A DNA stretch of 64,000 bases from positions 1-64,000 of the forward strand of contig JAJDOF010000102.1 in assembly GCA_022340305.1 (NCBI GenBank). The letters are read 5' to 3'. A model generated the notes under the pieces. It was not told where the DNA came from, searched no databases, and saw only the letters and a list, made by a program, of their open reading frames with translations. The first letter of the stretch is position 1. Each line of letters opens with the position of its first letter. The DNA is from Gammaproteobacteria bacterium. Its GTDB lineage: Bacteria > Pseudomonadota > Gammaproteobacteria > GCA-001735895. Position numbers and translations under genes: made by a program. Positions 1-64,000 of this stretch are shown here, one piece after another.

Positions 1-1
1 G

Positions 2-70
2 ATATTGCGCGAACAGGGCATGAAAGCGGCGCTCGCCTGGCGCGAGGCCAGACTCGATCTCGATGGCTGA
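2..70 (+). CDS. C-terminal fragment of an upstream gene (5' end outside window)
   Basis: Open frame from window edge, ...ILREQGMKAALAWREARLDLDG*, overlapping the next ATG by 8 nt; possibly enoyl-CoA hydratase-like tail. Confidence 0.45.
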   Translation: MLREQGMKAALAWREARLDLDG

Positions 71-2162
71 ACATCGCCTCGATCCTCTGCTGCAACCGGC
101 CAGTATCGCCCTGCTCGGTGCCTCCGAGCGTACCGACAGCCCCGGGCGGGTACTCGCGGAAATGGTGATCCATTCGCAATACCAGGGATCGGTTTACCCG
201 GTGAACCCGGGCTATGCGCAAATCCTCGGCCTGCCCTGTTTCGCCGACCTCGCCGCGCTACCGGTGACAGTCGACCACGTCATCATCGCGCTCGGTAATG
301 CCCATCTCGAAGGCGCATTGAGCGCGGCGATCGAGCACGGCGCGAAGGCAGCCACGATCTACTCCAGTGCCGTACTCGAACAGGATTCGGATCCCCCGCT
401 GAAGCAACGCCTGAAAGACATGGCACGGCGAGCCGGTATACAGATCTGCGGCATCAATGGTATGGGATTTTATAACCTGCAACAGCAGTTATACGCTGGT
501 ATATTTCCGCGCGCGGAGCACATTATCCGCGGCGGTATCAGTTACATTGCGCAATCAGGTTCGGCCTTTACCACGCTGTGTCACAACGGTTGCCGGCTCG
601 GTTTCAACCTGTGCGTGTCGGCTGGTGATGAAATGACCACGACGGTCGCGGACTACATGGACTGGTGTCTGGAGCGCGAGGATACCCGCGTGATCGGCCT
701 GTTTCTCGAAACGGTACGCGACCCGCAGGGCTTCGTGGCGGCACTGGAAAAAGCCAATACCCGCGATATCCCTGTCGTCATTCTGAAGATCGGAAAATCC
801 GCGCTCGGCGCCGCCATGGCAGTGACCCACACCGGCGCCATCGCCGGCGATCGTGCAGTGTTCCAGGCCCTGTTCCGACGATACGGTGTGATCGAAGTGG
901 ACGATTTCGACGCAATGGCTGCCATTCTGATGCTGCTGCAATACCCACGCAGAGCCGCCAGTGGCGGCTTCGCCGCCGCCTTCGAATCCGGTGGTTTTCG
1001 CGAATTGGTCACCGATACCGCGGTCGAGCTCGGCATCGATTTTGCCGAGCTCGACCACCCAACCGTAAGCACCCTTGAGCAGCATCTCGATCCCGGACTC
1101 AAGGCCGAGAATCCACTCGATTTATGGGGCTCTCACAATCGTTTCGAAGCACGTTTCACAGCCTGCCTGACGGCACTGATGCAGGACCCGAACGTCGCCG
1201 CAGGCGCATTCTTCAGTAACTTCCGCGACGGCTACTATCTCTCCGAGGCGATTTACCGCGTGGTGGTCGCGGTTAGCGAACGAGTCGACAAACCCATTGT
1301 GCTGGCGACCTGCTATTCTGACCTCGCCAATAACGCGCTCGGCCGACGCGCCTATGACGCCGGCATCCCGCTTATCGACGGTGTGCGCGAAGCCCTGCTC
1401 GCCTTCAAACATCTGTTTGCCTACCGCAGCTTTAAACAGGAAAGAGCCCAACAGGCCACACCCGCGCCCGTCGACCCTGCGGTCGCTGTCGACTGGCGCC
1501 AGCGGCTGTCGCAACACTCGACAGACACCCTCGACGAAAACCAGGCACTCGACCTGCTCGGCGCTTTTGCGATACCCGTGGTGCGCCGCGAGATCGTCGC
1601 GTCAGAGGCAGAGTTGGCGACGGCGGCTGCGGCGATCGGCTTTCCCGTGGTATTAAAGACCGCACAGCCCGGAATCAATCACAAGAGCGATTGCGGTGGG
1701 GTCTTCGTCGGTATCCAGTCGGAACAGGACCTGCTGCGGCATTACCGTGATATCAGCACAAGACTGGGGCCGACGGCGCTGCTGTCACAAATGGCTGACG
1801 CAGGGGTCGAGGTCGCGCTCGGCACGGTTAACGACAGCCAGTTCGGTCCCGTCATCATGGTTGCCGCCGGTGGCATTCTGGTAGAATTACTCGCCGATCG
1901 GGCGCTGGCGATGTGTCCGGTGAGCCCAGACCAGGCTGACGCCATGCTCGACTCGCTCAAGTTAAATCGGCTATTACTGGGCCTGCGCGGCCGACCAGCG
2001 GTGCACCGGCAGGCACTGATCGATGCCATCGTCGACTTATCCCGGCTCGCTTTTTGCTTGCGTGATAGTATTGCCGAAATTGATATCAATCCGCTAATTG
2101 CGCATGCGGACGGTGCGCTCGCCGTCGACGCGTTGATCCTGCGCAGGTCACCCGACAGGTGA
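63..2162 (+). CDS. NDP-forming acyl-CoA synthetase / acetate-CoA ligase family (CoA-binding plus ATP-grasp)
   Basis: 699 aa; N-terminal CoA-binding motif (SIALLGASERTDSPGR), C-terminal ATP-grasp (GFPVVLKTAQPGINHKSDCGGVFVGI). Confidence 0.88.
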   Translation: MAEHRLDPLLQPASIALLGASERTDSPGRVLAEMVIHSQYQGSVYPVNPGYAQILGLPCFADLAALPVTVDHVIIALGNAHLEGALSAAIEHGAKAATIYSSAVLEQDSDPPLKQRLKDMARRAGIQICGINGMGFYNLQQQLYAGIFPRAEHIIRGGISYIAQSGSAFTTLCHNGCRLGFNLCVSAGDEMTTTVADYMDWCLEREDTRVIGLFLETVRDPQGFVAALEKANTRDIPVVILKIGKSALGAAMAVTHTGAIAGDRAVFQALFRRYGVIEVDDFDAMAAILMLLQYPRRAASGGFAAAFESGGFRELVTDTAVELGIDFAELDHPTVSTLEQHLDPGLKAENPLDLWGSHNRFEARFTACLTALMQDPNVAAGAFFSNFRDGYYLSEAIYRVVVAVSERVDKPIVLATCYSDLANNALGRRAYDAGIPLIDGVREALLAFKHLFAYRSFKQERAQQATPAPVDPAVAVDWRQRLSQHSTDTLDENQALDLLGAFAIPVVRREIVASEAELATAAAAIGFPVVLKTAQPGINHKSDCGGVFVGIQSEQDLLRHYRDISTRLGPTALLSQMADAGVEVALGTVNDSQFGPVIMVAAGGILVELLADRALAMCPVSPDQADAMLDSLKLNRLLLGLRGRPAVHRQALIDAIVDLSRLAFCLRDSIAEIDINPLIAHADGALAVDALILRRSPDR

Positions 2163-2232
2163 TCGCATCGAGCTCTAGCCGCGCAAACAGTGGATGTAAC
2201 CGCTGTCGGTACCAATAGTAACAGTAACTCTA

Positions 2233-3120
2233 ATGACTTTAAGCGAACTGAATACGAGCGAACGCATCGGCCTGGTGCTGATCATCGCCATCGTCGCGCA
2301 CCTGGCAGTGTATGGCATCCGTTACCTTGGACACCAGTTGATGACGGCGGAGTCCCTGTTGCGCTGGAACAAGCTGCGCACACTCGCTGGACTGCTGACC
2401 AGCATACTCGTGTTTGGCCTTTACTTCGGCACCCTCGGCTTCGTGCTGCAGGAGTTCGGCGTGTCGCTGACGGCCTACCTCGCGAGTGCATCGATACTCG
2501 GTCTCGCCATCGGCTTCGGTTCGCAGGGCGTGGTGCAGGACGTGGTGACGGGCCTTACGGTTATTCTTACGGATTTATTCCAGGTCGGCGACCTGGTCGA
2601 GATTGGTGATAAAACCGGCACTGTGCAAAACATCAGCATGCGCTTTACCACGCTATTGAATCCACTGGGTGCGAAGGTTTTTATACCGAACCGAACCCTG
2701 TCCAACGTCACCATTTATCCACGCGGTTACCTGCGTTGCTATGCCGACGTCACGCTCTCGACCCAGGCGGATCTAGCTGCACAGATGCAGGACCGGGTCG
2801 AAGCGATCACGCGGGGTTTCGTCGAGCAATTTCCCGGCATCCTGCGAGACGATCCCGAATTTGACCTGCCTGTCACTTCGGCTGCGGGCCGTGTTTACCT
2901 GCGCATCAAGTTTCGCGTCTGGCCCGGGCGCATCGTACCTATCGAGCAGGCATTCAAGAATGAAATCATACAGGCTATGAAACTGCTGGACCCCGACTAC
3001 GCCGACTGGATGGTCAGCATCAATAACGAGATCAGTGAAGAGCCCCGGGTTATCAGTCCTTTCCGCTCGGGGCAACACCGCAGGCACGGATCGGGGCGTA
3101 ACATCGATGGTCACGATTAG
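2233..3120 (+). CDS. MscS-family mechanosensitive channel protein
   Basis: ASILGLAIGFGSQGVVQDVVTGL pore-helix/beta-domain signature. Confidence 0.88.
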   Translation: MTLSELNTSERIGLVLIIAIVAHLAVYGIRYLGHQLMTAESLLRWNKLRTLAGLLTSILVFGLYFGTLGFVLQEFGVSLTAYLASASILGLAIGFGSQGVVQDVVTGLTVILTDLFQVGDLVEIGDKTGTVQNISMRFTTLLNPLGAKVFIPNRTLSNVTIYPRGYLRCYADVTLSTQADLAAQMQDRVEAITRGFVEQFPGILRDDPEFDLPVTSAAGRVYLRIKFRVWPGRIVPIEQAFKNEIIQAMKLLDPDYADWMVSINNEISEEPRVISPFRSGQHRRHGSGRNIDGHD

Positions 3121-3234
3121 CAGCTGTCGCGCTGGATACAGGGCTGTGGCCAGGCTGCTGCCGGAAACCAGCAAGCCACCGGCATTGGTGCTTGCCGCCA
3201 CTGTAACGCAGGTCCGCAAGTCCCAGCAAAGCAG

Positions 3235-4467
3235 ATGTTGAGACTGATTCGATCCGAATGGCAACTGCTGCTGTTCGGATTCCTGATGACCTTCTGGTCA
3301 TCACCCGGGCAGACATTTCTGATCTCGCTGTTCAGTGGCGAAATTCGCGCAGAGCTTGGCTTGAGCGACGGCGAGTTTGCTGGAATCTACTCGCTGGCGA
3401 CGCTCGCCAGCGCGATGCTGGTAATCTGGTCAGGCGCGCTGGTTGATCGGATGGACCTCAAAAAATTGTCGCTCTGGGTCGTGTTCGGTCTCGCCGCGGG
3501 TTGCGGCCTGATGTCGATCAGCGACTCCGTTCTCACACTGTTGCTGAGCCTGTTCATACTGCGTCAACTCGGCCAGGGCTTGATGTTCATCATCAGCTCG
3601 ACGGCGATGGTGCGCTACCTCGACGAGCACAAGGGCAAGGCATCGGCGCTCGCCAGCATCGGTTATGCAGTGTCTGAAGCGGTCATGCCCGGATTGCTGG
3701 TGTCCCTGCTATTGTGGGTGGGCTGGCGTCAGAGCTGGCAGGTGGCTGCCGTATTGCTCATCGTCTTGATGGTGCCGGCGATCCTCTACCTGTTGCGCGG
3801 TCACCGTCAACGCCATAGCGACTACCTCGTCCGACTCGACGTCCAAAGCGCGGACAACCTGCGAACTTTCCGACGCCGCCAATGGACGCGCGCCGAGGTC
3901 CTGCGCGACCGTTACTTTTACCTGTTCGCGCCGGGCTTGATGTCGCAGCCGTTGATGTTCACCGGCTTTATCTTTCACCAGGTACACCTGGTTGAAGTCA
4001 AGGGCTGGCCGCTGATCGGCTGGGCGACATTGTTTTCGCTCTACGCGATGGTGTCGGTTGCCACCAAGTTGGTGTGCGGACCACTGATCGACCGCTTCGG
4101 TGCCATTCGCATGATCCCGCTGGTTGCGCTGCCGATGGGGATCGGTCTGGTCATCCTGGCGCTGGCAGACAGCCTGGCCTGGGGTGGCGTATTCCTGGTG
4201 CTAACCGGCATAACAGTCGGATTTCAGTCGACCGCAGTGGCGCCCTTCTGGTCGGAGATGTACGGTAACCAGCACCTCGGTGCGATCAAGTCGCTCGGTG
4301 CGGCTGCCATGGTCTTTTGCACGGCGTTATCGCCCATCGTTATCGGCTGGCAAATCGACCTCGGGGTCAGCATGGAAACACTCGCGCTGGCTGCCGCCGC
4401 ATATGTTTTCCTGACCTCGGCACTAGCCTGGTATGCCTGCCGCGCCCGCCTGGCGAATCTCTCCTAG
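3235..4467 (+). CDS. MFS transporter
   Basis: 410 aa, about 12 TM, SLWVVFGLAAG and repeated hydrophobic segments. Confidence 0.85.
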   Translation: MLRLIRSEWQLLLFGFLMTFWSSPGQTFLISLFSGEIRAELGLSDGEFAGIYSLATLASAMLVIWSGALVDRMDLKKLSLWVVFGLAAGCGLMSISDSVLTLLLSLFILRQLGQGLMFIISSTAMVRYLDEHKGKASALASIGYAVSEAVMPGLLVSLLLWVGWRQSWQVAAVLLIVLMVPAILYLLRGHRQRHSDYLVRLDVQSADNLRTFRRRQWTRAEVLRDRYFYLFAPGLMSQPLMFTGFIFHQVHLVEVKGWPLIGWATLFSLYAMVSVATKLVCGPLIDRFGAIRMIPLVALPMGIGLVILALADSLAWGGVFLVLTGITVGFQSTAVAPFWSEMYGNQHLGAIKSLGAAAMVFCTALSPIVIGWQIDLGVSMETLALAAAAYVFLTSALAWYACRARLANLS

Positions 4468-4471
4468 CTGG

Positions 4472-4912
4472 CTAGAGTCCCGCGAGGGTGGTTGCCGGCA
4501 CATCAGACAGGTAGAAATCGACGTGCACAGCAGCAAACTCCGAAAGGTCGACCAGTTTGCTGAGACTGCGCTCCGCGGCACCGTAAAACCCCGCTGCTTC
4601 GATTCGACGTTGGAACAGTTCTTCGCGGATTAGCGAGCCGTCGGCTGCGAGGAATTTTACGCGGGCATTGAACTGCGCATGATCCAGCGCTGTTCCATTG
4701 GAAAACATGACGCGAATGACGCCATGGCCTTTCTTGTCAGTCACCACGTAAACATAACCGTAGGCGTTTTTGACAGCGCCACTGGCTGTATGCTGCATAC
4801 GCGCATCGGCATGGTATTCGAAAGTGTGCTCATCTGCGACCGCTCGACCACCAGTGAGCATCAGCAAGGGCAACAGTAATAATGCGTAAATTTTTTCCCG
4901 GTTAATCATCAT
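4472..4912 (-). CDS. Secreted hypothetical protein
   Basis: ORF 4472..4936; signal-peptide-like MINREKIYALLLLPLLMLTGGRAVA suggests a start near 4912. Confidence 0.6.
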   Translation of the reverse strand: MMINREKIYALLLLPLLMLTGGRAVADEHTFEYHADARMQHTASGAVKNAYGYVYVVTDKKGHGVIRVMFSNGTALDHAQFNARVKFLAADGSLIREELFQRRIEAAGFYGAAERSLSKLVDLSEFAAVHVDFYLSDVPATTLAGL

Positions 4913-5119
4913 CTTCTCCTTCGTATTGGTCCGCAAGCGCGGTATAAATGCCTTTATACGAAGGCGCTGTGAATAATCGGTGAAAACTGATTTAATTTAT
5001 CTGGCTGCAATACATTGGCAGGATGTAAACCGGTTGACCCATTCGCGGCACCGGTAAACGCGGTTTCGTGCAATGGCTGCGCAGTTGCCGACAAGCATTA
5101 ACTTTATCGAGGGCAGGTA

Positions 5120-6658
5120 TTGCAGTTGATTACTATATCCGTCAAAACCCGCCTGGCCTGGTATGGCACGACCGTATTCCTCAGTTCGGCCATTCTGCTG
5201 GTGCTGGAAATAACCGCTGGACGGCTAATCGCGCCCTACGTCGGTGTCACGATCTACAGCTGGACCTCGATCATTGGCGTCATCCTGGCGGGGCTGTCGC
5301 TCGGCAACTGGCTCGGTGGTCGCTGGGCCGACCGCGGCGCCGATGAACGCAGCACTGGAATCGTTCTCACCCTGGCGGCCGCCTTCAGCTTGCTGAGCCT
5401 GTTAACGCTGACGGTCATCGCGCCGCTGCTGCAGGCAAGTCAGCTGGACCTGATCAGCGCCAGCTTCGTGTACGTGCTTTGCATGTTTTTCATACCGGCA
5501 CTGCTGCTGGGTATTCCGACGCCGTTACTGACCACACTGGCGCTGAATCTTGACCGCCGCACCGGGCATATCGTAGGCCGCATGCACGCCCTTGCCGCTC
5601 TGGGGAGCATACTCGGAACCTTCGTCACCGGATTTTTCCTGATCCAGTATTTCGGTTCGCGCTTCGTGGTCGTGATCGCCTCGCTCATCCTGCTGCTGCT
5701 GGCGCTACCGTTTCTGTTCAAGGCTTCGCGCCGGGAGCTGGTCGGCCTGTTGCTGCTCGGAGTTATGACGGTCACCCTGACCCAGGTGAGACAGGGTTTT
5801 ACCAGCCCCTGCGAAAGCGAAAGTAATTACTTTTGCCTGCGCGTCATCGACGCCTCGGCACAAGCCCCCTTCGGCCAGGCCCGTGGGCTGGTGCTCGACC
5901 ACCTGCTGCACGGCATCAATCACCAGACTGAGCCCGGAATGCTGATTTCGCCCTATGTACACCTGATGCAGGAACTCATCGGCCAGCACTTTGGCGAGCA
6001 AAAGCTGGCGCAACTGCGTTACTATTTTGCTGGCGGGGGCTCTTACACCCAGCCGAATGCCATTAAATATAACCATCCCGACGCATCGGTCACGGTCGCA
6101 GAGCTTGACCCGCTGGTAACGCGCACCGTTCAGCAGTTACTCTATGTCGATCCCTCTACCATGGAGATCCATCATGGCGATGCACGTGCAGTACTGTTTC
6201 GCCAGCGCGACGCCAGCTTCGACGTAATCGTAACCGACGCATTTCACGACATTGCCATTCCCTATCACCTGGTAACGCTCGAGTACCTGCGCCTGGCGAA
6301 ATCAAAATTGAAACCCGGCGGGCTCTACACGACGAACGTGGTGGACGTTTTTCCCGACCCGAAAATGGTTAAAACCCTGCTGAAAACCATGCAGCAAGAG
6401 TTCGCCCACGTGGATGTCTGGCTAGACCGTATCCCGCAACAGGCCTCTCGCATGACCTATGTGATTTCAGCGAGCAATTCACGCATTGACAACGATGTGC
6501 TCGCATCCGTGCACGGATTCAAGCGACGGTGGTTGCGCATCAACGAGCCCCTGTCGAATTCCGGAACCCGGCTTGAACAGTTGCCGATATTCACCGACGA
6601 CTTCGTGCCGGTGGAACGCATGATTTCGAGTTTGCTGCTGACTGCCGAGGGCCTTTGA
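5120..6658 (+). CDS. Fused membrane / spermidine synthase-like protein
   Basis: N-terminal TM domain (ITAGRLIAPYVGVTIYSWTSIIG) and C-terminal aminopropyltransferase-like fold (ARAVLFRQRDASFDVIVTDAFHD); TTG start. Confidence 0.85.
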   Translation: MQLITISVKTRLAWYGTTVFLSSAILLVLEITAGRLIAPYVGVTIYSWTSIIGVILAGLSLGNWLGGRWADRGADERSTGIVLTLAAAFSLLSLLTLTVIAPLLQASQLDLISASFVYVLCMFFIPALLLGIPTPLLTTLALNLDRRTGHIVGRMHALAALGSILGTFVTGFFLIQYFGSRFVVVIASLILLLLALPFLFKASRRELVGLLLLGVMTVTLTQVRQGFTSPCESESNYFCLRVIDASAQAPFGQARGLVLDHLLHGINHQTEPGMLISPYVHLMQELIGQHFGEQKLAQLRYYFAGGGSYTQPNAIKYNHPDASVTVAELDPLVTRTVQQLLYVDPSTMEIHHGDARAVLFRQRDASFDVIVTDAFHDIAIPYHLVTLEYLRLAKSKLKPGGLYTTNVVDVFPDPKMVKTLLKTMQQEFAHVDVWLDRIPQQASRMTYVISASNSRIDNDVLASVHGFKRRWLRINEPLSNSGTRLEQLPIFTDDFVPVERMISSLLLTAEGL

Positions 6659-6674
6659 GCCCGGCTCGCGCGCG

Positions 6675-7274
6675 TTATTCTACGATAAACACCTGGCCTG
6701 TCAGGCAACCTTCGACGGCCTTGCTGTAAGCAAGCCCGACAGCCTCGCTTGAGACGTGTACGTGACCGCGAAAAAAACCATCGTATTTTTGTCGCGACAC
6801 TTCAAGGACTTCCGGACTTACCGTGTTGATGCGGATGCCTCGTGGCATATCAACCGCGGCGCCGAGCACGAATCCGTCGAGTGCACCGTTGGCAGCAGCG
6901 GAGCTGGATCCACCCGTTATCGGGTCACGATTCAACACCCCGCTGGTGAGCGTAAAAGAGCCGTCATCGTCGACAAAGTCCAGGCCTTCGAGCACAAGGT
7001 TGACCTGTGGTAGAACCTTGTGTTTTATCCCTTTCAGGAATTGCTCACTGGTCATGCCGAGTATCGGACCAAAATGACCGTGTCCCACCGCACTGACTAC
7101 CGCACCAACCTTACCGATGTGACGAAACATCCTGCGAATACTGTCGATATCTTCGAGATCGACCAGGAAATCTCCTCGGCTGCGACCGACCTTGATGACT
7201 TCGTGACGTGACGACAGTTCGTCGACCGCACACTTTCCAACCGCTCCACCGGCTCCTACTATAATCACTTTCAC
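6675..7274 (-). CDS. Short-chain dehydrogenase (small SDR)
   Basis: MKVIIVGAGGAVGKCAVDEL Rossmann motif, 199 aa. Confidence 0.82.
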   Translation of the reverse strand: MKVIIVGAGGAVGKCAVDELSSRHEVIKVGRSRGDFLVDLEDIDSIRRMFRHIGKVGAVVSAVGHGHFGPILGMTSEQFLKGIKHKVLPQVNLVLEGLDFVDDDGSFTLTSGVLNRDPITGGSSSAAANGALDGFVLGAAVDMPRGIRINTVSPEVLEVSRQKYDGFFRGHVHVSSEAVGLAYSKAVEGCLTGQVFIVE

Positions 7275-7306
7275 GCCTGCTCCTCCTGTTAAGTTGAAGC
7301 GCTATA

Positions 7307-8182
7307 TTAATCCTCCGAACAATAATCTGCGATGCTGTTTTTGAAACCCTGCATGATGATCGGCAGCAGTGGAATTTGTGCCTTGTCGAACACATGCTCA
7401 CCGATTCGACGCACCGGGATCAGTTCGGCGCCGGTGCCGGTCAGGAAGCACTCGTCCGCCTGCAGTAAATCTTCGACCTGTAAGCTGGTCTGTTCACAGT
7501 GAATGCCCGCCTGCTCTGCGGCATCGATCACCACCGCGCGGGTAATGCCCTCCAGTATTCCATCCGCAAGCGCTGGGGTCTTAAGTATCCCGTCCACGAC
7601 AATAAACACATTGTCGACGCTGCCTTCGCTGACATAGCCTGCCATATTCAGCATCAGGGCCTCGTCACAGCCCGCACGACTGGCCTCGATGCGCGCGAGT
7701 ATATTATTCAGATAGTTCAGGCTTTTGACTCTGGGATCCAGGCATTGCGCCGGTGTACGCCGAGTGTGCGCGATGTGCAGGCTGACACCCTGTGCGCTCT
7801 CGTTGACATCCATCACCACCAGTTCATCGGCAATGATAAACAGGTTCGGGCGCGCGCACTTGCGCGGATCGATGCCGAGTGAACCCTCGCCGCGGGTTAC
7901 CACCAGCCGCAGGTAGCCGCTGTCACCCACGTAGACTTCGATCAACTGCTCGATTGCCCGCACGATTTGTGCAGGGCTATAGGGCAATTTCAGCTTGATT
8001 GCGCTTGCCGAATCCTGCAATCGTTGCAGATGTGCTTCGAGCATAAACGTCTTATTGTTGTAGAAGCGTAACCCTTCAAATACGCCGTCACCGTAGAGCA
8101 ATCCATGATCGAACACTGAGATAGCCGCGTCGCGGGCCGGCATTATGGTTTCGTTAATCCAGCATAAGGCAGTTTTTTTCAT
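7307..8182 (-). CDS. Class IV (branched-chain amino acid-type) aminotransferase
   Basis: ORF 7307..8371; conserved start MKKTALCWINETIMPARDAAISVFDHGLLYGDGVFEGLR places start near 8182; SLNYLNNILARIEA, FLTGTGAELIPV. Confidence 0.88.
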   Translation of the reverse strand: MKKTALCWINETIMPARDAAISVFDHGLLYGDGVFEGLRFYNNKTFMLEAHLQRLQDSASAIKLKLPYSPAQIVRAIEQLIEVYVGDSGYLRLVVTRGEGSLGIDPRKCARPNLFIIADELVVMDVNESAQGVSLHIAHTRRTPAQCLDPRVKSLNYLNNILARIEASRAGCDEALMLNMAGYVSEGSVDNVFIVVDGILKTPALADGILEGITRAVVIDAAEQAGIHCEQTSLQVEDLLQADECFLTGTGAELIPVRRIGEHVFDKAQIPLLPIIMQGFKNSIADYCSED

Positions 8183-8265
8183 CAGCTTATAGGTCAAGTA
8201 TGGTGACATATTATTTTTAAACGGAATTGAATATAATGTCAATACTATTGACTTAATTTTTAGCA

Positions 8266-8697
8266 ATGAACCGACAGGATGAACTAAACCTCGCGCTCGA
8301 ATCGATGCACTTCGGCTTTCGCGCGATGATTTACCAACCCGATCAGCGCCTGGCGCAACTGGGGCTGGCAAGGATTCACCACCGCCTACTGTACTTCATC
8401 GCCCGCCATCCCGGGTGTAGTGTGAACGAGTTACTGCATACCATGCGCATCAGCAAGCAGTACCTGAACCGCCCGCTCAAACAGATGATCGAGCTGGGAT
8501 ATGTCGAGCAAGCAACCGATGTCGATGATCGCCGCATCAGGCGCCTTGGGTTGACGGCCAGTGGCAAAAAACTGGAATTCGAACTCAGCGAGGTACAGCG
8601 CAAACGTTTCGCCGCAATCTTCGAGCGCGCGGGCCCGGTAGCAGAAAAACACTGGCGAGAAGTGATGGCTCTGCTCAGCGAGCAGATCGAGTTCTGA
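8266..8697 (+). CDS. MarR-family transcriptional regulator
   Basis: wHTH: SVNELLHTMRISKQYLNRPLKQMIELGYVEQATDVDDRRIRRLGLTASG; divergent from the aminotransferase. Confidence 0.85.
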   Translation: MNRQDELNLALESMHFGFRAMIYQPDQRLAQLGLARIHHRLLYFIARHPGCSVNELLHTMRISKQYLNRPLKQMIELGYVEQATDVDDRRIRRLGLTASGKKLEFELSEVQRKRFAAIFERAGPVAEKHWREVMALLSEQIEF

Positions 8698-8711
8698 CAG
8701 GGTTCCAGTTT

Positions 8712-8854
8712 ATGTCCGCAGCGAGGCGCCGATAGGTCGTGCCCTGCCGGCCTTTCGCGACAAAGGTGTGGCAGGCATAGCCAGACCTATGTCAAGCGCA
8801 CCGACCGAGGGAAAGGCTGGCAGGGCGCGGCATAGCGGCGCCGCAGTAGGACAT
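8712..8854. repeat. Nested imperfect inverted repeat in a convergent intergenic region
   Basis: Outer arms atgtcc..ggcgccg..gccctgccggccttt / aaaggctggcagggc..cggcgcc..ggacat; inner arms gacaaaggtgtggc / gccagacctatgtc (12/14 complementary). Confidence 0.7.
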
Positions 8855-9630
8855 TAAGCGCGATTGCCGCCGTCGAGGACCAGGGGATAACCCGTGATAA
8901 AGCGCGCTGAATCGCAGCAGGCGAATAACACCAGGTCTGCGACCTCCTCGGCCGAACACACGCGATTCAACGGCACTGCCTGTGCCGATTCGCGTAGACC
9001 GGTAGCGACATCGAGACCGCGATCACTGAACTCGCCCCGCAGCATCGGAGTATCCACATCGCCCGGACATATGGGCACGATGCGGATGCCGGCGGGCGCA
9101 TAATCGAGTGCCATTGCGCGCGTCATTTGCAGCACGGCGCCCTTGCTTGCGCAATAGGCGGTCAGGTGGGGGCTGCCGCTGAGTGCCGCATCCGAGGCGA
9201 TGTTAATGATCGTACCCTGGCTCGCTTTCAAGTGTGGTAGCGACGCCCGACAAATGTAAAACATGCCGTTGACATTGACGTTCATCGTCTGCAACCACTG
9301 CTCGTCAGTGGTCTCCTCGGCGGTCGCGTGGTAGATGATACCGGCGCTGTTAACGACAATATCGAGACCGCCAAGTATGCCGACAGCCTCGGTGACGATA
9401 AGATCGCATTTTTTACGCGCGCCGATATCGCCATCGACAAAAGCGATGCTGCCGGGCTGATTCTTTGCGGCTATGATGATCGCACGCGCTCGTTGGTGGT
9501 TGCGGCCGTTGATCACGACCCTGGCACCGGCCCGGGCGAAACTCAGCGCAGCGGCCTCGCCCATGCCGGAAGTACCGCCGGTAATCAGTACCCGCTTACC
9601 ACTGAAATCAAACTGGGGAGACGCCGACAC
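8854..9630 (-). CDS. SDR family oxidoreductase
   Basis: GKRVLITGGTSGMGEAAALSFARAGARVVINGR, YCASKGA; GTG start at 9630 proposed, just after the ALDH stop. Confidence 0.85.
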   Translation of the reverse strand: MSASPQFDFSGKRVLITGGTSGMGEAAALSFARAGARVVINGRNHQRARAIIIAAKNQPGSIAFVDGDIGARKKCDLIVTEAVGILGGLDIVVNSAGIIYHATAEETTDEQWLQTMNVNVNGMFYICRASLPHLKASQGTIINIASDAALSGSPHLTAYCASKGAVLQMTRAMALDYAPAGIRIVPICPGDVDTPMLRGEFSDRGLDVATGLRESAQAVPLNRVCSAEEVADLVLFACCDSARFITGYPLVLDGGNRA

Positions 9631-9632
9631 GA

Positions 9633-11066
9633 TTACCTGGCGCGCAATCCGGTGATCGCCTTCAGCTCGAGAAACTCGGCGAGACCCCACTTGCCTTTCT
9701 CACGACCGTTGCCCGACTGCTTGTAACCGCCGAAAGGCGTATCGCTGGTACCGCCCACATAATTGATGGCAACCTGGCCGGCGCGCAAGCGCCGTGCCAC
9801 TATCTTGACACGTTCCATTTCAGTCGAGCTGATGTAAGCCGCCAGACCGAAGTCACTGTCGTTGGCGATGGCGACCGCCTCGTCTTCACCCTCATAGCCG
9901 ATAATCACCAGCACCGGTCCGAAAATTTCCTCGCGCGCGATGGTCATCTGATTATCGACGTTGGCAAATACGGTCGGCTTCACATAGTATCCCGTCGGCA
10001 GGTGATCGGGACGCCCGGTGCCGCCGGTTACCAGCGTAGCGCCCTCGTCGATACCCGTCTGAATCAGTGCCTGAATCTTGTCGAACTGAGCCTTGTTGAC
10101 CACCGGCCCGATATGATCGCCGTGCTTGGTCGGTTCGTCGACGCCGATGCTTTCCGCTGCCTGTCTGGCGGCTTCGATAGCGACATCCAGCTTTGATTTG
10201 GGCACCAGCATGCGCGTCGGTGCATTACAGGACTGACCACTGTTGCTCATCATGTACAAAACACCATCCTTGACCGCTGTTTCAATATCGGTATCGATCA
10301 ACAGGATATTGGCCGATTTACCGCCGAGTTCCTGGCTGACGCGTTTGACGGTGTCAGCTGCAGCCTTCGCCACTGCAATGCCGCCGCGGGTCGACCCGGT
10401 GAACGACATCATGTCGATCTGCGGATGCCGCGACATGGCTTCACCCACCACGGGCCCGTAGCCATTCACCAGGTTGAAGACACCCGCAGGCACGCCTGCT
10501 TCGGCCAACACTTGGGCGAAAATCATCGAATCCAACGGTGATTCCTCGCTAGGCTTCAATACCATGGTGCAACCCGCTGCCAGCGCCGGTATCACTTTCA
10601 CTGCCACCTGGTTGATCGGCCAGTTCCACGGGGTAATCATGCCGCAGACACCGATCGGCTCGTAACGCAGGATCATGTCCTCCTCGACGCTCTCGAAACT
10701 GAAATTGAGCAGAGCCTTGATCGCGCTCTTGATGTGGCCAGCACCGAGCTTGGCCTGCGAGCCGCGTGCCAGATCGATGGGGGCCCCCATTTCCAGCTGG
10801 ATAGCCTCGGCGATTTCATCAAAATACTTCTTATAGACAACGCGGATTTTCTCCAGCAGCGCGAGTCGCTGTTGCACGCTCCACTGCGAGTAATCGACGA
10901 AAGCGCGCCGCGCTGCGGTTACGGCCCGGTCGACGTCAGCCGCGCTGCCGGCACTGACCTGGGTAAAGGCCTTTTCGGTCGCGGGGTTGATGACATCTAT
11001 GGTGGCCGGAGTGATCGGGTCAACCCATGCGCCGTCGATATAAAACTGCAAATGGTCCATCGGCAT
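9633..11066 (-). CDS. Aldehyde dehydrogenase family protein
   Basis: ORF to 11084; SQELGGKSANILL, NSGQSCNAPTRMLVP catalytic Cys, EEIFGPVL. Confidence 0.9.
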   Translation of the reverse strand: MPMDHLQFYIDGAWVDPITPATIDVINPATEKAFTQVSAGSAADVDRAVTAARRAFVDYSQWSVQQRLALLEKIRVVYKKYFDEIAEAIQLEMGAPIDLARGSQAKLGAGHIKSAIKALLNFSFESVEEDMILRYEPIGVCGMITPWNWPINQVAVKVIPALAAGCTMVLKPSEESPLDSMIFAQVLAEAGVPAGVFNLVNGYGPVVGEAMSRHPQIDMMSFTGSTRGGIAVAKAAADTVKRVSQELGGKSANILLIDTDIETAVKDGVLYMMSNSGQSCNAPTRMLVPKSKLDVAIEAARQAAESIGVDEPTKHGDHIGPVVNKAQFDKIQALIQTGIDEGATLVTGGTGRPDHLPTGYYVKPTVFANVDNQMTIAREEIFGPVLVIIGYEGEDEAVAIANDSDFGLAAYISSTEMERVKIVARRLRAGQVAINYVGGTSDTPFGGYKQSGNGREKGKWGLAEFLELKAITGLRAR

Positions 11067-11339
11067 TAAATCCTTGGCACTCAAGTATTTCAGGGAATGC
11101 GAAATGTGCCGTGAAGCGCCACTATTCGCAAGTTTTTTTTCAATATGGGGGCAATTACCAATGTTCCAATATCAATCTACCCACTTTACCTGAATTTCAG
11201 CCATCAGGTTTACCCCAAACGCAGTCATACCCATCAAAGAATCGGCACTGTCGTGGCACGATAGACCAGAAAACAATATCGGTCCGCAGGAATGAACCCT
11301 ATAATCGGATTTTCGCGATTCATACCGGAGTTCAGGACA

Positions 11340-12269
11340 ATGGCCGAACATCGACTATTTCCGTATTTCCTGATTCTCGGCGCCGGTATCATCTGGGGCG
11401 CAACTTTTTCGCTGGCATTGATCGCAACCGCACAGGGCGCCCATCCACTGGCGCTGTCGGCCTGGCAGGTAGTGCTGACCGCAGCCTTTTTCTTCGCCAG
11501 CTTTCTGTTTTCGCGTTTCACGCTGTTCGATCTGAAGCATCTACGCCACTACCTGGTGCTGGCGCTGGTGGGAATAACCGCACCGAACCTGTTTTATTAC
11601 TACGCCGCGCCGCAACTGTCGGCCGGCATACTGGCGATCACCATCTCGACGGTACCGCTGTTCACCTACGCCATCATGCTACTAATGCGTTTTGAATCGG
11701 CCGTGTTACGCCGCATGGCGGGCATTTTACTCGGTATGATCGCGATCCTGCTGCTGGTAGTGCCGGATCAGGGTTTCAGCAATAAAGATGCCAACCTGTG
11801 GATTTTGCTGGTGATCGTCTGCGCGTTGCTGTACGCGGTGGAAAACGTCTATATTGGCAGGGGTGTCGCGCCGTCGATCGATATTCGCGAACTGCTGTTC
11901 GGCTCCAACCTGGTGGCTGCGCTGATCCAGTTTCCGCTGGCGATGTATCTAGGTGTTGGCGAGTCCTGGAGCTGGCTCGCCAGCCCGGCCGGCCTTGCCG
12001 TCACCGCGATTGCGCTGGGCAGCGGCTTTGCCTACCTGATGTTTTTTTACACGATCAAGACGGCCGGGCCCGTATTTGCCAGCCAATGTGCATATGCGGT
12101 CACGATTTCAGGCGTAATCTGGGGTATTATTGTCTTTTCCGAGCAACACAGTATCTGGATATGGATTTCGGTGATGGTCATGTTACTTGGCCTGGCACTG
12201 GTATCACCAGACCAGGCAGCGAGGGTCGAAAATGATAACAACACCGCGACCGCGGGATCTTCCTGTTAA
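11340..12269 (+). CDS. DMT (EamA) family transporter
   Basis: ORF from 11292; MAEHRLFPYFLILGAGIIWGATFSLALIA, 10-TM pattern. Confidence 0.85.
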   Translation: MAEHRLFPYFLILGAGIIWGATFSLALIATAQGAHPLALSAWQVVLTAAFFFASFLFSRFTLFDLKHLRHYLVLALVGITAPNLFYYYAAPQLSAGILAITISTVPLFTYAIMLLMRFESAVLRRMAGILLGMIAILLLVVPDQGFSNKDANLWILLVIVCALLYAVENVYIGRGVAPSIDIRELLFGSNLVAALIQFPLAMYLGVGESWSWLASPAGLAVTAIALGSGFAYLMFFYTIKTAGPVFASQCAYAVTISGVIWGIIVFSEQHSIWIWISVMVMLLGLALVSPDQAARVENDNNTATAGSSC

Positions 12270-12281
12270 CAGGCAGGCATC

Positions 12282-13166
12282 ATGATCATTACCTTTTACG
12301 GGGTCCGTGGCTCCACGGCAGTGCCTGGACCATCGACCGCAAGATACGGTGGCAACACTTCCTGCGTCCACATAGAACTTGAAACAGGACATGACCTGAT
12401 TCTCGATGCCGGCACCGGCATTCGCCTGCTTGGCAACAAGCTCGCGAAGAAATCGACTCCGACCAGCATCCTGCTGTCACACGGCCACTGGGACCACATC
12501 CAGGGCTACCCATTTTTTGCGCCCATTTATCAGCCCAATCGCGACATTTACGTTTATATCAGTGTGGAAAAGGGACACAAGCTACTGAGCACGCTGTTTG
12601 AGCAGATGGATGGGACTCACTTTCCGGTGAAGGTGGCCGATCTGCCGTCAAACAATTTCGCCAAGTTCAAGGGGATCGAGGACGAGTTGTACGAACGTGA
12701 GGGCATCGAGGTAGTCCGGCAGGCGCTCAACCATCCGGGTGGCGGCTCCGCTTACAAGATTGGTGAAAATGGCGCGACCGTCGCCTATGTAACCGATAAT
12801 GAACTCGACCCACCCTATGCCGCGAGCACCAACTACGATCAATGGGTAGAATACCTGCACGGCGTAGACGTATTGATCCACGATGCGCAATACACCGAGG
12901 ATGACATGCCGGACAAGCATGGCTGGGGGCATTCTTTGCTGTCGCAGGTGCGCCAGCTGGCAACCGATGCTGAAGTCGGTACGCTGGTGATGTTTCACCA
13001 CGATCCCGATCGCAGCGACTCGCAGCTCGATGAAATCCAGATTGAGAACCAGATCTACCTGAAGTCACACCGTGCCCCGGCACGCAGCGTTTGCGCCGCT
13101 GAAGGCATGCGTATTCACTTGAGCAAACCGATACTCGGCGGCGACACCCGGATCAAAATCGATTAA
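12282..13166 (+). CDS. MBL-fold metallohydrolase
   Basis: LILDAGTGIRLLG, LLSHGHWDHIQGYPFF, HDAQYTEDD. Confidence 0.9.
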   Translation: MIITFYGVRGSTAVPGPSTARYGGNTSCVHIELETGHDLILDAGTGIRLLGNKLAKKSTPTSILLSHGHWDHIQGYPFFAPIYQPNRDIYVYISVEKGHKLLSTLFEQMDGTHFPVKVADLPSNNFAKFKGIEDELYEREGIEVVRQALNHPGGGSAYKIGENGATVAYVTDNELDPPYAASTNYDQWVEYLHGVDVLIHDAQYTEDDMPDKHGWGHSLLSQVRQLATDAEVGTLVMFHHDPDRSDSQLDEIQIENQIYLKSHRAPARSVCAAEGMRIHLSKPILGGDTRIKID

Positions 13167-13187
13167 CCACAGCAGGTTTTCCCAAAG

Positions 13188-14477
13188 ATGAATGACGCGG
13201 ACCTCGTTGCCCGTCGCAAGGCGACTCTCGGCCCCACCTACCAGAATTTCTACGACCAGCCACTACACCTGGTGCGCGGTTCCGGCACGAAACTCTGGGA
13301 TGTGGATGGACGACAGTATATCGACTGCTATAACAACGTGGTATCGGTTGGTCATTGCCATCCTCGGGTGGTAGAAGCCCTGTGCAAGCAGGCGGCCACA
13401 CTCAATACCCATACCCGCTACCTGCATGCCGGCATCGTCGAGCTCGGCGAAATGCTGGTCGCCAGAATGCCCGCAGCAATCGATACCTGTATCTTCACCT
13501 GCACCGGCAGTGAAGCCAACGACCTGGCAACCCAGATCGCGAGGCACGTCACCGGCAACCAGGGCATGGTGGTAACCGAGTCTTCTTACCACGGAGTTTC
13601 AGAACTGACGCGCCGACTTTCCACCGACAGCTACCCGGAGCGAGACCGTCCCGACTGGCTTGCCGTGATTGAACCGCCCAACCTGTATCGTGGCCCCTGG
13701 CAGCGCGATGATCCCACGGCCGCCCAAAAGTACCTGCAACAGGCGCGCAGTCAACTCGATCTGCTCGAACAACGCGGCCACAAGCCCGCAGCGGTGATGA
13801 TCGACCTGGTATGGGATTCCAACGGGCCCCTGGTGGCGCCCGACGACTATTTACCAGGACTGTGCGCGGAGGTCCGCAAGCGCGGTGGACTGGTCATCGC
13901 CGACGAAGTGCAAGCCGGTTACTGCCGCAGCGGTGAGCACTGGTGGACATCGGATGTCTACGGCCTCAAACCCGATATCCTGACCTGCGGCAAGCCGATG
14001 GGCGCAGGTCACCCGCTCGCTGTGATGGCGACCAAACGCGCCATCATCGACGCCTATTCCGAGCAGTATCACTACTTCAATACCTTCGGTGGCAACCCGG
14101 TGTCGGCCGCGGTGGGCAAAGCAGTCATCGATGTCATCGACAGCGAGGGGCTGCTGCAAAATGCCCGCGAAACCGGCGCTTACCTCGAAGCCGGCCTGCG
14201 CGAGCTCGCCACGCGCCATGACGTCATCGGTGACATACAGGGGCGCGGCCTGTTCTGGGGTCTCGACATGGTCACCGATCAGGAGACCCGCACAGCCTTC
14301 AGTGAATCGCAGATGCGCCACCTCGGCAGCCTGATCGTCGAGCAGGGTGTCATCACCGGCACCTCGGGACGCTATGGGCAAATTCTGAAATTACGCCCCC
14401 CACTGGTGTTTTCGCGCACCGATGCCGACCAGACCCTCGCCGCGATCGATAGCGCTCTGCGGAAACTCGAGCTATGA
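13188..14477 (+). CDS. Class III (omega-type) aminotransferase
   Basis: LWDVDGRQYIDCYNNVVSVGHCHPRVVEAL; VIADEVQAGYCRSG; LTCGKPMGAGHPLAVM. Confidence 0.92.
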   Translation: MNDADLVARRKATLGPTYQNFYDQPLHLVRGSGTKLWDVDGRQYIDCYNNVVSVGHCHPRVVEALCKQAATLNTHTRYLHAGIVELGEMLVARMPAAIDTCIFTCTGSEANDLATQIARHVTGNQGMVVTESSYHGVSELTRRLSTDSYPERDRPDWLAVIEPPNLYRGPWQRDDPTAAQKYLQQARSQLDLLEQRGHKPAAVMIDLVWDSNGPLVAPDDYLPGLCAEVRKRGGLVIADEVQAGYCRSGEHWWTSDVYGLKPDILTCGKPMGAGHPLAVMATKRAIIDAYSEQYHYFNTFGGNPVSAAVGKAVIDVIDSEGLLQNARETGAYLEAGLRELATRHDVIGDIQGRGLFWGLDMVTDQETRTAFSESQMRHLGSLIVEQGVITGTSGRYGQILKLRPPLVFSRTDADQTLAAIDSALRKLEL

Positions 14478-15679
14478 GTCAATTTCCACAAACCGCACAA
14501 GCAGGCCTGGACGCGGCCGGACTCGAGCGCATCGAGCAATGGATGGAGAGCTACATCGATAGCGGCAAATCGGCGGGTATGCTGACGCTGCTGAGCCGCA
14601 ATGGCGAGGTCGCGCAACTTTCCTGCCGTGGATATGCAGACATCGCCAGCAAGCGCCCGATTACCAGCGACACCATATTTCGCCTTTACTCGATGACCAA
14701 GCCGATAACCAGCGTGGCGCTGATGACACTGCTGGAACAGGGTCGCTGCGAACTCGGCGATACTGCCAAACGCTGGATTCCGGCACTCGCCGGGATGGAG
14801 GTTTACCAGCAGGGGAAAATCGAATCCGACATCACCATCCACCAGTTGCTGACACATACCGCGGGCTTCAGCTACGGATTCGAACCGGATAAGTACCCAC
14901 TCGACAAGCTGTACGTCGAGGTATGGCGGCAGCGCCCGCAGGATCAAACACTGCAACAACTGATGCAAACCCTGCTCGAATTGCCGCTGCTGGCGCAACC
15001 CGGGAGTCGCTGGCATTACAGCGTAGCCACCGATATCTGCGGTTACCTGATCGAAATACTCGCCGACATGCCACTCGCCGATTACCTGCAGCAGACGATC
15101 TTCGATCCGCTGGGCATGGTCGACAGCGCGTTTGAAGTGGCAGCCGACAAGATCGATCGCTTCGCCACTCTCTATGGTTACAGCGAGCAAGATCCACTGG
15201 CACAGTTGGAGCGTAACGAGACGTCGCCGTTCATTTCCTCCATTTCAGGGATACCGGTCAGATTACATTCGGGTGGCGGTGGGTTGACCTCGACTGCGCT
15301 CGACTACCTGCGCTTCGCGCAGATGATGCTGAACCGGGGACAACTCGACGGGCGACGCATCCTCAAGCCGGAGACGGTTGCCCTGATGACGCGTAACCAC
15401 TTACCACTACACATGCTGCCACTAAGCTTTAACGGGGTGGCGCGGGGGGCGTACAGCGGCTACGGTTTCGGCCTCGGTTACTGCATTAATATCGACCCGG
15501 ACGACACCGCTGCCGCGGGTTCAGCCGGCGATTTCAGCTGGGGCGGCATGGCCGACACCTATTGCTGGGTCGATCCACAACAGCAATTGATCGGCATCCT
15601 GATGCAACAGTACCTGCCTTCACTGCATCATGCCGGGCGCAAGGAATTTCGCGACTGCGTCTACCAGGCACTGGCCTGA
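14474..15679 (+). CDS. Serine hydrolase (beta-lactamase / class C family)
   Basis: IFRLYSMTKPITSVALMTL (SxxK), YSV, HSGGGGL; 4-nt overlap with the upstream gene. Confidence 0.88.
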   Translation: MSQFPQTAQAGLDAAGLERIEQWMESYIDSGKSAGMLTLLSRNGEVAQLSCRGYADIASKRPITSDTIFRLYSMTKPITSVALMTLLEQGRCELGDTAKRWIPALAGMEVYQQGKIESDITIHQLLTHTAGFSYGFEPDKYPLDKLYVEVWRQRPQDQTLQQLMQTLLELPLLAQPGSRWHYSVATDICGYLIEILADMPLADYLQQTIFDPLGMVDSAFEVAADKIDRFATLYGYSEQDPLAQLERNETSPFISSISGIPVRLHSGGGGLTSTALDYLRFAQMMLNRGQLDGRRILKPETVALMTRNHLPLHMLPLSFNGVARGAYSGYGFGLGYCINIDPDDTAAAGSAGDFSWGGMADTYCWVDPQQQLIGILMQQYLPSLHHAGRKEFRDCVYQALA

Positions 15680-15691
15680 ACAGACTGGACC

Positions 15692-15709
15692 TCCGGGCAT
15701 CATGCCCGG
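15692..15709. terminator. Hairpin between convergent genes, possible bidirectional terminator
   Basis: tccgggca-tca-tgcccggg stem-loop overlapping the CBS gene stop; no clear T-tract. Confidence 0.4.
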
Positions 15710-16104
15710 GAGCGCAGGTAATTTTCGTCCAGCGCTCGCAGGATGTCGAAGCGGCTGATCTGCCCGACCAACCGGCCTTCCCGTAATACCGGAAAACGCC
15801 TGAAACTCGACTTCAGAAATTTCTCCGCGACCTCGAGAAGGCCGCAGCCGGCGTCGATAGTTTCCACTTTACGGCTCATATAGTGTTCTACCCGGCCACC
15901 CCAGTCCTGGTGGTAAGCAGTATTGTAAACGATCGCGAGACAATCCTTTTTCGACAGCACACCAACCAGCTGCCCATCCGCATCGAGCACCGGCGCGCCC
16001 GAATAATGCGTTTCCAACAGGATGCGCATCGCGTGGATGATATCGTCCGCTGGCGTAAAGGTAACCAGGTCGGTCGCCATGTAATCTGCGATCGTCGTGT
16101 TCAT
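15700..16104 (-). CDS. CBS-domain pair protein
   Basis: Two CBS repeats: IADYMATDLVTFTPADDIIHAMRILLETHYSGAPVLDADGQLVGVLSKKD and MSRKVETIDAGCGLLEVAEKFLKSSFRRFPVLREGRLVGQISRFDIL. Confidence 0.88.
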   Translation of the reverse strand: MNTTIADYMATDLVTFTPADDIIHAMRILLETHYSGAPVLDADGQLVGVLSKKDCLAIVYNTAYHQDWGGRVEHYMSRKVETIDAGCGLLEVAEKFLKSSFRRFPVLREGRLVGQISRFDILRALDENYLRSRA

Positions 16105-16241
16105 GGTCTACTCCTGCGCATGATGCATGCGCTGCAGTTGCCGCAACTGCCGCAAAGCGGGCGCTTTCTCAGTATCAAGCCAATGGACAATCCGGCCACC
16201 GCCAGCAGGAAAATTGGAATCGCGATAAACATTGTCGTCAT
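16101..16241 (-). CDS. nqrM: NqrM-like NQR maturation micro-protein (46 aa)
   Basis: Hand-translated, not in supplied ORF track: MTTMFIAIPIFLLAVAGLSIGLILRKRPLCGSCGNCSACIMRRSRP*; one TM then a 4-Cys tail; between nqrF and the CBS gene, ATGA overlap. Confidence 0.75.
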   Translation of the reverse strand: MTTMFIAIPIFLLAVAGLSIGLILRKRPLCGSCGNCSACIMRRSRP

Positions 16242-16262
16242 GTCGAGTCTCTCCGGAAGTGA

Positions 16263-17483
16263 TTAGCTGCCAAAATCGTCAAAGTAAATATTCTCCGCGT
16301 CGACACCCAGTTCGTCGAGCATCGCCTGCACCGACTCCACCATCAGCGGCGGTCCGCATAAATAATACTCGCAGCGCTCGGGAGCCGCATGCCGCCCGAG
16401 GTAGTGGTCGAAGGCTACCTGGTGGATGAAACCGGTATAACCTTCCCAATCGTCACCTTCTTCCGGCTCGGACAACGCGGGGTGCCATTCGAAATTGGCA
16501 TACTCCTGCTGTAGCTTTTCGAACACGTCGGCGTAATAGAGTTCGCGTCTTGAACGTGCCCCGTACCAGTAAGTGATCTTGCGCTCGCTACGCTGCGTCT
16601 CCAGCAAATCGAGTATCTGCGCACGTAACGGTGCCATGCCAGCACCGCCGCCGATAAACACCAGTTCCCGGTCGGACGGCTCGACTGCAAAGTTTCCGTA
16701 GGGGCCTTTCAGCGTAACCGGATCACCGGGCTTCAGGGCAAACAGCCAGCTCGAGACGACCCCAGGCGGCGCGTCGGGTTCAGCAGGCGGCGGCAGCGCG
16801 ATACGAATATTGAGCATGACCAACCCCTTTTCCGCGGGATGATTCGCCATCGAGTAGGCGCGTGTCACTCCGACGTCGCTGCGAGCCTTGAGCCGCCACA
16901 GGTTCATGTTATCCCAGACGTCGCGATACTCGGGCTCGATGTCGAGATCGCTGAACTCGAGCTGGTAGGGTGGACTGGTCAATTCTACGAAACCACCGGC
17001 GCGAAAATCCATGGTCTCGCCCTCGGGCAGGCGCAGCACGATCTCGCGAATCAGCGTACTGACGTTGCACGTTCGCTCAACCAGACAATCCCAGGTCCTG
17101 ACATCGAAATAAGCCTCGTCGATCTCGATCGACAGCGGTGCCAATACTCGCACCTGGCACGCCAGCCGCCCACCTCTGCTGGCCTCGCGCCGGCTCATAT
17201 GGGCAAGCTCCTGCGGCCCCGCGACGCTATCTCCCTCGACCACTCGGATCTTGCACAATCCACAGGTGCCGGCACCGCCGCAGGCGCTCGGCAAATGAAT
17301 ATCGGCCTGCTCGCAAACTTCGAGCAACCGCTGCCCGATCTGCGCCTCGACAGACTTGTGTCCGTTGATCTTGATCTCGCATTCGCCGCGCGGCACCAGT
17401 ACCCGCCGCGCGCCGAGGACGAATAGCGTCAGCAACAGGACGATTACCGAAAAGAAGATGACGCCGAGGATCGCTTCGAGCAT
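16263..17483 (-). CDS. nqrF: NQR subunit F (2Fe-2S, FAD, NADH-binding)
   Basis: CGGAGTCGLCKIRV ferredoxin motif; RAYSMAN; GGGAGMAPLRAQI; YLCGPPLMVESV. Confidence 0.96.
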   Translation of the reverse strand: MLEAILGVIFFSVIVLLLTLFVLGARRVLVPRGECEIKINGHKSVEAQIGQRLLEVCEQADIHLPSACGGAGTCGLCKIRVVEGDSVAGPQELAHMSRREASRGGRLACQVRVLAPLSIEIDEAYFDVRTWDCLVERTCNVSTLIREIVLRLPEGETMDFRAGGFVELTSPPYQLEFSDLDIEPEYRDVWDNMNLWRLKARSDVGVTRAYSMANHPAEKGLVMLNIRIALPPPAEPDAPPGVVSSWLFALKPGDPVTLKGPYGNFAVEPSDRELVFIGGGAGMAPLRAQILDLLETQRSERKITYWYGARSRRELYYADVFEKLQQEYANFEWHPALSEPEEGDDWEGYTGFIHQVAFDHYLGRHAAPERCEYYLCGPPLMVESVQAMLDELGVDAENIYFDDFGS

Positions 17484-18088
17484 CAGCCCATCCCCGCAAA
17501 CGCGAGAAAACCGAGCGACATGATGCCCGCGACGATAAAATTGATGCCGAGGCCCTGCAGGCCGTCCGGGATGTCTGCGTACTTGAGCCGTTCACGGATT
17601 GCGGCAAACATGACGATGGCAAGCGCCCAGCCGAGCCCCGAGCCGAAGCCGAATACCACGCTTTCGCCAAAGCTGTAGCTGCGCTCCACCATGAACAGGC
17701 TGCCGCCGAGAATGGCGCAATTGACGGTGATCAATGGCAGGAAGATACCCATTGCGCCATGCAGTTTGGGCACGTGGAATTCCAGCGTCATTTCCAGCAC
17801 CTGCACCATCGCCGCGATCACACCGATAAACGCGATCAGTTTCAGAAAGGAAAGATCGACATCGCCGAGGCCGGCCCATGCAAGCGCGCCCGGCGCCAGC
17901 AGTTGCGTAAAAATCAGGTTATTCACCGGAACGGTCACGGTTTGCACCACCAGCACGGCCAGGCCGACGCCAAACGCGGTATCAACCCGTTTCGATACCG
18001 CGAGGAAAGTGCACATGCCGAGAAAGAACGATAACGCGAGGTTATCGAGAAAGATCGATCGCAGTAATAACTCGGCGAACGCGTTCAT
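17483..18088 (-). CDS. nqrE: NQR subunit E
   Basis: [43 protein letters not shown]. Confidence 0.96.
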
Positions 18089-18747
18089 TTGGATCCCTGC
18101 TCGCGCGCACGCAGCGAAAATTCGGGTTGCTCGACCTGCTGCGGGCGTTTGCGCCGAATGAACCAGATAAGGCCGCCAATGATGAAAAATGCGCTCGGCG
18201 GCAACAACATCAGGTGCAGCGGTTCGAATGCGCCACCCTCGCTCACCGGCACCAGGATTTGCACGTTGAGCAGGCTGCCTTTACCGAAAAACTCGCGGAT
18301 CGCGCCGACGATAATCAAAATCAGCGAATAGCCAAGCCCATTGCCGATGCCGTCGAGGACGCTGGCGAAAAAACCATTGTGCATCGCGTAACTTTGCGCA
18401 CGTCCAAGCACGATGCAGTTGGTGATTACCAGACCGACGAACACCGACAGTCGCTTGCTCATTTCGAAGGCATAAGCCTGCAATATCTGGTCGACGACGA
18501 TAACCAGCGAAGCAATGATGGTAATCTGCACGATAATGCGCACCGAGTGCGGCAGCTGCCTGCGTATCAGGCTCACCGAACCATTGCCGAGTGCGAGCAC
18601 GCACACCACGACCAGGCTCATCAGCAACGCCGTGTCCAGCGACGTGGTAACCGCAAGCGCCGAACAGATACCGAGAATCTGCAGGGTCAACGGGTTTTCA
18701 TCGATCAGCGGTCGCGTCAGTATTTTCCAGTAACTGTCCTTCATCAT
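18085..18747 (-). CDS. nqrD: NQR subunit D
   Basis: [59 protein letters not shown]. Confidence 0.96.
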
Positions 18748-19520
18748 GGATTCGTCTCGCGGATACGTTGCAGGAACGGGCCAAAGCCAAACTCTCCGAG
18801 CCAGAAGCGCACCATGCCATCGACACCACGAGCGGTGCGGGTAGCGCCCGAGATGCCGTCTACCTGGTATTTCGCGTACATATCTGAGTCTTCACCGCGG
18901 CCCGTGTCAACCCCGATGCGCACAACCCCTTCATCATCGTATATGGGTCGACCTCGCCACTGTGCCTGCCAATCGGGATCCTCGACCCGGGAGCCCACCC
19001 CGGGGGTTTCGCCCTGCTGGTAAATCTTGAGCGCGCGCACGGTGCTTGCATTACCCTCGAGCAATAGCCAGGCGCGAAGGATCGACTGGTAACCGCGCCC
19101 CGAGACCGACAGTATTATCGTATGGATCGCGCCGTCGCTCTCACGCAACAGGTAAACCTGGGCATGTAAGGCACGCCGCTTGAGCCTGGCCAGGTCGAGT
19201 TCGCGCGGTATCTCGACACTGGTTTGCGGATTGTTGGCAGCGGCTTCAGCATCGAAGTCGGCCGGATCGATGCTATCGTCGAACTTGCCGCTGGCGAGTT
19301 CGACCACGTGCGCCTCGAGATTTTCCGTCTTCAACGCCGGCTCGATGCCCGACAGGGCTTCCCGCACCAGCTGGTTGATGCGCTCGGCCTTGATATTTGC
19401 CTGCTGCACAGGCCGCAGGCTGACCGCGACCACCGATACCAGCAGTGCACATACAAACGCGACCGCGAGCGTAACGCCAAGTGCGCGCGCGGTGCTATCC
19501 GGGTTAGCGGTCTCAGACAT
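18744..19520 (-). CDS. nqrC: NQR subunit C (covalent FMN subunit)
   Basis: [32 protein letters not shown]: SGATxT flavinylation motif intact. Confidence 0.95.
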
Positions 19521-20604
19521 GACGGCCCGCCCGCTGACGTATATTGCTTGCGATTACCGCGTGATCGATCAGCGGTGCAAGGATCGAGGCCAGCAGCATC
19601 GCCGGTATCACCGCATCGGGATGATTGGCGTTGACGACCCGGATCAGCACGACCAGCGCTCCGATCAGGAATCCCTGTATCCACCTGCCCGGGTTGGTGC
19701 AGCAGGAGGCGACCGGATCGCAGGCGAGAAACACCGCGCCGAAAGCGAAGCTGCCGAGCAACAGGTGCCAGTAGCCCGGCATCGCGCTGGCGCCAGAGCC
19801 CTCGCCCAGCAAATTGCAAAGGGTGGCTACGACGATCAGTCCGATCACCTGCGCGAGCAGCAGGCGCCACGCGATCACGCGTGTAACCAGCAACATCGCA
19901 GCGCCGATGACGACCGCGAGCACCGAGGTGGTGCCCATGCTACCGGCAACGCTACCGATAAAAGCCGAGCCGAGATCGATCCCGGCACCGGCCAGGGCGG
20001 CTTCGCCGCCGCGATGAAACAGCGCGATTGCGTTGCTGCCGGCATATCCCGCTAATCCCTCCCATAGAGGATGTGCCCCGGAGATGTTCGGGAAGCTGAC
20101 CTGCACGATCGCGATACCGAGCAACGCCGGACTCAGAAAGGTCCTGCCATCGCCGCCGAAAATAGCGGAGCCGAGCAGAACCGCAAACGAAATACCGAAC
20201 ACAATATGATAAAACGGCGCAGCGCCGGGGAGCAGCAAGGTGAACAGCAGCGCGGTCAGCACAAAACCGCGCGCCATTGGCTGTCCACGGCCGCGCGCGA
20301 TCAACCATTCCCATAAGCCACCAATCACCAGCGCCAGCGCCAGCATCGGCAACATGTGCGCCAGGCCGGCGACAAGCCAGTCGTAAACACCGGCATCCGC
20401 GTAGCCGGCACCAAGCGCGCGTGCAATACGGCTGCGAACATCATCACCGACACTATCCGGATTACTCACCAGTCGCGTCAGGTACTGATACCCGGTGTTG
20501 AGCAGTGCCGCGACGGTGACCGGCAATAGCGCCAACAGGCGCAGCCCGAGGAGTCCCCGGTAGCCGTCGAAAAAGCCGCTGGAGCGTTTAATCGACATCG
20601 TCAA
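19513..20604 (-). CDS. nqrB: NQR subunit B, divergent (FMN-attachment Thr absent)
   Basis: LLGSAIFGGDGRTFLSPALLGIAIVQVSFPNISGAHPLWEGLAGYAGSNAIALFHRGG; YWHLLLGSFAFGAVFLACDPV; APLIDHAVIASNIRQR. Confidence 0.94.
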   Translation of the reverse strand: MTMSIKRSSGFFDGYRGLLGLRLLALLPVTVAALLNTGYQYLTRLVSNPDSVGDDVRSRIARALGAGYADAGVYDWLVAGLAHMLPMLALALVIGGLWEWLIARGRGQPMARGFVLTALLFTLLLPGAAPFYHIVFGISFAVLLGSAIFGGDGRTFLSPALLGIAIVQVSFPNISGAHPLWEGLAGYAGSNAIALFHRGGEAALAGAGIDLGSAFIGSVAGSMGTTSVLAVVIGAAMLLVTRVIAWRLLLAQVIGLIVVATLCNLLGEGSGASAMPGYWHLLLGSFAFGAVFLACDPVASCCTNPGRWIQGFLIGALVVLIRVVNANHPDAVIPAMLLASILAPLIDHAVIASNIRQRAGRHV

Positions 20605-21800
20605 TGCGCTCCTTCGAGCTGCTCCAGCACGCGACGCAGCAGTGATCCGTAATCACTCCCGGAAACGCAGGCATGGCTGAGCGGGGCCAGGTCTTCTTCG
20701 TCAAGTTCCAGCGCGCCAAGTTGCCGTGCGCGTTCGACATCACCGAGCTGCAGGGCGCGCATCAACGGCACCGCGTAGATGCCGGGCGGCGCCACCCGTT
20801 CGAGTTGCTCACTCGGGATCAACGGCGCGTTGCTCGAAGCGGCATCACCAGCGTCGACTGCGGCGCCCTCAAGTGCGCTTATCTGCCGTTGTCTCGCGCC
20901 CAGAAACCTTTCCGACGCGGCGAGCCGGCGCCCGTAGATCGGTGATCCGGCCAGTATGGCGCTGCGCGAGTCCGAGAGCTCGCCTAACAGTACTTCATCG
21001 ATCGATGCCCCGACCGGTAACAGCAGGCTGCGCGGATTCGTTACTGCATTGCCGCCCAGCGATATCACCCGCTGTAGCCACGGTGCCCCGTGTAACAGCA
21101 GATGCCCCAGCGCAATAACATCCTGGTAACCGAGATGCCATACTTCGCCACCGTCAAAACCGATCGGGCAAAGTGCATGAATGTGCGTGCCGGGAAGACC
21201 CGCCGAATATCCGCCGCTGAACGGGACGCAATGGATATCTGCGGACTCCGTAAAAGTCAGTGCGTGACCGGGGGCGTGACAGACGTAAAGTGGCGCGGCG
21301 CTAATCGCGGACAACAGCGCTATCGCGGCCCGGAATTCATCGAGACAGGCATCTATGATCGGTCGTGGTTCGGGCGCCATCGGCGCATTATCGAGCGCGG
21401 TAATGAAAATAGCGCCGGGCTCCGCGTCCGGGTGCGGGATATTGTCGAAGGGGCGGGTTCGCAGGCTACTCCAGACACCGGTTTCGAGCAGGAAGCGCCG
21501 TAGCGTCCCGCGATCCTGGTTCGATGGGTTTTCATGGCTGACCGAACCGAGATCATCGTCCATCTCGATTTGCACGGCAACCAGCCGACGCAGCGGGCCG
21601 CGAACGATACGTTCGATTTTGCCGGCACGCGGTGCGCAAATACGGATATCTCGCCTGCGAACATCGCGCAACAGCACGGCACCAGCCTGCACCTGGTCGC
21701 CTTCCGCGTACATCACCTCGAAATTGACGCCACGGTAGTCACGCCCCAGTAAAGCGGTGCGTGATACATTCCTGGTTTCAAGGTTTAACGACTCGAGCAT
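20601..21800 (-). CDS. nqrA: NQR subunit A, short form
   Basis: ALLGRDYRGVNFE, GVWSSLRTRPFDNIP, GLPGTHIHALCPI, LGALELDEEDLAPLSHAC; ATG at 21800 preceded by AAGGGAGGGGT; ORF extends to GTG 21824. Confidence 0.92.
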   Translation of the reverse strand: MLESLNLETRNVSRTALLGRDYRGVNFEVMYAEGDQVQAGAVLLRDVRRRDIRICAPRAGKIERIVRGPLRRLVAVQIEMDDDLGSVSHENPSNQDRGTLRRFLLETGVWSSLRTRPFDNIPHPDAEPGAIFITALDNAPMAPEPRPIIDACLDEFRAAIALLSAISAAPLYVCHAPGHALTFTESADIHCVPFSGGYSAGLPGTHIHALCPIGFDGGEVWHLGYQDVIALGHLLLHGAPWLQRVISLGGNAVTNPRSLLLPVGASIDEVLLGELSDSRSAILAGSPIYGRRLAASERFLGARQRQISALEGAAVDAGDAASSNAPLIPSEQLERVAPPGIYAVPLMRALQLGDVERARQLGALELDEEDLAPLSHACVSGSDYGSLLRRVLEQLEGAH

Positions 21801-22082
21801 ACCCCTCCCTTGCGTTGGATTCACGCTGAGAGATTCTAGAGAACGGAGTTTTAAGTTTAATGACCTATATCACCTTATCACCCCGTTTCTCCGATTCGTG
21901 CCTGCACCATCGCAAGGCGAAGACCCTCACGCCAGACAGCGCTTCTACAACAGTGCTGGCGGCTGGCATGGATCCTGATAGTTGCGGCGCAGGGAAGACC
22001 GGAGCGGTGAATCTCTGGCCGGAGTTAGCGGTTGGTGATATGCTCCGCGGCCTGAAGAAGATGCGGCGGGGAGTGGTCAAAA

Positions 22083-22529
22083 ATGAAATTTTCAAGGCTC
22101 AATATCGTATTGTCGATGCTGTTGTTCCTGCTACTCGGCGCCGACATCGGCGACGTTCAGGCATCACAGGAACGTACCGGTGAGACCAGGGCCAACCTGC
22201 CATCACCGATAAACCAGGGGCATAAAGCGTCATTCACCGCCGATGGACTGCCGTACCGGTCCCGCGAGTTGGATTTTTACCAAGCCGGCCTGCAGCTGGC
22301 AGCCGCAAATCCGTCGACAAGATTCCAGGACGAGTGCAGTCAATGCCACGGCGACGCGGAGGAGTTCGTGCGCGAGTCGTTGATGTTCAAAAACGGAGTT
22401 TTGACAGGTCAGTTCACGAATAAGCCTTTGGTCGATTTCTTAAAAACCCACCAGAATTTAAAGCCTGAAGCGATCAGTTTTCACTCGGCATTGCTGAACA
22501 GGATTGCAGGTGAAATCGGTCTGCAATAA
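22083..22529 (+). CDS. Secreted small c-type cytochrome-like protein
   Basis: Signal peptide-like N-terminus and one CSQCH heme-binding motif; divergent from nqrA. Confidence 0.65.
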   Translation: MKFSRLNIVLSMLLFLLLGADIGDVQASQERTGETRANLPSPINQGHKASFTADGLPYRSRELDFYQAGLQLAAANPSTRFQDECSQCHGDAEEFVRESLMFKNGVLTGQFTNKPLVDFLKTHQNLKPEAISFHSALLNRIAGEIGLQ

Positions 22530-22682
22530 CGACCTGGCTTGCCCCCGGGTTCTCCCTAGCAAACCGATTCAGGCCAGGTTGGAGACATTTCAACCTGCCA
22601 GGTTCGAGTCAGGATACTGATGATTCCGCTATTAGGGCCCAGGATACCTGAGCGAAAGTATGCGGGGTGTCCCGAGGGTTGT

Positions 22683-23624
22683 TCAGGTGCGCTGGCGGAT
22701 ATCGGATAACATGTCGCGCAGCGCCCGAATGTGCTCGGGGCCGGTGCCGCAACAACCGCCCACGATCTGCACCCCGTAATCTCGAATCCAGCCTTCGATT
22801 TCGAGCGCGTACTGCTGCGGTGAACTGACCTCTTCGTAGCGCCAGTCCGGGAGGATCAATTTACCCGTTTCGGCATAGGCCAGCAACGGGCCCGACCAAT
22901 GCTGTCGCAGTACGGCCAGAGCCGGGGCGGTATCTTCGACCCGGGTGTGCATGATACCCGCAGCCAGACCGCCAAGCGGCTTGAGGCTATCGACCATTTC
23001 CCCGAAATCGTGCGCGACCGTAGTATCGTCGGTGTTCTTCCAGCGCAGGCTGCGCACGTCGACACCGTTGTCTGCCAACATTGCACTGAACCCGATCATT
23101 ACCGGTAGGCCGGTAGCAACAGCGGCACGAATAACGATCCCTGCGTTTTCGATATCGCGCATCATTTCGGCAATAATCAAATCCACGCCGGCATTCACCA
23201 GGCTCTCGGCCAGTTCCTGGTAACTGGATTCGATCTGGCCGTCTATCGCCACCTCGCGATGACTGGTCAACGGTGGCATGCTCGACATTGAACCGGCGAT
23301 GAGTACCGTTTCGTCGGCAACATTGTCTCGTGCTTGCTGCGCCAGCTGCACTGACTTCAGGTTTAGCATCTTGGACTCATGCCCGAGATTGATGCTCTCC
23401 AGCACGTGGCGGGCAGTCGAATAGGTATTTGCGGTGATTATTTGCGCACCGGCACGAATGTAGTCTTCGTGCACCGCACGCACTTCATCGGGATTGGTTT
23501 TGGTGGCCAGCCCGCTCCACACATTCTTGTCCAGGGATACACCACGGCGACGAATTTCGGTGCTCACACCACCATCGAGGAGTATTATTTCACCCTGTTG
23601 CAGGCGTTCGATCAGGCTACTCAT
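22683..23624 (-). CDS. Homocysteine S-methyltransferase family protein
   Basis: EIILLDGGVSTEIRRRGV; VGGCCGTGPEHIRAL Zn-binding motif. Confidence 0.92.
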   Translation of the reverse strand: MSSLIERLQQGEIILLDGGVSTEIRRRGVSLDKNVWSGLATKTNPDEVRAVHEDYIRAGAQIITANTYSTARHVLESINLGHESKMLNLKSVQLAQQARDNVADETVLIAGSMSSMPPLTSHREVAIDGQIESSYQELAESLVNAGVDLIIAEMMRDIENAGIVIRAAVATGLPVMIGFSAMLADNGVDVRSLRWKNTDDTTVAHDFGEMVDSLKPLGGLAAGIMHTRVEDTAPALAVLRQHWSGPLLAYAETGKLILPDWRYEEVSSPQQYALEIEGWIRDYGVQIVGGCCGTGPEHIRALRDMLSDIRQRT

Positions 23625-23741
23625 GAGTCAGACATCGGCAGTGGAAACACTGCCGAAGTGTACCAGAGAAGCGGTGAGTAACTCGACAAATTACCGGAGA
23701 TTGGGATACCTTTGCAGCTCTACTGGTTTGAAAGCTTCATG

Positions 23742-24338
23742 ATCCCCATTATTCCATTGCTCAGATCAATCTCGCTGCCGGCATTGCTGGCCTGCCTGCT
23801 GCAGGCCTGCGCGAGTACTACCCCGGTTATCGAGTCGCAGCCGCTGGCCGAGCAACAGCGCATCAACGAGCTCGAACTGGCGATCCTGGCGTTGGGCGCG
23901 GACATCGATCCCGGCGAGGCGCACGATGCCGCGACGATCGCGATCGAATATCCGCTCCAGCTGGCACATGAGTACCAGCTTACCGACCCGCCCTTGATGC
24001 ATAACTTTCTCGTCAACGTGGGGGTGAAACCGCGTGGGCTTTGTGTCGACTGGACCTACGACCTGCTGACACGCCTGCAGCAGGAGCGTTTTCGCAGCCT
24101 GGGCCTGCACTGGGGGATCGCCAACTATGACAGGCTGTTTCGCATCGAACACAGCACTGTAATCATCAGCGCGCGCGGTGACCCGCTGGCAAGTGGCCTG
24201 GTGCTCGACCCCTGGCGTCATTCGGGACAGCTGTTCTGGGCAAAGACACTGGAAGATTCCCAATACCTGTGGAAACCGCATGCCGAAATACATGCACTGA
24301 AACGTGAACGCAAAACCCTGCGGCAGGAGCGGCCATGA
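23742..24338 (+). CDS. Hypothetical lipoprotein
   Basis: ORF from 23712; LPALLACLLQACAS lipobox-like. Confidence 0.6.
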   Translation: MPIIPLLRSISLPALLACLLQACASTTPVIESQPLAEQQRINELELAILALGADIDPGEAHDAATIAIEYPLQLAHEYQLTDPPLMHNFLVNVGVKPRGLCVDWTYDLLTRLQQERFRSLGLHWGIANYDRLFRIEHSTVIISARGDPLASGLVLDPWRHSGQLFWAKTLEDSQYLWKPHAEIHALKRERKTLRQERP

Positions 24339-24402
24339 AAACGATGATCAAACCGTCTAACGATACGCCTCGAACCGAACCGCGACTCCTGACAGGCCAC
24401 AA

Positions 24403-25071
24403 ATGACTACTCGTATCGGCCTGATCAGCGATGTTCATTCCAGCCCGGTTGCACTGGCCGAGGCACTGCGCATATTCGTCGACCAACAGGTTGATGACAT
24501 CATCTGCGCCGGCGATATTGCTGGCTACTATGACTCGCTACTGCCGACCGTCCGGCTCCTGGTAAAGGCCAACTGCAAGACAATTGTCGGCAACCACGAT
24601 CAAACCTGGCTGGAGCAAAACGCCGCGAACTATGCGAATGACGACGCCAGCGCCGATAGTGGCCCTGATAACAGCCCTGATAACAGTGAGATTCGCAGCT
24701 ACCTGCAGCAATTACCGCAGACTCTGGAGCTTTCCATCGAAGGCAAGCGACTGTTCATCGTGCACGCCAATCCGCCGAGCGAACAGCACGGTGGAATCAA
24801 GTTGCGCGATCGTTACGGCAATATCAATGCCGAGCGCAAGGCCGACTGGACACAGTCACTGGCCGATTTCGAACATGACGTGCTGATCGTCGGCCACACC
24901 CACCAGGTCTATGCCGAGCAACTGGGGCGGGTGCTGGTAATCAACCCCGGTAGCGTTCCATTCAATCACAGCTGCATGGTCCTGTCCTTGCCGGACCTCG
25001 GGGTCGAAACCTACGCGCTGGGCGGTCGGGAAATCACCCACTGCTGGAACTTCAGCATGCTGCAGAGCTGA
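24403..25071 (+). CDS. Metallophosphoesterase (YfcE/MJ0936-like)
   Basis: GLISDVHSSPVALAEAL, CAGDIAGYYD, VGNHDQTW, VGHTHQVY. Confidence 0.9.
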   Translation: MTTRIGLISDVHSSPVALAEALRIFVDQQVDDIICAGDIAGYYDSLLPTVRLLVKANCKTIVGNHDQTWLEQNAANYANDDASADSGPDNSPDNSEIRSYLQQLPQTLELSIEGKRLFIVHANPPSEQHGGIKLRDRYGNINAERKADWTQSLADFEHDVLIVGHTHQVYAEQLGRVLVINPGSVPFNHSCMVLSLPDLGVETYALGGREITHCWNFSMLQS

Positions 25072-25116
25072 CCCCTGGATACCTCGCTCGCGATACTGCA
25101 AGTAGCCGTCATCCTG

Positions 25117-26286
25117 ATGGCGTCACGGCTCATGGGCGAACTGGCTGTCTACCTGCGCTCGCCCGCCGTCATCGGTGAGATTGTCGCCGGCGTCATCCTT
25201 GGTCCCACGCTGCTGGGATTCATCGAGGCCGAGGGCCTGATCCTGATCCTGGGCGAAATCGGCATCATCCTGCTGCTGTTCGAGGTTGGGCTGGAAACCG
25301 ATATCGGTGAACTGGCTAAAGCCGGCGTCAAGTCGGTGGTGGTAGCGTTTACCGGTTTCGTGCTGCCTTTTGTCAGTTGCTTCGCCCTCAGCTACTACCT
25401 GTTTTCCCTGGACCTGCAGGTGTCCCTCCTGATCGCCGGAACCATGACCGCAACCAGCATCGGCATCACCATGCGCACCCTGTCCGACCTCGGCAGAGGT
25501 CAAAGCCGCGAGGGACACATCATTCTCGGCGCCGCGGTGCTGGACGATATCATGGGCGTACTGCTGCTCGCCATCCTGTTCAATTTTGTTACCCACGGCA
25601 GATTCGATGCTATCGGCACCTCACGCATTCTGCTCTTCATGTTCGTCTTCTTCATGATTGCGCCGGCCCTGGCAAAATCCATCAGCTACATCATTCATCG
25701 CTGGGAGTCATTCAGCGAAATCCCCGGTATCGTGCCTACTTCGATCGTTTCGCTGGTGCTGTTCCTTGCCTGGCTGTCGCATGCGATCGGAATCCCCGAG
25801 CTACTCGGCGGTTTTGCGACCGGCCTGGCATTGTCGCGCCGCTTTTTTCTACCTTTTGGCGTTGCACTCAAGGCCAACCCTGAATTCTCGAAGCACGTAC
25901 AGGAACAGATGAAACCGATCATCAACCTGTTCACCCCGATCTTCTTTGCCATGGTTGGACTTTCACTGGACCTGAGTTCGCTTGACTGGAGTTCGTCATT
26001 TTTCTGGATTTTTTCGATATCGCTGGTTGCGGTCGCGATCCTTTCCAAAAGTTGCGGCGCCCTGCTGTTGTCGAGTGAAACCCTCACGCGCCGTATGGTC
26101 ATCGGCATGTCCATGGTGCCGCGCGGGGAGGTGGGTCTGATATTCGCTCAACTGGGTCTGCTCTCCGGTGTGTTCAATCCCGAAATTTATACCACCGTCG
26201 TCATCGTTATCGCCTATACGACGCTGTTCACGCCCTTCTGGTTGCGGCTGTTCTACAAGCACTACGGGCACCTGCTCGAAGATTGA
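25117..26286 (+). CDS. CPA2-family cation:proton antiporter (true start uncertain)
   Basis: RSPAVIGEIVAGVILGPTLLG; GAAVLDDIMGVLLLAI; MSMVPRGEVGLIFAQLG; in-frame TM1-like codons extend back to 25072. Confidence 0.88.
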   Translation: MASRLMGELAVYLRSPAVIGEIVAGVILGPTLLGFIEAEGLILILGEIGIILLLFEVGLETDIGELAKAGVKSVVVAFTGFVLPFVSCFALSYYLFSLDLQVSLLIAGTMTATSIGITMRTLSDLGRGQSREGHIILGAAVLDDIMGVLLLAILFNFVTHGRFDAIGTSRILLFMFVFFMIAPALAKSISYIIHRWESFSEIPGIVPTSIVSLVLFLAWLSHAIGIPELLGGFATGLALSRRFFLPFGVALKANPEFSKHVQEQMKPIINLFTPIFFAMVGLSLDLSSLDWSSSFFWIFSISLVAVAILSKSCGALLLSSETLTRRMVIGMSMVPRGEVGLIFAQLGLLSGVFNPEIYTTVVIVIAYTTLFTPFWLRLFYKHYGHLLED

Positions 26287-26394
26287 GCGCCACAGCCGGA
26301 CCTGCACCGGGTCTGTGCAAGAATTGATCCGCAAGGGCATCCGCTGCGTAATCACAGGCATGTTTATTCAATCTTCTAACTTTAGAGCGCTGTC

Positions 26395-27117
26395 TTGACC
26401 GCGGAACCCCAGCAGATTCTCATCGTAGGTGGCAGTGGGGGTATCGGCCAGGCCCTGGTCGATGAGTTGCTAATGCGCTTTCCCGAGGCACAGATCGGGG
26501 CCAGTTACTACCATGGCAGGCGCGGGATCACGCATGAGCGTCTCTGTTGGCGGGCGCTTGATGTTCGCGATTCCCTGGCCATCGACAGCTGGGCGGGTAC
26601 TTTCAAACGCGTTGACTGGATCGTCAACGCGGCCGGCTACCTGCACGGCAGTCACGGCGGACCAGAAAAGAGCATCCGCGCCCTCGACCCTGAATTCCTG
26701 CTGGAGAACATCCGTATCAATACCCTGCCGACGCTGCTGCTCGCCAAATCTTTCGCGGCAGCGCTCAAGCAGAGCCCGGCTCCGCTACTCGCCACCGTGT
26801 CGGCACGCGTCGGCAGTATCGAGGACAACCGTCTCGGAGGCTGGTACAGCTATCGCATTTCAAAGGCCGCGCTCAACATGGCGCTGAAAACCCTGAGCAT
26901 AGAATGGCAACACAGCCACCCGCGCGGCTGCGTCGCGGCGCTGCACCCGGGCACCAACGACACCGCACTGTCAAAACCCTTTCAGTCGAATGTGGCCGCA
27001 GACGACCTGTTCGACCCAGCGTACACGGCGTCCATGTTCATCGATCTGCTGACCGGGCTGAAGCCCGCCGACAGTGGTCGCTTCTGGGCCTGGAACGGCG
27101 AAATTCTTCCCTGGTAA
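26395..27117 (+). CDS. SDR family protein (C-factor-like)
   Basis: [42 protein letters not shown] start. Confidence 0.85.
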
Positions 27118-27134
27118 AACTCAAAGGAAAGCTG

Positions 27135-27677
27135 ATGAAACTGTCAAAACTATCGATCGCATTTACCCTGTTGTTGCTATCCACCAACGCGGCCGCCAGC
27201 TGCGGCCCACTACTCGACTTCGAAGCGCAAAAACTGCGTTCCAGTGAGCAGGTCAATTTTTGTGACTCCTATGCAGACAAGTTGCTGCTGGTGGTCAACA
27301 CCGCCAGCCATTGTGGCTTCACGCCACAGTTCGAGGGCCTGGAAACGCTTTACCGCAAATACCAGAAGCAGGGACTTGAAATTGTCGGCTTCCCCTCTAA
27401 CGACTTTTACCAGGAAGCATCCAGCGAAGCGAAGACTGCCGAGATCTGTTACATCAATTATGGCGTCAGCTTTACCATGCTGTCCCCGGGAGCGGTACGC
27501 GGTAGCGATGCCAATGCCCTGTTCCGCGAACTTGCGCAGCGCACCAGGGCGCCTGGCTGGAATTTCAACAAGTACCTGATCCAGCGCGATGGACAAACGG
27601 TCAGCCACTATGGCTCAAGGGTCGAGCCCCTGGATAGCGAGCTGGAATCCGACATCCTGCAAGCCCTGGCGCGCTAA
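27135..27677 (+). CDS. Glutathione peroxidase family protein with signal peptide
   Basis: ORF from 26904; [22 protein letters not shown] leader; [34 protein letters not shown]. Confidence 0.9.
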
Positions 27678-28103
27678 ATGACCACCTCCCCTGCGCCGGC
27701 GGTGAACCGGGTGCTGGGCTATGCCGGGCTCATTCCGTTCTTGCTGCCTGCACTGCTGGTTTTGTCGGGGTCGGAGCATGGGCCTGCAATAACAGCGCTG
27801 GCGGGCAGCTATGCGCTCGCCATCATCTGTTTTATCTGCGGCAGCTGGTGGGGCATGGCACAGGCATCGGGCGCGCGCGCGACCTTGTGGCTCAGCAACG
27901 CTTACCTGCTGGTGGCGTTGCTGTTGTATCTGTTTGCCCCCCTATGGTGGTCCCTGTCCGCCGCATTCCTACTAATGGGCGCGTGGCTCTGTGAGCAAAA
28001 TGACGAATTATTTCCCACCTACCCGCAGGACTATCGCCGCATGCGCACCATCCTGACGCTGATCGCGGCGGTCTCAATGGGTCTCCTGCAGCTCTCCGCG
28101 TAA
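27678..28103 (+). CDS. DUF3429 family membrane protein
   Basis: LGYAGLIPFLLPALLVL...CGSWWGMAQ; short multi-TM protein. Confidence 0.75.
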   Translation: MTTSPAPAVNRVLGYAGLIPFLLPALLVLSGSEHGPAITALAGSYALAIICFICGSWWGMAQASGARATLWLSNAYLLVALLLYLFAPLWWSLSAAFLLMGAWLCEQNDELFPTYPQDYRRMRTILTLIAAVSMGLLQLSA

Positions 28104-28195
28104 GCCCGGACACCCCCTGGAGCAAAACCTCACGGCTGTGATCCGAAACCTGCTGACCTGCGTAAATAATCCCATTGACCCAAATCACCGAGACG

Positions 28196-28597
28196 ATGAA
28201 AACAGCTTCCAGCATTCACAAACTGAAACAGCCGGCGCGCATCAGCGAGGCTCGCATACACATCAGCAATCTGCGCCTGCGCACTTACATCGGGTTCAAC
28301 CCGGATGAAAAAACCAAGCAGCAGGACATTATCGTCAATGCCGAGATTCACTACCGTGCCGACTCGACGTTCACCAGTGACGCCGAAGCCGACGCGCTGA
28401 ATTACAAAAGTATTACCAAGCGCATGATTCATCATATCGAGAACGGCCGCTTCCAGTTGCTCGAAAAGCTTACCGCTGATCTGCTCGCCATCGCAACCGA
28501 AGCGGAGCAGGTGAGCTATGCCGAAGTTCGGGTTGACAAACCACACGCGCTACGCTTTGCTGACTCGGTTGCAGTTACGCTGAGCGCCTCCCGGTAA
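28196..28597 (+). CDS. folX: Dihydroneopterin triphosphate 2'-epimerase (FolX)
   Basis: ARIHISNLRLRTYIGFNPDEKTKQQDIIVNAEIHY; FolB/FolX fold. Confidence 0.9.
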   Translation: MKTASSIHKLKQPARISEARIHISNLRLRTYIGFNPDEKTKQQDIIVNAEIHYRADSTFTSDAEADALNYKSITKRMIHHIENGRFQLLEKLTADLLAIATEAEQVSYAEVRVDKPHALRFADSVAVTLSASR

Positions 28598-28604
28598 ACC
28601 AACA

Positions 28605-29354
28605 GTGCCAGTCAACGACAATAACGACAGCAATTCTCCCATTGTCATCACCGGGGGTGCGCAGCGCCTCGGCCTGGCGGTAGCGAGAAGCCTGCGGGCT
28701 CAGCGACAGTCCGTGGTGATCACCTACCGTCGTGAGCGTCCGCTCCTCGAGCAACTGCGGCACGAGGGTATAGAAACCATTCACGCCGATTTTGACGACG
28801 CCGATGGGCCTGACCTGCTGGCAGCGGAACTGGCTACTCGTTACCGCTCGCTGCGAGCCCTGATTCACAACGCATCACAGTGGCTACCAGAAGGTGGCGA
28901 CAACGACCATAGCCAGGTCATGGAGCGGATGCTCAAGGTGCATGTGCGCGCGCCCTATTTGCTCAACCTGGCGTGCGGCGAACTGCTGCGACGCCATGGC
29001 GATCAACAGGGCCCTGCCGACATCATCCACATGAGCGACTACGTTGCCAGCACCGGTAGCAGCAAACACATCGCCTATGCTGCGAGCAAAGCGGCGCTCG
29101 AAAATCTGACTCTTTCATTTGCCAGCAAATATGCACCCCTGGTCAAGGTCAACAGCATTGCGCCAGCATTGTTGATGTTCAATCCGGGGGACGATGAAAC
29201 CTATCGCCAGAAAGCAAGGAGTAAATCGTTGCTGGGGATAGTACCCGGTGCAGAAGAAGCCGTGAATGCGGTTTGCTACCTGCTGCAAAGCCGCTACCTG
29301 ACGGGCAAAACAATCGCACTCGACGGCGGACGCCACCTTGCGCGCGCCAGTTAA
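28605..29354 (+). CDS. folM: Dihydromonapterin reductase (FolM-like SDR)
   Basis: [38 protein letters not shown]; adjacent to folX and folE; GTG start. Confidence 0.87.
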
Positions 29355-29398
29355 GCCGACAACAAAAAAGTAACCGTAACTATCACCGAGGAATCATC

Positions 29399-30079
29399 AT
29401 GGACACGAATCTCGCCCACAGTACCGCCGACATCCAGTCACCCTATTCACTGGAAGCAGACCTGGTACGCCATGCATTACTCGAACGTGGCCTGGAGACA
29501 CCATTGCTGCCACACCAGTTCGAGCGTGATGAGAAATATCAACGCATCAAGAAATCGTTTACCGATATCGCGCGCACCCTGGGACTCGATCTCAGCGACG
29601 ACAGCCTCTCGGAAACTCCGCATCGAATCGCCAAGATGTATGTGGACGAAATCTTCAGTGGTCTAAATTATTTCAACTTTCCCAAGATCACCGTGATCGA
29701 CAACAAGATGGGCGTCGAGGAGATGGTCAAGGTCCGCGACATCAGCCTGACCAGCACTTGCGAGCATCATTTCGTTACCATCGACGGTACGGCTAAGGTC
29801 GCCTACATTCCCAAGGACAAGATTATCGGCCTGTCCAAAATCAATCGCATCGTGCGCTTCTTCGCGCAACGCCCGCAGGTGCAGGAACGGCTGACACAGC
29901 AGGTACTGGTGGCACTGCAAACCCTGCTGCAAACCGACGATGTCGCGGTCAGCATCGAGGCGATTCACTATTGCGTCAAGTCGCGCGGCGTGATGGACGC
30001 CAATTCGCGTACCCAGACCACGGCACTGGGCGGCAACTTCAAGGCACAGCATAAAACGCGGGCCGAATTTCTCGCCTGA
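29399..30079 (+). CDS. folE: GTP cyclohydrolase I
   Basis: ORF from 29273; [44 protein letters not shown]. Confidence 0.95.
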
Positions 30080-30823
30080 ATGATGAAAAGTGCCACTATC
30101 GACCAGGGCGAGGTTGCCTTTTACAGTCAACTTGCCGACCAGTGGTGGGATGAACAGGGCAAGTTCTGGCCACTGCATCGCCTCAATCGACTGCGCAGCG
30201 AATACCTGAGAACTGCCATCTGTGATCATTTTGGCAGAACGGCCGGGGTGACCCGCCCCCTTGAGGGGCTCAGTATTCTGGATATTGGTTGCGGTGGGGG
30301 CATCCTCGCGGAATCCATGGCTGCACTCGGCGCCAGGGTACATGGCATCGATATCGTCGAGCGCAATATCAGGATCGCCAGACAGCATGCACTGCAATCG
30401 GAACTGGAGATCCAGTATGAGTACGTCGACGTCGAAGAGGTGATCGAGCGCCCCCACCGCTACGACGTGGTGCTCAACATGGAGGTAGTCGAGCACGTTG
30501 CCGACCTGCCCCTGTTCGTGTCCCTGTGCACTCAGCTGGTCGCGCGCGACGGCATCCTGTTCGTCGCGACCATCAACAGAAACCTGTTGTCCTGGCTTTT
30601 TGCCATCGTCGGTGCCGAGTACGTCCTGCGCTGGTTGCCGATGGGAACCCACAGCTGGCCCAGGTTCGTCAAACCGCGAGAACTCGAAGCCCTGCTTGCA
30701 GGCAACGACATGACCGTCAATGCGTTAACGGGCGTGCGCGTCAATCCCTTCAACCGCCAGTTCAGCCTGTCGTCGCGCCATTCGGTCAACTACATGTTGT
30801 CTGCTATCCATCGCCATACCTGA
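30080..30823 (+). CDS. ubiG: Ubiquinone biosynthesis O-methyltransferase
   Basis: QWWDEQGKFWPLHRLNRLR; LDIGCGGGILAESMA; GTHSWPRFVKP. Confidence 0.93.
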   Translation: MMKSATIDQGEVAFYSQLADQWWDEQGKFWPLHRLNRLRSEYLRTAICDHFGRTAGVTRPLEGLSILDIGCGGGILAESMAALGARVHGIDIVERNIRIARQHALQSELEIQYEYVDVEEVIERPHRYDVVLNMEVVEHVADLPLFVSLCTQLVARDGILFVATINRNLLSWLFAIVGAEYVLRWLPMGTHSWPRFVKPRELEALLAGNDMTVNALTGVRVNPFNRQFSLSSRHSVNYMLSAIHRHT

Positions 30824-30895
30824 AGTCCGCCATTAGCGATTCTCTCCAGTCGCGTCTCGTGCGACAATCGGCGACTTCGACCCGATCATGCGCCA

Positions 30896-32371
30896 ATGCC
30901 CAACCCCATCCCCGCAGCCAGCCGTCCGCGCCTAGACCCAGCCGATGACCTGACGCAAGCAGCTGCTATCGATTTGAATGCAGCGCTGTCGGATTTGCAC
31001 AGTCAACGCACCACGGCGCCAATCATTCGCCCCTCCAGGGCGGAGGATGTGGCGTTGCTCATCGACCACAGCTTTCCGCAGGGTGGCGACAGCCTCGAGC
31101 AACTGGTGGAGCAGATCAGTCGCGCAACCAAACGCTACCCGCGTCGCAATACCCACCCCGGTTTCTTCGGCTGGATCGCGCCGTCCGGTCTGCCCAGCGA
31201 TCCGCTGGCGCATGCGATGGTAAGCCTGCTCAATGAAAACGTGGGCGGTTACTGGGCATCGCCAGTCGGCACCACCATCGAGAAAACGGTGATTCGCTGG
31301 CTCGCTGACCTGGTGGACTTTCCGCAGCAATCGCAGGGCGTATTCATGAGCGGCGGTTCCATGGCCAATATGTGCGGTATCGCGAGCGCCTGTGCAAAAC
31401 GGTTTGGCCCTGGTTTCCGCAGCCAGGGACTGGCCGCCTTCAGCCTGGAATCCCGACCCGTTATCCTGTGTTCGCGGGCGGCACACTTCTCGATCCGGCG
31501 CGCCGCGGTCATGCTCGGTATCGGCACCGACAACATCGTCACCATCGATACCGACGATCAGTTCAGAATGCGGGTCGACGCGCTCGCGAGCGCGCTCGCC
31601 GAGCATGACAACATCATCTGCGTGGTCGCCAGCGCCGGCACTACCAATACCGGCGCCATCGACCCCCTGCCGCAGATCGCCGATCTGTGCAGCACGCAGG
31701 ACGTCTGGCTGCACGTCGACGCCGCCTACGGCGCCGGCGGCCTGATGTCGGCGCAATTGAGACCACGCTTTAGCGGTATCGAGCGCGCCGATTCGGTGGT
31801 CATGGACATGCACAAGTGGTTTTTCCAATCGCTGTCGGGTAGCCTGCTGCTGTATCGCGATCCGGGCTGGGCACGCCAGCTGTTTTCGGAGAGTTCGGAT
31901 TACCTGCGCATGAACGAGGATGAGTCGCCGGAGCAGTTCGCCTTCTTCAGTATTTCGCCCGAACTGTCACGGCGCTTTCGCGCCCTGCCTTTCTACATAT
32001 CGATGCGCCATTATGGCCTCGAGCGACTGGGAAGAAACGTCCTGCACAACGTTCAATGCGCTGAATACCTGGCAAATCGCGTGCGCAACGAACAGGATCT
32101 CGAACTGATCAGCGCACCACAGCTGTCGATTCTGTGTTTTCGTTTTCGTCCCGACGGGCTCGATGACGACTCGGTCGATCGCCTCAATACGACGATACGC
32201 GACCGCATACAACTCGAAGGCGACTACCTGATTTCACCGACCCGGGTCAACGATCGACCGGTACTGCGCGTCTGTATCATCAACCACGCGACGCGCGCCG
32301 AACACGTGGAAGGCTTGCTCGCCAGCATACTGCGCATCGGCCACGACCTGGTCGCTGCGGGCGATGAGTAA
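30896..32371 (+). CDS. PLP-dependent group II decarboxylase family protein
   Basis: THPGFFGWIAPSG; HVDAAYGAGGL; DMHKWFFQSL PLP-Lys motif. Confidence 0.9.
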   Translation: MPNPIPAASRPRLDPADDLTQAAAIDLNAALSDLHSQRTTAPIIRPSRAEDVALLIDHSFPQGGDSLEQLVEQISRATKRYPRRNTHPGFFGWIAPSGLPSDPLAHAMVSLLNENVGGYWASPVGTTIEKTVIRWLADLVDFPQQSQGVFMSGGSMANMCGIASACAKRFGPGFRSQGLAAFSLESRPVILCSRAAHFSIRRAAVMLGIGTDNIVTIDTDDQFRMRVDALASALAEHDNIICVVASAGTTNTGAIDPLPQIADLCSTQDVWLHVDAAYGAGGLMSAQLRPRFSGIERADSVVMDMHKWFFQSLSGSLLLYRDPGWARQLFSESSDYLRMNEDESPEQFAFFSISPELSRRFRALPFYISMRHYGLERLGRNVLHNVQCAEYLANRVRNEQDLELISAPQLSILCFRFRPDGLDDDSVDRLNTTIRDRIQLEGDYLISPTRVNDRPVLRVCIINHATRAEHVEGLLASILRIGHDLVAAGDE

Positions 32372-32425
32372 CCCCGGGACAACGACTGCCAGTGCGCAGC
32401 CACCGTTGACCAGCCGCAGTGACGC

Positions 32426-33406
32426 ATGAAAAGTCTGTTTCAACGGCCTGTTGGTGATCGCCCGGTAACCGCACTGATACTGTTACTCACCGGTGTGTTT
32501 GCGATCGCCTTCCAGGACTCGCTGGTCAAGTTAATGTCGGCCCACACCTCGTTCTGGCAATTCCAGTTGCTGCGCTCGATCGGTAACCTCGGCTTCGTCA
32601 TCGTACTGGCGCTGCTCAGCGGTGGTATCGGCCTGTTGATTCCAGGCAACTGGCGCCCGGTTTACCTGCGCGCCGGCATACTCATGGTTTGCATGTTCTG
32701 TTTCTTTTCCGGGGCACCCTTCCTCAGCGTAGCGCAGATGGCCGCAGGGCTTTACACCTACCCGTTATTTATTTCGCTGCTGGCAATCCCGATTCTGGGC
32801 GAGCGCGTCGGCCGCTGGCGCATTTTCGCGCTGCTGATCGGCGGCGCCGGCGCCGCCTTCGTGCTGAATCCCTGGGATGCCAATTTTTCGCTGCTGCAGG
32901 TACTACCGATTCTGGCGGGCTTATTCTATGCGGCCAACATCCTCACCATCCGCAAGGCCTGTCGCAACGAGAGTCCGTTGGCGCTGGCCTTTGCTGCCGC
33001 CATCACCTTCATCATTGCGGCAACGATCGGCATCAGCCTGCTAAGCCTGTTCCCGATGTCGAGTGAGCTGCGCACCAGCATTCCCTTTGTGGCGATCGGC
33101 TGGCCCGAACTGACCCTGCTGGTCGCCGCATTTGCGTTATTCGCCTCGGTGCTCAACCTGACTGCCAATATCTGCATCAGCCGTGCCTACCAGACTGCCG
33201 ATGCGAGTTGGCTGGCGCCGATGGATTTCACCTATCTGATTTTTGCGGCGTTCTGGAGCCAGATTATTTTTGCTCAGTGGCCAACTCCCACCGCCATCGT
33301 CGGCATGACCCTGATCGGTATTGCCGGCATCATCACCGCCTGGCGCGAGCGCGTTGCCGCAAACCTCACACGCCGCCTGGTGGAGGCAAGCCCGGTATCC
33401 GACTAG
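32426..33406 (+). CDS. DMT (EamA) family transporter
   Basis: 10-TM pattern; FAIAFQDSLVKLMSAHTSFWQFQLLRSIG. Confidence 0.85.
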   Translation: MKSLFQRPVGDRPVTALILLLTGVFAIAFQDSLVKLMSAHTSFWQFQLLRSIGNLGFVIVLALLSGGIGLLIPGNWRPVYLRAGILMVCMFCFFSGAPFLSVAQMAAGLYTYPLFISLLAIPILGERVGRWRIFALLIGGAGAAFVLNPWDANFSLLQVLPILAGLFYAANILTIRKACRNESPLALAFAAAITFIIAATIGISLLSLFPMSSELRTSIPFVAIGWPELTLLVAAFALFASVLNLTANICISRAYQTADASWLAPMDFTYLIFAAFWSQIIFAQWPTPTAIVGMTLIGIAGIITAWRERVAANLTRRLVEASPVSD

Positions 33407-33417
33407 CGGCTATCGAA

Positions 33418-33906
33418 CTATTCGTGGTCGGTCAGGGAACGCAGGTAGAGCACCAGTTGCCAGATCTCTTCATCGGTCAGGTAGGAGAATGGCGGCATCG
33501 CCGTTCCCGGTGAGCCATTCTTGATAATCCAGTGCAACTGTCCGTCAGGAATGCCATCGACCGTGGCGGCGCAGGCAAAGTTACGCGGTGGTGGGTCGAA
33601 CTGGTCTGCTAACTGGCCGCGGCCATCACCCTGCCTGCCGTGACAGACCGCGCAACTCGGGTTCGCCAGGTCCTCGAATAGCTCCTTACCGGCGCGTCGA
33701 TTTCGCCGGTTGGACTGCAGAGGATTGATGCGACTATAAAGCTCATGCGGTGCCTTACCGGTGAAGCGGGGTTGTGGACACTCACTGTTAGGGGGGACGC
33801 GGTGGGCGGCTATGGCATTGGCCAAAAAAGCGCCGCACAACAGGAAGGTCAACAAAATCAATTGTGACAGTAGTCCGCGGCTTTGCCGACTGGTCGAATG
33901 CCTCAT
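33418..33906 (-). CDS. Class I c-type cytochrome
   Basis: CAVCHGRQGDGRG heme motif; GTAMPPFSYLTDEEIWQLVLYLRSL. Confidence 0.88.
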   Translation of the reverse strand: MRHSTSRQSRGLLSQLILLTFLLCGAFLANAIAAHRVPPNSECPQPRFTGKAPHELYSRINPLQSNRRNRRAGKELFEDLANPSCAVCHGRQGDGRGQLADQFDPPPRNFACAATVDGIPDGQLHWIIKNGSPGTAMPPFSYLTDEEIWQLVLYLRSLTDHE

Positions 33907-34089
33907 TTTTCAGGGTCTTTTATAGCAAAGCATCAGCCTAGCGCAATCCCGCCAGGGCAACTTGATTTGCATCAGCTGTTCCCGTTCACATCGGGTAACC
34001 TAGTTCACCTTATGCCAGGGAAACGATCCAGTATCCCCTGCGCTGCGTAATACTAAAGCAATGCTTCAATATGATTCATATCCGCTTCG

Positions 34090-35010
34090 ATGAAACGCGA
34101 CCCGTTTCTGACGCTAAGCCTGCTGCTGATCTTTGCCCTGGCGGCGACCGGTTGCCACGTGCATTTGGGGGCACAGCCGGCGTTGGTGGCGATAGCTGAA
34201 TCCACTAACCGTTACCCAATCGCAGACGAAATCCGCAATCTCGTCTACAGCGAGCCCGACTGGCCCCAATCCCTGCGCGCCGATCTGTATCTGCCGCAAA
34301 AACGCGGCCCGTTGCCGGTTGTGTTAATGATACATGGCGGTGGCTGGGCGAATCGCAGCCGTGACGACATGACCTCCATCAGCCTGGATCTGGCACATCG
34401 CGGCTATGCAGTAATGAATCTGGACTATCGCTTCGCGCCGCAATATACCTTTCCAGCGCAACTTGAAGATCTGCAGCAGGCGCGCAGCTGGTTGACCACA
34501 AACGCTGCGCTTTATCAATTTGACCTTAATCGGGTGAACGCCTGGGGTTACTCCTCCGGTGCGCATCTCGCGGCGCTGCTGGGAGGTCTGGAGCAGCAGG
34601 GATCATCTGCGGATCCAGCGCAACAGCTGACACGCTTGCGCGCCGTGGTCGCCGGCGGTATCCCGGCGGATTTGCGCAAATACAGCAATAGCCCCGTTGT
34701 CGAGCGCTTCATGGGTGGAACCCGGGACGACATGCCCGAACGCTATGCCGAGGCATCGCCGCAATATCACGTTTCCGCGGACGACCCGGCAGTGTTTTTA
34801 TATCACGGTAAACTCGATTTCCTGGTCAAACAGGATCAGCCCAGGGACTACTACGACGCATTGATCGCAGCGGGCGTTGACGCAGAACTGTTTCTGCAAG
34901 GCTTTCGTGGCCACATGACCATGTTCCTGTTCGGTGGCGCGGCCGAGGCCCGGGCGATGGATTTCCTGGATCGCAAAAATGCCGAAAACCTCACGATTGC
35001 AGGCGATTGA
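34090..35010 (+). CDS. Alpha/beta hydrolase (HSL/BD-FAE-like), probable lipoprotein
   Basis: AATGCHVHL lipobox; LMIHGGGWANRSR; WGYSSGAHLAAL. Confidence 0.88.
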   Translation: MKRDPFLTLSLLLIFALAATGCHVHLGAQPALVAIAESTNRYPIADEIRNLVYSEPDWPQSLRADLYLPQKRGPLPVVLMIHGGGWANRSRDDMTSISLDLAHRGYAVMNLDYRFAPQYTFPAQLEDLQQARSWLTTNAALYQFDLNRVNAWGYSSGAHLAALLGGLEQQGSSADPAQQLTRLRAVVAGGIPADLRKYSNSPVVERFMGGTRDDMPERYAEASPQYHVSADDPAVFLYHGKLDFLVKQDQPRDYYDALIAAGVDAELFLQGFRGHMTMFLFGGAAEARAMDFLDRKNAENLTIAGD

Positions 35011-35153
35011 CGCTTTACCGATCCGCCTGCGACGATCTTCTGTTCACCCCCGCATCTGGTCACCGCCAGCAAAGACAATATTGATTTTGGTCATGGGCCT
35101 GCGAAGTTCAGGCTGATATAGTTCGAAGAAGAATAATTCGTTTTCGGATCCAG

Positions 35154-35885
35154 ATGAAATCATTCAAGGCGGTTGGGGGCGCGCTGTTCGATAGCCTGCG
35201 CGATCTGCTGCCCATTATTCTCGTAATCGGCTTTTTCCAGTTTGCGGTGCTGCAGCAACCGATTCCGAATTTTGGCGAAATTGCCGTCGGAATCCTGTTC
35301 GTTGTCATCGGACTGACATTGTTTGTGCAGGGACTGAACATGGGATTGTTCCCGATCGGCGAATCCATGGCCTACGCTTTCGCCAGTAAAGGCAATATCT
35401 TCTGGTTGCTGTGTTTCGCCTTTGCGCTGGGCTTCGGTACCACCATCGCCGAGCCGGCGTTGATCGCCGTCGCCGATGAAGCCGCCAATGTCGCCGCCAA
35501 CGGCGGCATGATCGCCAGTGATGAGCGCGCACTCGAATCCTATGCGCAAGGACTGCGTTATACGGTTGCGATCTCGGTCGGGATCGCCATCGTGATCGGC
35601 GTGTTTCGTATCGTCATGGGCTGGCCGATTCAATACCTGATCGTGATCGGTTACCTTGGAGTCGTCATCATGACGATTTTCGCTCCAAAGGAAATCATCG
35701 GCATCGCCTACGATTCAGGCGGTGTCACCACCTCGACCATAACTGTCCCACTGGTCACGGCGCTCGGGGTCGGGCTGGCCAGTTCAATCGAGGGACGCAA
35801 CCCGATGACTGACGGCTTCGGCCTGATCGCCTTCGCTTCGCTGACACCGATGATATTCGTCATGGGCTACGGCATGCTGGTGTGA
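35154..35885 (+). CDS. DUF1538 membrane protein, first paralogue (UmpA-like)
   Basis: [61 protein letters not shown]. Confidence 0.85.
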
Positions 35886-35892
35886 CCCCGAC

Positions 35893-36672
35893 ATGAATCA
35901 CATTCTAATCGATCTCTGTTACGCGATCCTCGACACTGTCTGGGACGTGTTGCCGATCGCACTGATCATCTTCGGCTTCCAGTTTATCATTCTGCGCAAG
36001 CCCATCCCCAACCTGAAAAAAATTGTTACCGGCTTCCTGCTGGTACTGCTGGGGCTAGGGTTTTTCCTCGAAGGCCTGCAGGCAGCGCTGTTTCCGCTCG
36101 GCAAGCTGATGGCCTACCAGCTGACCAACCCCGAATTCATCGCGGGCGAACATGCCGGCAGAATATTGCAATGGTGGGACTACCACTGGGTTTACCTGTT
36201 CGCTTTCGCCATCGGTTTTTCCACCACCATAGCCGAACCGTCACTGCTCGCCGTGGCGATCAAGGCCAACCAGGTGTCGGCTGGTGCCATCCATACCTGG
36301 GGGCTGCGCATCGCTGTCGCGATCGGGGTTGCCATCGGTATTGCGCTTGGCGTTTACCGTATCATTAGCGGCACTCCGCTCTACTGGTACATCATCAGCG
36401 GCTATGTATTTGTGCTGATACAAACCATGTTCGCGCCGCGCATGATTATTGCGCTCGCCTATGATTCGGGCGGCGTTACCACGTCCACAGTAACCGTACC
36501 GCTGGTGGCCGCGCTCGGACTCGGTCTCGCCGGCACAGTCCCGGGACGGAACCCATTACTCGACGGCTTTGGCCTGATCGCTTTCGCCAGTCTTTTCCCC
36601 ATCATGTCTGTGCTCGCCTATGCCCAGCTTTCTGCCTGGAGCAACCGACGCAGTCAAAAATCATCAACCTAG
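35893..36672 (+). CDS. DUF1538 membrane protein, second paralogue (UmpB-like)
   Basis: [61 protein letters not shown]. Confidence 0.85.
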   Translation: MNHILIDLCYAILDTVWDVLPIALIIFGFQFIILRKPIPNLKKIVTGFLLVLLGLGFFLEGLQAALFPLGKLMAYQLTNPEFIAGEHAGRILQWWDYHWVYLFAFAIGFSTTIAEPSLLAVAIKANQVSAGAIHTWGLRIAVAIGVAIGIALGVYRIISGTPLYWYIISGYVFVLIQTMFAPRMIIALAYDSGGVTTSTVTVPLVAALGLGLAGTVPGRNPLLDGFGLIAFASLFPIMSVLAYAQLSAWSNRRSQKSST

Positions 36673-36684
36673 TGAGAATACATC

Positions 36685-37035
36685 ATGCACTTTAAACTGA
36701 TCATTGCACTGACCGAGGATTCGATCACTGATAAAATCGTCAAAGCCGCTCGCCTCAAGGGGGCGACGGGATCGACCGTGATCTCGACCGCGCGTGGCGA
36801 GGGTTTGAAAGCGGCCAAGACTTTCCTCGGCCTGAATCTGGAAACACAGCGCGACGTATGTTTGTTGCTGGTCGAAGAGCACCTCTCCCGCGACATACTC
36901 GAGACCATCGAGGCCACCGGGGAGTTTGAAGCCAATCCTGGTTCCGGCATCGCTTTCAGCATCGATGTCGAGGATGCGGTAGGTATTTCGCATCAAGTCA
37001 GCCAGTTATCCGAGCGAGTCGAGGAAGAAATATGA
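36685..37035 (+). CDS. P-II-like small regulatory protein
   Basis: MHFKLIIALTEDSITDKIVKAARLKGATGSTVISTARGEGL: PII-like ferredoxin-fold pattern, 116 aa. Confidence 0.8.
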   Translation: MHFKLIIALTEDSITDKIVKAARLKGATGSTVISTARGEGLKAAKTFLGLNLETQRDVCLLLVEEHLSRDILETIEATGEFEANPGSGIAFSIDVEDAVGISHQVSQLSERVEEEI

Positions 37036-37439
37036 ACGAGAGAACCATTATCCGTGTCGAGGACGTCATGCAACGGGACTTCGATCTGGTTGACGGTATG
37101 GACACCGTGGCCGAAGTGCTGAGGAAAGCAAAACACCCTGAATCCAAGTGTTTCATCGTCGATACCCGTCATGAAAACGACGAATACGGCCTCGTGCTGC
37201 TGTCGGACATCGCCAAGCAGGTACTGGCCAAGAACAAGTCACCCGAACGTGTCAATATCTATGAAATCATGTCCAAGCCAGTGGTCAGCGTCGATTCGAA
37301 AATGGATATTCGCTACTGCGCTCGCCTCTTCGAAAGCTTCGGTCTCGGGCGTGCGCCAGTGGTCGACGGCGGCAAGGTGATAGGTATCGTCGGTTATACC
37401 GATATTGTTCTGCACGGCATTCGCGACCAACTGCTGTGA
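37032..37439 (+). CDS. CBS-domain pair protein
   Basis: VEDVMQRDFDLVDGMDTVAEVLRKA; IYEIMSKPVVSVDSKMDIRYCARLFESFGLGRAPVVDGGKVIGIVGYTDIV; 4-nt overlap with the PII-like gene. Confidence 0.88.
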   Translation: MNERTIIRVEDVMQRDFDLVDGMDTVAEVLRKAKHPESKCFIVDTRHENDEYGLVLLSDIAKQVLAKNKSPERVNIYEIMSKPVVSVDSKMDIRYCARLFESFGLGRAPVVDGGKVIGIVGYTDIVLHGIRDQLL

Positions 37440-37602
37440 TCGCCTGATTTGGTTGCAGCAACAGGTGATCGAGCGACTCGCGCCAGGCGGCGAAAGCGAA
37501 AACACCGCGGCGAATTACCCGCGCAATCTCCAGGTGGTTGCGGTGGTCCTTGCCTCAGCTAGAGGCGGACAGCGCATAACGCCCGGTTGAGTACACTCTG
37601 CG

Positions 37603-38064
37603 TTATACAGACGCTTTAGCGCAGCAACGCTTGAACTTGAGACCGCTGCCACAGGGACAATCCTGGTTGCGCGCGGGTTTCCACGGTGCGGTGCGCGGCG
37701 CTAACTGCTCACCGTTAGTGTACTGCCAGCGCCCCTGATGCCTAACGAACACACTGCGCTCGCGCAACGCCCTGACTTCGCCCGCCGACAGCAGGCTTGC
37801 TTCGAATTCGACCTGCGCCTTCTCGCCTTGTTCCTCGCTGGCAATGATTTCGAGACCGAGCCAGCGAATCTCGCTATCGAGGCGCAGTTGCGGCGGACGG
37901 AAATCGGGGTGCCAGGTTTCCAGCAAATAGTCGCGCTCTGCGAGCGCGAAAGCACTGAATCGCGAGCGCATCAGCTGCGTTGCATTTTCAGGCAGCGCGC
38001 GATGTGATATAAATCGTCCGCAGCAGCGGTCAAAGGTCTGGCCGGAACAACAGGGACAGTTCAT
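37603..38064 (-). CDS. YchJ family protein (SEC-C motifs at both ends)
   Basis: ORF to 38157; MNCPCCSGQTFDRCCGRF start and C-terminal NQDCPCGSGLKFKRCC. Confidence 0.88.
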   Translation of the reverse strand: MNCPCCSGQTFDRCCGRFISHRALPENATQLMRSRFSAFALAERDYLLETWHPDFRPPQLRLDSEIRWLGLEIIASEEQGEKAQVEFEASLLSAGEVRALRERSVFVRHQGRWQYTNGEQLAPRTAPWKPARNQDCPCGSGLKFKRCCAKASV

Positions 38065-38065
38065 C

Positions 38066-38244
38066 AACCTAAAATCCTCCGTTGGATCGTAGCGAGGGCG
38101 ACTAAAGTGCTGAATATCAGGTATTTCTTGCGTTATTTTAAACGATCGCGTAGCCACTCTACGAGTGAGCTTAAAATAATGAAAAAATGCATGATATTCA
38201 GTGCATTAGACGACCGCAGTAGATCCAGCGGAGGATTTTGGGTT
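38066..38244. repeat. Long imperfect palindrome (about 75-bp arms, about 28-nt spacer), MITE-like
   Basis: Left arm aacctaaaatcctccgttggatc...ctgaatatca...gttattttaa; right arm is its reverse complement with scattered mismatches (aacccaaaatcctccgctggatc...ctgaatatca...attattttaa). Confidence 0.82.
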
Positions 38245-38274
38245 AACTACCGATAAAAGGACGGCTATATCACC

Positions 38275-40110
38275 ATGTCTCAAGCTCTTGATATTTTGCG
38301 TAGCCGCTTCGGCTACCCACAGTTCCGCTTTCAGCAGCAGCAAATCATCGACGCCCTGGTCGCGGGCCGGGATGCGCTGGTGCTGATGCCGACCGGGGGC
38401 GGGAAATCGCTTTGTTACCAGATACCTGCCCTGATTAGAGACGGTGTCGGTATCGTCATATCGCCTTTGATCGCGTTAATGCAGGATCAGGTCGACGCGC
38501 TCGCACAGAATGGCATACATGCGGCATTCCTCAATTCGACGCAATCCTCTCAACAACAGTTCAACACCCGTCAGCAGGTTCTGGCCGGCGACATCGACCT
38601 GCTCTACGTGGCGCCTGAACGCGCGCTTACCGCGGATTTTCTGCAATTGCTCGGTGAGTGCCGTATCGCATTGTTCGCCATCGACGAAGCGCATTGTGTT
38701 TCACAGTGGGGTCATGATTTCAGGCCCGATTACCAGAAGTTAAAACAACTGCACGAGCGGTTTCCCGGGGTTCCGCGCATTGCACTCACGGCGACCGCCG
38801 ACCGGCGCACCCTCGGAGAAATCGAGGCGCAACTGCAGCTGCAGGGCGCGGCACGTTTTGTACACAGCTTCGACCGACCCAATATTTTCTATCGCATTAC
38901 CCAGGGCGATAACGGCCGTCAGCGGATGTGGGAGTTTATCCAGGAAAACCACGGACAGGATGCCGGTATCGTCTATTGCCTGTCGCGCAAGAAAGTCGAA
39001 GAGACAGCCAAATGGCTAAGTGACAGGGGTCGCCACGCGTTGCCCTATCACGCCGGACTCGACAAGGATGTTCGCGCCCGCCACCAGAGGATCTTTCTGC
39101 AACAGGAAGCGGTCATCATCGTCGCCACGATTGCCTTCGGTATGGGTATCGACAAGCCCGATGTGCGCTTTGTTGCGCACCTGAATCTACCCAAGAACAT
39201 CGAATCCTATTACCAGGAGACCGGTCGCGGCGGACGCGATGGCGACCCGGCCAATGCCTGGATGGCTTATGGTTTGCAGGACATCATCAACCTGCGCCAG
39301 ATGATGGCGCAGAGCGATGCCGACGAACAATTCAAGCGCGTGCTGCATCACAAGATGGAAGCCATGTTGGGGTTCTGTGAACAAAGCGGCTGCCGGCGCC
39401 AGACCCTGCTCGAATACTTCGATGAAATCCTGCCCGAACCCTGTGGAAACTGCGACAACTGCGTCGAACCACCCCAGACCTGGGATGCGACCGAAGCGGC
39501 GCGCATGGCGCTGTCCTGCGTTTTTCGTACCGGACAACGCTTTGGCGTGAACTACGTCATCGATGTGCTGATCGGCAATGCACGCGAGCGCATCATACAA
39601 AACGGTCACGATCAACTGAGCACCTTTGGCATCGGCGATCTCGACAACAACGAATGGCGCAGCCTGTTCCGACAGTTGATTGCTCTCGGCTACCTGTTCG
39701 CCGATATCGACAACTATGGCGCACTTAAGATGAACTCAAGCTGCAAGCCGCTGTTGAACGGTTCGCAGAAATTGCATCTGCGCCAATTCGTCAAGCAGGG
39801 GAAGGCAAAGAAACCCAGGAACGACAAGATCAAGGTTTCGCTGCAGGCTGCCGACACACCGCTGTTCGACGCGCTGCGCCTGCATCGCAGTGAGCTTGCT
39901 CAGCAACAAGCGGTACCACCCTACGTCATCCTGCATGACAAGACCTTGCATGCGATTTGTGAGCTACGGCCCGAAACTACCGCGCAACTGGCGGAAATTC
40001 CAGGCATCGGCGCGCGCAAGCTGGAACTCTACGGCGATGATCTGATTCGCATCACGCAACAGCACTCGGTAACCACGTCGCAGCAGGAAGAAAGTCCGGG
40101 AAACCACTGA
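38275..40110 (+). CDS. recQ: ATP-dependent DNA helicase RecQ
   Basis: LMPTGGGKSLCYQIPAL, DEAHCVSQWGHDFRPDY, QETGRGGRDG, C-terminal HRDC. Confidence 0.96.
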   Translation: MSQALDILRSRFGYPQFRFQQQQIIDALVAGRDALVLMPTGGGKSLCYQIPALIRDGVGIVISPLIALMQDQVDALAQNGIHAAFLNSTQSSQQQFNTRQQVLAGDIDLLYVAPERALTADFLQLLGECRIALFAIDEAHCVSQWGHDFRPDYQKLKQLHERFPGVPRIALTATADRRTLGEIEAQLQLQGAARFVHSFDRPNIFYRITQGDNGRQRMWEFIQENHGQDAGIVYCLSRKKVEETAKWLSDRGRHALPYHAGLDKDVRARHQRIFLQQEAVIIVATIAFGMGIDKPDVRFVAHLNLPKNIESYYQETGRGGRDGDPANAWMAYGLQDIINLRQMMAQSDADEQFKRVLHHKMEAMLGFCEQSGCRRQTLLEYFDEILPEPCGNCDNCVEPPQTWDATEAARMALSCVFRTGQRFGVNYVIDVLIGNARERIIQNGHDQLSTFGIGDLDNNEWRSLFRQLIALGYLFADIDNYGALKMNSSCKPLLNGSQKLHLRQFVKQGKAKKPRNDKIKVSLQAADTPLFDALRLHRSELAQQQAVPPYVILHDKTLHAICELRPETTAQLAEIPGIGARKLELYGDDLIRITQQHSVTTSQQEESPGNH

Positions 40111-40139
40111 TCCTGAACCCCGACAAGCAAGCGGGGATG

Positions 40140-40601
40140 CTAGAGACGCTTCAAACCCTCCAGCAACAGGTGGTCCAGTTGCTGGTCGATCAGTAGCTCG
40201 TCGAGCGTATCCGCATTGACCGATACATAGCTGAACGCCTGGCGCCACTGACGATCGTACTGCTCCCAGAACAACTGCTTTGCCTGCGGGAAACGCCAGC
40301 CCTCGCCGATGACCAGGGCATAAAAGCGCACGGCTTCCGCGGTGAGCCAGCGTTGATGCACCAGCGCCTCAAAATCTTCAATACTGCGCACCGGCGCAAT
40401 CAAAGGTTTGTTGGCATCGATCCACAGCGCCAGGGTCGCCAGTATTAAGGCCGCCTTGTCCGGAAAATGATTGTATACCGTCGCCTTGGACACCTTGCTC
40501 ACCTTCACCACCATATCGATCGAGGTTCCTTTGAAGCCATTGTCGAGAAACAGGGCCAGCGCCGCACTGGCTATCTGGTTTTTTTTGGACTTCTGAGCCA
40601 T
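40140..40601 (-). CDS. TetR-family transcriptional regulator
   Basis: QIASAALALFLDNGFKGTSIDMVVKVSKVSKATVYNHFPDKAALI. Confidence 0.9.
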   Translation of the reverse strand: MAQKSKKNQIASAALALFLDNGFKGTSIDMVVKVSKVSKATVYNHFPDKAALILATLALWIDANKPLIAPVRSIEDFEALVHQRWLTAEAVRFYALVIGEGWRFPQAKQLFWEQYDRQWRQAFSYVSVNADTLDELLIDQQLDHLLLEGLKRL

Positions 40602-40635
40602 ATCAGGGTTGATTATCGCTTTAATTTATGCAAAC

Positions 40636-40656
40636 TATACTAAACCGTTTAGTATA
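40636..40656. promoter_or_regulatory. 21-bp palindromic operator candidate
   Basis: TATACTAAAC-C-GTTTAGTATA, perfect dyad in the divergent tetR/trpB intergenic region. Confidence 0.8.
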
Positions 40657-40695
40657 TGTCATTCTTAATGTTCAATCAGAACCCGGGAGCCAGCA

Positions 40696-41955
40696 ATGAT
40701 TCGCAGTGACAATGGATTTTTTGGCGAGTTCGGCGGACGCTTCGTCCCCGAAATACTACTGCCAGCACTTACCGAGCTCGAAGATTTATTTTTCGGTCTA
40801 CGCGATGATCCGGCTTTCTGGCAGGAATACCTCACCCTGACCCAGGAATTCAGTGGCCGCCCAACTCCACTGACCCCATTACGGCGTTTATCCAAACAAC
40901 TCGGCGGTGCGCAAATCTGGCTCAAACGTGAAGATTTGAATCACTCCGGTGCACACAAGATCAACAATGTGCTGGGCCAGGGTCTGCTCGTGCAACGCAT
41001 GGGCAAACAGCGCGTTATTGCCGAGACCGGCGCCGGTCAGCATGGCCTTGCGACTGCGATCATGGCGGCACGACTTGGGCTTGATGCCACCATTTACATG
41101 GGCGCCGAAGACATTGAACGCCAATATTCAAACGTCTTCTGGATGCGCCAGCTGGGTTCCAACGTGGTCGGTGTAACCACCGGCGCACAAACCCTGAAAG
41201 AGGCACTCGACGAGGCGCTGCGCGACTGGGCGGCTTCGGTCGAAACTACGCACTACGTACTCGGCACCGCCTGCGGGCCGGCCCCATTCCCGGAACTGGT
41301 ATCCTATTTTCAAAGCGTGATCAGCGCCGAGATCAAGGAGCAGGCGATGCGCCAGATGGGCCGACTGCCCGACGAGATCGTTGCCTGTGTCGGCGGTGGT
41401 TCCAACGCGATGGGCGCGTTTGCCGCCTTTCTCGAGGATCCCGAGGTCAAGCTGGTCGGCATCGAGGCCGGCGGTCTCAGCCTGGAGGATGGCCAACATT
41501 CGATTCGTCTGTCACAGAACACTGGTGAAACCGGGATCGCACAGGGCTACAAGACCCTGTTCCTGCAAAACGATGATGGCCAACTCGGTGATACCCACAG
41601 TATTGCGGCCGGGCTTGACTACGTTGGCGTGTCGCCGATACTCGCCCATCTATCGCAACAGGGTCGCGTCATCCCCGATTCCGCCACCGATGCAGAGGTC
41701 ACCGCGGCGTTCAGCCTGCTGATGAAGACCGAAGGCATCATCCCGGCACTCGAATCGGCCCACGGTCTGGCCGGTGGTTTCAAGCGTGCGCAACAGATGA
41801 CGCCCGAGCAGAATCTCGTCATCAACTTAAGCGGTCGTGGCGACAAGGATATATTTACCGTCGCGCGCGCCTTCCCGCAGCCCGAATGGGCCGGCTTCCT
41901 GCAACGCGAAGCAGATCGGTCTGCCGCAATAATGCAACAACAAGGAGAACTCTGA
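40696..41955 (+). CDS. trpB: Tryptophan synthase beta subunit
   Basis: GEFGGRFVPEILLPAL; LKREDLNHSGAHKINNVLGQ; CVGGGSNAMGAFA; LSGRGDKD. Confidence 0.94.
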   Translation: MIRSDNGFFGEFGGRFVPEILLPALTELEDLFFGLRDDPAFWQEYLTLTQEFSGRPTPLTPLRRLSKQLGGAQIWLKREDLNHSGAHKINNVLGQGLLVQRMGKQRVIAETGAGQHGLATAIMAARLGLDATIYMGAEDIERQYSNVFWMRQLGSNVVGVTTGAQTLKEALDEALRDWAASVETTHYVLGTACGPAPFPELVSYFQSVISAEIKEQAMRQMGRLPDEIVACVGGGSNAMGAFAAFLEDPEVKLVGIEAGGLSLEDGQHSIRLSQNTGETGIAQGYKTLFLQNDDGQLGDTHSIAAGLDYVGVSPILAHLSQQGRVIPDSATDAEVTAAFSLLMKTEGIIPALESAHGLAGGFKRAQQMTPEQNLVINLSGRGDKDIFTVARAFPQPEWAGFLQREADRSAAIMQQQGEL

Positions 41956-41957
41956 TC

Positions 41958-42722
41958 ATGTTTCCTGCACAGTATGAAAACCTGCAAATCATGTCGCACG
42001 CGGTGATCGGTTTCCCGAGCCTCGAGGAAAACGAAAAGGCCATCGCGGGTCTCGTCGACGCCGGCGTTCACCTGATCGAGCTACAGGTACCGTTCAGCGA
42101 CCCGGTCGCCGATGGCCATACCCTGGTCAACGCCTGCTACGAGGCCCTGAAGCACGGAGGTTCGGTGCAGGCTACCCTCGATCTGGCGGAACGGGTTTGT
42201 GCGCGTCACCCTGAAGTGACATTTGTTCTCATGAGTTACCTGAACCCGTTGTACCGTTACGGCCTGGAACGCCTGTTTACAACCGCTGCGGCAATCGGCA
42301 TCAAGGGCATGATCATTCCCGACTGGCCCGTTGAGGAGATCGAACCCTGGTTGCCAAAACTGGATGAACTGGGCCTTTCACCCATTTTGATGGTTACTCC
42401 CAATACCGCACCGGAGCGTGTGCGCCGTATCGCAAAAGCTTCGCGTGGCATGATTTACGTGGTCTCGCGCATGGGCGTCACCGGGCACGAAACCCATTGG
42501 GGTGAAAAATTTCAGAACTACATCGATCGGATTCGCCAGCATACCGACCTGCCGCTCGCTGTCGGTTTCGGTGTGCGCACTCCCGACGACCTCAAGGCGC
42601 TGGCAGGCAAGGCCGAAGTCGCTGCATTTTGTTCGCAATACATCGAGTGGCAGCGCGATGATGGCAGCGAGGTCGCGGCCAGCAAGATGAAGTCGATCGT
42701 GCAAACCATGGCTGCGAACTGA
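41958..42722 (+). CDS. trpA: Tryptophan synthase alpha subunit (divergent)
   Basis: ORF from 41886; LIELQVPFSDPVADGHTL, LMSYLNPLYRYG, MIIPDWPVEE, VGFGVRTPDD. Confidence 0.9.
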   Translation: MFPAQYENLQIMSHAVIGFPSLEENEKAIAGLVDAGVHLIELQVPFSDPVADGHTLVNACYEALKHGGSVQATLDLAERVCARHPEVTFVLMSYLNPLYRYGLERLFTTAAAIGIKGMIIPDWPVEEIEPWLPKLDELGLSPILMVTPNTAPERVRRIAKASRGMIYVVSRMGVTGHETHWGEKFQNYIDRIRQHTDLPLAVGFGVRTPDDLKALAGKAEVAAFCSQYIEWQRDDGSEVAASKMKSIVQTMAAN

Positions 42723-42781
42723 CCGCCGCCATGGCGGCTCGCGACACCACAGTCGAACCTTGGCCCGCCCTGCTATAATCG

Positions 42782-43108
42782 ATGTTCAGTCTGACGAACC
42801 TGTTGTGGTTGGTCCTGCTCGGCACTGCCGGGCTCTACCTGTGGCGCAGCGGCCAGTTCAAAGGCAGAGCCCGCAGCATCGCGGTCAACCATTGCAAACA
42901 GCTGAATTTGCAATTGCTCGACGATAGCATGGTGATTACTGGCCTGTGGCCGGTTCGCAGTGCTGCCGGTAGCCTGGTTTTCCGGCGCCGTTATCGGTTT
43001 GAATTTGCCTCTGTCGGCGATCGCCGTTACCAGGGCGAGTTAACCATGATCGGCATGCGACTGCTAAACATCGAGCTGGAGACATACAAGCTGCCATCCG
43101 CAGATTAG
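42782..43108 (+). CDS. DUF3301 family protein
   Basis: Single TM then AVNHCKQLNLQLLDDSM...FRRRYRFEFASVGDRRYQGELTMIG. Confidence 0.8.
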   Translation: MFSLTNLLWLVLLGTAGLYLWRSGQFKGRARSIAVNHCKQLNLQLLDDSMVITGLWPVRSAAGSLVFRRRYRFEFASVGDRRYQGELTMIGMRLLNIELETYKLPSAD

Positions 43109-43229
43109 TTCGCAAATCTGTTCGTGAGCCAGGCATAAAAAGTGCATAAATAACTGAAACCAGGATCATCATTTTAACTATACTAACCGACCATGCTCCA
43201 TCCCCTTTAGATCTCCACTGGAACTCACC

Positions 43230-43907
43230 ATGAAACAATTATTCATTCTTCTCAGCCTTGTTGGCGCCATCGGTATATCCGGCTGCCAGACCTTCGATGC
43301 CTATACCGGCGAGCAAAAGGTTTCCAGTACCGCCAAGGGTGCAGGTATCGGTGCCGGTATCGGGGCGGTGCTCGCCTATATCAGCAACAAGGATGAAAGC
43401 AGCAAGACACGTAAAAGACGCGTGCTGCAGGCGGCCGGGGTCGGCGCTATTGCCGGTGGTGGCGTCGGCTACTACATGGATAGCCAGGAAGCCAAGCTGA
43501 GACAGACGCTGCGCAGCACCGGTGTCAGCGTCGAGCGAGTAGGCGACAACATCAACCTGATCATGCCGGGCAATATCACTTTTGTCAGCGCCGGACACGA
43601 TCTTAACGGCAACTTTTACGAAGTGCTGGACTCGGTAGTACTGGTGTTACAGGAGTTCAACAAAACGGTTATCGTCGTTGCCGGACACACGGATAGCGTG
43701 GGATCGACTGAATACAACCAGGCCCTGTCCGAAAGGCGAGCAACTTCGGTTGCTAATTACCTGCTGTCCAAGGCAGTCGTTGCGGCTCGTATCGAGACCG
43801 TCGGTTTCGGTGAAACCGCGCCCCTCGCCGATAATGGCAGCGCCGAAGGTAGAAGCCTGAATCGACGCGTCGAGCTCTCGCTTCTGCCCATCACTGAAGG
43901 TTCCTGA
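43230..43907 (+). CDS. OmpA-family lipoprotein
   Basis: Lipobox GISGCQT; glycine-zipper; C-terminal OmpA (VVAGHTDSVGSTEYNQALSERRATSVANYL). Confidence 0.92.
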   Translation: MKQLFILLSLVGAIGISGCQTFDAYTGEQKVSSTAKGAGIGAGIGAVLAYISNKDESSKTRKRRVLQAAGVGAIAGGGVGYYMDSQEAKLRQTLRSTGVSVERVGDNINLIMPGNITFVSAGHDLNGNFYEVLDSVVLVLQEFNKTVIVVAGHTDSVGSTEYNQALSERRATSVANYLLSKAVVAARIETVGFGETAPLADNGSAEGRSLNRRVELSLLPITEGS

Positions 43908-43944
43908 TCCCCTGGCTAGCGGCAAATGATCCAACACAAGGCAG

Positions 43945-45183
43945 TCAATCTCCTGTTGGTTCGCCGCTTAGCGCTCGTCGGATCCTGCCACTGCAGGCAA
44001 ACAGCACGATAGCGCTCGCCAGCCCGATCCCCAGCGTGACCGTTAGAATCGACATCAGCGTCGATTCCGCAATTGGGGCCCCCCGTTGCAGACCCGAAGC
44101 CAGCAACAGCAGCAGCAAGGCGAAAAACAGGCGTTCTGCCAGACCCTGTATTGATAAGTAGGTCGCCCGCTGCCGCCGCTCGATGCGTGGCGCGATGGCG
44201 GCGCGCACTGGCGCATGCACCAGCGACATTGGGAAGTTACGCAGACAAACCAACGCCAGCACCGCCGGACTAACCGCGACCGCCATGGCCGCGACGATAC
44301 CAAGTTGCAGCAACATCGCGACCGCGAGCACGCCGGTCAGGCCGAGTTCCATTTGCCAGGCCATGCTCGCCCTGGCACCGATAGCGCCACCGAACATCGA
44401 CACCGAAATGACCACCCCCGATATCAGTGGTGCGTAGGCAGAAGCTTCCAGCAGTGGCAGTTGTAACACCGTGATATAGGGCTGGTAAAACTCATAGACG
44501 ATGTGTGCCATCGCATACAACACGATCACCACGGCGAAAACCCAACCCAGAACAGGGTCGCGCAAACGCAGACAGCAATCCCAAACTACCCGTGCAAAGC
44601 TTTGCGGAATGGCATTACTCTCGTCGGCATGAACCGGCTCCACGAAGCGCCATGCCAATAGCACCATCACGGTCGCACTGAACAGCGAGAATACATAAGC
44701 CAGGCGCAGATCGATCAGCCCCAGAATGCCACCCGACAACGTGGCGATCGCCAGCATGACCATTCCCCATTGCTCAGCCTTTGCCTCACGTTCCGCGTAT
44801 TCGCTGTCTCGCCCCAGCGCTTTCAACGAATCGTAGTGAAAGGCCGTATCGGTGCCGGACTGCATCGCGATACCCATGGCGAGCAAAAACTGGCCGGCAG
44901 CAAACCAACCGAATCCAGCGCCGAAAATGAAACAACAATAGGATGCAATCAATGCCGTGGCAGCGATCAACAAGGTGCGGCGGCGACCAATACGATCGGA
45001 GAAATAACCCGAGGGAACTTCCAGCAGGAATACCGAAAGGTAGTAAACCGCAGAGAGCTCAATGACCTGATCGAGCGGCAAGCTCTGGCTCATGTAGAGG
45101 AAAAAGACGGTAATCCATGCATGGCCGTCCGAAGCGGCGCGAAACCACGGATACAGGCTGATATTAAGTTGCAGCTTCGACAC
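43945..45183 (-). CDS. MFS transporter
   Basis: ORF to 45378; GTG at 45183 (VSKLQLNISLYPWFRAASDGHAW) proposed; ISDRIGRRRT-like loop YFSDRIGRRRTLL. Confidence 0.85.
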   Translation of the reverse strand: MSKLQLNISLYPWFRAASDGHAWITVFFLYMSQSLPLDQVIELSAVYYLSVFLLEVPSGYFSDRIGRRRTLLIAATALIASYCCFIFGAGFGWFAAGQFLLAMGIAMQSGTDTAFHYDSLKALGRDSEYAEREAKAEQWGMVMLAIATLSGGILGLIDLRLAYVFSLFSATVMVLLAWRFVEPVHADESNAIPQSFARVVWDCCLRLRDPVLGWVFAVVIVLYAMAHIVYEFYQPYITVLQLPLLEASAYAPLISGVVISVSMFGGAIGARASMAWQMELGLTGVLAVAMLLQLGIVAAMAVAVSPAVLALVCLRNFPMSLVHAPVRAAIAPRIERRQRATYLSIQGLAERLFFALLLLLLASGLQRGAPIAESTLMSILTVTLGIGLASAIVLFACSGRIRRALSGEPTGD

Positions 45184-45435
45184 GTCTAATGCTTCAGATC
45201 TGGCGGGCAGACAACTATAACGCAGACACAGGCAACATGTGTCGTTTGTGCCGGCAGCCCGTTGGCGTGAAGCACGCTGTCGATCACCCGTTATTTGGCG
45301 GTCAGACCGCCGATCGCCAAAAGCGGTCGCATCAGCATTGCGAAACACTCGGTCAGTCAAATGAATTCTCAGGCGCAAAAATGAAACGAAAATTCACAGC
45401 CTGACTACACTAAGTGAATATCAAGAGAATTTTGC

Positions 45436-46311
45436 ATGAATTACGAAGTTATCATTACCTGCGCAGTCACTGGCGCCGGTGATACTACCAGTCGCAGCCA
45501 CCATGTGCCCATTACGCCACGCCAGGTGGCCGATGCGGCGATCGAAGCCGCAAACGCCGGGGCTGCGGTAGTACACCTTCACGTGCGCGATCCCCGCACC
45601 GGCACGGCTTCACGCAATCCGGCACTGTTTCGCGAAACCGTAGACATGATCCGCGATAGTGGCGTCGACATGATTATCAACCTGACCGCAGGCATTGGTG
45701 GCGACTGGGTACCGAGCGAAGGCGATCCGTCACTGCCCGGGCCAGGCACCGACATGATCGGCCCGGAGGCGCGTCTTGCACACGTGGTCGAATGCAAGCC
45801 CGACATTTGCAGTCTCGACTGCGGCACCATGAACTTCGGTGGCAATTACACTTATATCAACACGGCATCCTACTTGCGCTGCATGGCGCAAATTACGCTG
45901 GATCTCGGCGTCAAGCCCGAACTCGAAGTCTTCGATTTGGGCCAGATACGCCTGGCGCGCAGCCTGATTGACGACGGCCTGATCAGCGCACCGCCGATGT
46001 TCCAGATCTGCCTCGGTATTCCCTGGGGCGCCGGTGCCAACACCGCGACCATGTCGGCAATGCAACAGGCGCTGCCGACGGACGCCGTCTGGTCCGGGTT
46101 CGGTATTTCCAGGATGCAGATGCCGATGGTGGCGCAGGCCGTATTACTCGGTGGAAACGTGCGTGTCGGCCTCGAAGACAATATCTACCTTGAACGTGGT
46201 AAGCTCGCCAGCAACGGCATGCTGGTGGAACGTGCCGCTGAAATTATCGAACGCCTGGGTGCCCGCGTGCTGGGCCCGGAGGCAGCACGAGCGAAGATCG
46301 GGATAGTGTGA
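45436..46311 (+). CDS. BKACE family protein (beta-keto acid cleavage enzyme, DUF849)
   Basis: [52 protein letters not shown]. Confidence 0.92.
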
Positions 46312-46375
46312 TATGCGTCGATTTCTGCAATTATATCTGCCAGGAAGGTATTGATATAATCCAAATAGCAACTAT

Positions 46376-46714
46376 ATGAGTAGCATGAGCATAACCAGTA
46401 CACAATTCGCAATCGGCCAGGTGGTCAAACACCGCATCTATGACTTTCGCGGTGTCATCGTCGATGTCGATCCCGAATTCAACAATACCGAGGAATGGTG
46501 GCTATCGATTCCGGAAGGTGTGCGCCCGAACAAAAACCAGCCGTTTTATCATCTACTTGCAGAGAATGAATCGACCGCATACGAGGCCTATGTGTCCGAA
46601 CAGAACTTGCTGGAGGATGAGTCCGGTGAACCGGTGAACCATCCCCAGATCGCCGAAGTATTCGGTAAGTTCCTCGGTGCCAGCTACGCGCTACCCGATC
46701 ACTACCGCAACTAG
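46376..46714 (+). CDS. hspQ: Heat shock protein HspQ
   Basis: FAIGQVVKHRIYDFRGVIVDVDPEFNNTEEWW; NQPFYHLLAENE; YVSEQNLL. Confidence 0.93.
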   Translation: MSSMSITSTQFAIGQVVKHRIYDFRGVIVDVDPEFNNTEEWWLSIPEGVRPNKNQPFYHLLAENESTAYEAYVSEQNLLEDESGEPVNHPQIAEVFGKFLGASYALPDHYRN

Positions 46715-46835
46715 CTGCCATCGGCCTCGAGCCATCGCTCACCTCCCTGATCTTTTCGGCGACCCCGGACAGCACAGGACCTCTCTCCCGAATGGCACGC
46801 ACAGCAACCGCCTCACGGTCGTTGAGTCGCCCCGG

Positions 46836-47819
46836 TTAACTCCCGGTGGTTATTTTCTCAGCAAATCCCAGGCGTTTATCGACCCGGTTGAGCAACGCCT
46901 CCCCCGCGAGGTAACGTCGCCAGTTTTCAATGAACTGGGCTGCCATAGTGGTCTCGAACTCGGCATAGTCACCTGACATATGCGGCGATACCAGGCAATT
47001 GGGCGCGGTCCAGAAAGGACTTTGCGGCGGCAACGGTTCCTCGACAAACACATCTAGCGCAGCACCCGCGATACCACCTGCCTGCAACGCTGAAAGCAGC
47101 GCGTCCTCGACTACCAGTGCACCCCGGCCGATGTTGATAAAGCGTGCCTGCGGTTTCATCGCGGCGAACTCGTTTGCTGCAAACAGACCCCGTGTCTGTT
47201 CAGTTAAAGGCGTGATCAGCACGACATAGTCGACTCGTGGCAGGCATGCCGGTAATTCCTCGATGGCAAAAACATGCCCGAAATCCGGATCCCCATCGCG
47301 CGCACTTCGACCCACGACCTCGACCTCCATATCGACTGCCTTCAACAGGCGTCCAACCGCACGTCCGATGGAACCGACACCGACCACCAGTGCGCGCTTA
47401 CCCGCGACCTGTTCGGACAACCGATGCTGCCATTCACCACGCGCCTGGCAGGCAAGTGTTTCGGGAAAGCCCTTGGCAAACGCGATAATCATACCGAGCA
47501 CCCATTCCGCCATCGGTTGATCGAATACACCGCGCGCATTGGTAAACTGAATATCGCTAGCGACGAGTTCGTCGAACATAGCTGCATCAACGCCGGCCCC
47601 CGCCCAGTGAATCCAGCGTAAACTGTCGACCGCAGACCAGGCTTCGCGCAGGCTGGCAGCACGAAAATTCCAGCCCAACATGACCTCGGCGCCGGGTAGC
47701 ATGGTACGCAAATCCTCGGCACTACTCGCGCAACGAATCTCCGCCTGGTCTCTCAATTCCGCAAGTCGCGGCACCTCATCAATGTGTTTGACACCTTGCA
47801 CCAGCAATACCGGTTTCAC
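46836..47819 (-). CDS. D-2-hydroxyacid dehydrogenase
   Basis: ORF to 47876; GTG start proposed; ALVVGVGSIGRAVGRLL; INIGRGALVVEDALL; VSPHMSGD. Confidence 0.9.
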   Translation of the reverse strand: MKPVLLVQGVKHIDEVPRLAELRDQAEIRCASSAEDLRTMLPGAEVMLGWNFRAASLREAWSAVDSLRWIHWAGAGVDAAMFDELVASDIQFTNARGVFDQPMAEWVLGMIIAFAKGFPETLACQARGEWQHRLSEQVAGKRALVVGVGSIGRAVGRLLKAVDMEVEVVGRSARDGDPDFGHVFAIEELPACLPRVDYVVLITPLTEQTRGLFAANEFAAMKPQARFINIGRGALVVEDALLSALQAGGIAGAALDVFVEEPLPPQSPFWTAPNCLVSPHMSGDYAEFETTMAAQFIENWRRYLAGEALLNRVDKRLGFAEKITTGS

Positions 47820-47983
47820 ACAATTCTCCGTTACCTTCCAGGTTGATAATGTTAAAACACTCCACAGCCGAGGCATCTCGGCGGCACCGATGACCCGTCA
47901 AAAGCATCGAGCACCCAGCAATCCTTCAGCAACACAGGGCAACCGATTTGCCGGCTATTCATACGGATGTTCGCTCTGCCCGC

Positions 47984-48418
47984 TCAGGATACTACCTGGA
48001 GATAGCCGTTGTAGAGCAAAATAAGCACGGCGTAGCGGACACCCTTGCCGATAGCGGTGAGCACAAGGAACAATTCGAACCTGACACGCATGACCCCGGC
48101 AATAAAAGTCAACGCATCACCACCGATAGGTAACCACGCAAACAACAGGCTCCAGACGCCGTATTTCTGAAACCATGCCTGGCTGCGATGCAGCGACTCG
48201 GGCTTGAAAGGAAACCAGCGGCGCGCTTCGAAACGGGTTAAAAACCGACCCAGCACCCAGTTGACGGCCGCGCCCAGACTGTTGCCAGTGGTAGCCACCA
48301 GCCACACTGCGAAAGGCGCAAAACCCTGCTCGAGCATGCTGATGAAAGCAATCTCCGAGTAAAAAGGCAGTATTGTCGCGGCGCCGAATGCGCTCAGGAA
48401 CAGGATCGTATAACTCAA
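47984..48418 (-). CDS. YqaA/DedA-like (SNARE-associated) membrane protein
   Basis: ORF to 48535; TTG start overlapping the upstream TGA (TTGA); GNSLGAAVNWVLGRFL, FQKYGVWSLLFAWLPIGGDALTFIAGVMR. Confidence 0.85.
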   Translation of the reverse strand: MSYTILFLSAFGAATILPFYSEIAFISMLEQGFAPFAVWLVATTGNSLGAAVNWVLGRFLTRFEARRWFPFKPESLHRSQAWFQKYGVWSLLFAWLPIGGDALTFIAGVMRVRFELFLVLTAIGKGVRYAVLILLYNGYLQVVS

Positions 48419-49134
48419 GGCAAAGATCCGCTGTCGGTCACCGGCAGGGTTTTGGTGGAGGATTTGACGGCACACGCAAAAGCCGCGAACAACTTGCGGT
48501 GTTGCTTTGCGTAGGGCAGGTACTCGGGGTGCCATTGCACGCCGATCATGAATTCATGCCCGGGATGCTCGATGGCCTGCACAAACCCGTCTCGGTCACG
48601 CGCGGCGAGCCGGAACGGCGCCGCGATCTCGTCGATCGCCTGGTTATGCAGACTGTTTACCCACAGCGGCGAGGGGCCGACGATACCCAGTAATTTCGAC
48701 GCCGGCTCGAGGACAGCTTCCTTGATCCTGAATATCGTGTTCTTATTCGGGGTATGCTCCCGCAGTGGCCGCAAATCCTGATTCAGGTTACCGCCGCGGG
48801 CAATATTCATCAGTTGCGCACCGCGGCAAATGCCCAGCACTGGCAACTGCCCGGCAAACGCCGCTTTGAATATTTCCAGTTCCAGCGCGTCACGCTCGGG
48901 GTCGTAGTTGGCGCCCGCGTCCCCGATCACTCCGTAGTGCCTTGGCTGAATGTCGTCGCCGCCGCTGATAACCACCCCGACGACACCCGGCGGATAGCGC
49001 GGACTGGCCGGGGTCACGTAATGGGCGCGCAGGCCGCAGGTCCATAACATGAATCGACTCGCCCACCAGCCGAAGCGCAATTTCTTATGAGGCCCGGTAA
49101 CGATCACCAGTGGCCTGCTATTCGAGTGCGTCAT
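48415..49134 (-). CDS. Class I glutamine amidotransferase (peptidase C26 / gamma-glutamyl-GABA hydrolase-like)
   Basis: GVVISGGDDIQPRHYG; VLGICRGAQLMNIARGG; GVQWHPEY. Confidence 0.9.
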   Translation of the reverse strand: MTHSNSRPLVIVTGPHKKLRFGWWASRFMLWTCGLRAHYVTPASPRYPPGVVGVVISGGDDIQPRHYGVIGDAGANYDPERDALELEIFKAAFAGQLPVLGICRGAQLMNIARGGNLNQDLRPLREHTPNKNTIFRIKEAVLEPASKLLGIVGPSPLWVNSLHNQAIDEIAAPFRLAARDRDGFVQAIEHPGHEFMIGVQWHPEYLPYAKQHRKLFAAFACAVKSSTKTLPVTDSGSLP

Positions 49135-49141
49135 TTACGCG

Positions 49142-50140
49142 CTAACCCTCGAGTAATGCTGCACTTTGTTGCAGCCAGCTGTTCCTGCCAAGCGGTGGAA
49201 TCAGGCTGTCGATAACAATGCGGTAGGCGGCGCAAAATTCCCGCAGGCGCGATTCGTCGTTACTCAGTTTTTCGACTTCCAGCCACAACTGCCACGGATA
49301 ATCGAGATTCCAGCCCGGATTATCGATATCGCAGTTCGGCAGCCGATAGTGAAAGGTGGGGCGCGCGTTGATGCGATCATCGTCGACAACGGCCCTGACG
49401 CGGGCTTCGTCGAGTTGCGTGAACAACGGCAACATGTCAAGACTGCGATTCCGCGTCGGATTGTACTCCAGGTAATCGTCGATCAAGCGCTGCTGCGAGG
49501 GTCGGTAATTCCAGTCGATCACCCTCCGGATGTAAGGCTTGCCGAAGTGGTCGATGTAAGGCGTCAGCTTGCGCATCGGGTCGATTTTCTCGCGCGCCAC
49601 TATCCAGTCATACAGGCAAAAATAGGCGCGCAGGTAATTGACGATAGTGCCGTGTTCGAGATCCGGTAATTCAGGATTGAGATGGACACCAAAGGCGAAC
49701 TGCAGCGCGTGCCGGGTACCGAGCGCGCCCCGCTGACGCAGACGGGCGACCAGTTCGCACAGGTCCTGCACCTCGGCGAAGGCGATCGGTGGTGCCACGA
49801 TTTCCCAGGGCACCAACAGCGCCGAGGCGCGCGCCAGCAGATCGGCGGTGATGCTGCCGAGCTGGCTCGGTGGCGCCAGCTTCGCGGCTTCCTGAGCGGC
49901 CAGTTGCTTCAGGTAAGCTGAATCCAGCTCGAGTTTGAAATCGCCAAAGCGAGTATCGATCACGTCGATTTCGAAGCGGGTTTTCTCAACGCAGCTGCCA
50001 CCATACAATTCCACGATCAGGCCCGCTATGACCCCCGGTTCGACGCCGGCGAACTCGATTTCAACACCAACGCGACGGTTTTCACCCGATGCTGTCGTCA
50101 GGCGTTCAGGCAACCAACTCGCTTGTTCATCACGACTCAC
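49142..50140 (-). CDS. Amidoligase family protein
   Basis: RRVGVEIEFAGVEPGVIAGLIVELYGG N-terminal signature of COOH-NH2 ligase amidoligases; adjacent GATase. Confidence 0.82.
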   Translation of the reverse strand: MSRDEQASWLPERLTTASGENRRVGVEIEFAGVEPGVIAGLIVELYGGSCVEKTRFEIDVIDTRFGDFKLELDSAYLKQLAAQEAAKLAPPSQLGSITADLLARASALLVPWEIVAPPIAFAEVQDLCELVARLRQRGALGTRHALQFAFGVHLNPELPDLEHGTIVNYLRAYFCLYDWIVAREKIDPMRKLTPYIDHFGKPYIRRVIDWNYRPSQQRLIDDYLEYNPTRNRSLDMLPLFTQLDEARVRAVVDDDRINARPTFHYRLPNCDIDNPGWNLDYPWQLWLEVEKLSNDESRLREFCAAYRIVIDSLIPPLGRNSWLQQSAALLEG

Positions 50141-50349
50141 AATTTCTCCGGTTGGTATCTGATGCGCTTACGGAACAGCAGACGGTTAAAAAATTGCGTC
50201 GGCTTTCGACGCCTCGATTCATGCAGCTGCAACGGCGCAGCATAAACCGTGGCAGATTCGAGGTCCAGTCGACGCCAGCCTGCTATTGGCCTGGCGACAG
50301 GATCCGATGCTATTCTTGCCCCCTTGTTTCCAGCCAACGCGAGTTAAAC

Positions 50350-51969
50350 ATGAAGAAAGTTTCCATCGCCAACTATTCAGAGCTGAAGCCGCTTGATCCA
50401 ACTTATGCACTGCTGGCGGGCGTAGACCTGGTCGTGGTGCGCTGGAAGGATGAGGAAGGTGTTTCAGTGCTGTACGGGCGCTGCGCCCATCGCGGCGCAC
50501 TGATGGCGGACGGTCATATCCGTGGCAATAATTTAATCTGCGGCCTGCATAACTGGGACTACAACTATAAATCCGGGATCAGCGCCTACAATAATTCCGA
50601 GCGCCTGGATCGTTTCGAATGCTGGCTGGTGGGCGACCAGGTACTGGTCGACGAGGATGAAATCAGGGCCTGGGAAAAAGCACATCCACAACCCTACAAT
50701 CGCGATGCCTACCAGGGTCTGTACAAGGATATTCACGGCGCTGCTGAGGAACCACACACCCAGTATATCCAGCATCTGGCCGAGCATGGCCTGTCCAAAG
50801 TCGGCCATCATGGGCGTGTTAGCGCAATGGGTGTGTCGCGTGACGAGTTACCCAGGTGGGAGAAAATCCAGTTATTGACCGCTCAGTTGCATAAGCTGCC
50901 GGCACTCGATGAAGACCCGGTCCGCAGCGAGGTGATTATCGGGCCAAACGCCAGAAAGCCCCTGCAACTGGATCGACCTCTGTTTGTCTCTGACATGAGC
51001 TTCGGTGCGCTCTCGGAGGAAGCCAAGATCGCGCTAGCCCGAGGGGCTGAACTTGCTGGCACTGGAATTTGCTCGGGAGAAGGCGGCATGCTAGGCGATG
51101 AACAATCAGCTAATAGCCGCTATCTCTATGAACTCGCCTCGGCACGTTTCGGTTATTCGATGGACAAGGTACAACGCTGCCAGGCCTTTCACTTCAAGTG
51201 CGGTCAGGGCGCCAAAACCGGCACCGGAGGCCACTTGCCCGGTAACAAGGTACAGGGCAGGATAGCCGAGGTGCGTGGGCTGAAGCCCGGTGAAGCAGCA
51301 ATTTCACCCGCACGTTTCCCGGATTGGGACAACCTCGATGACTATCGCCGTTTTGCCGCTGAAGTACGCGAGGCAACGGACGGTATTCCCATCGGTGTGA
51401 AACTGTCGGCACAACACATCGAACGCGATATCGAAGCGGCGTTGCAGATCGGTGTCGATTACATCATTCTGGATGGGCGCGGTGGGGGCACCGGGGCGGC
51501 ACCCTTGATATTTCGCGACAATATCTCGGTGCCAACGATCCCGGCACTGGCGCGCGCTCGGCGCTATCTCGATAAAAAAGGTCGCGATGATGTGAGCCTG
51601 GTTATTACCGGTGGCCTGCGCCTGCCGGCCGACTTCATCAAGGCACTGGCGCTTGGCGCCGATGCGATCGCCATTTCCAACTCCGCGCTGCAGTCCATCG
51701 GCTGTCTCGGCATGCGCGCCTGCCACACCAACAATTGCCCAGTCGGTATTGCCACGCAGAAACCGGAACTACGGGCCCGGCTAAAGATCGACCAGGGCGC
51801 CGAGCAACTCAACAACTTCCTGCGCGCGTCGACCGAGCTGATGCAGGTGATGGCGCGCGCCTGTGGTCACGACCATCTGGGCAAGTTCTGTATCGACGAT
51901 TTAACTACCTGGGACCGTGAAATGGCGTACCTCACCGGTATCGAATACGGCGGGGTCGCACTGGACTGA
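50350..51969 (+). CDS. Rieske [2Fe-2S] domain fused to an FMN-dependent glutamate synthase-like domain
   Basis: ORF from 50089; CAHRGALMADGHIRGNNLICGLHNWDY Rieske ligands; SFGALSEEAKIALARGAELAGTGICSGEGG, ACHTNNCPVGIATQ GltS motifs. Confidence 0.9.
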   Translation: MKKVSIANYSELKPLDPTYALLAGVDLVVVRWKDEEGVSVLYGRCAHRGALMADGHIRGNNLICGLHNWDYNYKSGISAYNNSERLDRFECWLVGDQVLVDEDEIRAWEKAHPQPYNRDAYQGLYKDIHGAAEEPHTQYIQHLAEHGLSKVGHHGRVSAMGVSRDELPRWEKIQLLTAQLHKLPALDEDPVRSEVIIGPNARKPLQLDRPLFVSDMSFGALSEEAKIALARGAELAGTGICSGEGGMLGDEQSANSRYLYELASARFGYSMDKVQRCQAFHFKCGQGAKTGTGGHLPGNKVQGRIAEVRGLKPGEAAISPARFPDWDNLDDYRRFAAEVREATDGIPIGVKLSAQHIERDIEAALQIGVDYIILDGRGGGTGAAPLIFRDNISVPTIPALARARRYLDKKGRDDVSLVITGGLRLPADFIKALALGADAIAISNSALQSIGCLGMRACHTNNCPVGIATQKPELRARLKIDQGAEQLNNFLRASTELMQVMARACGHDHLGKFCIDDLTTWDREMAYLTGIEYGGVALD

Positions 51970-52341
51970 TCTAGAGGCGGCCTTACGCGGGTTGCCTGGC
52001 GGGCACCCTATTGTGAATCCAGGCCCCCAGGCGCAGGGTTGAAAATTCCCCGTTCATCTGTTCGGCCTCGTTGAATTACCTATTTACTATTGAATTCCCT
52101 GTTGACTCAAGTAGTATTTCCCGACAATCAATGCGGTAAGTGCTTGCTCAACCTACGCTAGAATCCACTTCAGGTATATCCTGCAACCCGGGTGAGGCGT
52201 GCCCTGATATCAGCCAGTAAGTGTATCGCCAGGTAACCTGCGGCATTTTCGCGGTTCCCCGGCATGGATGATCCAAAGGCATTTATTTCGCGTACAAATG
52301 ATATAACCTATATAACTATAAACAATATAACGAGGCATCTA

Positions 52342-52815
52342 ATGAAAAACGTCATTGCGACCGGGCTGGTTTCGCTTGCCCTGTTACTTACCCCTCAGCA
52401 TGAGGCCATGGCCGTAGAACCATTGTCTGCCATTGAACTCGCCTCGCACTGCAAACACCTGGGCGCATCGCCCGAAGGTGTCGATGGCATCTTCTGCATC
52501 CGCTATATACAGGGGTTTATCGATGGCGCAATCGCAACCGATGAGCGCGTCACCCTGAACGTCGCCGAGGAATACCACAAGGAAGAAACCTTCAGCGAAC
52601 GCGCGACACGCATTCGGCTGGGTCAGCGCCTGGCAAGCTACGGGGGTTCCTATTTTGCCGAATTCTGCCTTGGTGAGCCCTCACCCCTGGCCGAGGTTGT
52701 CGCCAAGGTCGCCTCCAGTCTGGAACAAAACCCGCCGAAATCCGACACGTTGCTGGCGCGTAATGTGGTCTACAAAACACTGCGTGAACAGTATCCCTGT
52801 GCCAGGGAAGACTGA
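52342..52815 (+). CDS. Rap1a/Tai-family secreted protein
   Basis: ORF from 52264; signal peptide; FCIRYIQGFIDG...FCLGEPSPLAEVVAKVASSLEQNP...LREQYPC. Confidence 0.72.
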   Translation: MKNVIATGLVSLALLLTPQHEAMAVEPLSAIELASHCKHLGASPEGVDGIFCIRYIQGFIDGAIATDERVTLNVAEEYHKEETFSERATRIRLGQRLASYGGSYFAEFCLGEPSPLAEVVAKVASSLEQNPPKSDTLLARNVVYKTLREQYPCARED

Positions 52816-52852
52816 TTTTGATTGCTAATCATCACAGCCAGGCGCTCGCGGC

Positions 52853-53353
52853 ATGAAGCCGGATCGTTTCCATTCCCCGCATGCACGCATGGCGACGCTA
52901 CTCGTAATGCTCGTCATCGCCTGGTTGCTCTGGTCAGGCCTGTTCAAGCCCCTGCTGCTGGGGCTGGGTCTGTTTTCCTGCACCCTGACTTTTTTACTGG
53001 TAAGGCGTATGGGTTATTTCGACAATGAGTTCTTCGCTCTGCGCTTCAGCATGAAACTACTGGGTTACTGGGCCTGGCTCGCGCGCGAAATATACCGCTC
53101 CAGCCTGCAGGTTGCGCGCGTGGTTCTCGACCCGTCGCTGCCGATCAGCCCGCGCACCATCGATATCAAGTCCACATCCGGGCACCTGGTAGATCAGGTC
53201 ATATTGGCGAACTCAATTACGCTGACTCCCGGCACCCTGGCGCTCGACCTGCACGAAGGCATCATCAAAGTGCATACACTCACCGAGGCTGGCGCCCACG
53301 ATCTGCTTTCCGGCGAGATGGACCGCCGCGTCGACGCATTGCGGGACGGCTAG
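52853..53353 (+). CDS. mnhE: Na+/H+ antiporter subunit E (MrpE/MnhE)
   Basis: LVDQVILANSITLTPGTLALDL; first gene of the Mrp cluster. Confidence 0.9.
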   Translation: MKPDRFHSPHARMATLLVMLVIAWLLWSGLFKPLLLGLGLFSCTLTFLLVRRMGYFDNEFFALRFSMKLLGYWAWLAREIYRSSLQVARVVLDPSLPISPRTIDIKSTSGHLVDQVILANSITLTPGTLALDLHEGIIKVHTLTEAGAHDLLSGEMDRRVDALRDG

Positions 53354-53354
53354 C

Positions 53355-53636
53355 GTGTATTACGCGGTCACTATTGCATTAATCATTACTATGGGACTAG
53401 CCCTGGCACGCGCCATCATCGGACCCAGCGTCTATGACCGGGTGCTGGCGATGAATATGTTCGGCACCAAGACGGTACTGCTGCTGTCGGTTATAGCGTT
53501 TATCCTCGGACGACCCGACTTCCTCGATCTCGCGCTCATTTATGCCCTGATTAATTTCATCGGGGTGCTGGCGGTACTCGAATTCTTCCAGGATCGTGCC
53601 GCTCGTCATCAGGAAGAAAACGAGGCAGAATCGTGA
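53355..53636 (+). CDS. mnhF: Na+/H+ antiporter subunit F
   Basis: ARAIIGPSVYDRVLAMNMFGTKTVLLL; GTG start. Confidence 0.92.
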   Translation: MYYAVTIALIITMGLALARAIIGPSVYDRVLAMNMFGTKTVLLLSVIAFILGRPDFLDLALIYALINFIGVLAVLEFFQDRAARHQEENEAES

Positions 53637-53968
53637 GTCTGGCTTTCATCCTCGATATAGTGAGTTGGGGACTGCTGTCGGCGGGAGGTGCCTTCGTCTT
53701 TATCGGCGGGCTCGGGGCACTGCGCATGCCGGACCTGTACACTCGCATGCACGCCGCCAGCGTAACCGATACTATCGGTCCGGCGCTGATTATTGGCGGG
53801 ATCATTTTGCAGGCTGGACTCACCCTGGCCAGCGTCAAGCTCGTGGCTATTCTGCTGTTTCTGCTACTCACCGGACCCACGGCATCGAACGCGCTGGCGA
53901 GCGCCTCATTACTGGCGGGTAACCGTCCAGAATATGCCCAGGCACTGACTGAGGACGAAAGCCAGTGA
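53633..53968 (+). CDS. mnhG: Na+/H+ antiporter subunit G
   Basis: GALRMPDLYTRMHAASVTDTIGPALIIGG. Confidence 0.93.
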   Translation: MSLAFILDIVSWGLLSAGGAFVFIGGLGALRMPDLYTRMHAASVTDTIGPALIIGGIILQAGLTLASVKLVAILLFLLLTGPTASNALASASLLAGNRPEYAQALTEDESQ

Positions 53969-54942
53969 CATTAATATTCAGTTTTTTCCTGCTGACCATG
54001 CTGGTCATCACGGCAATAGCGATCGTGCGCATACGCGATCTGTTTGCGGCTGTTATGTTGAGCGGTATTTTCAGTTTGTTGCTGGCCGCCAATTTTTTCC
54101 TGCTGGACGCGGCCGACGTCGCCCTGACCGAAGCGGCAGTCGGTGCAGGTATCTCGACCGTGCTGTTCCTCAGTGCCCTGGCCATGACAACCGACAAGGA
54201 GAAAGCGCCTTCCAGCAACCGCTTCATCGCGTTGATTGTCGTTACCACCACGATGCTCGCGATCATCTATGCCACCTTCGACAAGCCGGCTTTTGGTGAT
54301 CCAGACGCCCCCATCCATCAGCACATCGCCCCCTGGTACCTGGAGACCACGCGCGACGCGATCGATATTCCAAACGTCGTCACCGCGGTCCTGGGCAGCT
54401 TTCGTGGGTATGACACCCTGGGTGAAGTTTTCGTGGTGTTCACCGCCGGTATCGGTGTGCTGTTTCTGCTCAGCGCGCCGAGCGGCAAACCGCGACAAAA
54501 GACCGACATTCACAGTGAAGGATTGCGCCACTACCTGGTACCGCGCGTGGTTGGTCGACTGTTGGCCCCGTTCATCATCCTGTTTGCGCTTTACGTACAG
54601 TTTCACGGCGACTACGGTCCCGGTGGCGGCTTTCAGGCTGGCGCAATATTTGCGGCAGCGATCATTCTTTACGCCTTGCTGGAAGGAGAAAAGCGCGCCC
54701 TGGAAGCCATCCCCCAGAGCTGGCTTATCGGCATGATTGCCGGTGGCGCATTACTCTACAGCGCCGTTGGCCTGGCCGGCATCCTGCTTGGCGGCAACTT
54801 TCTCGACTACTCGGTTTTGTCGGATAATCCTGTGGCAGGTCAACATATTGGAATACTGCTGATTGAGGCCGGTGTCGGTATTACCGTGACTGGCGTGCTG
54901 CTCAGTATCTTTCACGCTTTCGCAGCACGAGACAAATTTTGA
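53965..54942 (+). CDS. Fused MbhD/MbhE-type (DUF4040) and MnhB subunit
   Basis: DLFAAVMLSGIFSLLLAANFFLLDAADVALTEAAVGAGIS (DUF4040); C-terminal MnhB FHGDYGPGGGFQAGAIFAAAIIL. Confidence 0.9.
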   Translation: MTLIFSFFLLTMLVITAIAIVRIRDLFAAVMLSGIFSLLLAANFFLLDAADVALTEAAVGAGISTVLFLSALAMTTDKEKAPSSNRFIALIVVTTTMLAIIYATFDKPAFGDPDAPIHQHIAPWYLETTRDAIDIPNVVTAVLGSFRGYDTLGEVFVVFTAGIGVLFLLSAPSGKPRQKTDIHSEGLRHYLVPRVVGRLLAPFIILFALYVQFHGDYGPGGGFQAGAIFAAAIILYALLEGEKRALEAIPQSWLIGMIAGGALLYSAVGLAGILLGGNFLDYSVLSDNPVAGQHIGILLIEAGVGITVTGVLLSIFHAFAARDKF

Positions 54943-55298
54943 TGGCGTTGCTCGAGCTCTATCATTACTGGGTCTTCGCGGCATTACTGATGATCGGTTT
55001 CTATGCCGTCATCGCCAAGCTTAACCTGATCAAGAAACTCATCGGCCTGTCGCTGTTTCAGGCTGCAGTGTTCCTGCTCTATATCTCCATGGGCAAGGTC
55101 GAAGGCGGCACCGCGCCCATTTTTACAGACAGCGCAACCGAGCCGCTCTACTCAAACCCGCTGCCCCAGGTTTTAATCCTTACCGCGATCGTGGTCGGTA
55201 TATCAACATTGGCACTCGGCCTCGGTATCGTCGTGCGCATCAAGGAGGAATACGGCACCATCGAGGAAAATGAAATCCAGGAGATCGATCGGCAGTGA
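54939..55298 (+). CDS. mnhC: Na+/H+ antiporter subunit C (NuoK-like)
   Basis: LIKKLIGLSLFQAAVFLLYISMG; LPQVLILTAIVVGISTLALGLGIVVRI. Confidence 0.93.
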   Translation: MMALLELYHYWVFAALLMIGFYAVIAKLNLIKKLIGLSLFQAAVFLLYISMGKVEGGTAPIFTDSATEPLYSNPLPQVLILTAIVVGISTLALGLGIVVRIKEEYGTIEENEIQEIDRQ

Positions 55299-56785
55299 GT
55301 GCGCTGCAGGCACATTTACCGGCACTACAGGTTATCGTGCCGATGTTAACCGCGCCTCTGGTGATCCTGGTGAAGGAGCGCCGCCTGTGCTGGGCAGCAA
55401 CTTTGCTTGCGAGCTTCTGCGCACTGGCAATCGCGGTCTCGCTGTGCATCGACGTGCTGCACGGCGACTATATCCGTTACCTGATGGGATCATGGCCTGC
55501 GCCATGGGGCATCGAACTCAGGGTCGATGCCTTTAGCGCGCTGCTGTTACTGATCGTAAATGGCGCCTCCAGCCTCGCGCTGGTCGGCGCAACCGCTAGC
55601 CTCGATCGTGATATCGAAAGCTCGCGACAACCTCTGTTCTATGCCGCATGGTTACTCGCACTGGCCGGTCTCAACGGCATCCTGGTGACAGCCGATGCTT
55701 TCAATATCTTCGTTTTCATGGAAATCTCGGCACTCGCCAGTTACGTTCTGATTTCAGCCGGGCCGAACCGGCGCGCACTGCCAGCCGTGTTCAAGTATCT
55801 GATCATGGGGACCATCGGGGCAACCTTCTATCTGATCGGCGTCGGCCTCATCTACCTGATGACAGGAACCCTTAACATCGCTGACATGGAACTCAGGATT
55901 CACGAGGTTGCAGACCAGAGGCCGATTCTCGTCGCCGCCGGGTTCATCACGGTTGGGCTGGCGTTGAAAGCTGCGGTATTTCCGTTACACGTCTGGCTGC
56001 CGAATGCCTACACCTACGCACCGAACATGGTAACGGTCTTCCTCGCCGCCTGCGCTACCAAGGTATCGCTCTACATCCTGTTGCGCATTGATTTTTTTGT
56101 ATTCCAGCAAAACCTCAGCGGGCATGATTTTCAGTTCTCCTATTTCCTCATGCCACTGTCGCTGCTGGCCATACTGGTCGCATCTACCGTGGCGATGTTC
56201 GAACCGAACCTGAAACGCCTGCTGGCCTGGTCATCGGTCGCCCAGATCGGCTACATCACGCTCGGCGCCAGCCTCGTCAGCGTGGCGGGCATCACCGCCA
56301 GCCTGCTGCACATGTTCAACCACGCATTAGCCAAGGGTGCCCTGTTCCTGGTACTGGCCTGCCTCGGCATGAGTCTGCGCCACCTGCGTATCGAAAACAT
56401 CGCCGGCATTGCAAAGCAGATGCCGTGGACCATGGCGGCCTTCGTGCTTGCCGGACTCAGCTTGATCGGTGTCCCGGGAACCGCCGGATTTATCAGCAAG
56501 TGGTACCTGATAACGGCTGCGCTTGACTCTGGCCCCTGGGGAACGGCACTGATTGCCATCATCATCATCAGTTCGCTGATGGCGGTAGTTTATATCTGGC
56601 GGATTGTGGAAACCGCTTATTTCCAGCCTGCCGCCGAACAAGCGGTTGTCAGCGAAGCACCTTTGCTGCTGTTGCTGGCGACCTGGACCGCGGTTGCGCT
56701 CAACTTCTATTTCGGTTTATCCGCAGGCTTGCCGGTGGAACTTGCCGATAGCGCGGCGCGGCTCCTGATGGGGCACATGCGTTGA
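55295..56785 (+). CDS. mnhD: Na+/H+ antiporter subunit D, first copy (proton_antipo)
   Basis: FNIFVFMEISALASYVLIS; KAAVFPLHVWLPNAYTYAPNMVTVFLAAC; LKRLLAWSSVAQIGYI. Confidence 0.92.
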   Translation: MSALQAHLPALQVIVPMLTAPLVILVKERRLCWAATLLASFCALAIAVSLCIDVLHGDYIRYLMGSWPAPWGIELRVDAFSALLLLIVNGASSLALVGATASLDRDIESSRQPLFYAAWLLALAGLNGILVTADAFNIFVFMEISALASYVLISAGPNRRALPAVFKYLIMGTIGATFYLIGVGLIYLMTGTLNIADMELRIHEVADQRPILVAAGFITVGLALKAAVFPLHVWLPNAYTYAPNMVTVFLAACATKVSLYILLRIDFFVFQQNLSGHDFQFSYFLMPLSLLAILVASTVAMFEPNLKRLLAWSSVAQIGYITLGASLVSVAGITASLLHMFNHALAKGALFLVLACLGMSLRHLRIENIAGIAKQMPWTMAAFVLAGLSLIGVPGTAGFISKWYLITAALDSGPWGTALIAIIIISSLMAVVYIWRIVETAYFQPAAEQAVVSEAPLLLLLATWTAVALNFYFGLSAGLPVELADSAARLLMGHMR

Positions 56786-58254
56786 GTCCCGAGATGACCA
56801 TTCTGGCGAGCCTGGCGATACCGCTGGCGGGTGCGCTTGCCATCCTGCTGGCATCGCGTGTCAGTGACAACCTGCGCGAAACCATGACGCTCGTTACCGC
56901 CCTCGCCCTCGCCTGGAATGTGTGGAGTTTGCTGCCAGCCATCATGGCCGGAGAACGACCACAGGTAACCCTTTTCGAAGTCATACCCGGAATAGACATC
57001 GGCTTTGCAATCGAGCCACTGGGCATGCTGTTTGCCGCATTGGCCTCCGGCCTGTGGATCGTCAATTCCATTTATTCGATCGGTTATATGCGCGGCAACA
57101 AGGAAAAGAAGCAAACACGTTTTTACGTGTTTTTCGCGTTTTCGCTGGCGGCGACAATCGGTATAGCGTTCGCCGCCAACCTGTTCACGCTATTCCTGTT
57201 TTACGAGGCTTTGACGCTACTCACCTACCCGCTGGTCTCCCACAAGGGTGATGAGAAGACCCTGCGTTCGGCGCGCGTGTATCTCGGTATCCTGCTGACC
57301 ACGTCAATCGGACTGCTGCTCCCCGCCATAATCTGGACCTACGTGGTCGCCGGCAACGGTAACTTCACGCCCGGCGGCATCCTCGCCGGACACGTAGAAG
57401 GACCCGCACTCGGATTGTTGCTGGGACTGTTTGTGTTCGGTATCGGTAAAGCCGCCGTCATGCCGGTACATCGCTGGCTACCCGCGGCGATGGTTGCTCC
57501 GACACCGGTCAGTGCGCTGCTGCATGCCGTCGCGGTTGTCAAGGCAGGGGTTTTCAGCGTCACCAAAGTCATCGTTTACATATTTGGCATCGAACACCTG
57601 TTTTCCACGCCGAGCAGTGGCTGGCTACTGTATGCCGCTGCCTTCACCATCATCGTCGCGAGCCTGGTGGCGCTGCGCCAGCAAAATCTGAAACGACTGC
57701 TCGCCTATTCGACGGTGGCCCAGCTTTCCTATGTAATCATGGCCGCGGCGATATTGAAGCCGCTGGCTGAAATCGGTGCATCGATACACATGGTTGCCCA
57801 TGCTTTCGGCAAGATTACCCTGTTCTTCGCCGCGGGCGCCATTTATACCGCATCGAAAAAGACCGAAATCGGTCAACTGTCCGGAATCGGGCGGCGTATG
57901 CCGTGGACCATGACGGCCTTTACCATAGGCGCACTCAGCATGATCGGCGTACCGCCAACGGGGGGCTTTGTCTCCAAGTGGTTTATCCTCGCCGGTGCCT
58001 TCCAGGCAGACAACTACGTCGCAATTTTTACCATCATTACCAGCACCGTGCTGAACGCTGCTTATTTTCTGCCGATCGTGTTCATCGCCTGGTTTGGTCG
58101 TGAAACCGAAGGTGCCGGCGCGCATCATGGTGAAGCACCACTCCCGATCATCATTGCGCTGACCACCACTGCCGCGCTCACCATCCTGTTCTTCCTGTTC
58201 AATGGACCAGTGATCGCGCTCGAAGCACAAATTTTCGGAGGGCCATCGTCGTGA
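56782..58254 (+). CDS. Proton-translocating MrpD/NuoL-like subunit, second copy
   Basis: GKAAVMPVHRWLPAAMVAPTPVSALLHAVAVVKAGVFSV; LKRLLAYSTVAQLSYVIM. Confidence 0.92.
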   Translation: MSPEMTILASLAIPLAGALAILLASRVSDNLRETMTLVTALALAWNVWSLLPAIMAGERPQVTLFEVIPGIDIGFAIEPLGMLFAALASGLWIVNSIYSIGYMRGNKEKKQTRFYVFFAFSLAATIGIAFAANLFTLFLFYEALTLLTYPLVSHKGDEKTLRSARVYLGILLTTSIGLLLPAIIWTYVVAGNGNFTPGGILAGHVEGPALGLLLGLFVFGIGKAAVMPVHRWLPAAMVAPTPVSALLHAVAVVKAGVFSVTKVIVYIFGIEHLFSTPSSGWLLYAAAFTIIVASLVALRQQNLKRLLAYSTVAQLSYVIMAAAILKPLAEIGASIHMVAHAFGKITLFFAAGAIYTASKKTEIGQLSGIGRRMPWTMTAFTIGALSMIGVPPTGGFVSKWFILAGAFQADNYVAIFTIITSTVLNAAYFLPIVFIAWFGRETEGAGAHHGEAPLPIIIALTTTAALTILFFLFNGPVIALEAQIFGGPSS

Positions 58255-58520
58255 GCCAGCATCCTGACGATGATACCTGGTTGGTGCGCCCGGCGACGAT
58301 ACGACTGTTGTGGCGAATCCTCTGGATAGTGCTGGCGCTGACCGTGGCCGCGCATTTCGTGATCAAGGTGAAAGGCTACTTTGTCATCGACGCCTGGTAC
58401 GGTTTCGGTGCCGCTTTTGGCTTCCTGGCCTGCCTGTTGATGGTGTTGATCGCCAAGGGTCTCGGTTTTTTTCTGAAGCGCGACGAGAACTATTACCGGG
58501 GAGATCAGGAAGATGATTGA
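58251..58520 (+). CDS. Small two-TM protein of the Mrp-like cluster
   Basis: 89 aa, two hydrophobic segments, GTG start, overlaps both neighbours by a few nt. Confidence 0.75.
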   Translation: MSQHPDDDTWLVRPATIRLLWRILWIVLALTVAAHFVIKVKGYFVIDAWYGFGAAFGFLACLLMVLIAKGLGFFLKRDENYYRGDQEDD

Positions 58521-60213
58521 CCTGTTACCTCCCGCACTGATCCTGCTGGCCGGCGCCCTGTTGGTGGGACCGCTACGTGGTCACTGGCGTTCGGCGGCAG
58601 TGCTGCTCACGCCTCTGGTTACTTTATGGGCTGTCTGGCAGGTTCCAGATGGTGTCTCCCTGTCCCTGCCCTTTCTTGGCTACCAGATTGAACCGCTCGA
58701 AGGCAGTGCGCTGCGACGCCTGTTCGCAACCATCTTTGCCCTGATGGCCTTCGTCGGTGGCCTCTACGCGTTCCGCCAGGCACGCTGGTATGAACTCGCT
58801 GCGGGTTACGCTTATGCCGCCGGCGCCATTGGCGTCTGTTTTGCCGGCGACCTGATCACACTTTTCCTGTTCTGGGAATTGATGGCACTGTTCTCTACTA
58901 TTATCGTCTGGTGCGGTGGGACGCCAGGTGCCCGGGCGGCAGGTATCCGTTATGCGATCATGCATTTGCTCGGTGGTGTCATTCTCAAGGTGGGCATAGA
59001 AGGCGTATACGTGCACACCGGCTCGCTGGATATACAGCCGATGCTCGCCACCAATTTTGATACCTGGATGATTCTGATCGGCATTTTGATCAACGCTGCC
59101 GCGCCGCCACTGTCCGCCTGGCTGGCCGACGCTTATCCCGAGTCCAGCCCGACAGGTTCGGTATTCCTGTCCGCATTCACCACCAAGACAGCGGTACTTG
59201 CGCTGATTCTGCTGTTTCCCGGGGAACCGGTACTGATCTGGATCGGTATTTACATGATCATGTACGGCATCATTTATGCCTTGTTGGAAAACGATGCACG
59301 GCGCATTCTCGCCTATTCCATCGTCAACCAGGTCGGCTTCATGGTGTGCGCCATCGGCATTGGTTCACAGCTGGCGCTCAATGGTGCAGCCGCGCATGCT
59401 TTCGCCCATATCGTCTACAAGGCATTGCTGTTCATGAGCGCCGGCGTCGTGGTGTATCGTACCGGCAAGCGCAAATGCACGGATCTCGGCGGCTTGTTCC
59501 GAACCATGCCACTGACTACCGTCTGCGGCATTATCGGGGCCTTATCCATATCCAGCTTCCCGCTGACTTCGGGCTTCACCACCAAGACCATGATTTCGCA
59601 GGCAGCCGCTGACGGGGGCCTGGTTACCGTTTACTTCCTGCTTGCCGCCGCCTCGGCGGGCGTATTTCTGCACGCCGGAATCAAATTCCCCTGGTTTGTA
59701 TTCTTCCAGAAAGACTCGGGGCTGCGTCCCAAAGACGCGCCCTGGAACATGGGTGTCGCCATGGTTATTTTTGCCGCTATCTGCCTTTGGCTCGGCATTT
59801 TTCCGGAGACCCTCTATCAGTTTCTGCCTTACCCGGTCGACTACATCCCCTATACCGCCGGGAAAGTTGTTTTCTACCTGCAATTGCTTCTGTTTTCGGG
59901 CCTCGCATTTTTCCTGCTGCTGCCGATGATGAAGCGAACGCTCACCATCAGCCTGGACATGGACTGGCTATGGCGGGTATTCGCCCTGCGTATTGGATCT
60001 GCACTTTATAACGCTCTAGGGTCTGCAGGCGGTATGCTCGAAGATGCATCACTCAAAAAGCTGACCCAGCTTGCGGCCGTCGGACGACGTTATTTGGGCG
60101 TGGGCAAAAGCGAGGCATCGCGTGGACTGTTTGCCAGAACCTGGCCAATCGGCACCACAACCCTGTGGATTGCGGTATTGTTGACTGCCTACCTGCTGGT
60201 TTATTTCTTATGA
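58513..60213 (+). CDS. Proton-translocating MrpD-like subunit, third copy
   Basis: AAPPLSAWLADAYPESSPTGSVFLSAFTTKTAVLAL; ARRILAYSIVNQVGFMVCAIG. Confidence 0.9.
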   Translation: MIDLLPPALILLAGALLVGPLRGHWRSAAVLLTPLVTLWAVWQVPDGVSLSLPFLGYQIEPLEGSALRRLFATIFALMAFVGGLYAFRQARWYELAAGYAYAAGAIGVCFAGDLITLFLFWELMALFSTIIVWCGGTPGARAAGIRYAIMHLLGGVILKVGIEGVYVHTGSLDIQPMLATNFDTWMILIGILINAAAPPLSAWLADAYPESSPTGSVFLSAFTTKTAVLALILLFPGEPVLIWIGIYMIMYGIIYALLENDARRILAYSIVNQVGFMVCAIGIGSQLALNGAAAHAFAHIVYKALLFMSAGVVVYRTGKRKCTDLGGLFRTMPLTTVCGIIGALSISSFPLTSGFTTKTMISQAAADGGLVTVYFLLAAASAGVFLHAGIKFPWFVFFQKDSGLRPKDAPWNMGVAMVIFAAICLWLGIFPETLYQFLPYPVDYIPYTAGKVVFYLQLLLFSGLAFFLLLPMMKRTLTISLDMDWLWRVFALRIGSALYNALGSAGGMLEDASLKKLTQLAAVGRRYLGVGKSEASRGLFARTWPIGTTTLWIAVLLTAYLLVYFL

Positions 60214-60352
60214 CCCCTTGAGCATTTAGCGGACAGGCTCGCTGGATAGCCGTTGATACTGGCAGATATCCCGGTACCAATATCACACAATAAGTCAAAA
60301 ATATTCGAAGTAACTTGTACAATAGATCGAACTTTACGAACAACCTCAGCGC

Positions 60353-61243
60353 ATGATCAATTACAAGCACCTGCATTATTTCTGGGCGGTGGCCAAACAG
60401 GGTGGCGTTGCCAGGGCGAGTGAGCACTTGCATCTAACCCCACAGACTATCAGCGGCCAGATCAGCCTGTTGGAAGAAAGCCTGGGAGAGGCGCTGTTCA
60501 ACAAGGTGGGACGCAACCTTGAGCTGACCGAGACGGGCCGACTGGTATTGAGTTATGCCGATGAAATCTTTTCGCTGGGTGGGGAACTTGAGGATACGGT
60601 GCGTAATCTGCCTTCTGGCAGGCCGCTGGTGTTCAAGGTCGGCATTGCCGACGTAGTGCCAAAAACTATCGCCTACCGTCTACTGGCGCCAGCGCTGCAA
60701 CTGCAGGATACGGTTCGCATCATCTGTAAGGAAAACAGCCTCGAAAGTTTACTCGCGGAACTGGCCCTGCATCGAATCGATATGGTATTAGCCGACAGCC
60801 CTATTCCTTCGAGCCTCAATATTCGCGGTTTCAGTCATTCGCTCGGCGATTGCGGTATCAGCTTCCTGGCCAAACCGGAACTCGCGCGCAACCTGGACGG
60901 GGAATTCCCGCACAGTCTGAACGGTGCCCCACTGCTGTTACCCAGTGATATCAATCAAATGCAAGGGCGAATCCTGCACTGGCTGGACAGCTTGCATATA
61001 CACCCTAAAATCGTCGGTGAATTTGACGATAGCGCGCTGATGAAAGCCTTCGGCCAGGCGGGTAGCGGAATATTCGTTTCACCCTCGGCAATCGCCCGCG
61101 AGAACATGAAACAATACGGCGTGAACCTGATCGGTAGCACCGAAGACCTGCGCGAACATTTTTACGCCATTTCGGTAGAACGTAAAATTTCACACCCTGC
61201 CGTGGCCGCAATTACCGAAACTGCCCGGGAATGGTTAAAATGA
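60353..61243 (+). CDS. nhaR: LysR-family regulator NhaR
   Basis: MINYKHLHYFWAVAKQGGVARASEHLHLTPQTISGQISLLEESLGEALF; next to a cation antiporter operon. Confidence 0.9.
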   Translation: MINYKHLHYFWAVAKQGGVARASEHLHLTPQTISGQISLLEESLGEALFNKVGRNLELTETGRLVLSYADEIFSLGGELEDTVRNLPSGRPLVFKVGIADVVPKTIAYRLLAPALQLQDTVRIICKENSLESLLAELALHRIDMVLADSPIPSSLNIRGFSHSLGDCGISFLAKPELARNLDGEFPHSLNGAPLLLPSDINQMQGRILHWLDSLHIHPKIVGEFDDSALMKAFGQAGSGIFVSPSAIARENMKQYGVNLIGSTEDLREHFYAISVERKISHPAVAAITETAREWLK

Positions 61244-61303
61244 CGACATATACCAGTACAGCGATATTTATGGGCGAGCATTTCAATTGGACAGAGTGGA
61301 CTT

Positions 61304-62092
61304 ATGAGTGATTCAGATAAGCAGGAATACGACGACAACTTGATGGAATTGCTCGAAGCCCTGTGGGGTGAGGGCTTCATGTCTCCCGGCGGAACAGACG
61401 AGGTTGATCGCTACCTGCAGGGCATCGACCTGAATGGGCAATCGGTGCTCGATATTGGCTGTGGGCTCGGTGGTGTCGACCTCCACTTGCTGCGCCGGCA
61501 CGGCGCGGCGCGAGTGGTCGGCATCGATGTCGACGCGGCACTGATCCTGCGCTGCGATCAACTTGCCGAAAAGTATCAGGCCACTGAGCAACTGCAATTT
61601 AGCTGTGTCGAACCGGGACCGCTGGCGTTAGACCCGGCAAGCTTCGGTATCGTCACCAGCAAGGACTCGATTATCCACATCGAAGACAAGTACGCGCTTG
61701 CCCGTGACGTCTTCCGGGTTCTCGAACCCGGGGGCTGGTTCGTTGCCAGCGACTGGCTGGCCGGTTACGAGGATCAGCCTTCCACACAGATGCAGGCCTA
61801 TATCGATGCGGAGGGCCTCGATTTCAGACTCGCCTCCGCCACCACCTATGTACAGGCGCTGCAGGCCGCCGGCTTTGTCGATATCGACATCGTCGATCGA
61901 CATGAATGGTATCAACAGCAGGCCCGCGTCGAGCGTGCGCAACTGGCAGGCGTGCTTAGTGACGGGCTCGCATCGAAGCTGGGCCGGGAATTCCTCGAGC
62001 GTGAGATCGACGTCTGGGACAAGATGATCATTGCCATCGACCAGGGTCAGTTGCGACCCACGCATCTGCGCGGCCGAAAACCAGCCGGGTAA
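61304..62092 (+). CDS. Class I SAM-dependent methyltransferase
   Basis: [53 protein letters not shown]. Confidence 0.88.
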
Positions 62093-62138
62093 AATCAGCC
62101 CAGTAGCCCAACCTAACCAAGCCAGGCGGATCTAAATC

Positions 62139-62753
62139 ATGTCACAGGAACAGTCTCCATTTGAAAGAGCGCGCAAGCTGATCGACGACGCCAATAGCGC
62201 CGACCCCAACCAGGTCAGCGCCGATGGGCGCGAATGGCCCAAGGAATTGCTTTATTCCGAGCGCATGTCCGAGATGCTGGATCGCTTTAAACCAGAGGCC
62301 GACCAGGTGATGAAACTTGCGATTCGGGCACAGCACATCGAGCGCTGGAAGTCACCGCGCAAGGCCTATCCCGAGGGTCGCATCGGTTACCTGAAATGGC
62401 GCAAGGATCTTTACAAGATCCAGGCCTCCCGGGCAGCAGAATTGATGGCGCAAGCCGGTTACGATAAAGTCGAATGCGCTCGCGCATGGCAGGCAGTGGC
62501 CAAGAAAAACATCAAGGGTAATTCCGATACCCAGTTACTGGAAGACGTGACCGACCTGGTGTTCATGGAGCACTACATGCTGGAATTTGTCGACAAGCAT
62601 CCGGAGTACGACGAGGAAAAGTGGATCGAGATAATCCGCAAAACCTGGAACAAGATGTCTGCCGCTGCGCAGCAGTTTGCCTTGTCTGGCGCGGTGATAT
62701 TACCGCCAACGCTGGCGCCGCTGATCCACAAGTCGGTCACCGGCGGTGACTGA
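62139..62753 (+). CDS. DUF4202 domain protein
   Basis: IRAQHIERWKSPRKAYPEGRIGYLKWRKDLYKIQA; LVFMEHYMLEFVDKHPEYDEEKWIEIIRKTW. Confidence 0.82.
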   Translation: MSQEQSPFERARKLIDDANSADPNQVSADGREWPKELLYSERMSEMLDRFKPEADQVMKLAIRAQHIERWKSPRKAYPEGRIGYLKWRKDLYKIQASRAAELMAQAGYDKVECARAWQAVAKKNIKGNSDTQLLEDVTDLVFMEHYMLEFVDKHPEYDEEKWIEIIRKTWNKMSAAAQQFALSGAVILPPTLAPLIHKSVTGGD

Positions 62754-62829
62754 GTTTCGAACCAGAATAAATGCCGTGGAATGATATACGCTGGTAATCC
62801 TGCGAGCTCAGGAGTCGACTGAACAAGGA

Positions 62830-62858
62830 TGTTGCCGGGTGAGAGGCACCCGGCAACA
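62830..62858 (-). terminator. Hairpin terminator candidate of the AGCS symporter gene
   Basis: TGTTGCCGGGTG-AGAGG-CACCCGGCAACA, perfect 12-bp stem just past the stop codon. Confidence 0.7.
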
Positions 62859-62870
62859 CTGCGTTACTGC

Positions 62871-63998
62871 TTACTTGAACTTCTTGATTTCACCCGACTC
62901 GAGTCGAGCGAGGTAGCTGGTCAGCTCACGTTTGACGATGGGCATCAGGCAGTAGAGTCCAGTGATGTTGACAACCGCCATGGCAAAAATAGCCGCATCG
63001 GAGAAATCGATGACCGGGCCAAGATTGGCAGCAGCGCCAATTACCACGAAGATGCAGAAAATCACCTTGAAGACTACTTCCGTGGTCTTGCCTTCGCCGA
63101 ACAGGTAAGTCCAGGCCTTGAGACCGTAGTAAGACCACGAGATCATCGTCGAGAACGCGAACAGTATTACCGCGATCGCAAGGACATAGGGGAACCAGCT
63201 GAAGGCACTTTCGAAAGCGGCCGAGGTCAGGCCCACACCGGAAGCGCCGGTTACGGTCACGATTCGACCACCTTCGGTCAGGTAATTACCGGTTGCGGGA
63301 TCGATCGACAACTGGCCGGTAATGATAATGACCAGTGCGGTCATGGTGCAGATTACGACGGTATCGATAAACGGTTCGAGCAGGGAGACGAAGCCCTCGG
63401 TGATGGGTTCCTTGGTGCGTACCGCCGAGTGGGCGATAGCTGCAGAGCCGACGCCCGCCTCGTTGGAAAATGCGGCCCGCTTGAAGCCCTGGATCAAGGC
63501 ACCAACCATACCGCCGGCTACACCCAGCCCGGTGAAAGCGCCGGCGAAGATCTGGCCAAAAGCCCAGCCAATCTGATCCGCATTTACCAGCAGGATAATG
63601 ATGGCCGCACCGACATACATGACACCCATGAACGGAACCACCTTCTCGGTAACTTTAGCGATGGACTTCAAACCACCGACGATGACGGCGAATACCACGA
63701 GGGCGAATACCACCCCGGTAATCCAGCCAGGGAAGTCGCCTAGAATTCCGGAGATTTGTTGATGCGCCTGGTTGGCCTGAAACATGTTGCCGCCACCGAG
63801 TGCACCGAGAATACAGAAAATCGAAAACAGGATGGCGAGGAAACGACCGCCAGGCAAGCCGCGCTCGGCGAATCCCTTGGTCAGGTAGTACATCGGACCA
63901 CCAGAGACGGTGCCGTCAGCGTACTCATTACGATATTTCACCCCGAGCGTACACTCGGTGAACTTGGAGGCCATGCCCATCAAGCCGGCAAGAATCAT
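62871..63998 (-). CDS. AGCS-family sodium:alanine/amino-acid symporter (5' end truncated by window)
   Basis: [35 protein letters not shown] reaches the window edge. Confidence 0.93.
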
Positions 63999-64000
63999 CC

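Follow-up and report, generated by a model that had tools for sequence, protein, structure and literature searches.

The stretch of DNA analysed here, hereafter the window, comprises 64,000 nucleotides and carries on its minus strand the genes nqrA to nqrF, in their usual order, followed by a short reading frame of 46 codons. Since 60 aa is a common threshold for listing open reading frames, a frame of this size falls beneath it. The original prediction compared its product with NqrM and related it to the NQR encoded upstream, described there as divergent. The locus therefore raises the question of whether this frame is a gene at all, whether its product is an NqrM, and what such a reduced protein would do next to this NQR.

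A coding frame between nqrF and a CBS-pair gene

Re-translation of positions 16101-16241 on the minus strand returned exactly the predicted 46-aa protein, with its ATG at 16241 and its TGA at 16103-16101. The frame indeed lies immediately downstream of nqrF, its ATG being 21 nt past the end of that gene (16263). A Shine-Dalgarno-like sequence, GGAGAG (16249..16254, minus strand), is found 7 nt 5' of the ATG, and GGAG or a similar sequence precedes the gene in most relatives. At the other end, the stop codon overlaps the start of a gene for a CBS-pair protein of 134 aa (15700..16104, minus strand), conserved downstream in the genus, within an ATGA (16101..16104, minus strand) that is kept in 14 of 17 loci. 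Promoter and terminator scans gave results no better than those obtained with shuffles.

The prediction depended on conservation of the frame in relatives, and the frame is kept at the same position in every relative that could be checked. The core orthologues have a median pN/pS of 0.26, and the variable columns at codon positions 1, 2 and 3 number 24, 12 and 38 of 44, respectively. Based on the conserved frame, the pN/pS ratio and the codon-position pattern, we conclude that short nqrM is a real protein-coding gene under purifying selection.

The distribution of the gene was recorded in a sample of 41 genomes from the order, each searched in full for nqrF. Genes resembling nqrF were present in 21 of them, including G028, whose contig breaks inside nqrF and leaves the 3' flank unreadable, and G023, whose gene has 36% identity over part of the protein, is accompanied by no further nqr gene in the stretch examined, and probably does not belong to an NQR. 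A short Cys-tailed frame follows nqrF in all 19 genomes that are readable beyond the 3' end of nqrF, that of the window included, and does so directly save for copy C84 of G012, where the gap is about 115 nt. The 20 nqrF-negative genomes gave no match to short NqrM better than E=0.004, and none that was convincing. Their best match, at that value, lies at a contig edge in G005, where the contig (L136 1-110; G005:C285) begins inside a frame with RKPLRGSCGRHCVLACAG; this may be one more short NqrM, its nqr operon missing from the assembly. The named carriers, retrieved with a scan pattern tied to PL-x-GSCG, which more distant short forms could escape, are all gammaproteobacterial MAGs or symbionts of one genus-level group, the Olavius algarvensis Gamma 3 endosymbiont (L067) among them.

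Homology to NqrM and architecture of the Cys tail

The suspected resemblance to NqrM was borne out as homology, both by profile comparison and by the scores of an NqrM HMM. Profile-profile alignment of the short family with NqrM using hhalign gave a probability of 99.2% (P=6e-20) over 36 ungapped columns. A profile of full-length canonical NqrM, built from 22 NqrMs that all match PF04400, scored the short forms at 35-51 bits, versus a maximum of 14.4 bits on 1050 shuffles in which the compositions of helix and tail were kept separate. The reverse search, with the profile of the short family, retrieved canonical NqrM across the class, mostly beside nqrF. The similarity covers the helix and the SCG motif free of gaps, with G21, G31, S32, C33 and G34 at identical residue numbers in the short and canonical (DUF539, PF04400; Vibrio) proteins. 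On this evidence from sequence comparison we take the 46-aa protein to be a true NqrM homologue.

The Pfam model of the family misses the short form. Its gathering score (22 bits) was reached by none of 16 short members, the best E value being 0.1, in one member, and a Pfam search with the window frame alone did not report NqrM. This model starts only at residue 22 of canonical NqrM and has the CxC...C loop as its second half; it misses the short form because most of what it covers is the tail, the very part that is rebuilt in short NqrM. Short NqrM thus shows why annotation by family models overlooks such genes. As it falls below the Pfam cut-off and also lacks CxC...C, two of the features by which NqrM is defined, we regard it as a homologous variant that lies beyond the family as now defined and whose mode of action is probably that of NqrM.

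The single transmembrane helix of the original prediction was recovered in an AlphaFold2 model at residues 2-26 (16164..16238, minus strand), ending in a basic RKR stretch, with a mean pLDDT of 92-95 over residues 1-20; the tail is modelled with too low a confidence for any metal-site geometry to be deduced. The predicted C-x2-C-x2-C-x2-C spacing is present in the window frame, namely, C30-x2-C33-x2-C36-x2-C39, but the conserved set consists of the last three only. The latter (C33-x2-C36-x2-C39; 16125..16145, minus strand) are invariant, whereas position 30 (Cys30 codon, 16152..16154, minus strand) is Gly or Lys in 5 of 15 distinct short-NqrM sequences, for which four Cys were rejected as a conserved set. 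Most of the genus has a fourth Cys at position 30; L079-L081 have it at position 41, and L077 and L078 lack it. Similarly, the description of the protein as truncated holds for its tail, which is shortened, but not for its N-terminal 35 residues, which are complete and collinear with NqrM.

Cys33, invariant within GSCGN or GSCGG, aligns with Cys33 of canonical NqrM, and the downstream Cys of the canonical CxC...C (C45, C47, C51) are absent, with C36 and C39 instead. In V. harveyi, loss of Cys33 of NqrM is reportedly the only one that abolishes maturation of NQR, loss of the other Cys being said merely to lower the yield. Exactly Cys33 is kept in the short family, and the other Cys are rearranged. 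It may be nature's minimum NqrM, with one helix, Cys33 and two more close-spaced Cys, and it offers a natural experiment on the Cys needed to load the buried [2Fe-2S] of NQR.

Apart from the residues listed above, the short form has in common with NqrM its single N-terminal helix, its site beside nqrF and its limitation to NQR-bearing genomes in the sampled order. It differs in its length (46-49 aa versus about 53-94 aa), in the second Gly of SCGG, which is mostly Asn, and in its score below the Pfam cut-off. Some canonical-type NqrMs (e.g. L033, L042, L088 and L113; 52-56 aa) are also compact, some of them with only three Cys, but they keep SCGG, and the loop before the next Cys is longer or differs. 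For the L033 and L042 proteins, the associated NQRs (L127 and L130, respectively) retain the FMN-attachment Thr of NqrB discussed below.

A separate full-length nqrM elsewhere would have spoken against the original prediction, and none was found in the genome of origin, which is 86% complete and gave no match to PF04400 at E<=10. The 18 genomes with the 46-49-aa form gave no PF04400 match above cut-off either, and several of these are 96-100% complete. Across the genus the sole match above cut-off comes from G012, where it lies beside a second, canonical nqr operon. Weak matches in other genomes of the genus were taken as chance (<18 bits, several with internal stops).

Two other accounts of the frame have to be weighed at this point. 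It could be an open frame that arose by chance in the spacer, as it is short and no library annotates it above cut-off; however, the Shine-Dalgarno-like sequence, the ATGA overlap and the co-occurrence with nqr go against such an origin, and conservation of the frame and purifying selection refute it, leaving it virtually no credence. Alternatively, the protein could come from another family of small Cys-rich membrane proteins, FeoB_associated (PF12669), its likeness to NqrM having arisen by convergence. Members of this family have the same layout, a single helix and then a short Cys-rich tail; PF12669 is the top single Pfam match of the window frame (17.6 bits, E=0.0046), and it matches 10 of 16 members weakly (best E 7.6e-5). 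Yet 17.6 bits is under the PF12669 gathering cut-off of 27 bits, for which this identity was rejected; the neighbours are nqrF and the CBS gene, with no feoB; and the gapless similarity to NqrM over the helix and the SCG motif is far above that of shuffles. PF12669 was also found in none of 143 genomes of the class, an argument of little weight because control genomes were equally silent. Overall, we consider an origin in this family highly improbable.

The divergent NQR encoded upstream

The six nqr genes upstream of short nqrM, all on the minus strand, encode NqrF (16263..17483, 406 aa), NqrE (17483..18088, 201 aa), NqrD (18085..18747, 220 aa), NqrC (18744..19520, 258 aa), NqrB (19513..20604, 363 aa) and NqrA (20601..21824, 407 aa as listed, with a likely ATG start at 21800). 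In NCBIfam, nqrC, nqrD, nqrE and nqrF score above cut-off, nqrF with 522 bits versus the 295 required by TIGR01941, and nqrA and nqrB score below theirs, which was the first sign of a divergent complex. Elsewhere in the same genome there are three ApbE genes; it also encodes a subunit of complex I.

With the Na+-NQR of V. cholerae (PDB 7xk3, 8a1u) the complex shares its six subunits, their order, the cluster ligands and the FMN-attachment Thr of NqrC, which stands in SGAT. In the window as in the other short-NqrM NQRs, this Thr, C29 and C112 of NqrD, C26 and C120 of NqrE, and the four 2Fe-2S Cys of NqrF are all kept. The differences are concentrated in NqrB and NqrA. Where V. cholerae NqrB has Thr236, to which FMN is covalently bound (numbering counted on a printed alignment), the window encodes Asn191 (20032..20034, minus strand; GYSGATAL to GYAGSNAI). 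In the short-NqrM NQRs that align there (the window, L066-L080 and L135), the position holds D, N, E, K or R, and never Thr, L081 and L137 being left unscored because their alignment breaks at this site. The comparison NQRs L082-L118 have Thr wherever NqrB is readable, as do 29 of 29 further NqrB sequences from a sample of the phylum; in the extended set the exceptions are L125, with Ser, and the unaligned L137, itself of the short-NqrM group. As read, nqrB of L137 (1716-2507, G009) and L081 encodes only about 263 aa, a truncation or an assembly error.

Riboflavin is contacted by Thr162, Asn200, Asn203 and Asp346 of NqrB (PMC9325719), which are conserved in canonical NqrB and, except for Asp346, mostly changed in the short-NqrM clade. 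The N-terminal stretch of NqrB, which forms amphipathic helices closing on the quinone (PMC10643135), is about 40 residues shorter in these NQRs, that of the window included, so that these helices are missing. The membrane loop of NqrA that intertwines with this stretch (PMC9325719) is reduced from about 49-55 residues in canonical NqrA to 15-31 wherever it is fully readable, and NqrA of the window lacks most of the loop after residue 330 of V. cholerae NqrA. At the quinone site, Gly140, Gly141 and Phe159 are for the most part retained.

A tree of NqrD, NqrE and NqrF unites the short-NqrM NQRs in one clade (SH-aLRT 100), to which the long-branched L123 is possibly sister; short NqrM co-occurs one-to-one with this clade. 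Because the clade shares ancestry, the pairing of short NqrM with Thr-less NqrB may have arisen once, or twice if L123 is counted, rather than many times. The suggestion that the short protein is matched to a divergent NQR thus gained strong support, in the lost NqrB sites, the shortened NqrA loop and the single clade. By itself, loss of the NqrB Thr is compatible with non-covalent FMN. The cluster that NqrM would load is thus intact, while the part of the complex that handles flavin and quinone has changed, a combination that matches a retained but minimal NqrM.

Two-subunit Nqr/Rnf-like complexes (PMC11334425) likewise include an NqrB/RnfD-family membrane subunit that lacks the flavinylation Thr; unlike these, the operon in the window has six nqr genes, the NqrC Thr and all Fe-S ligands. 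An NQR clade devoid of the FMN-attachment site of NqrB makes the assumed need for covalent NqrB FMN in Na+ pumping testable in a natural enzyme.

Genome G012, a single MAG with 6% contamination, provides a natural control, having a canonical and a divergent NQR in one genome. In its canonical NQR (L124), NqrB has the FMN Thr and the accompanying NqrM is canonical; in its divergent NQR (L123), NqrB is devoid of this Thr and the NqrM is short-tailed (SCGG...C..C). At L123 (G012:C84), a gene for a multihaem cytochrome c with a signal peptide and several CxxCH motifs (8766-9905, minus strand) lies directly upstream of the Thr-less nqrB, at the position expected for nqrA, on a contig that ends just upstream of it; the only NqrA found in G012 belongs to the canonical operon. 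The arrangement is reminiscent of RNF operons that include a multihaem cytochrome. A search of the class with the L123 NqrB retrieved no recognisable second cytochrome-linked NQR, the best matches being distant. In this related complex, a cytochrome c in the place of NqrA would suggest periplasmic exit of electrons.

A proposed role in NQR maturation

Insertion of the intramembrane [2Fe-2S] of NqrD/E seems to require NqrM (PMC12174285). We consider it likely that the 46-aa frame encodes a genuine NqrM homologue, its tail cut to the minimum, that serves as maturation factor of the divergent NQR upstream. From what is described for the family we infer its part in NQR maturation, or in iron or Fe-S insertion; expression, topology, iron binding and iron delivery are likewise inferences. 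The single helix would anchor the protein in the membrane and hold the short Cys tail at the membrane surface, most likely on the cytoplasmic side given the basic residues that follow the helix. There, the tail would bind iron or a nascent cluster and hand it over to NqrD/NqrE, which retain all four Cys that ligate the cluster.

Alternatively, a protein descended from NqrM could by now belong permanently to the divergent NQR, as a small subunit or regulator that keeps an iron or Fe-S centre of its own instead of delivering iron. The tight cluster of three Cys, unlike canonical NqrM, would suit such a subunit, as would the strict pairing with an NQR clade that is missing other cofactor sites. 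However, canonical NqrM is described as a maturation protein, no NqrM-like chain was found among the solved structures of the PDB, NQR entries included, and the ligands of NqrD/E that need loading are intact, and we therefore regard this conversion as unlikely. Returning to the maturation factor, it is possible, though we advance this with considerable doubt, that the NQR served by short NqrM as its dedicated assembly factor is functional yet rewired, a six-subunit complex with no covalent FMN on NqrB and with changed flavin and quinone sites, so that electrons exit by a route other than that of known Na+-NQR.

Additional observations concern the neighbouring genes. Ser replaces Thr at the FMN site of NqrC (SGAS) in L084, L091-L093, L101, L102, L104, L106, L109, L118 and L125, which are gammaproteobacterial NQRs with canonical NqrM. 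The CBS-pair gene follows nqrM in short-NqrM and in many canonical nqr operons alike, namely, in L066-L081, L088, L123, L124, L126, L128 and L130-L134, and a literature search on this gene of nqr operons returned no paper. At L088 (2100-2655), from a MAG labelled Alphaproteobacteria and with nqrB beyond the stretch examined, a 56-aa NqrM (SCGGLACAGLSCRTC) is followed by the same CBS gene.
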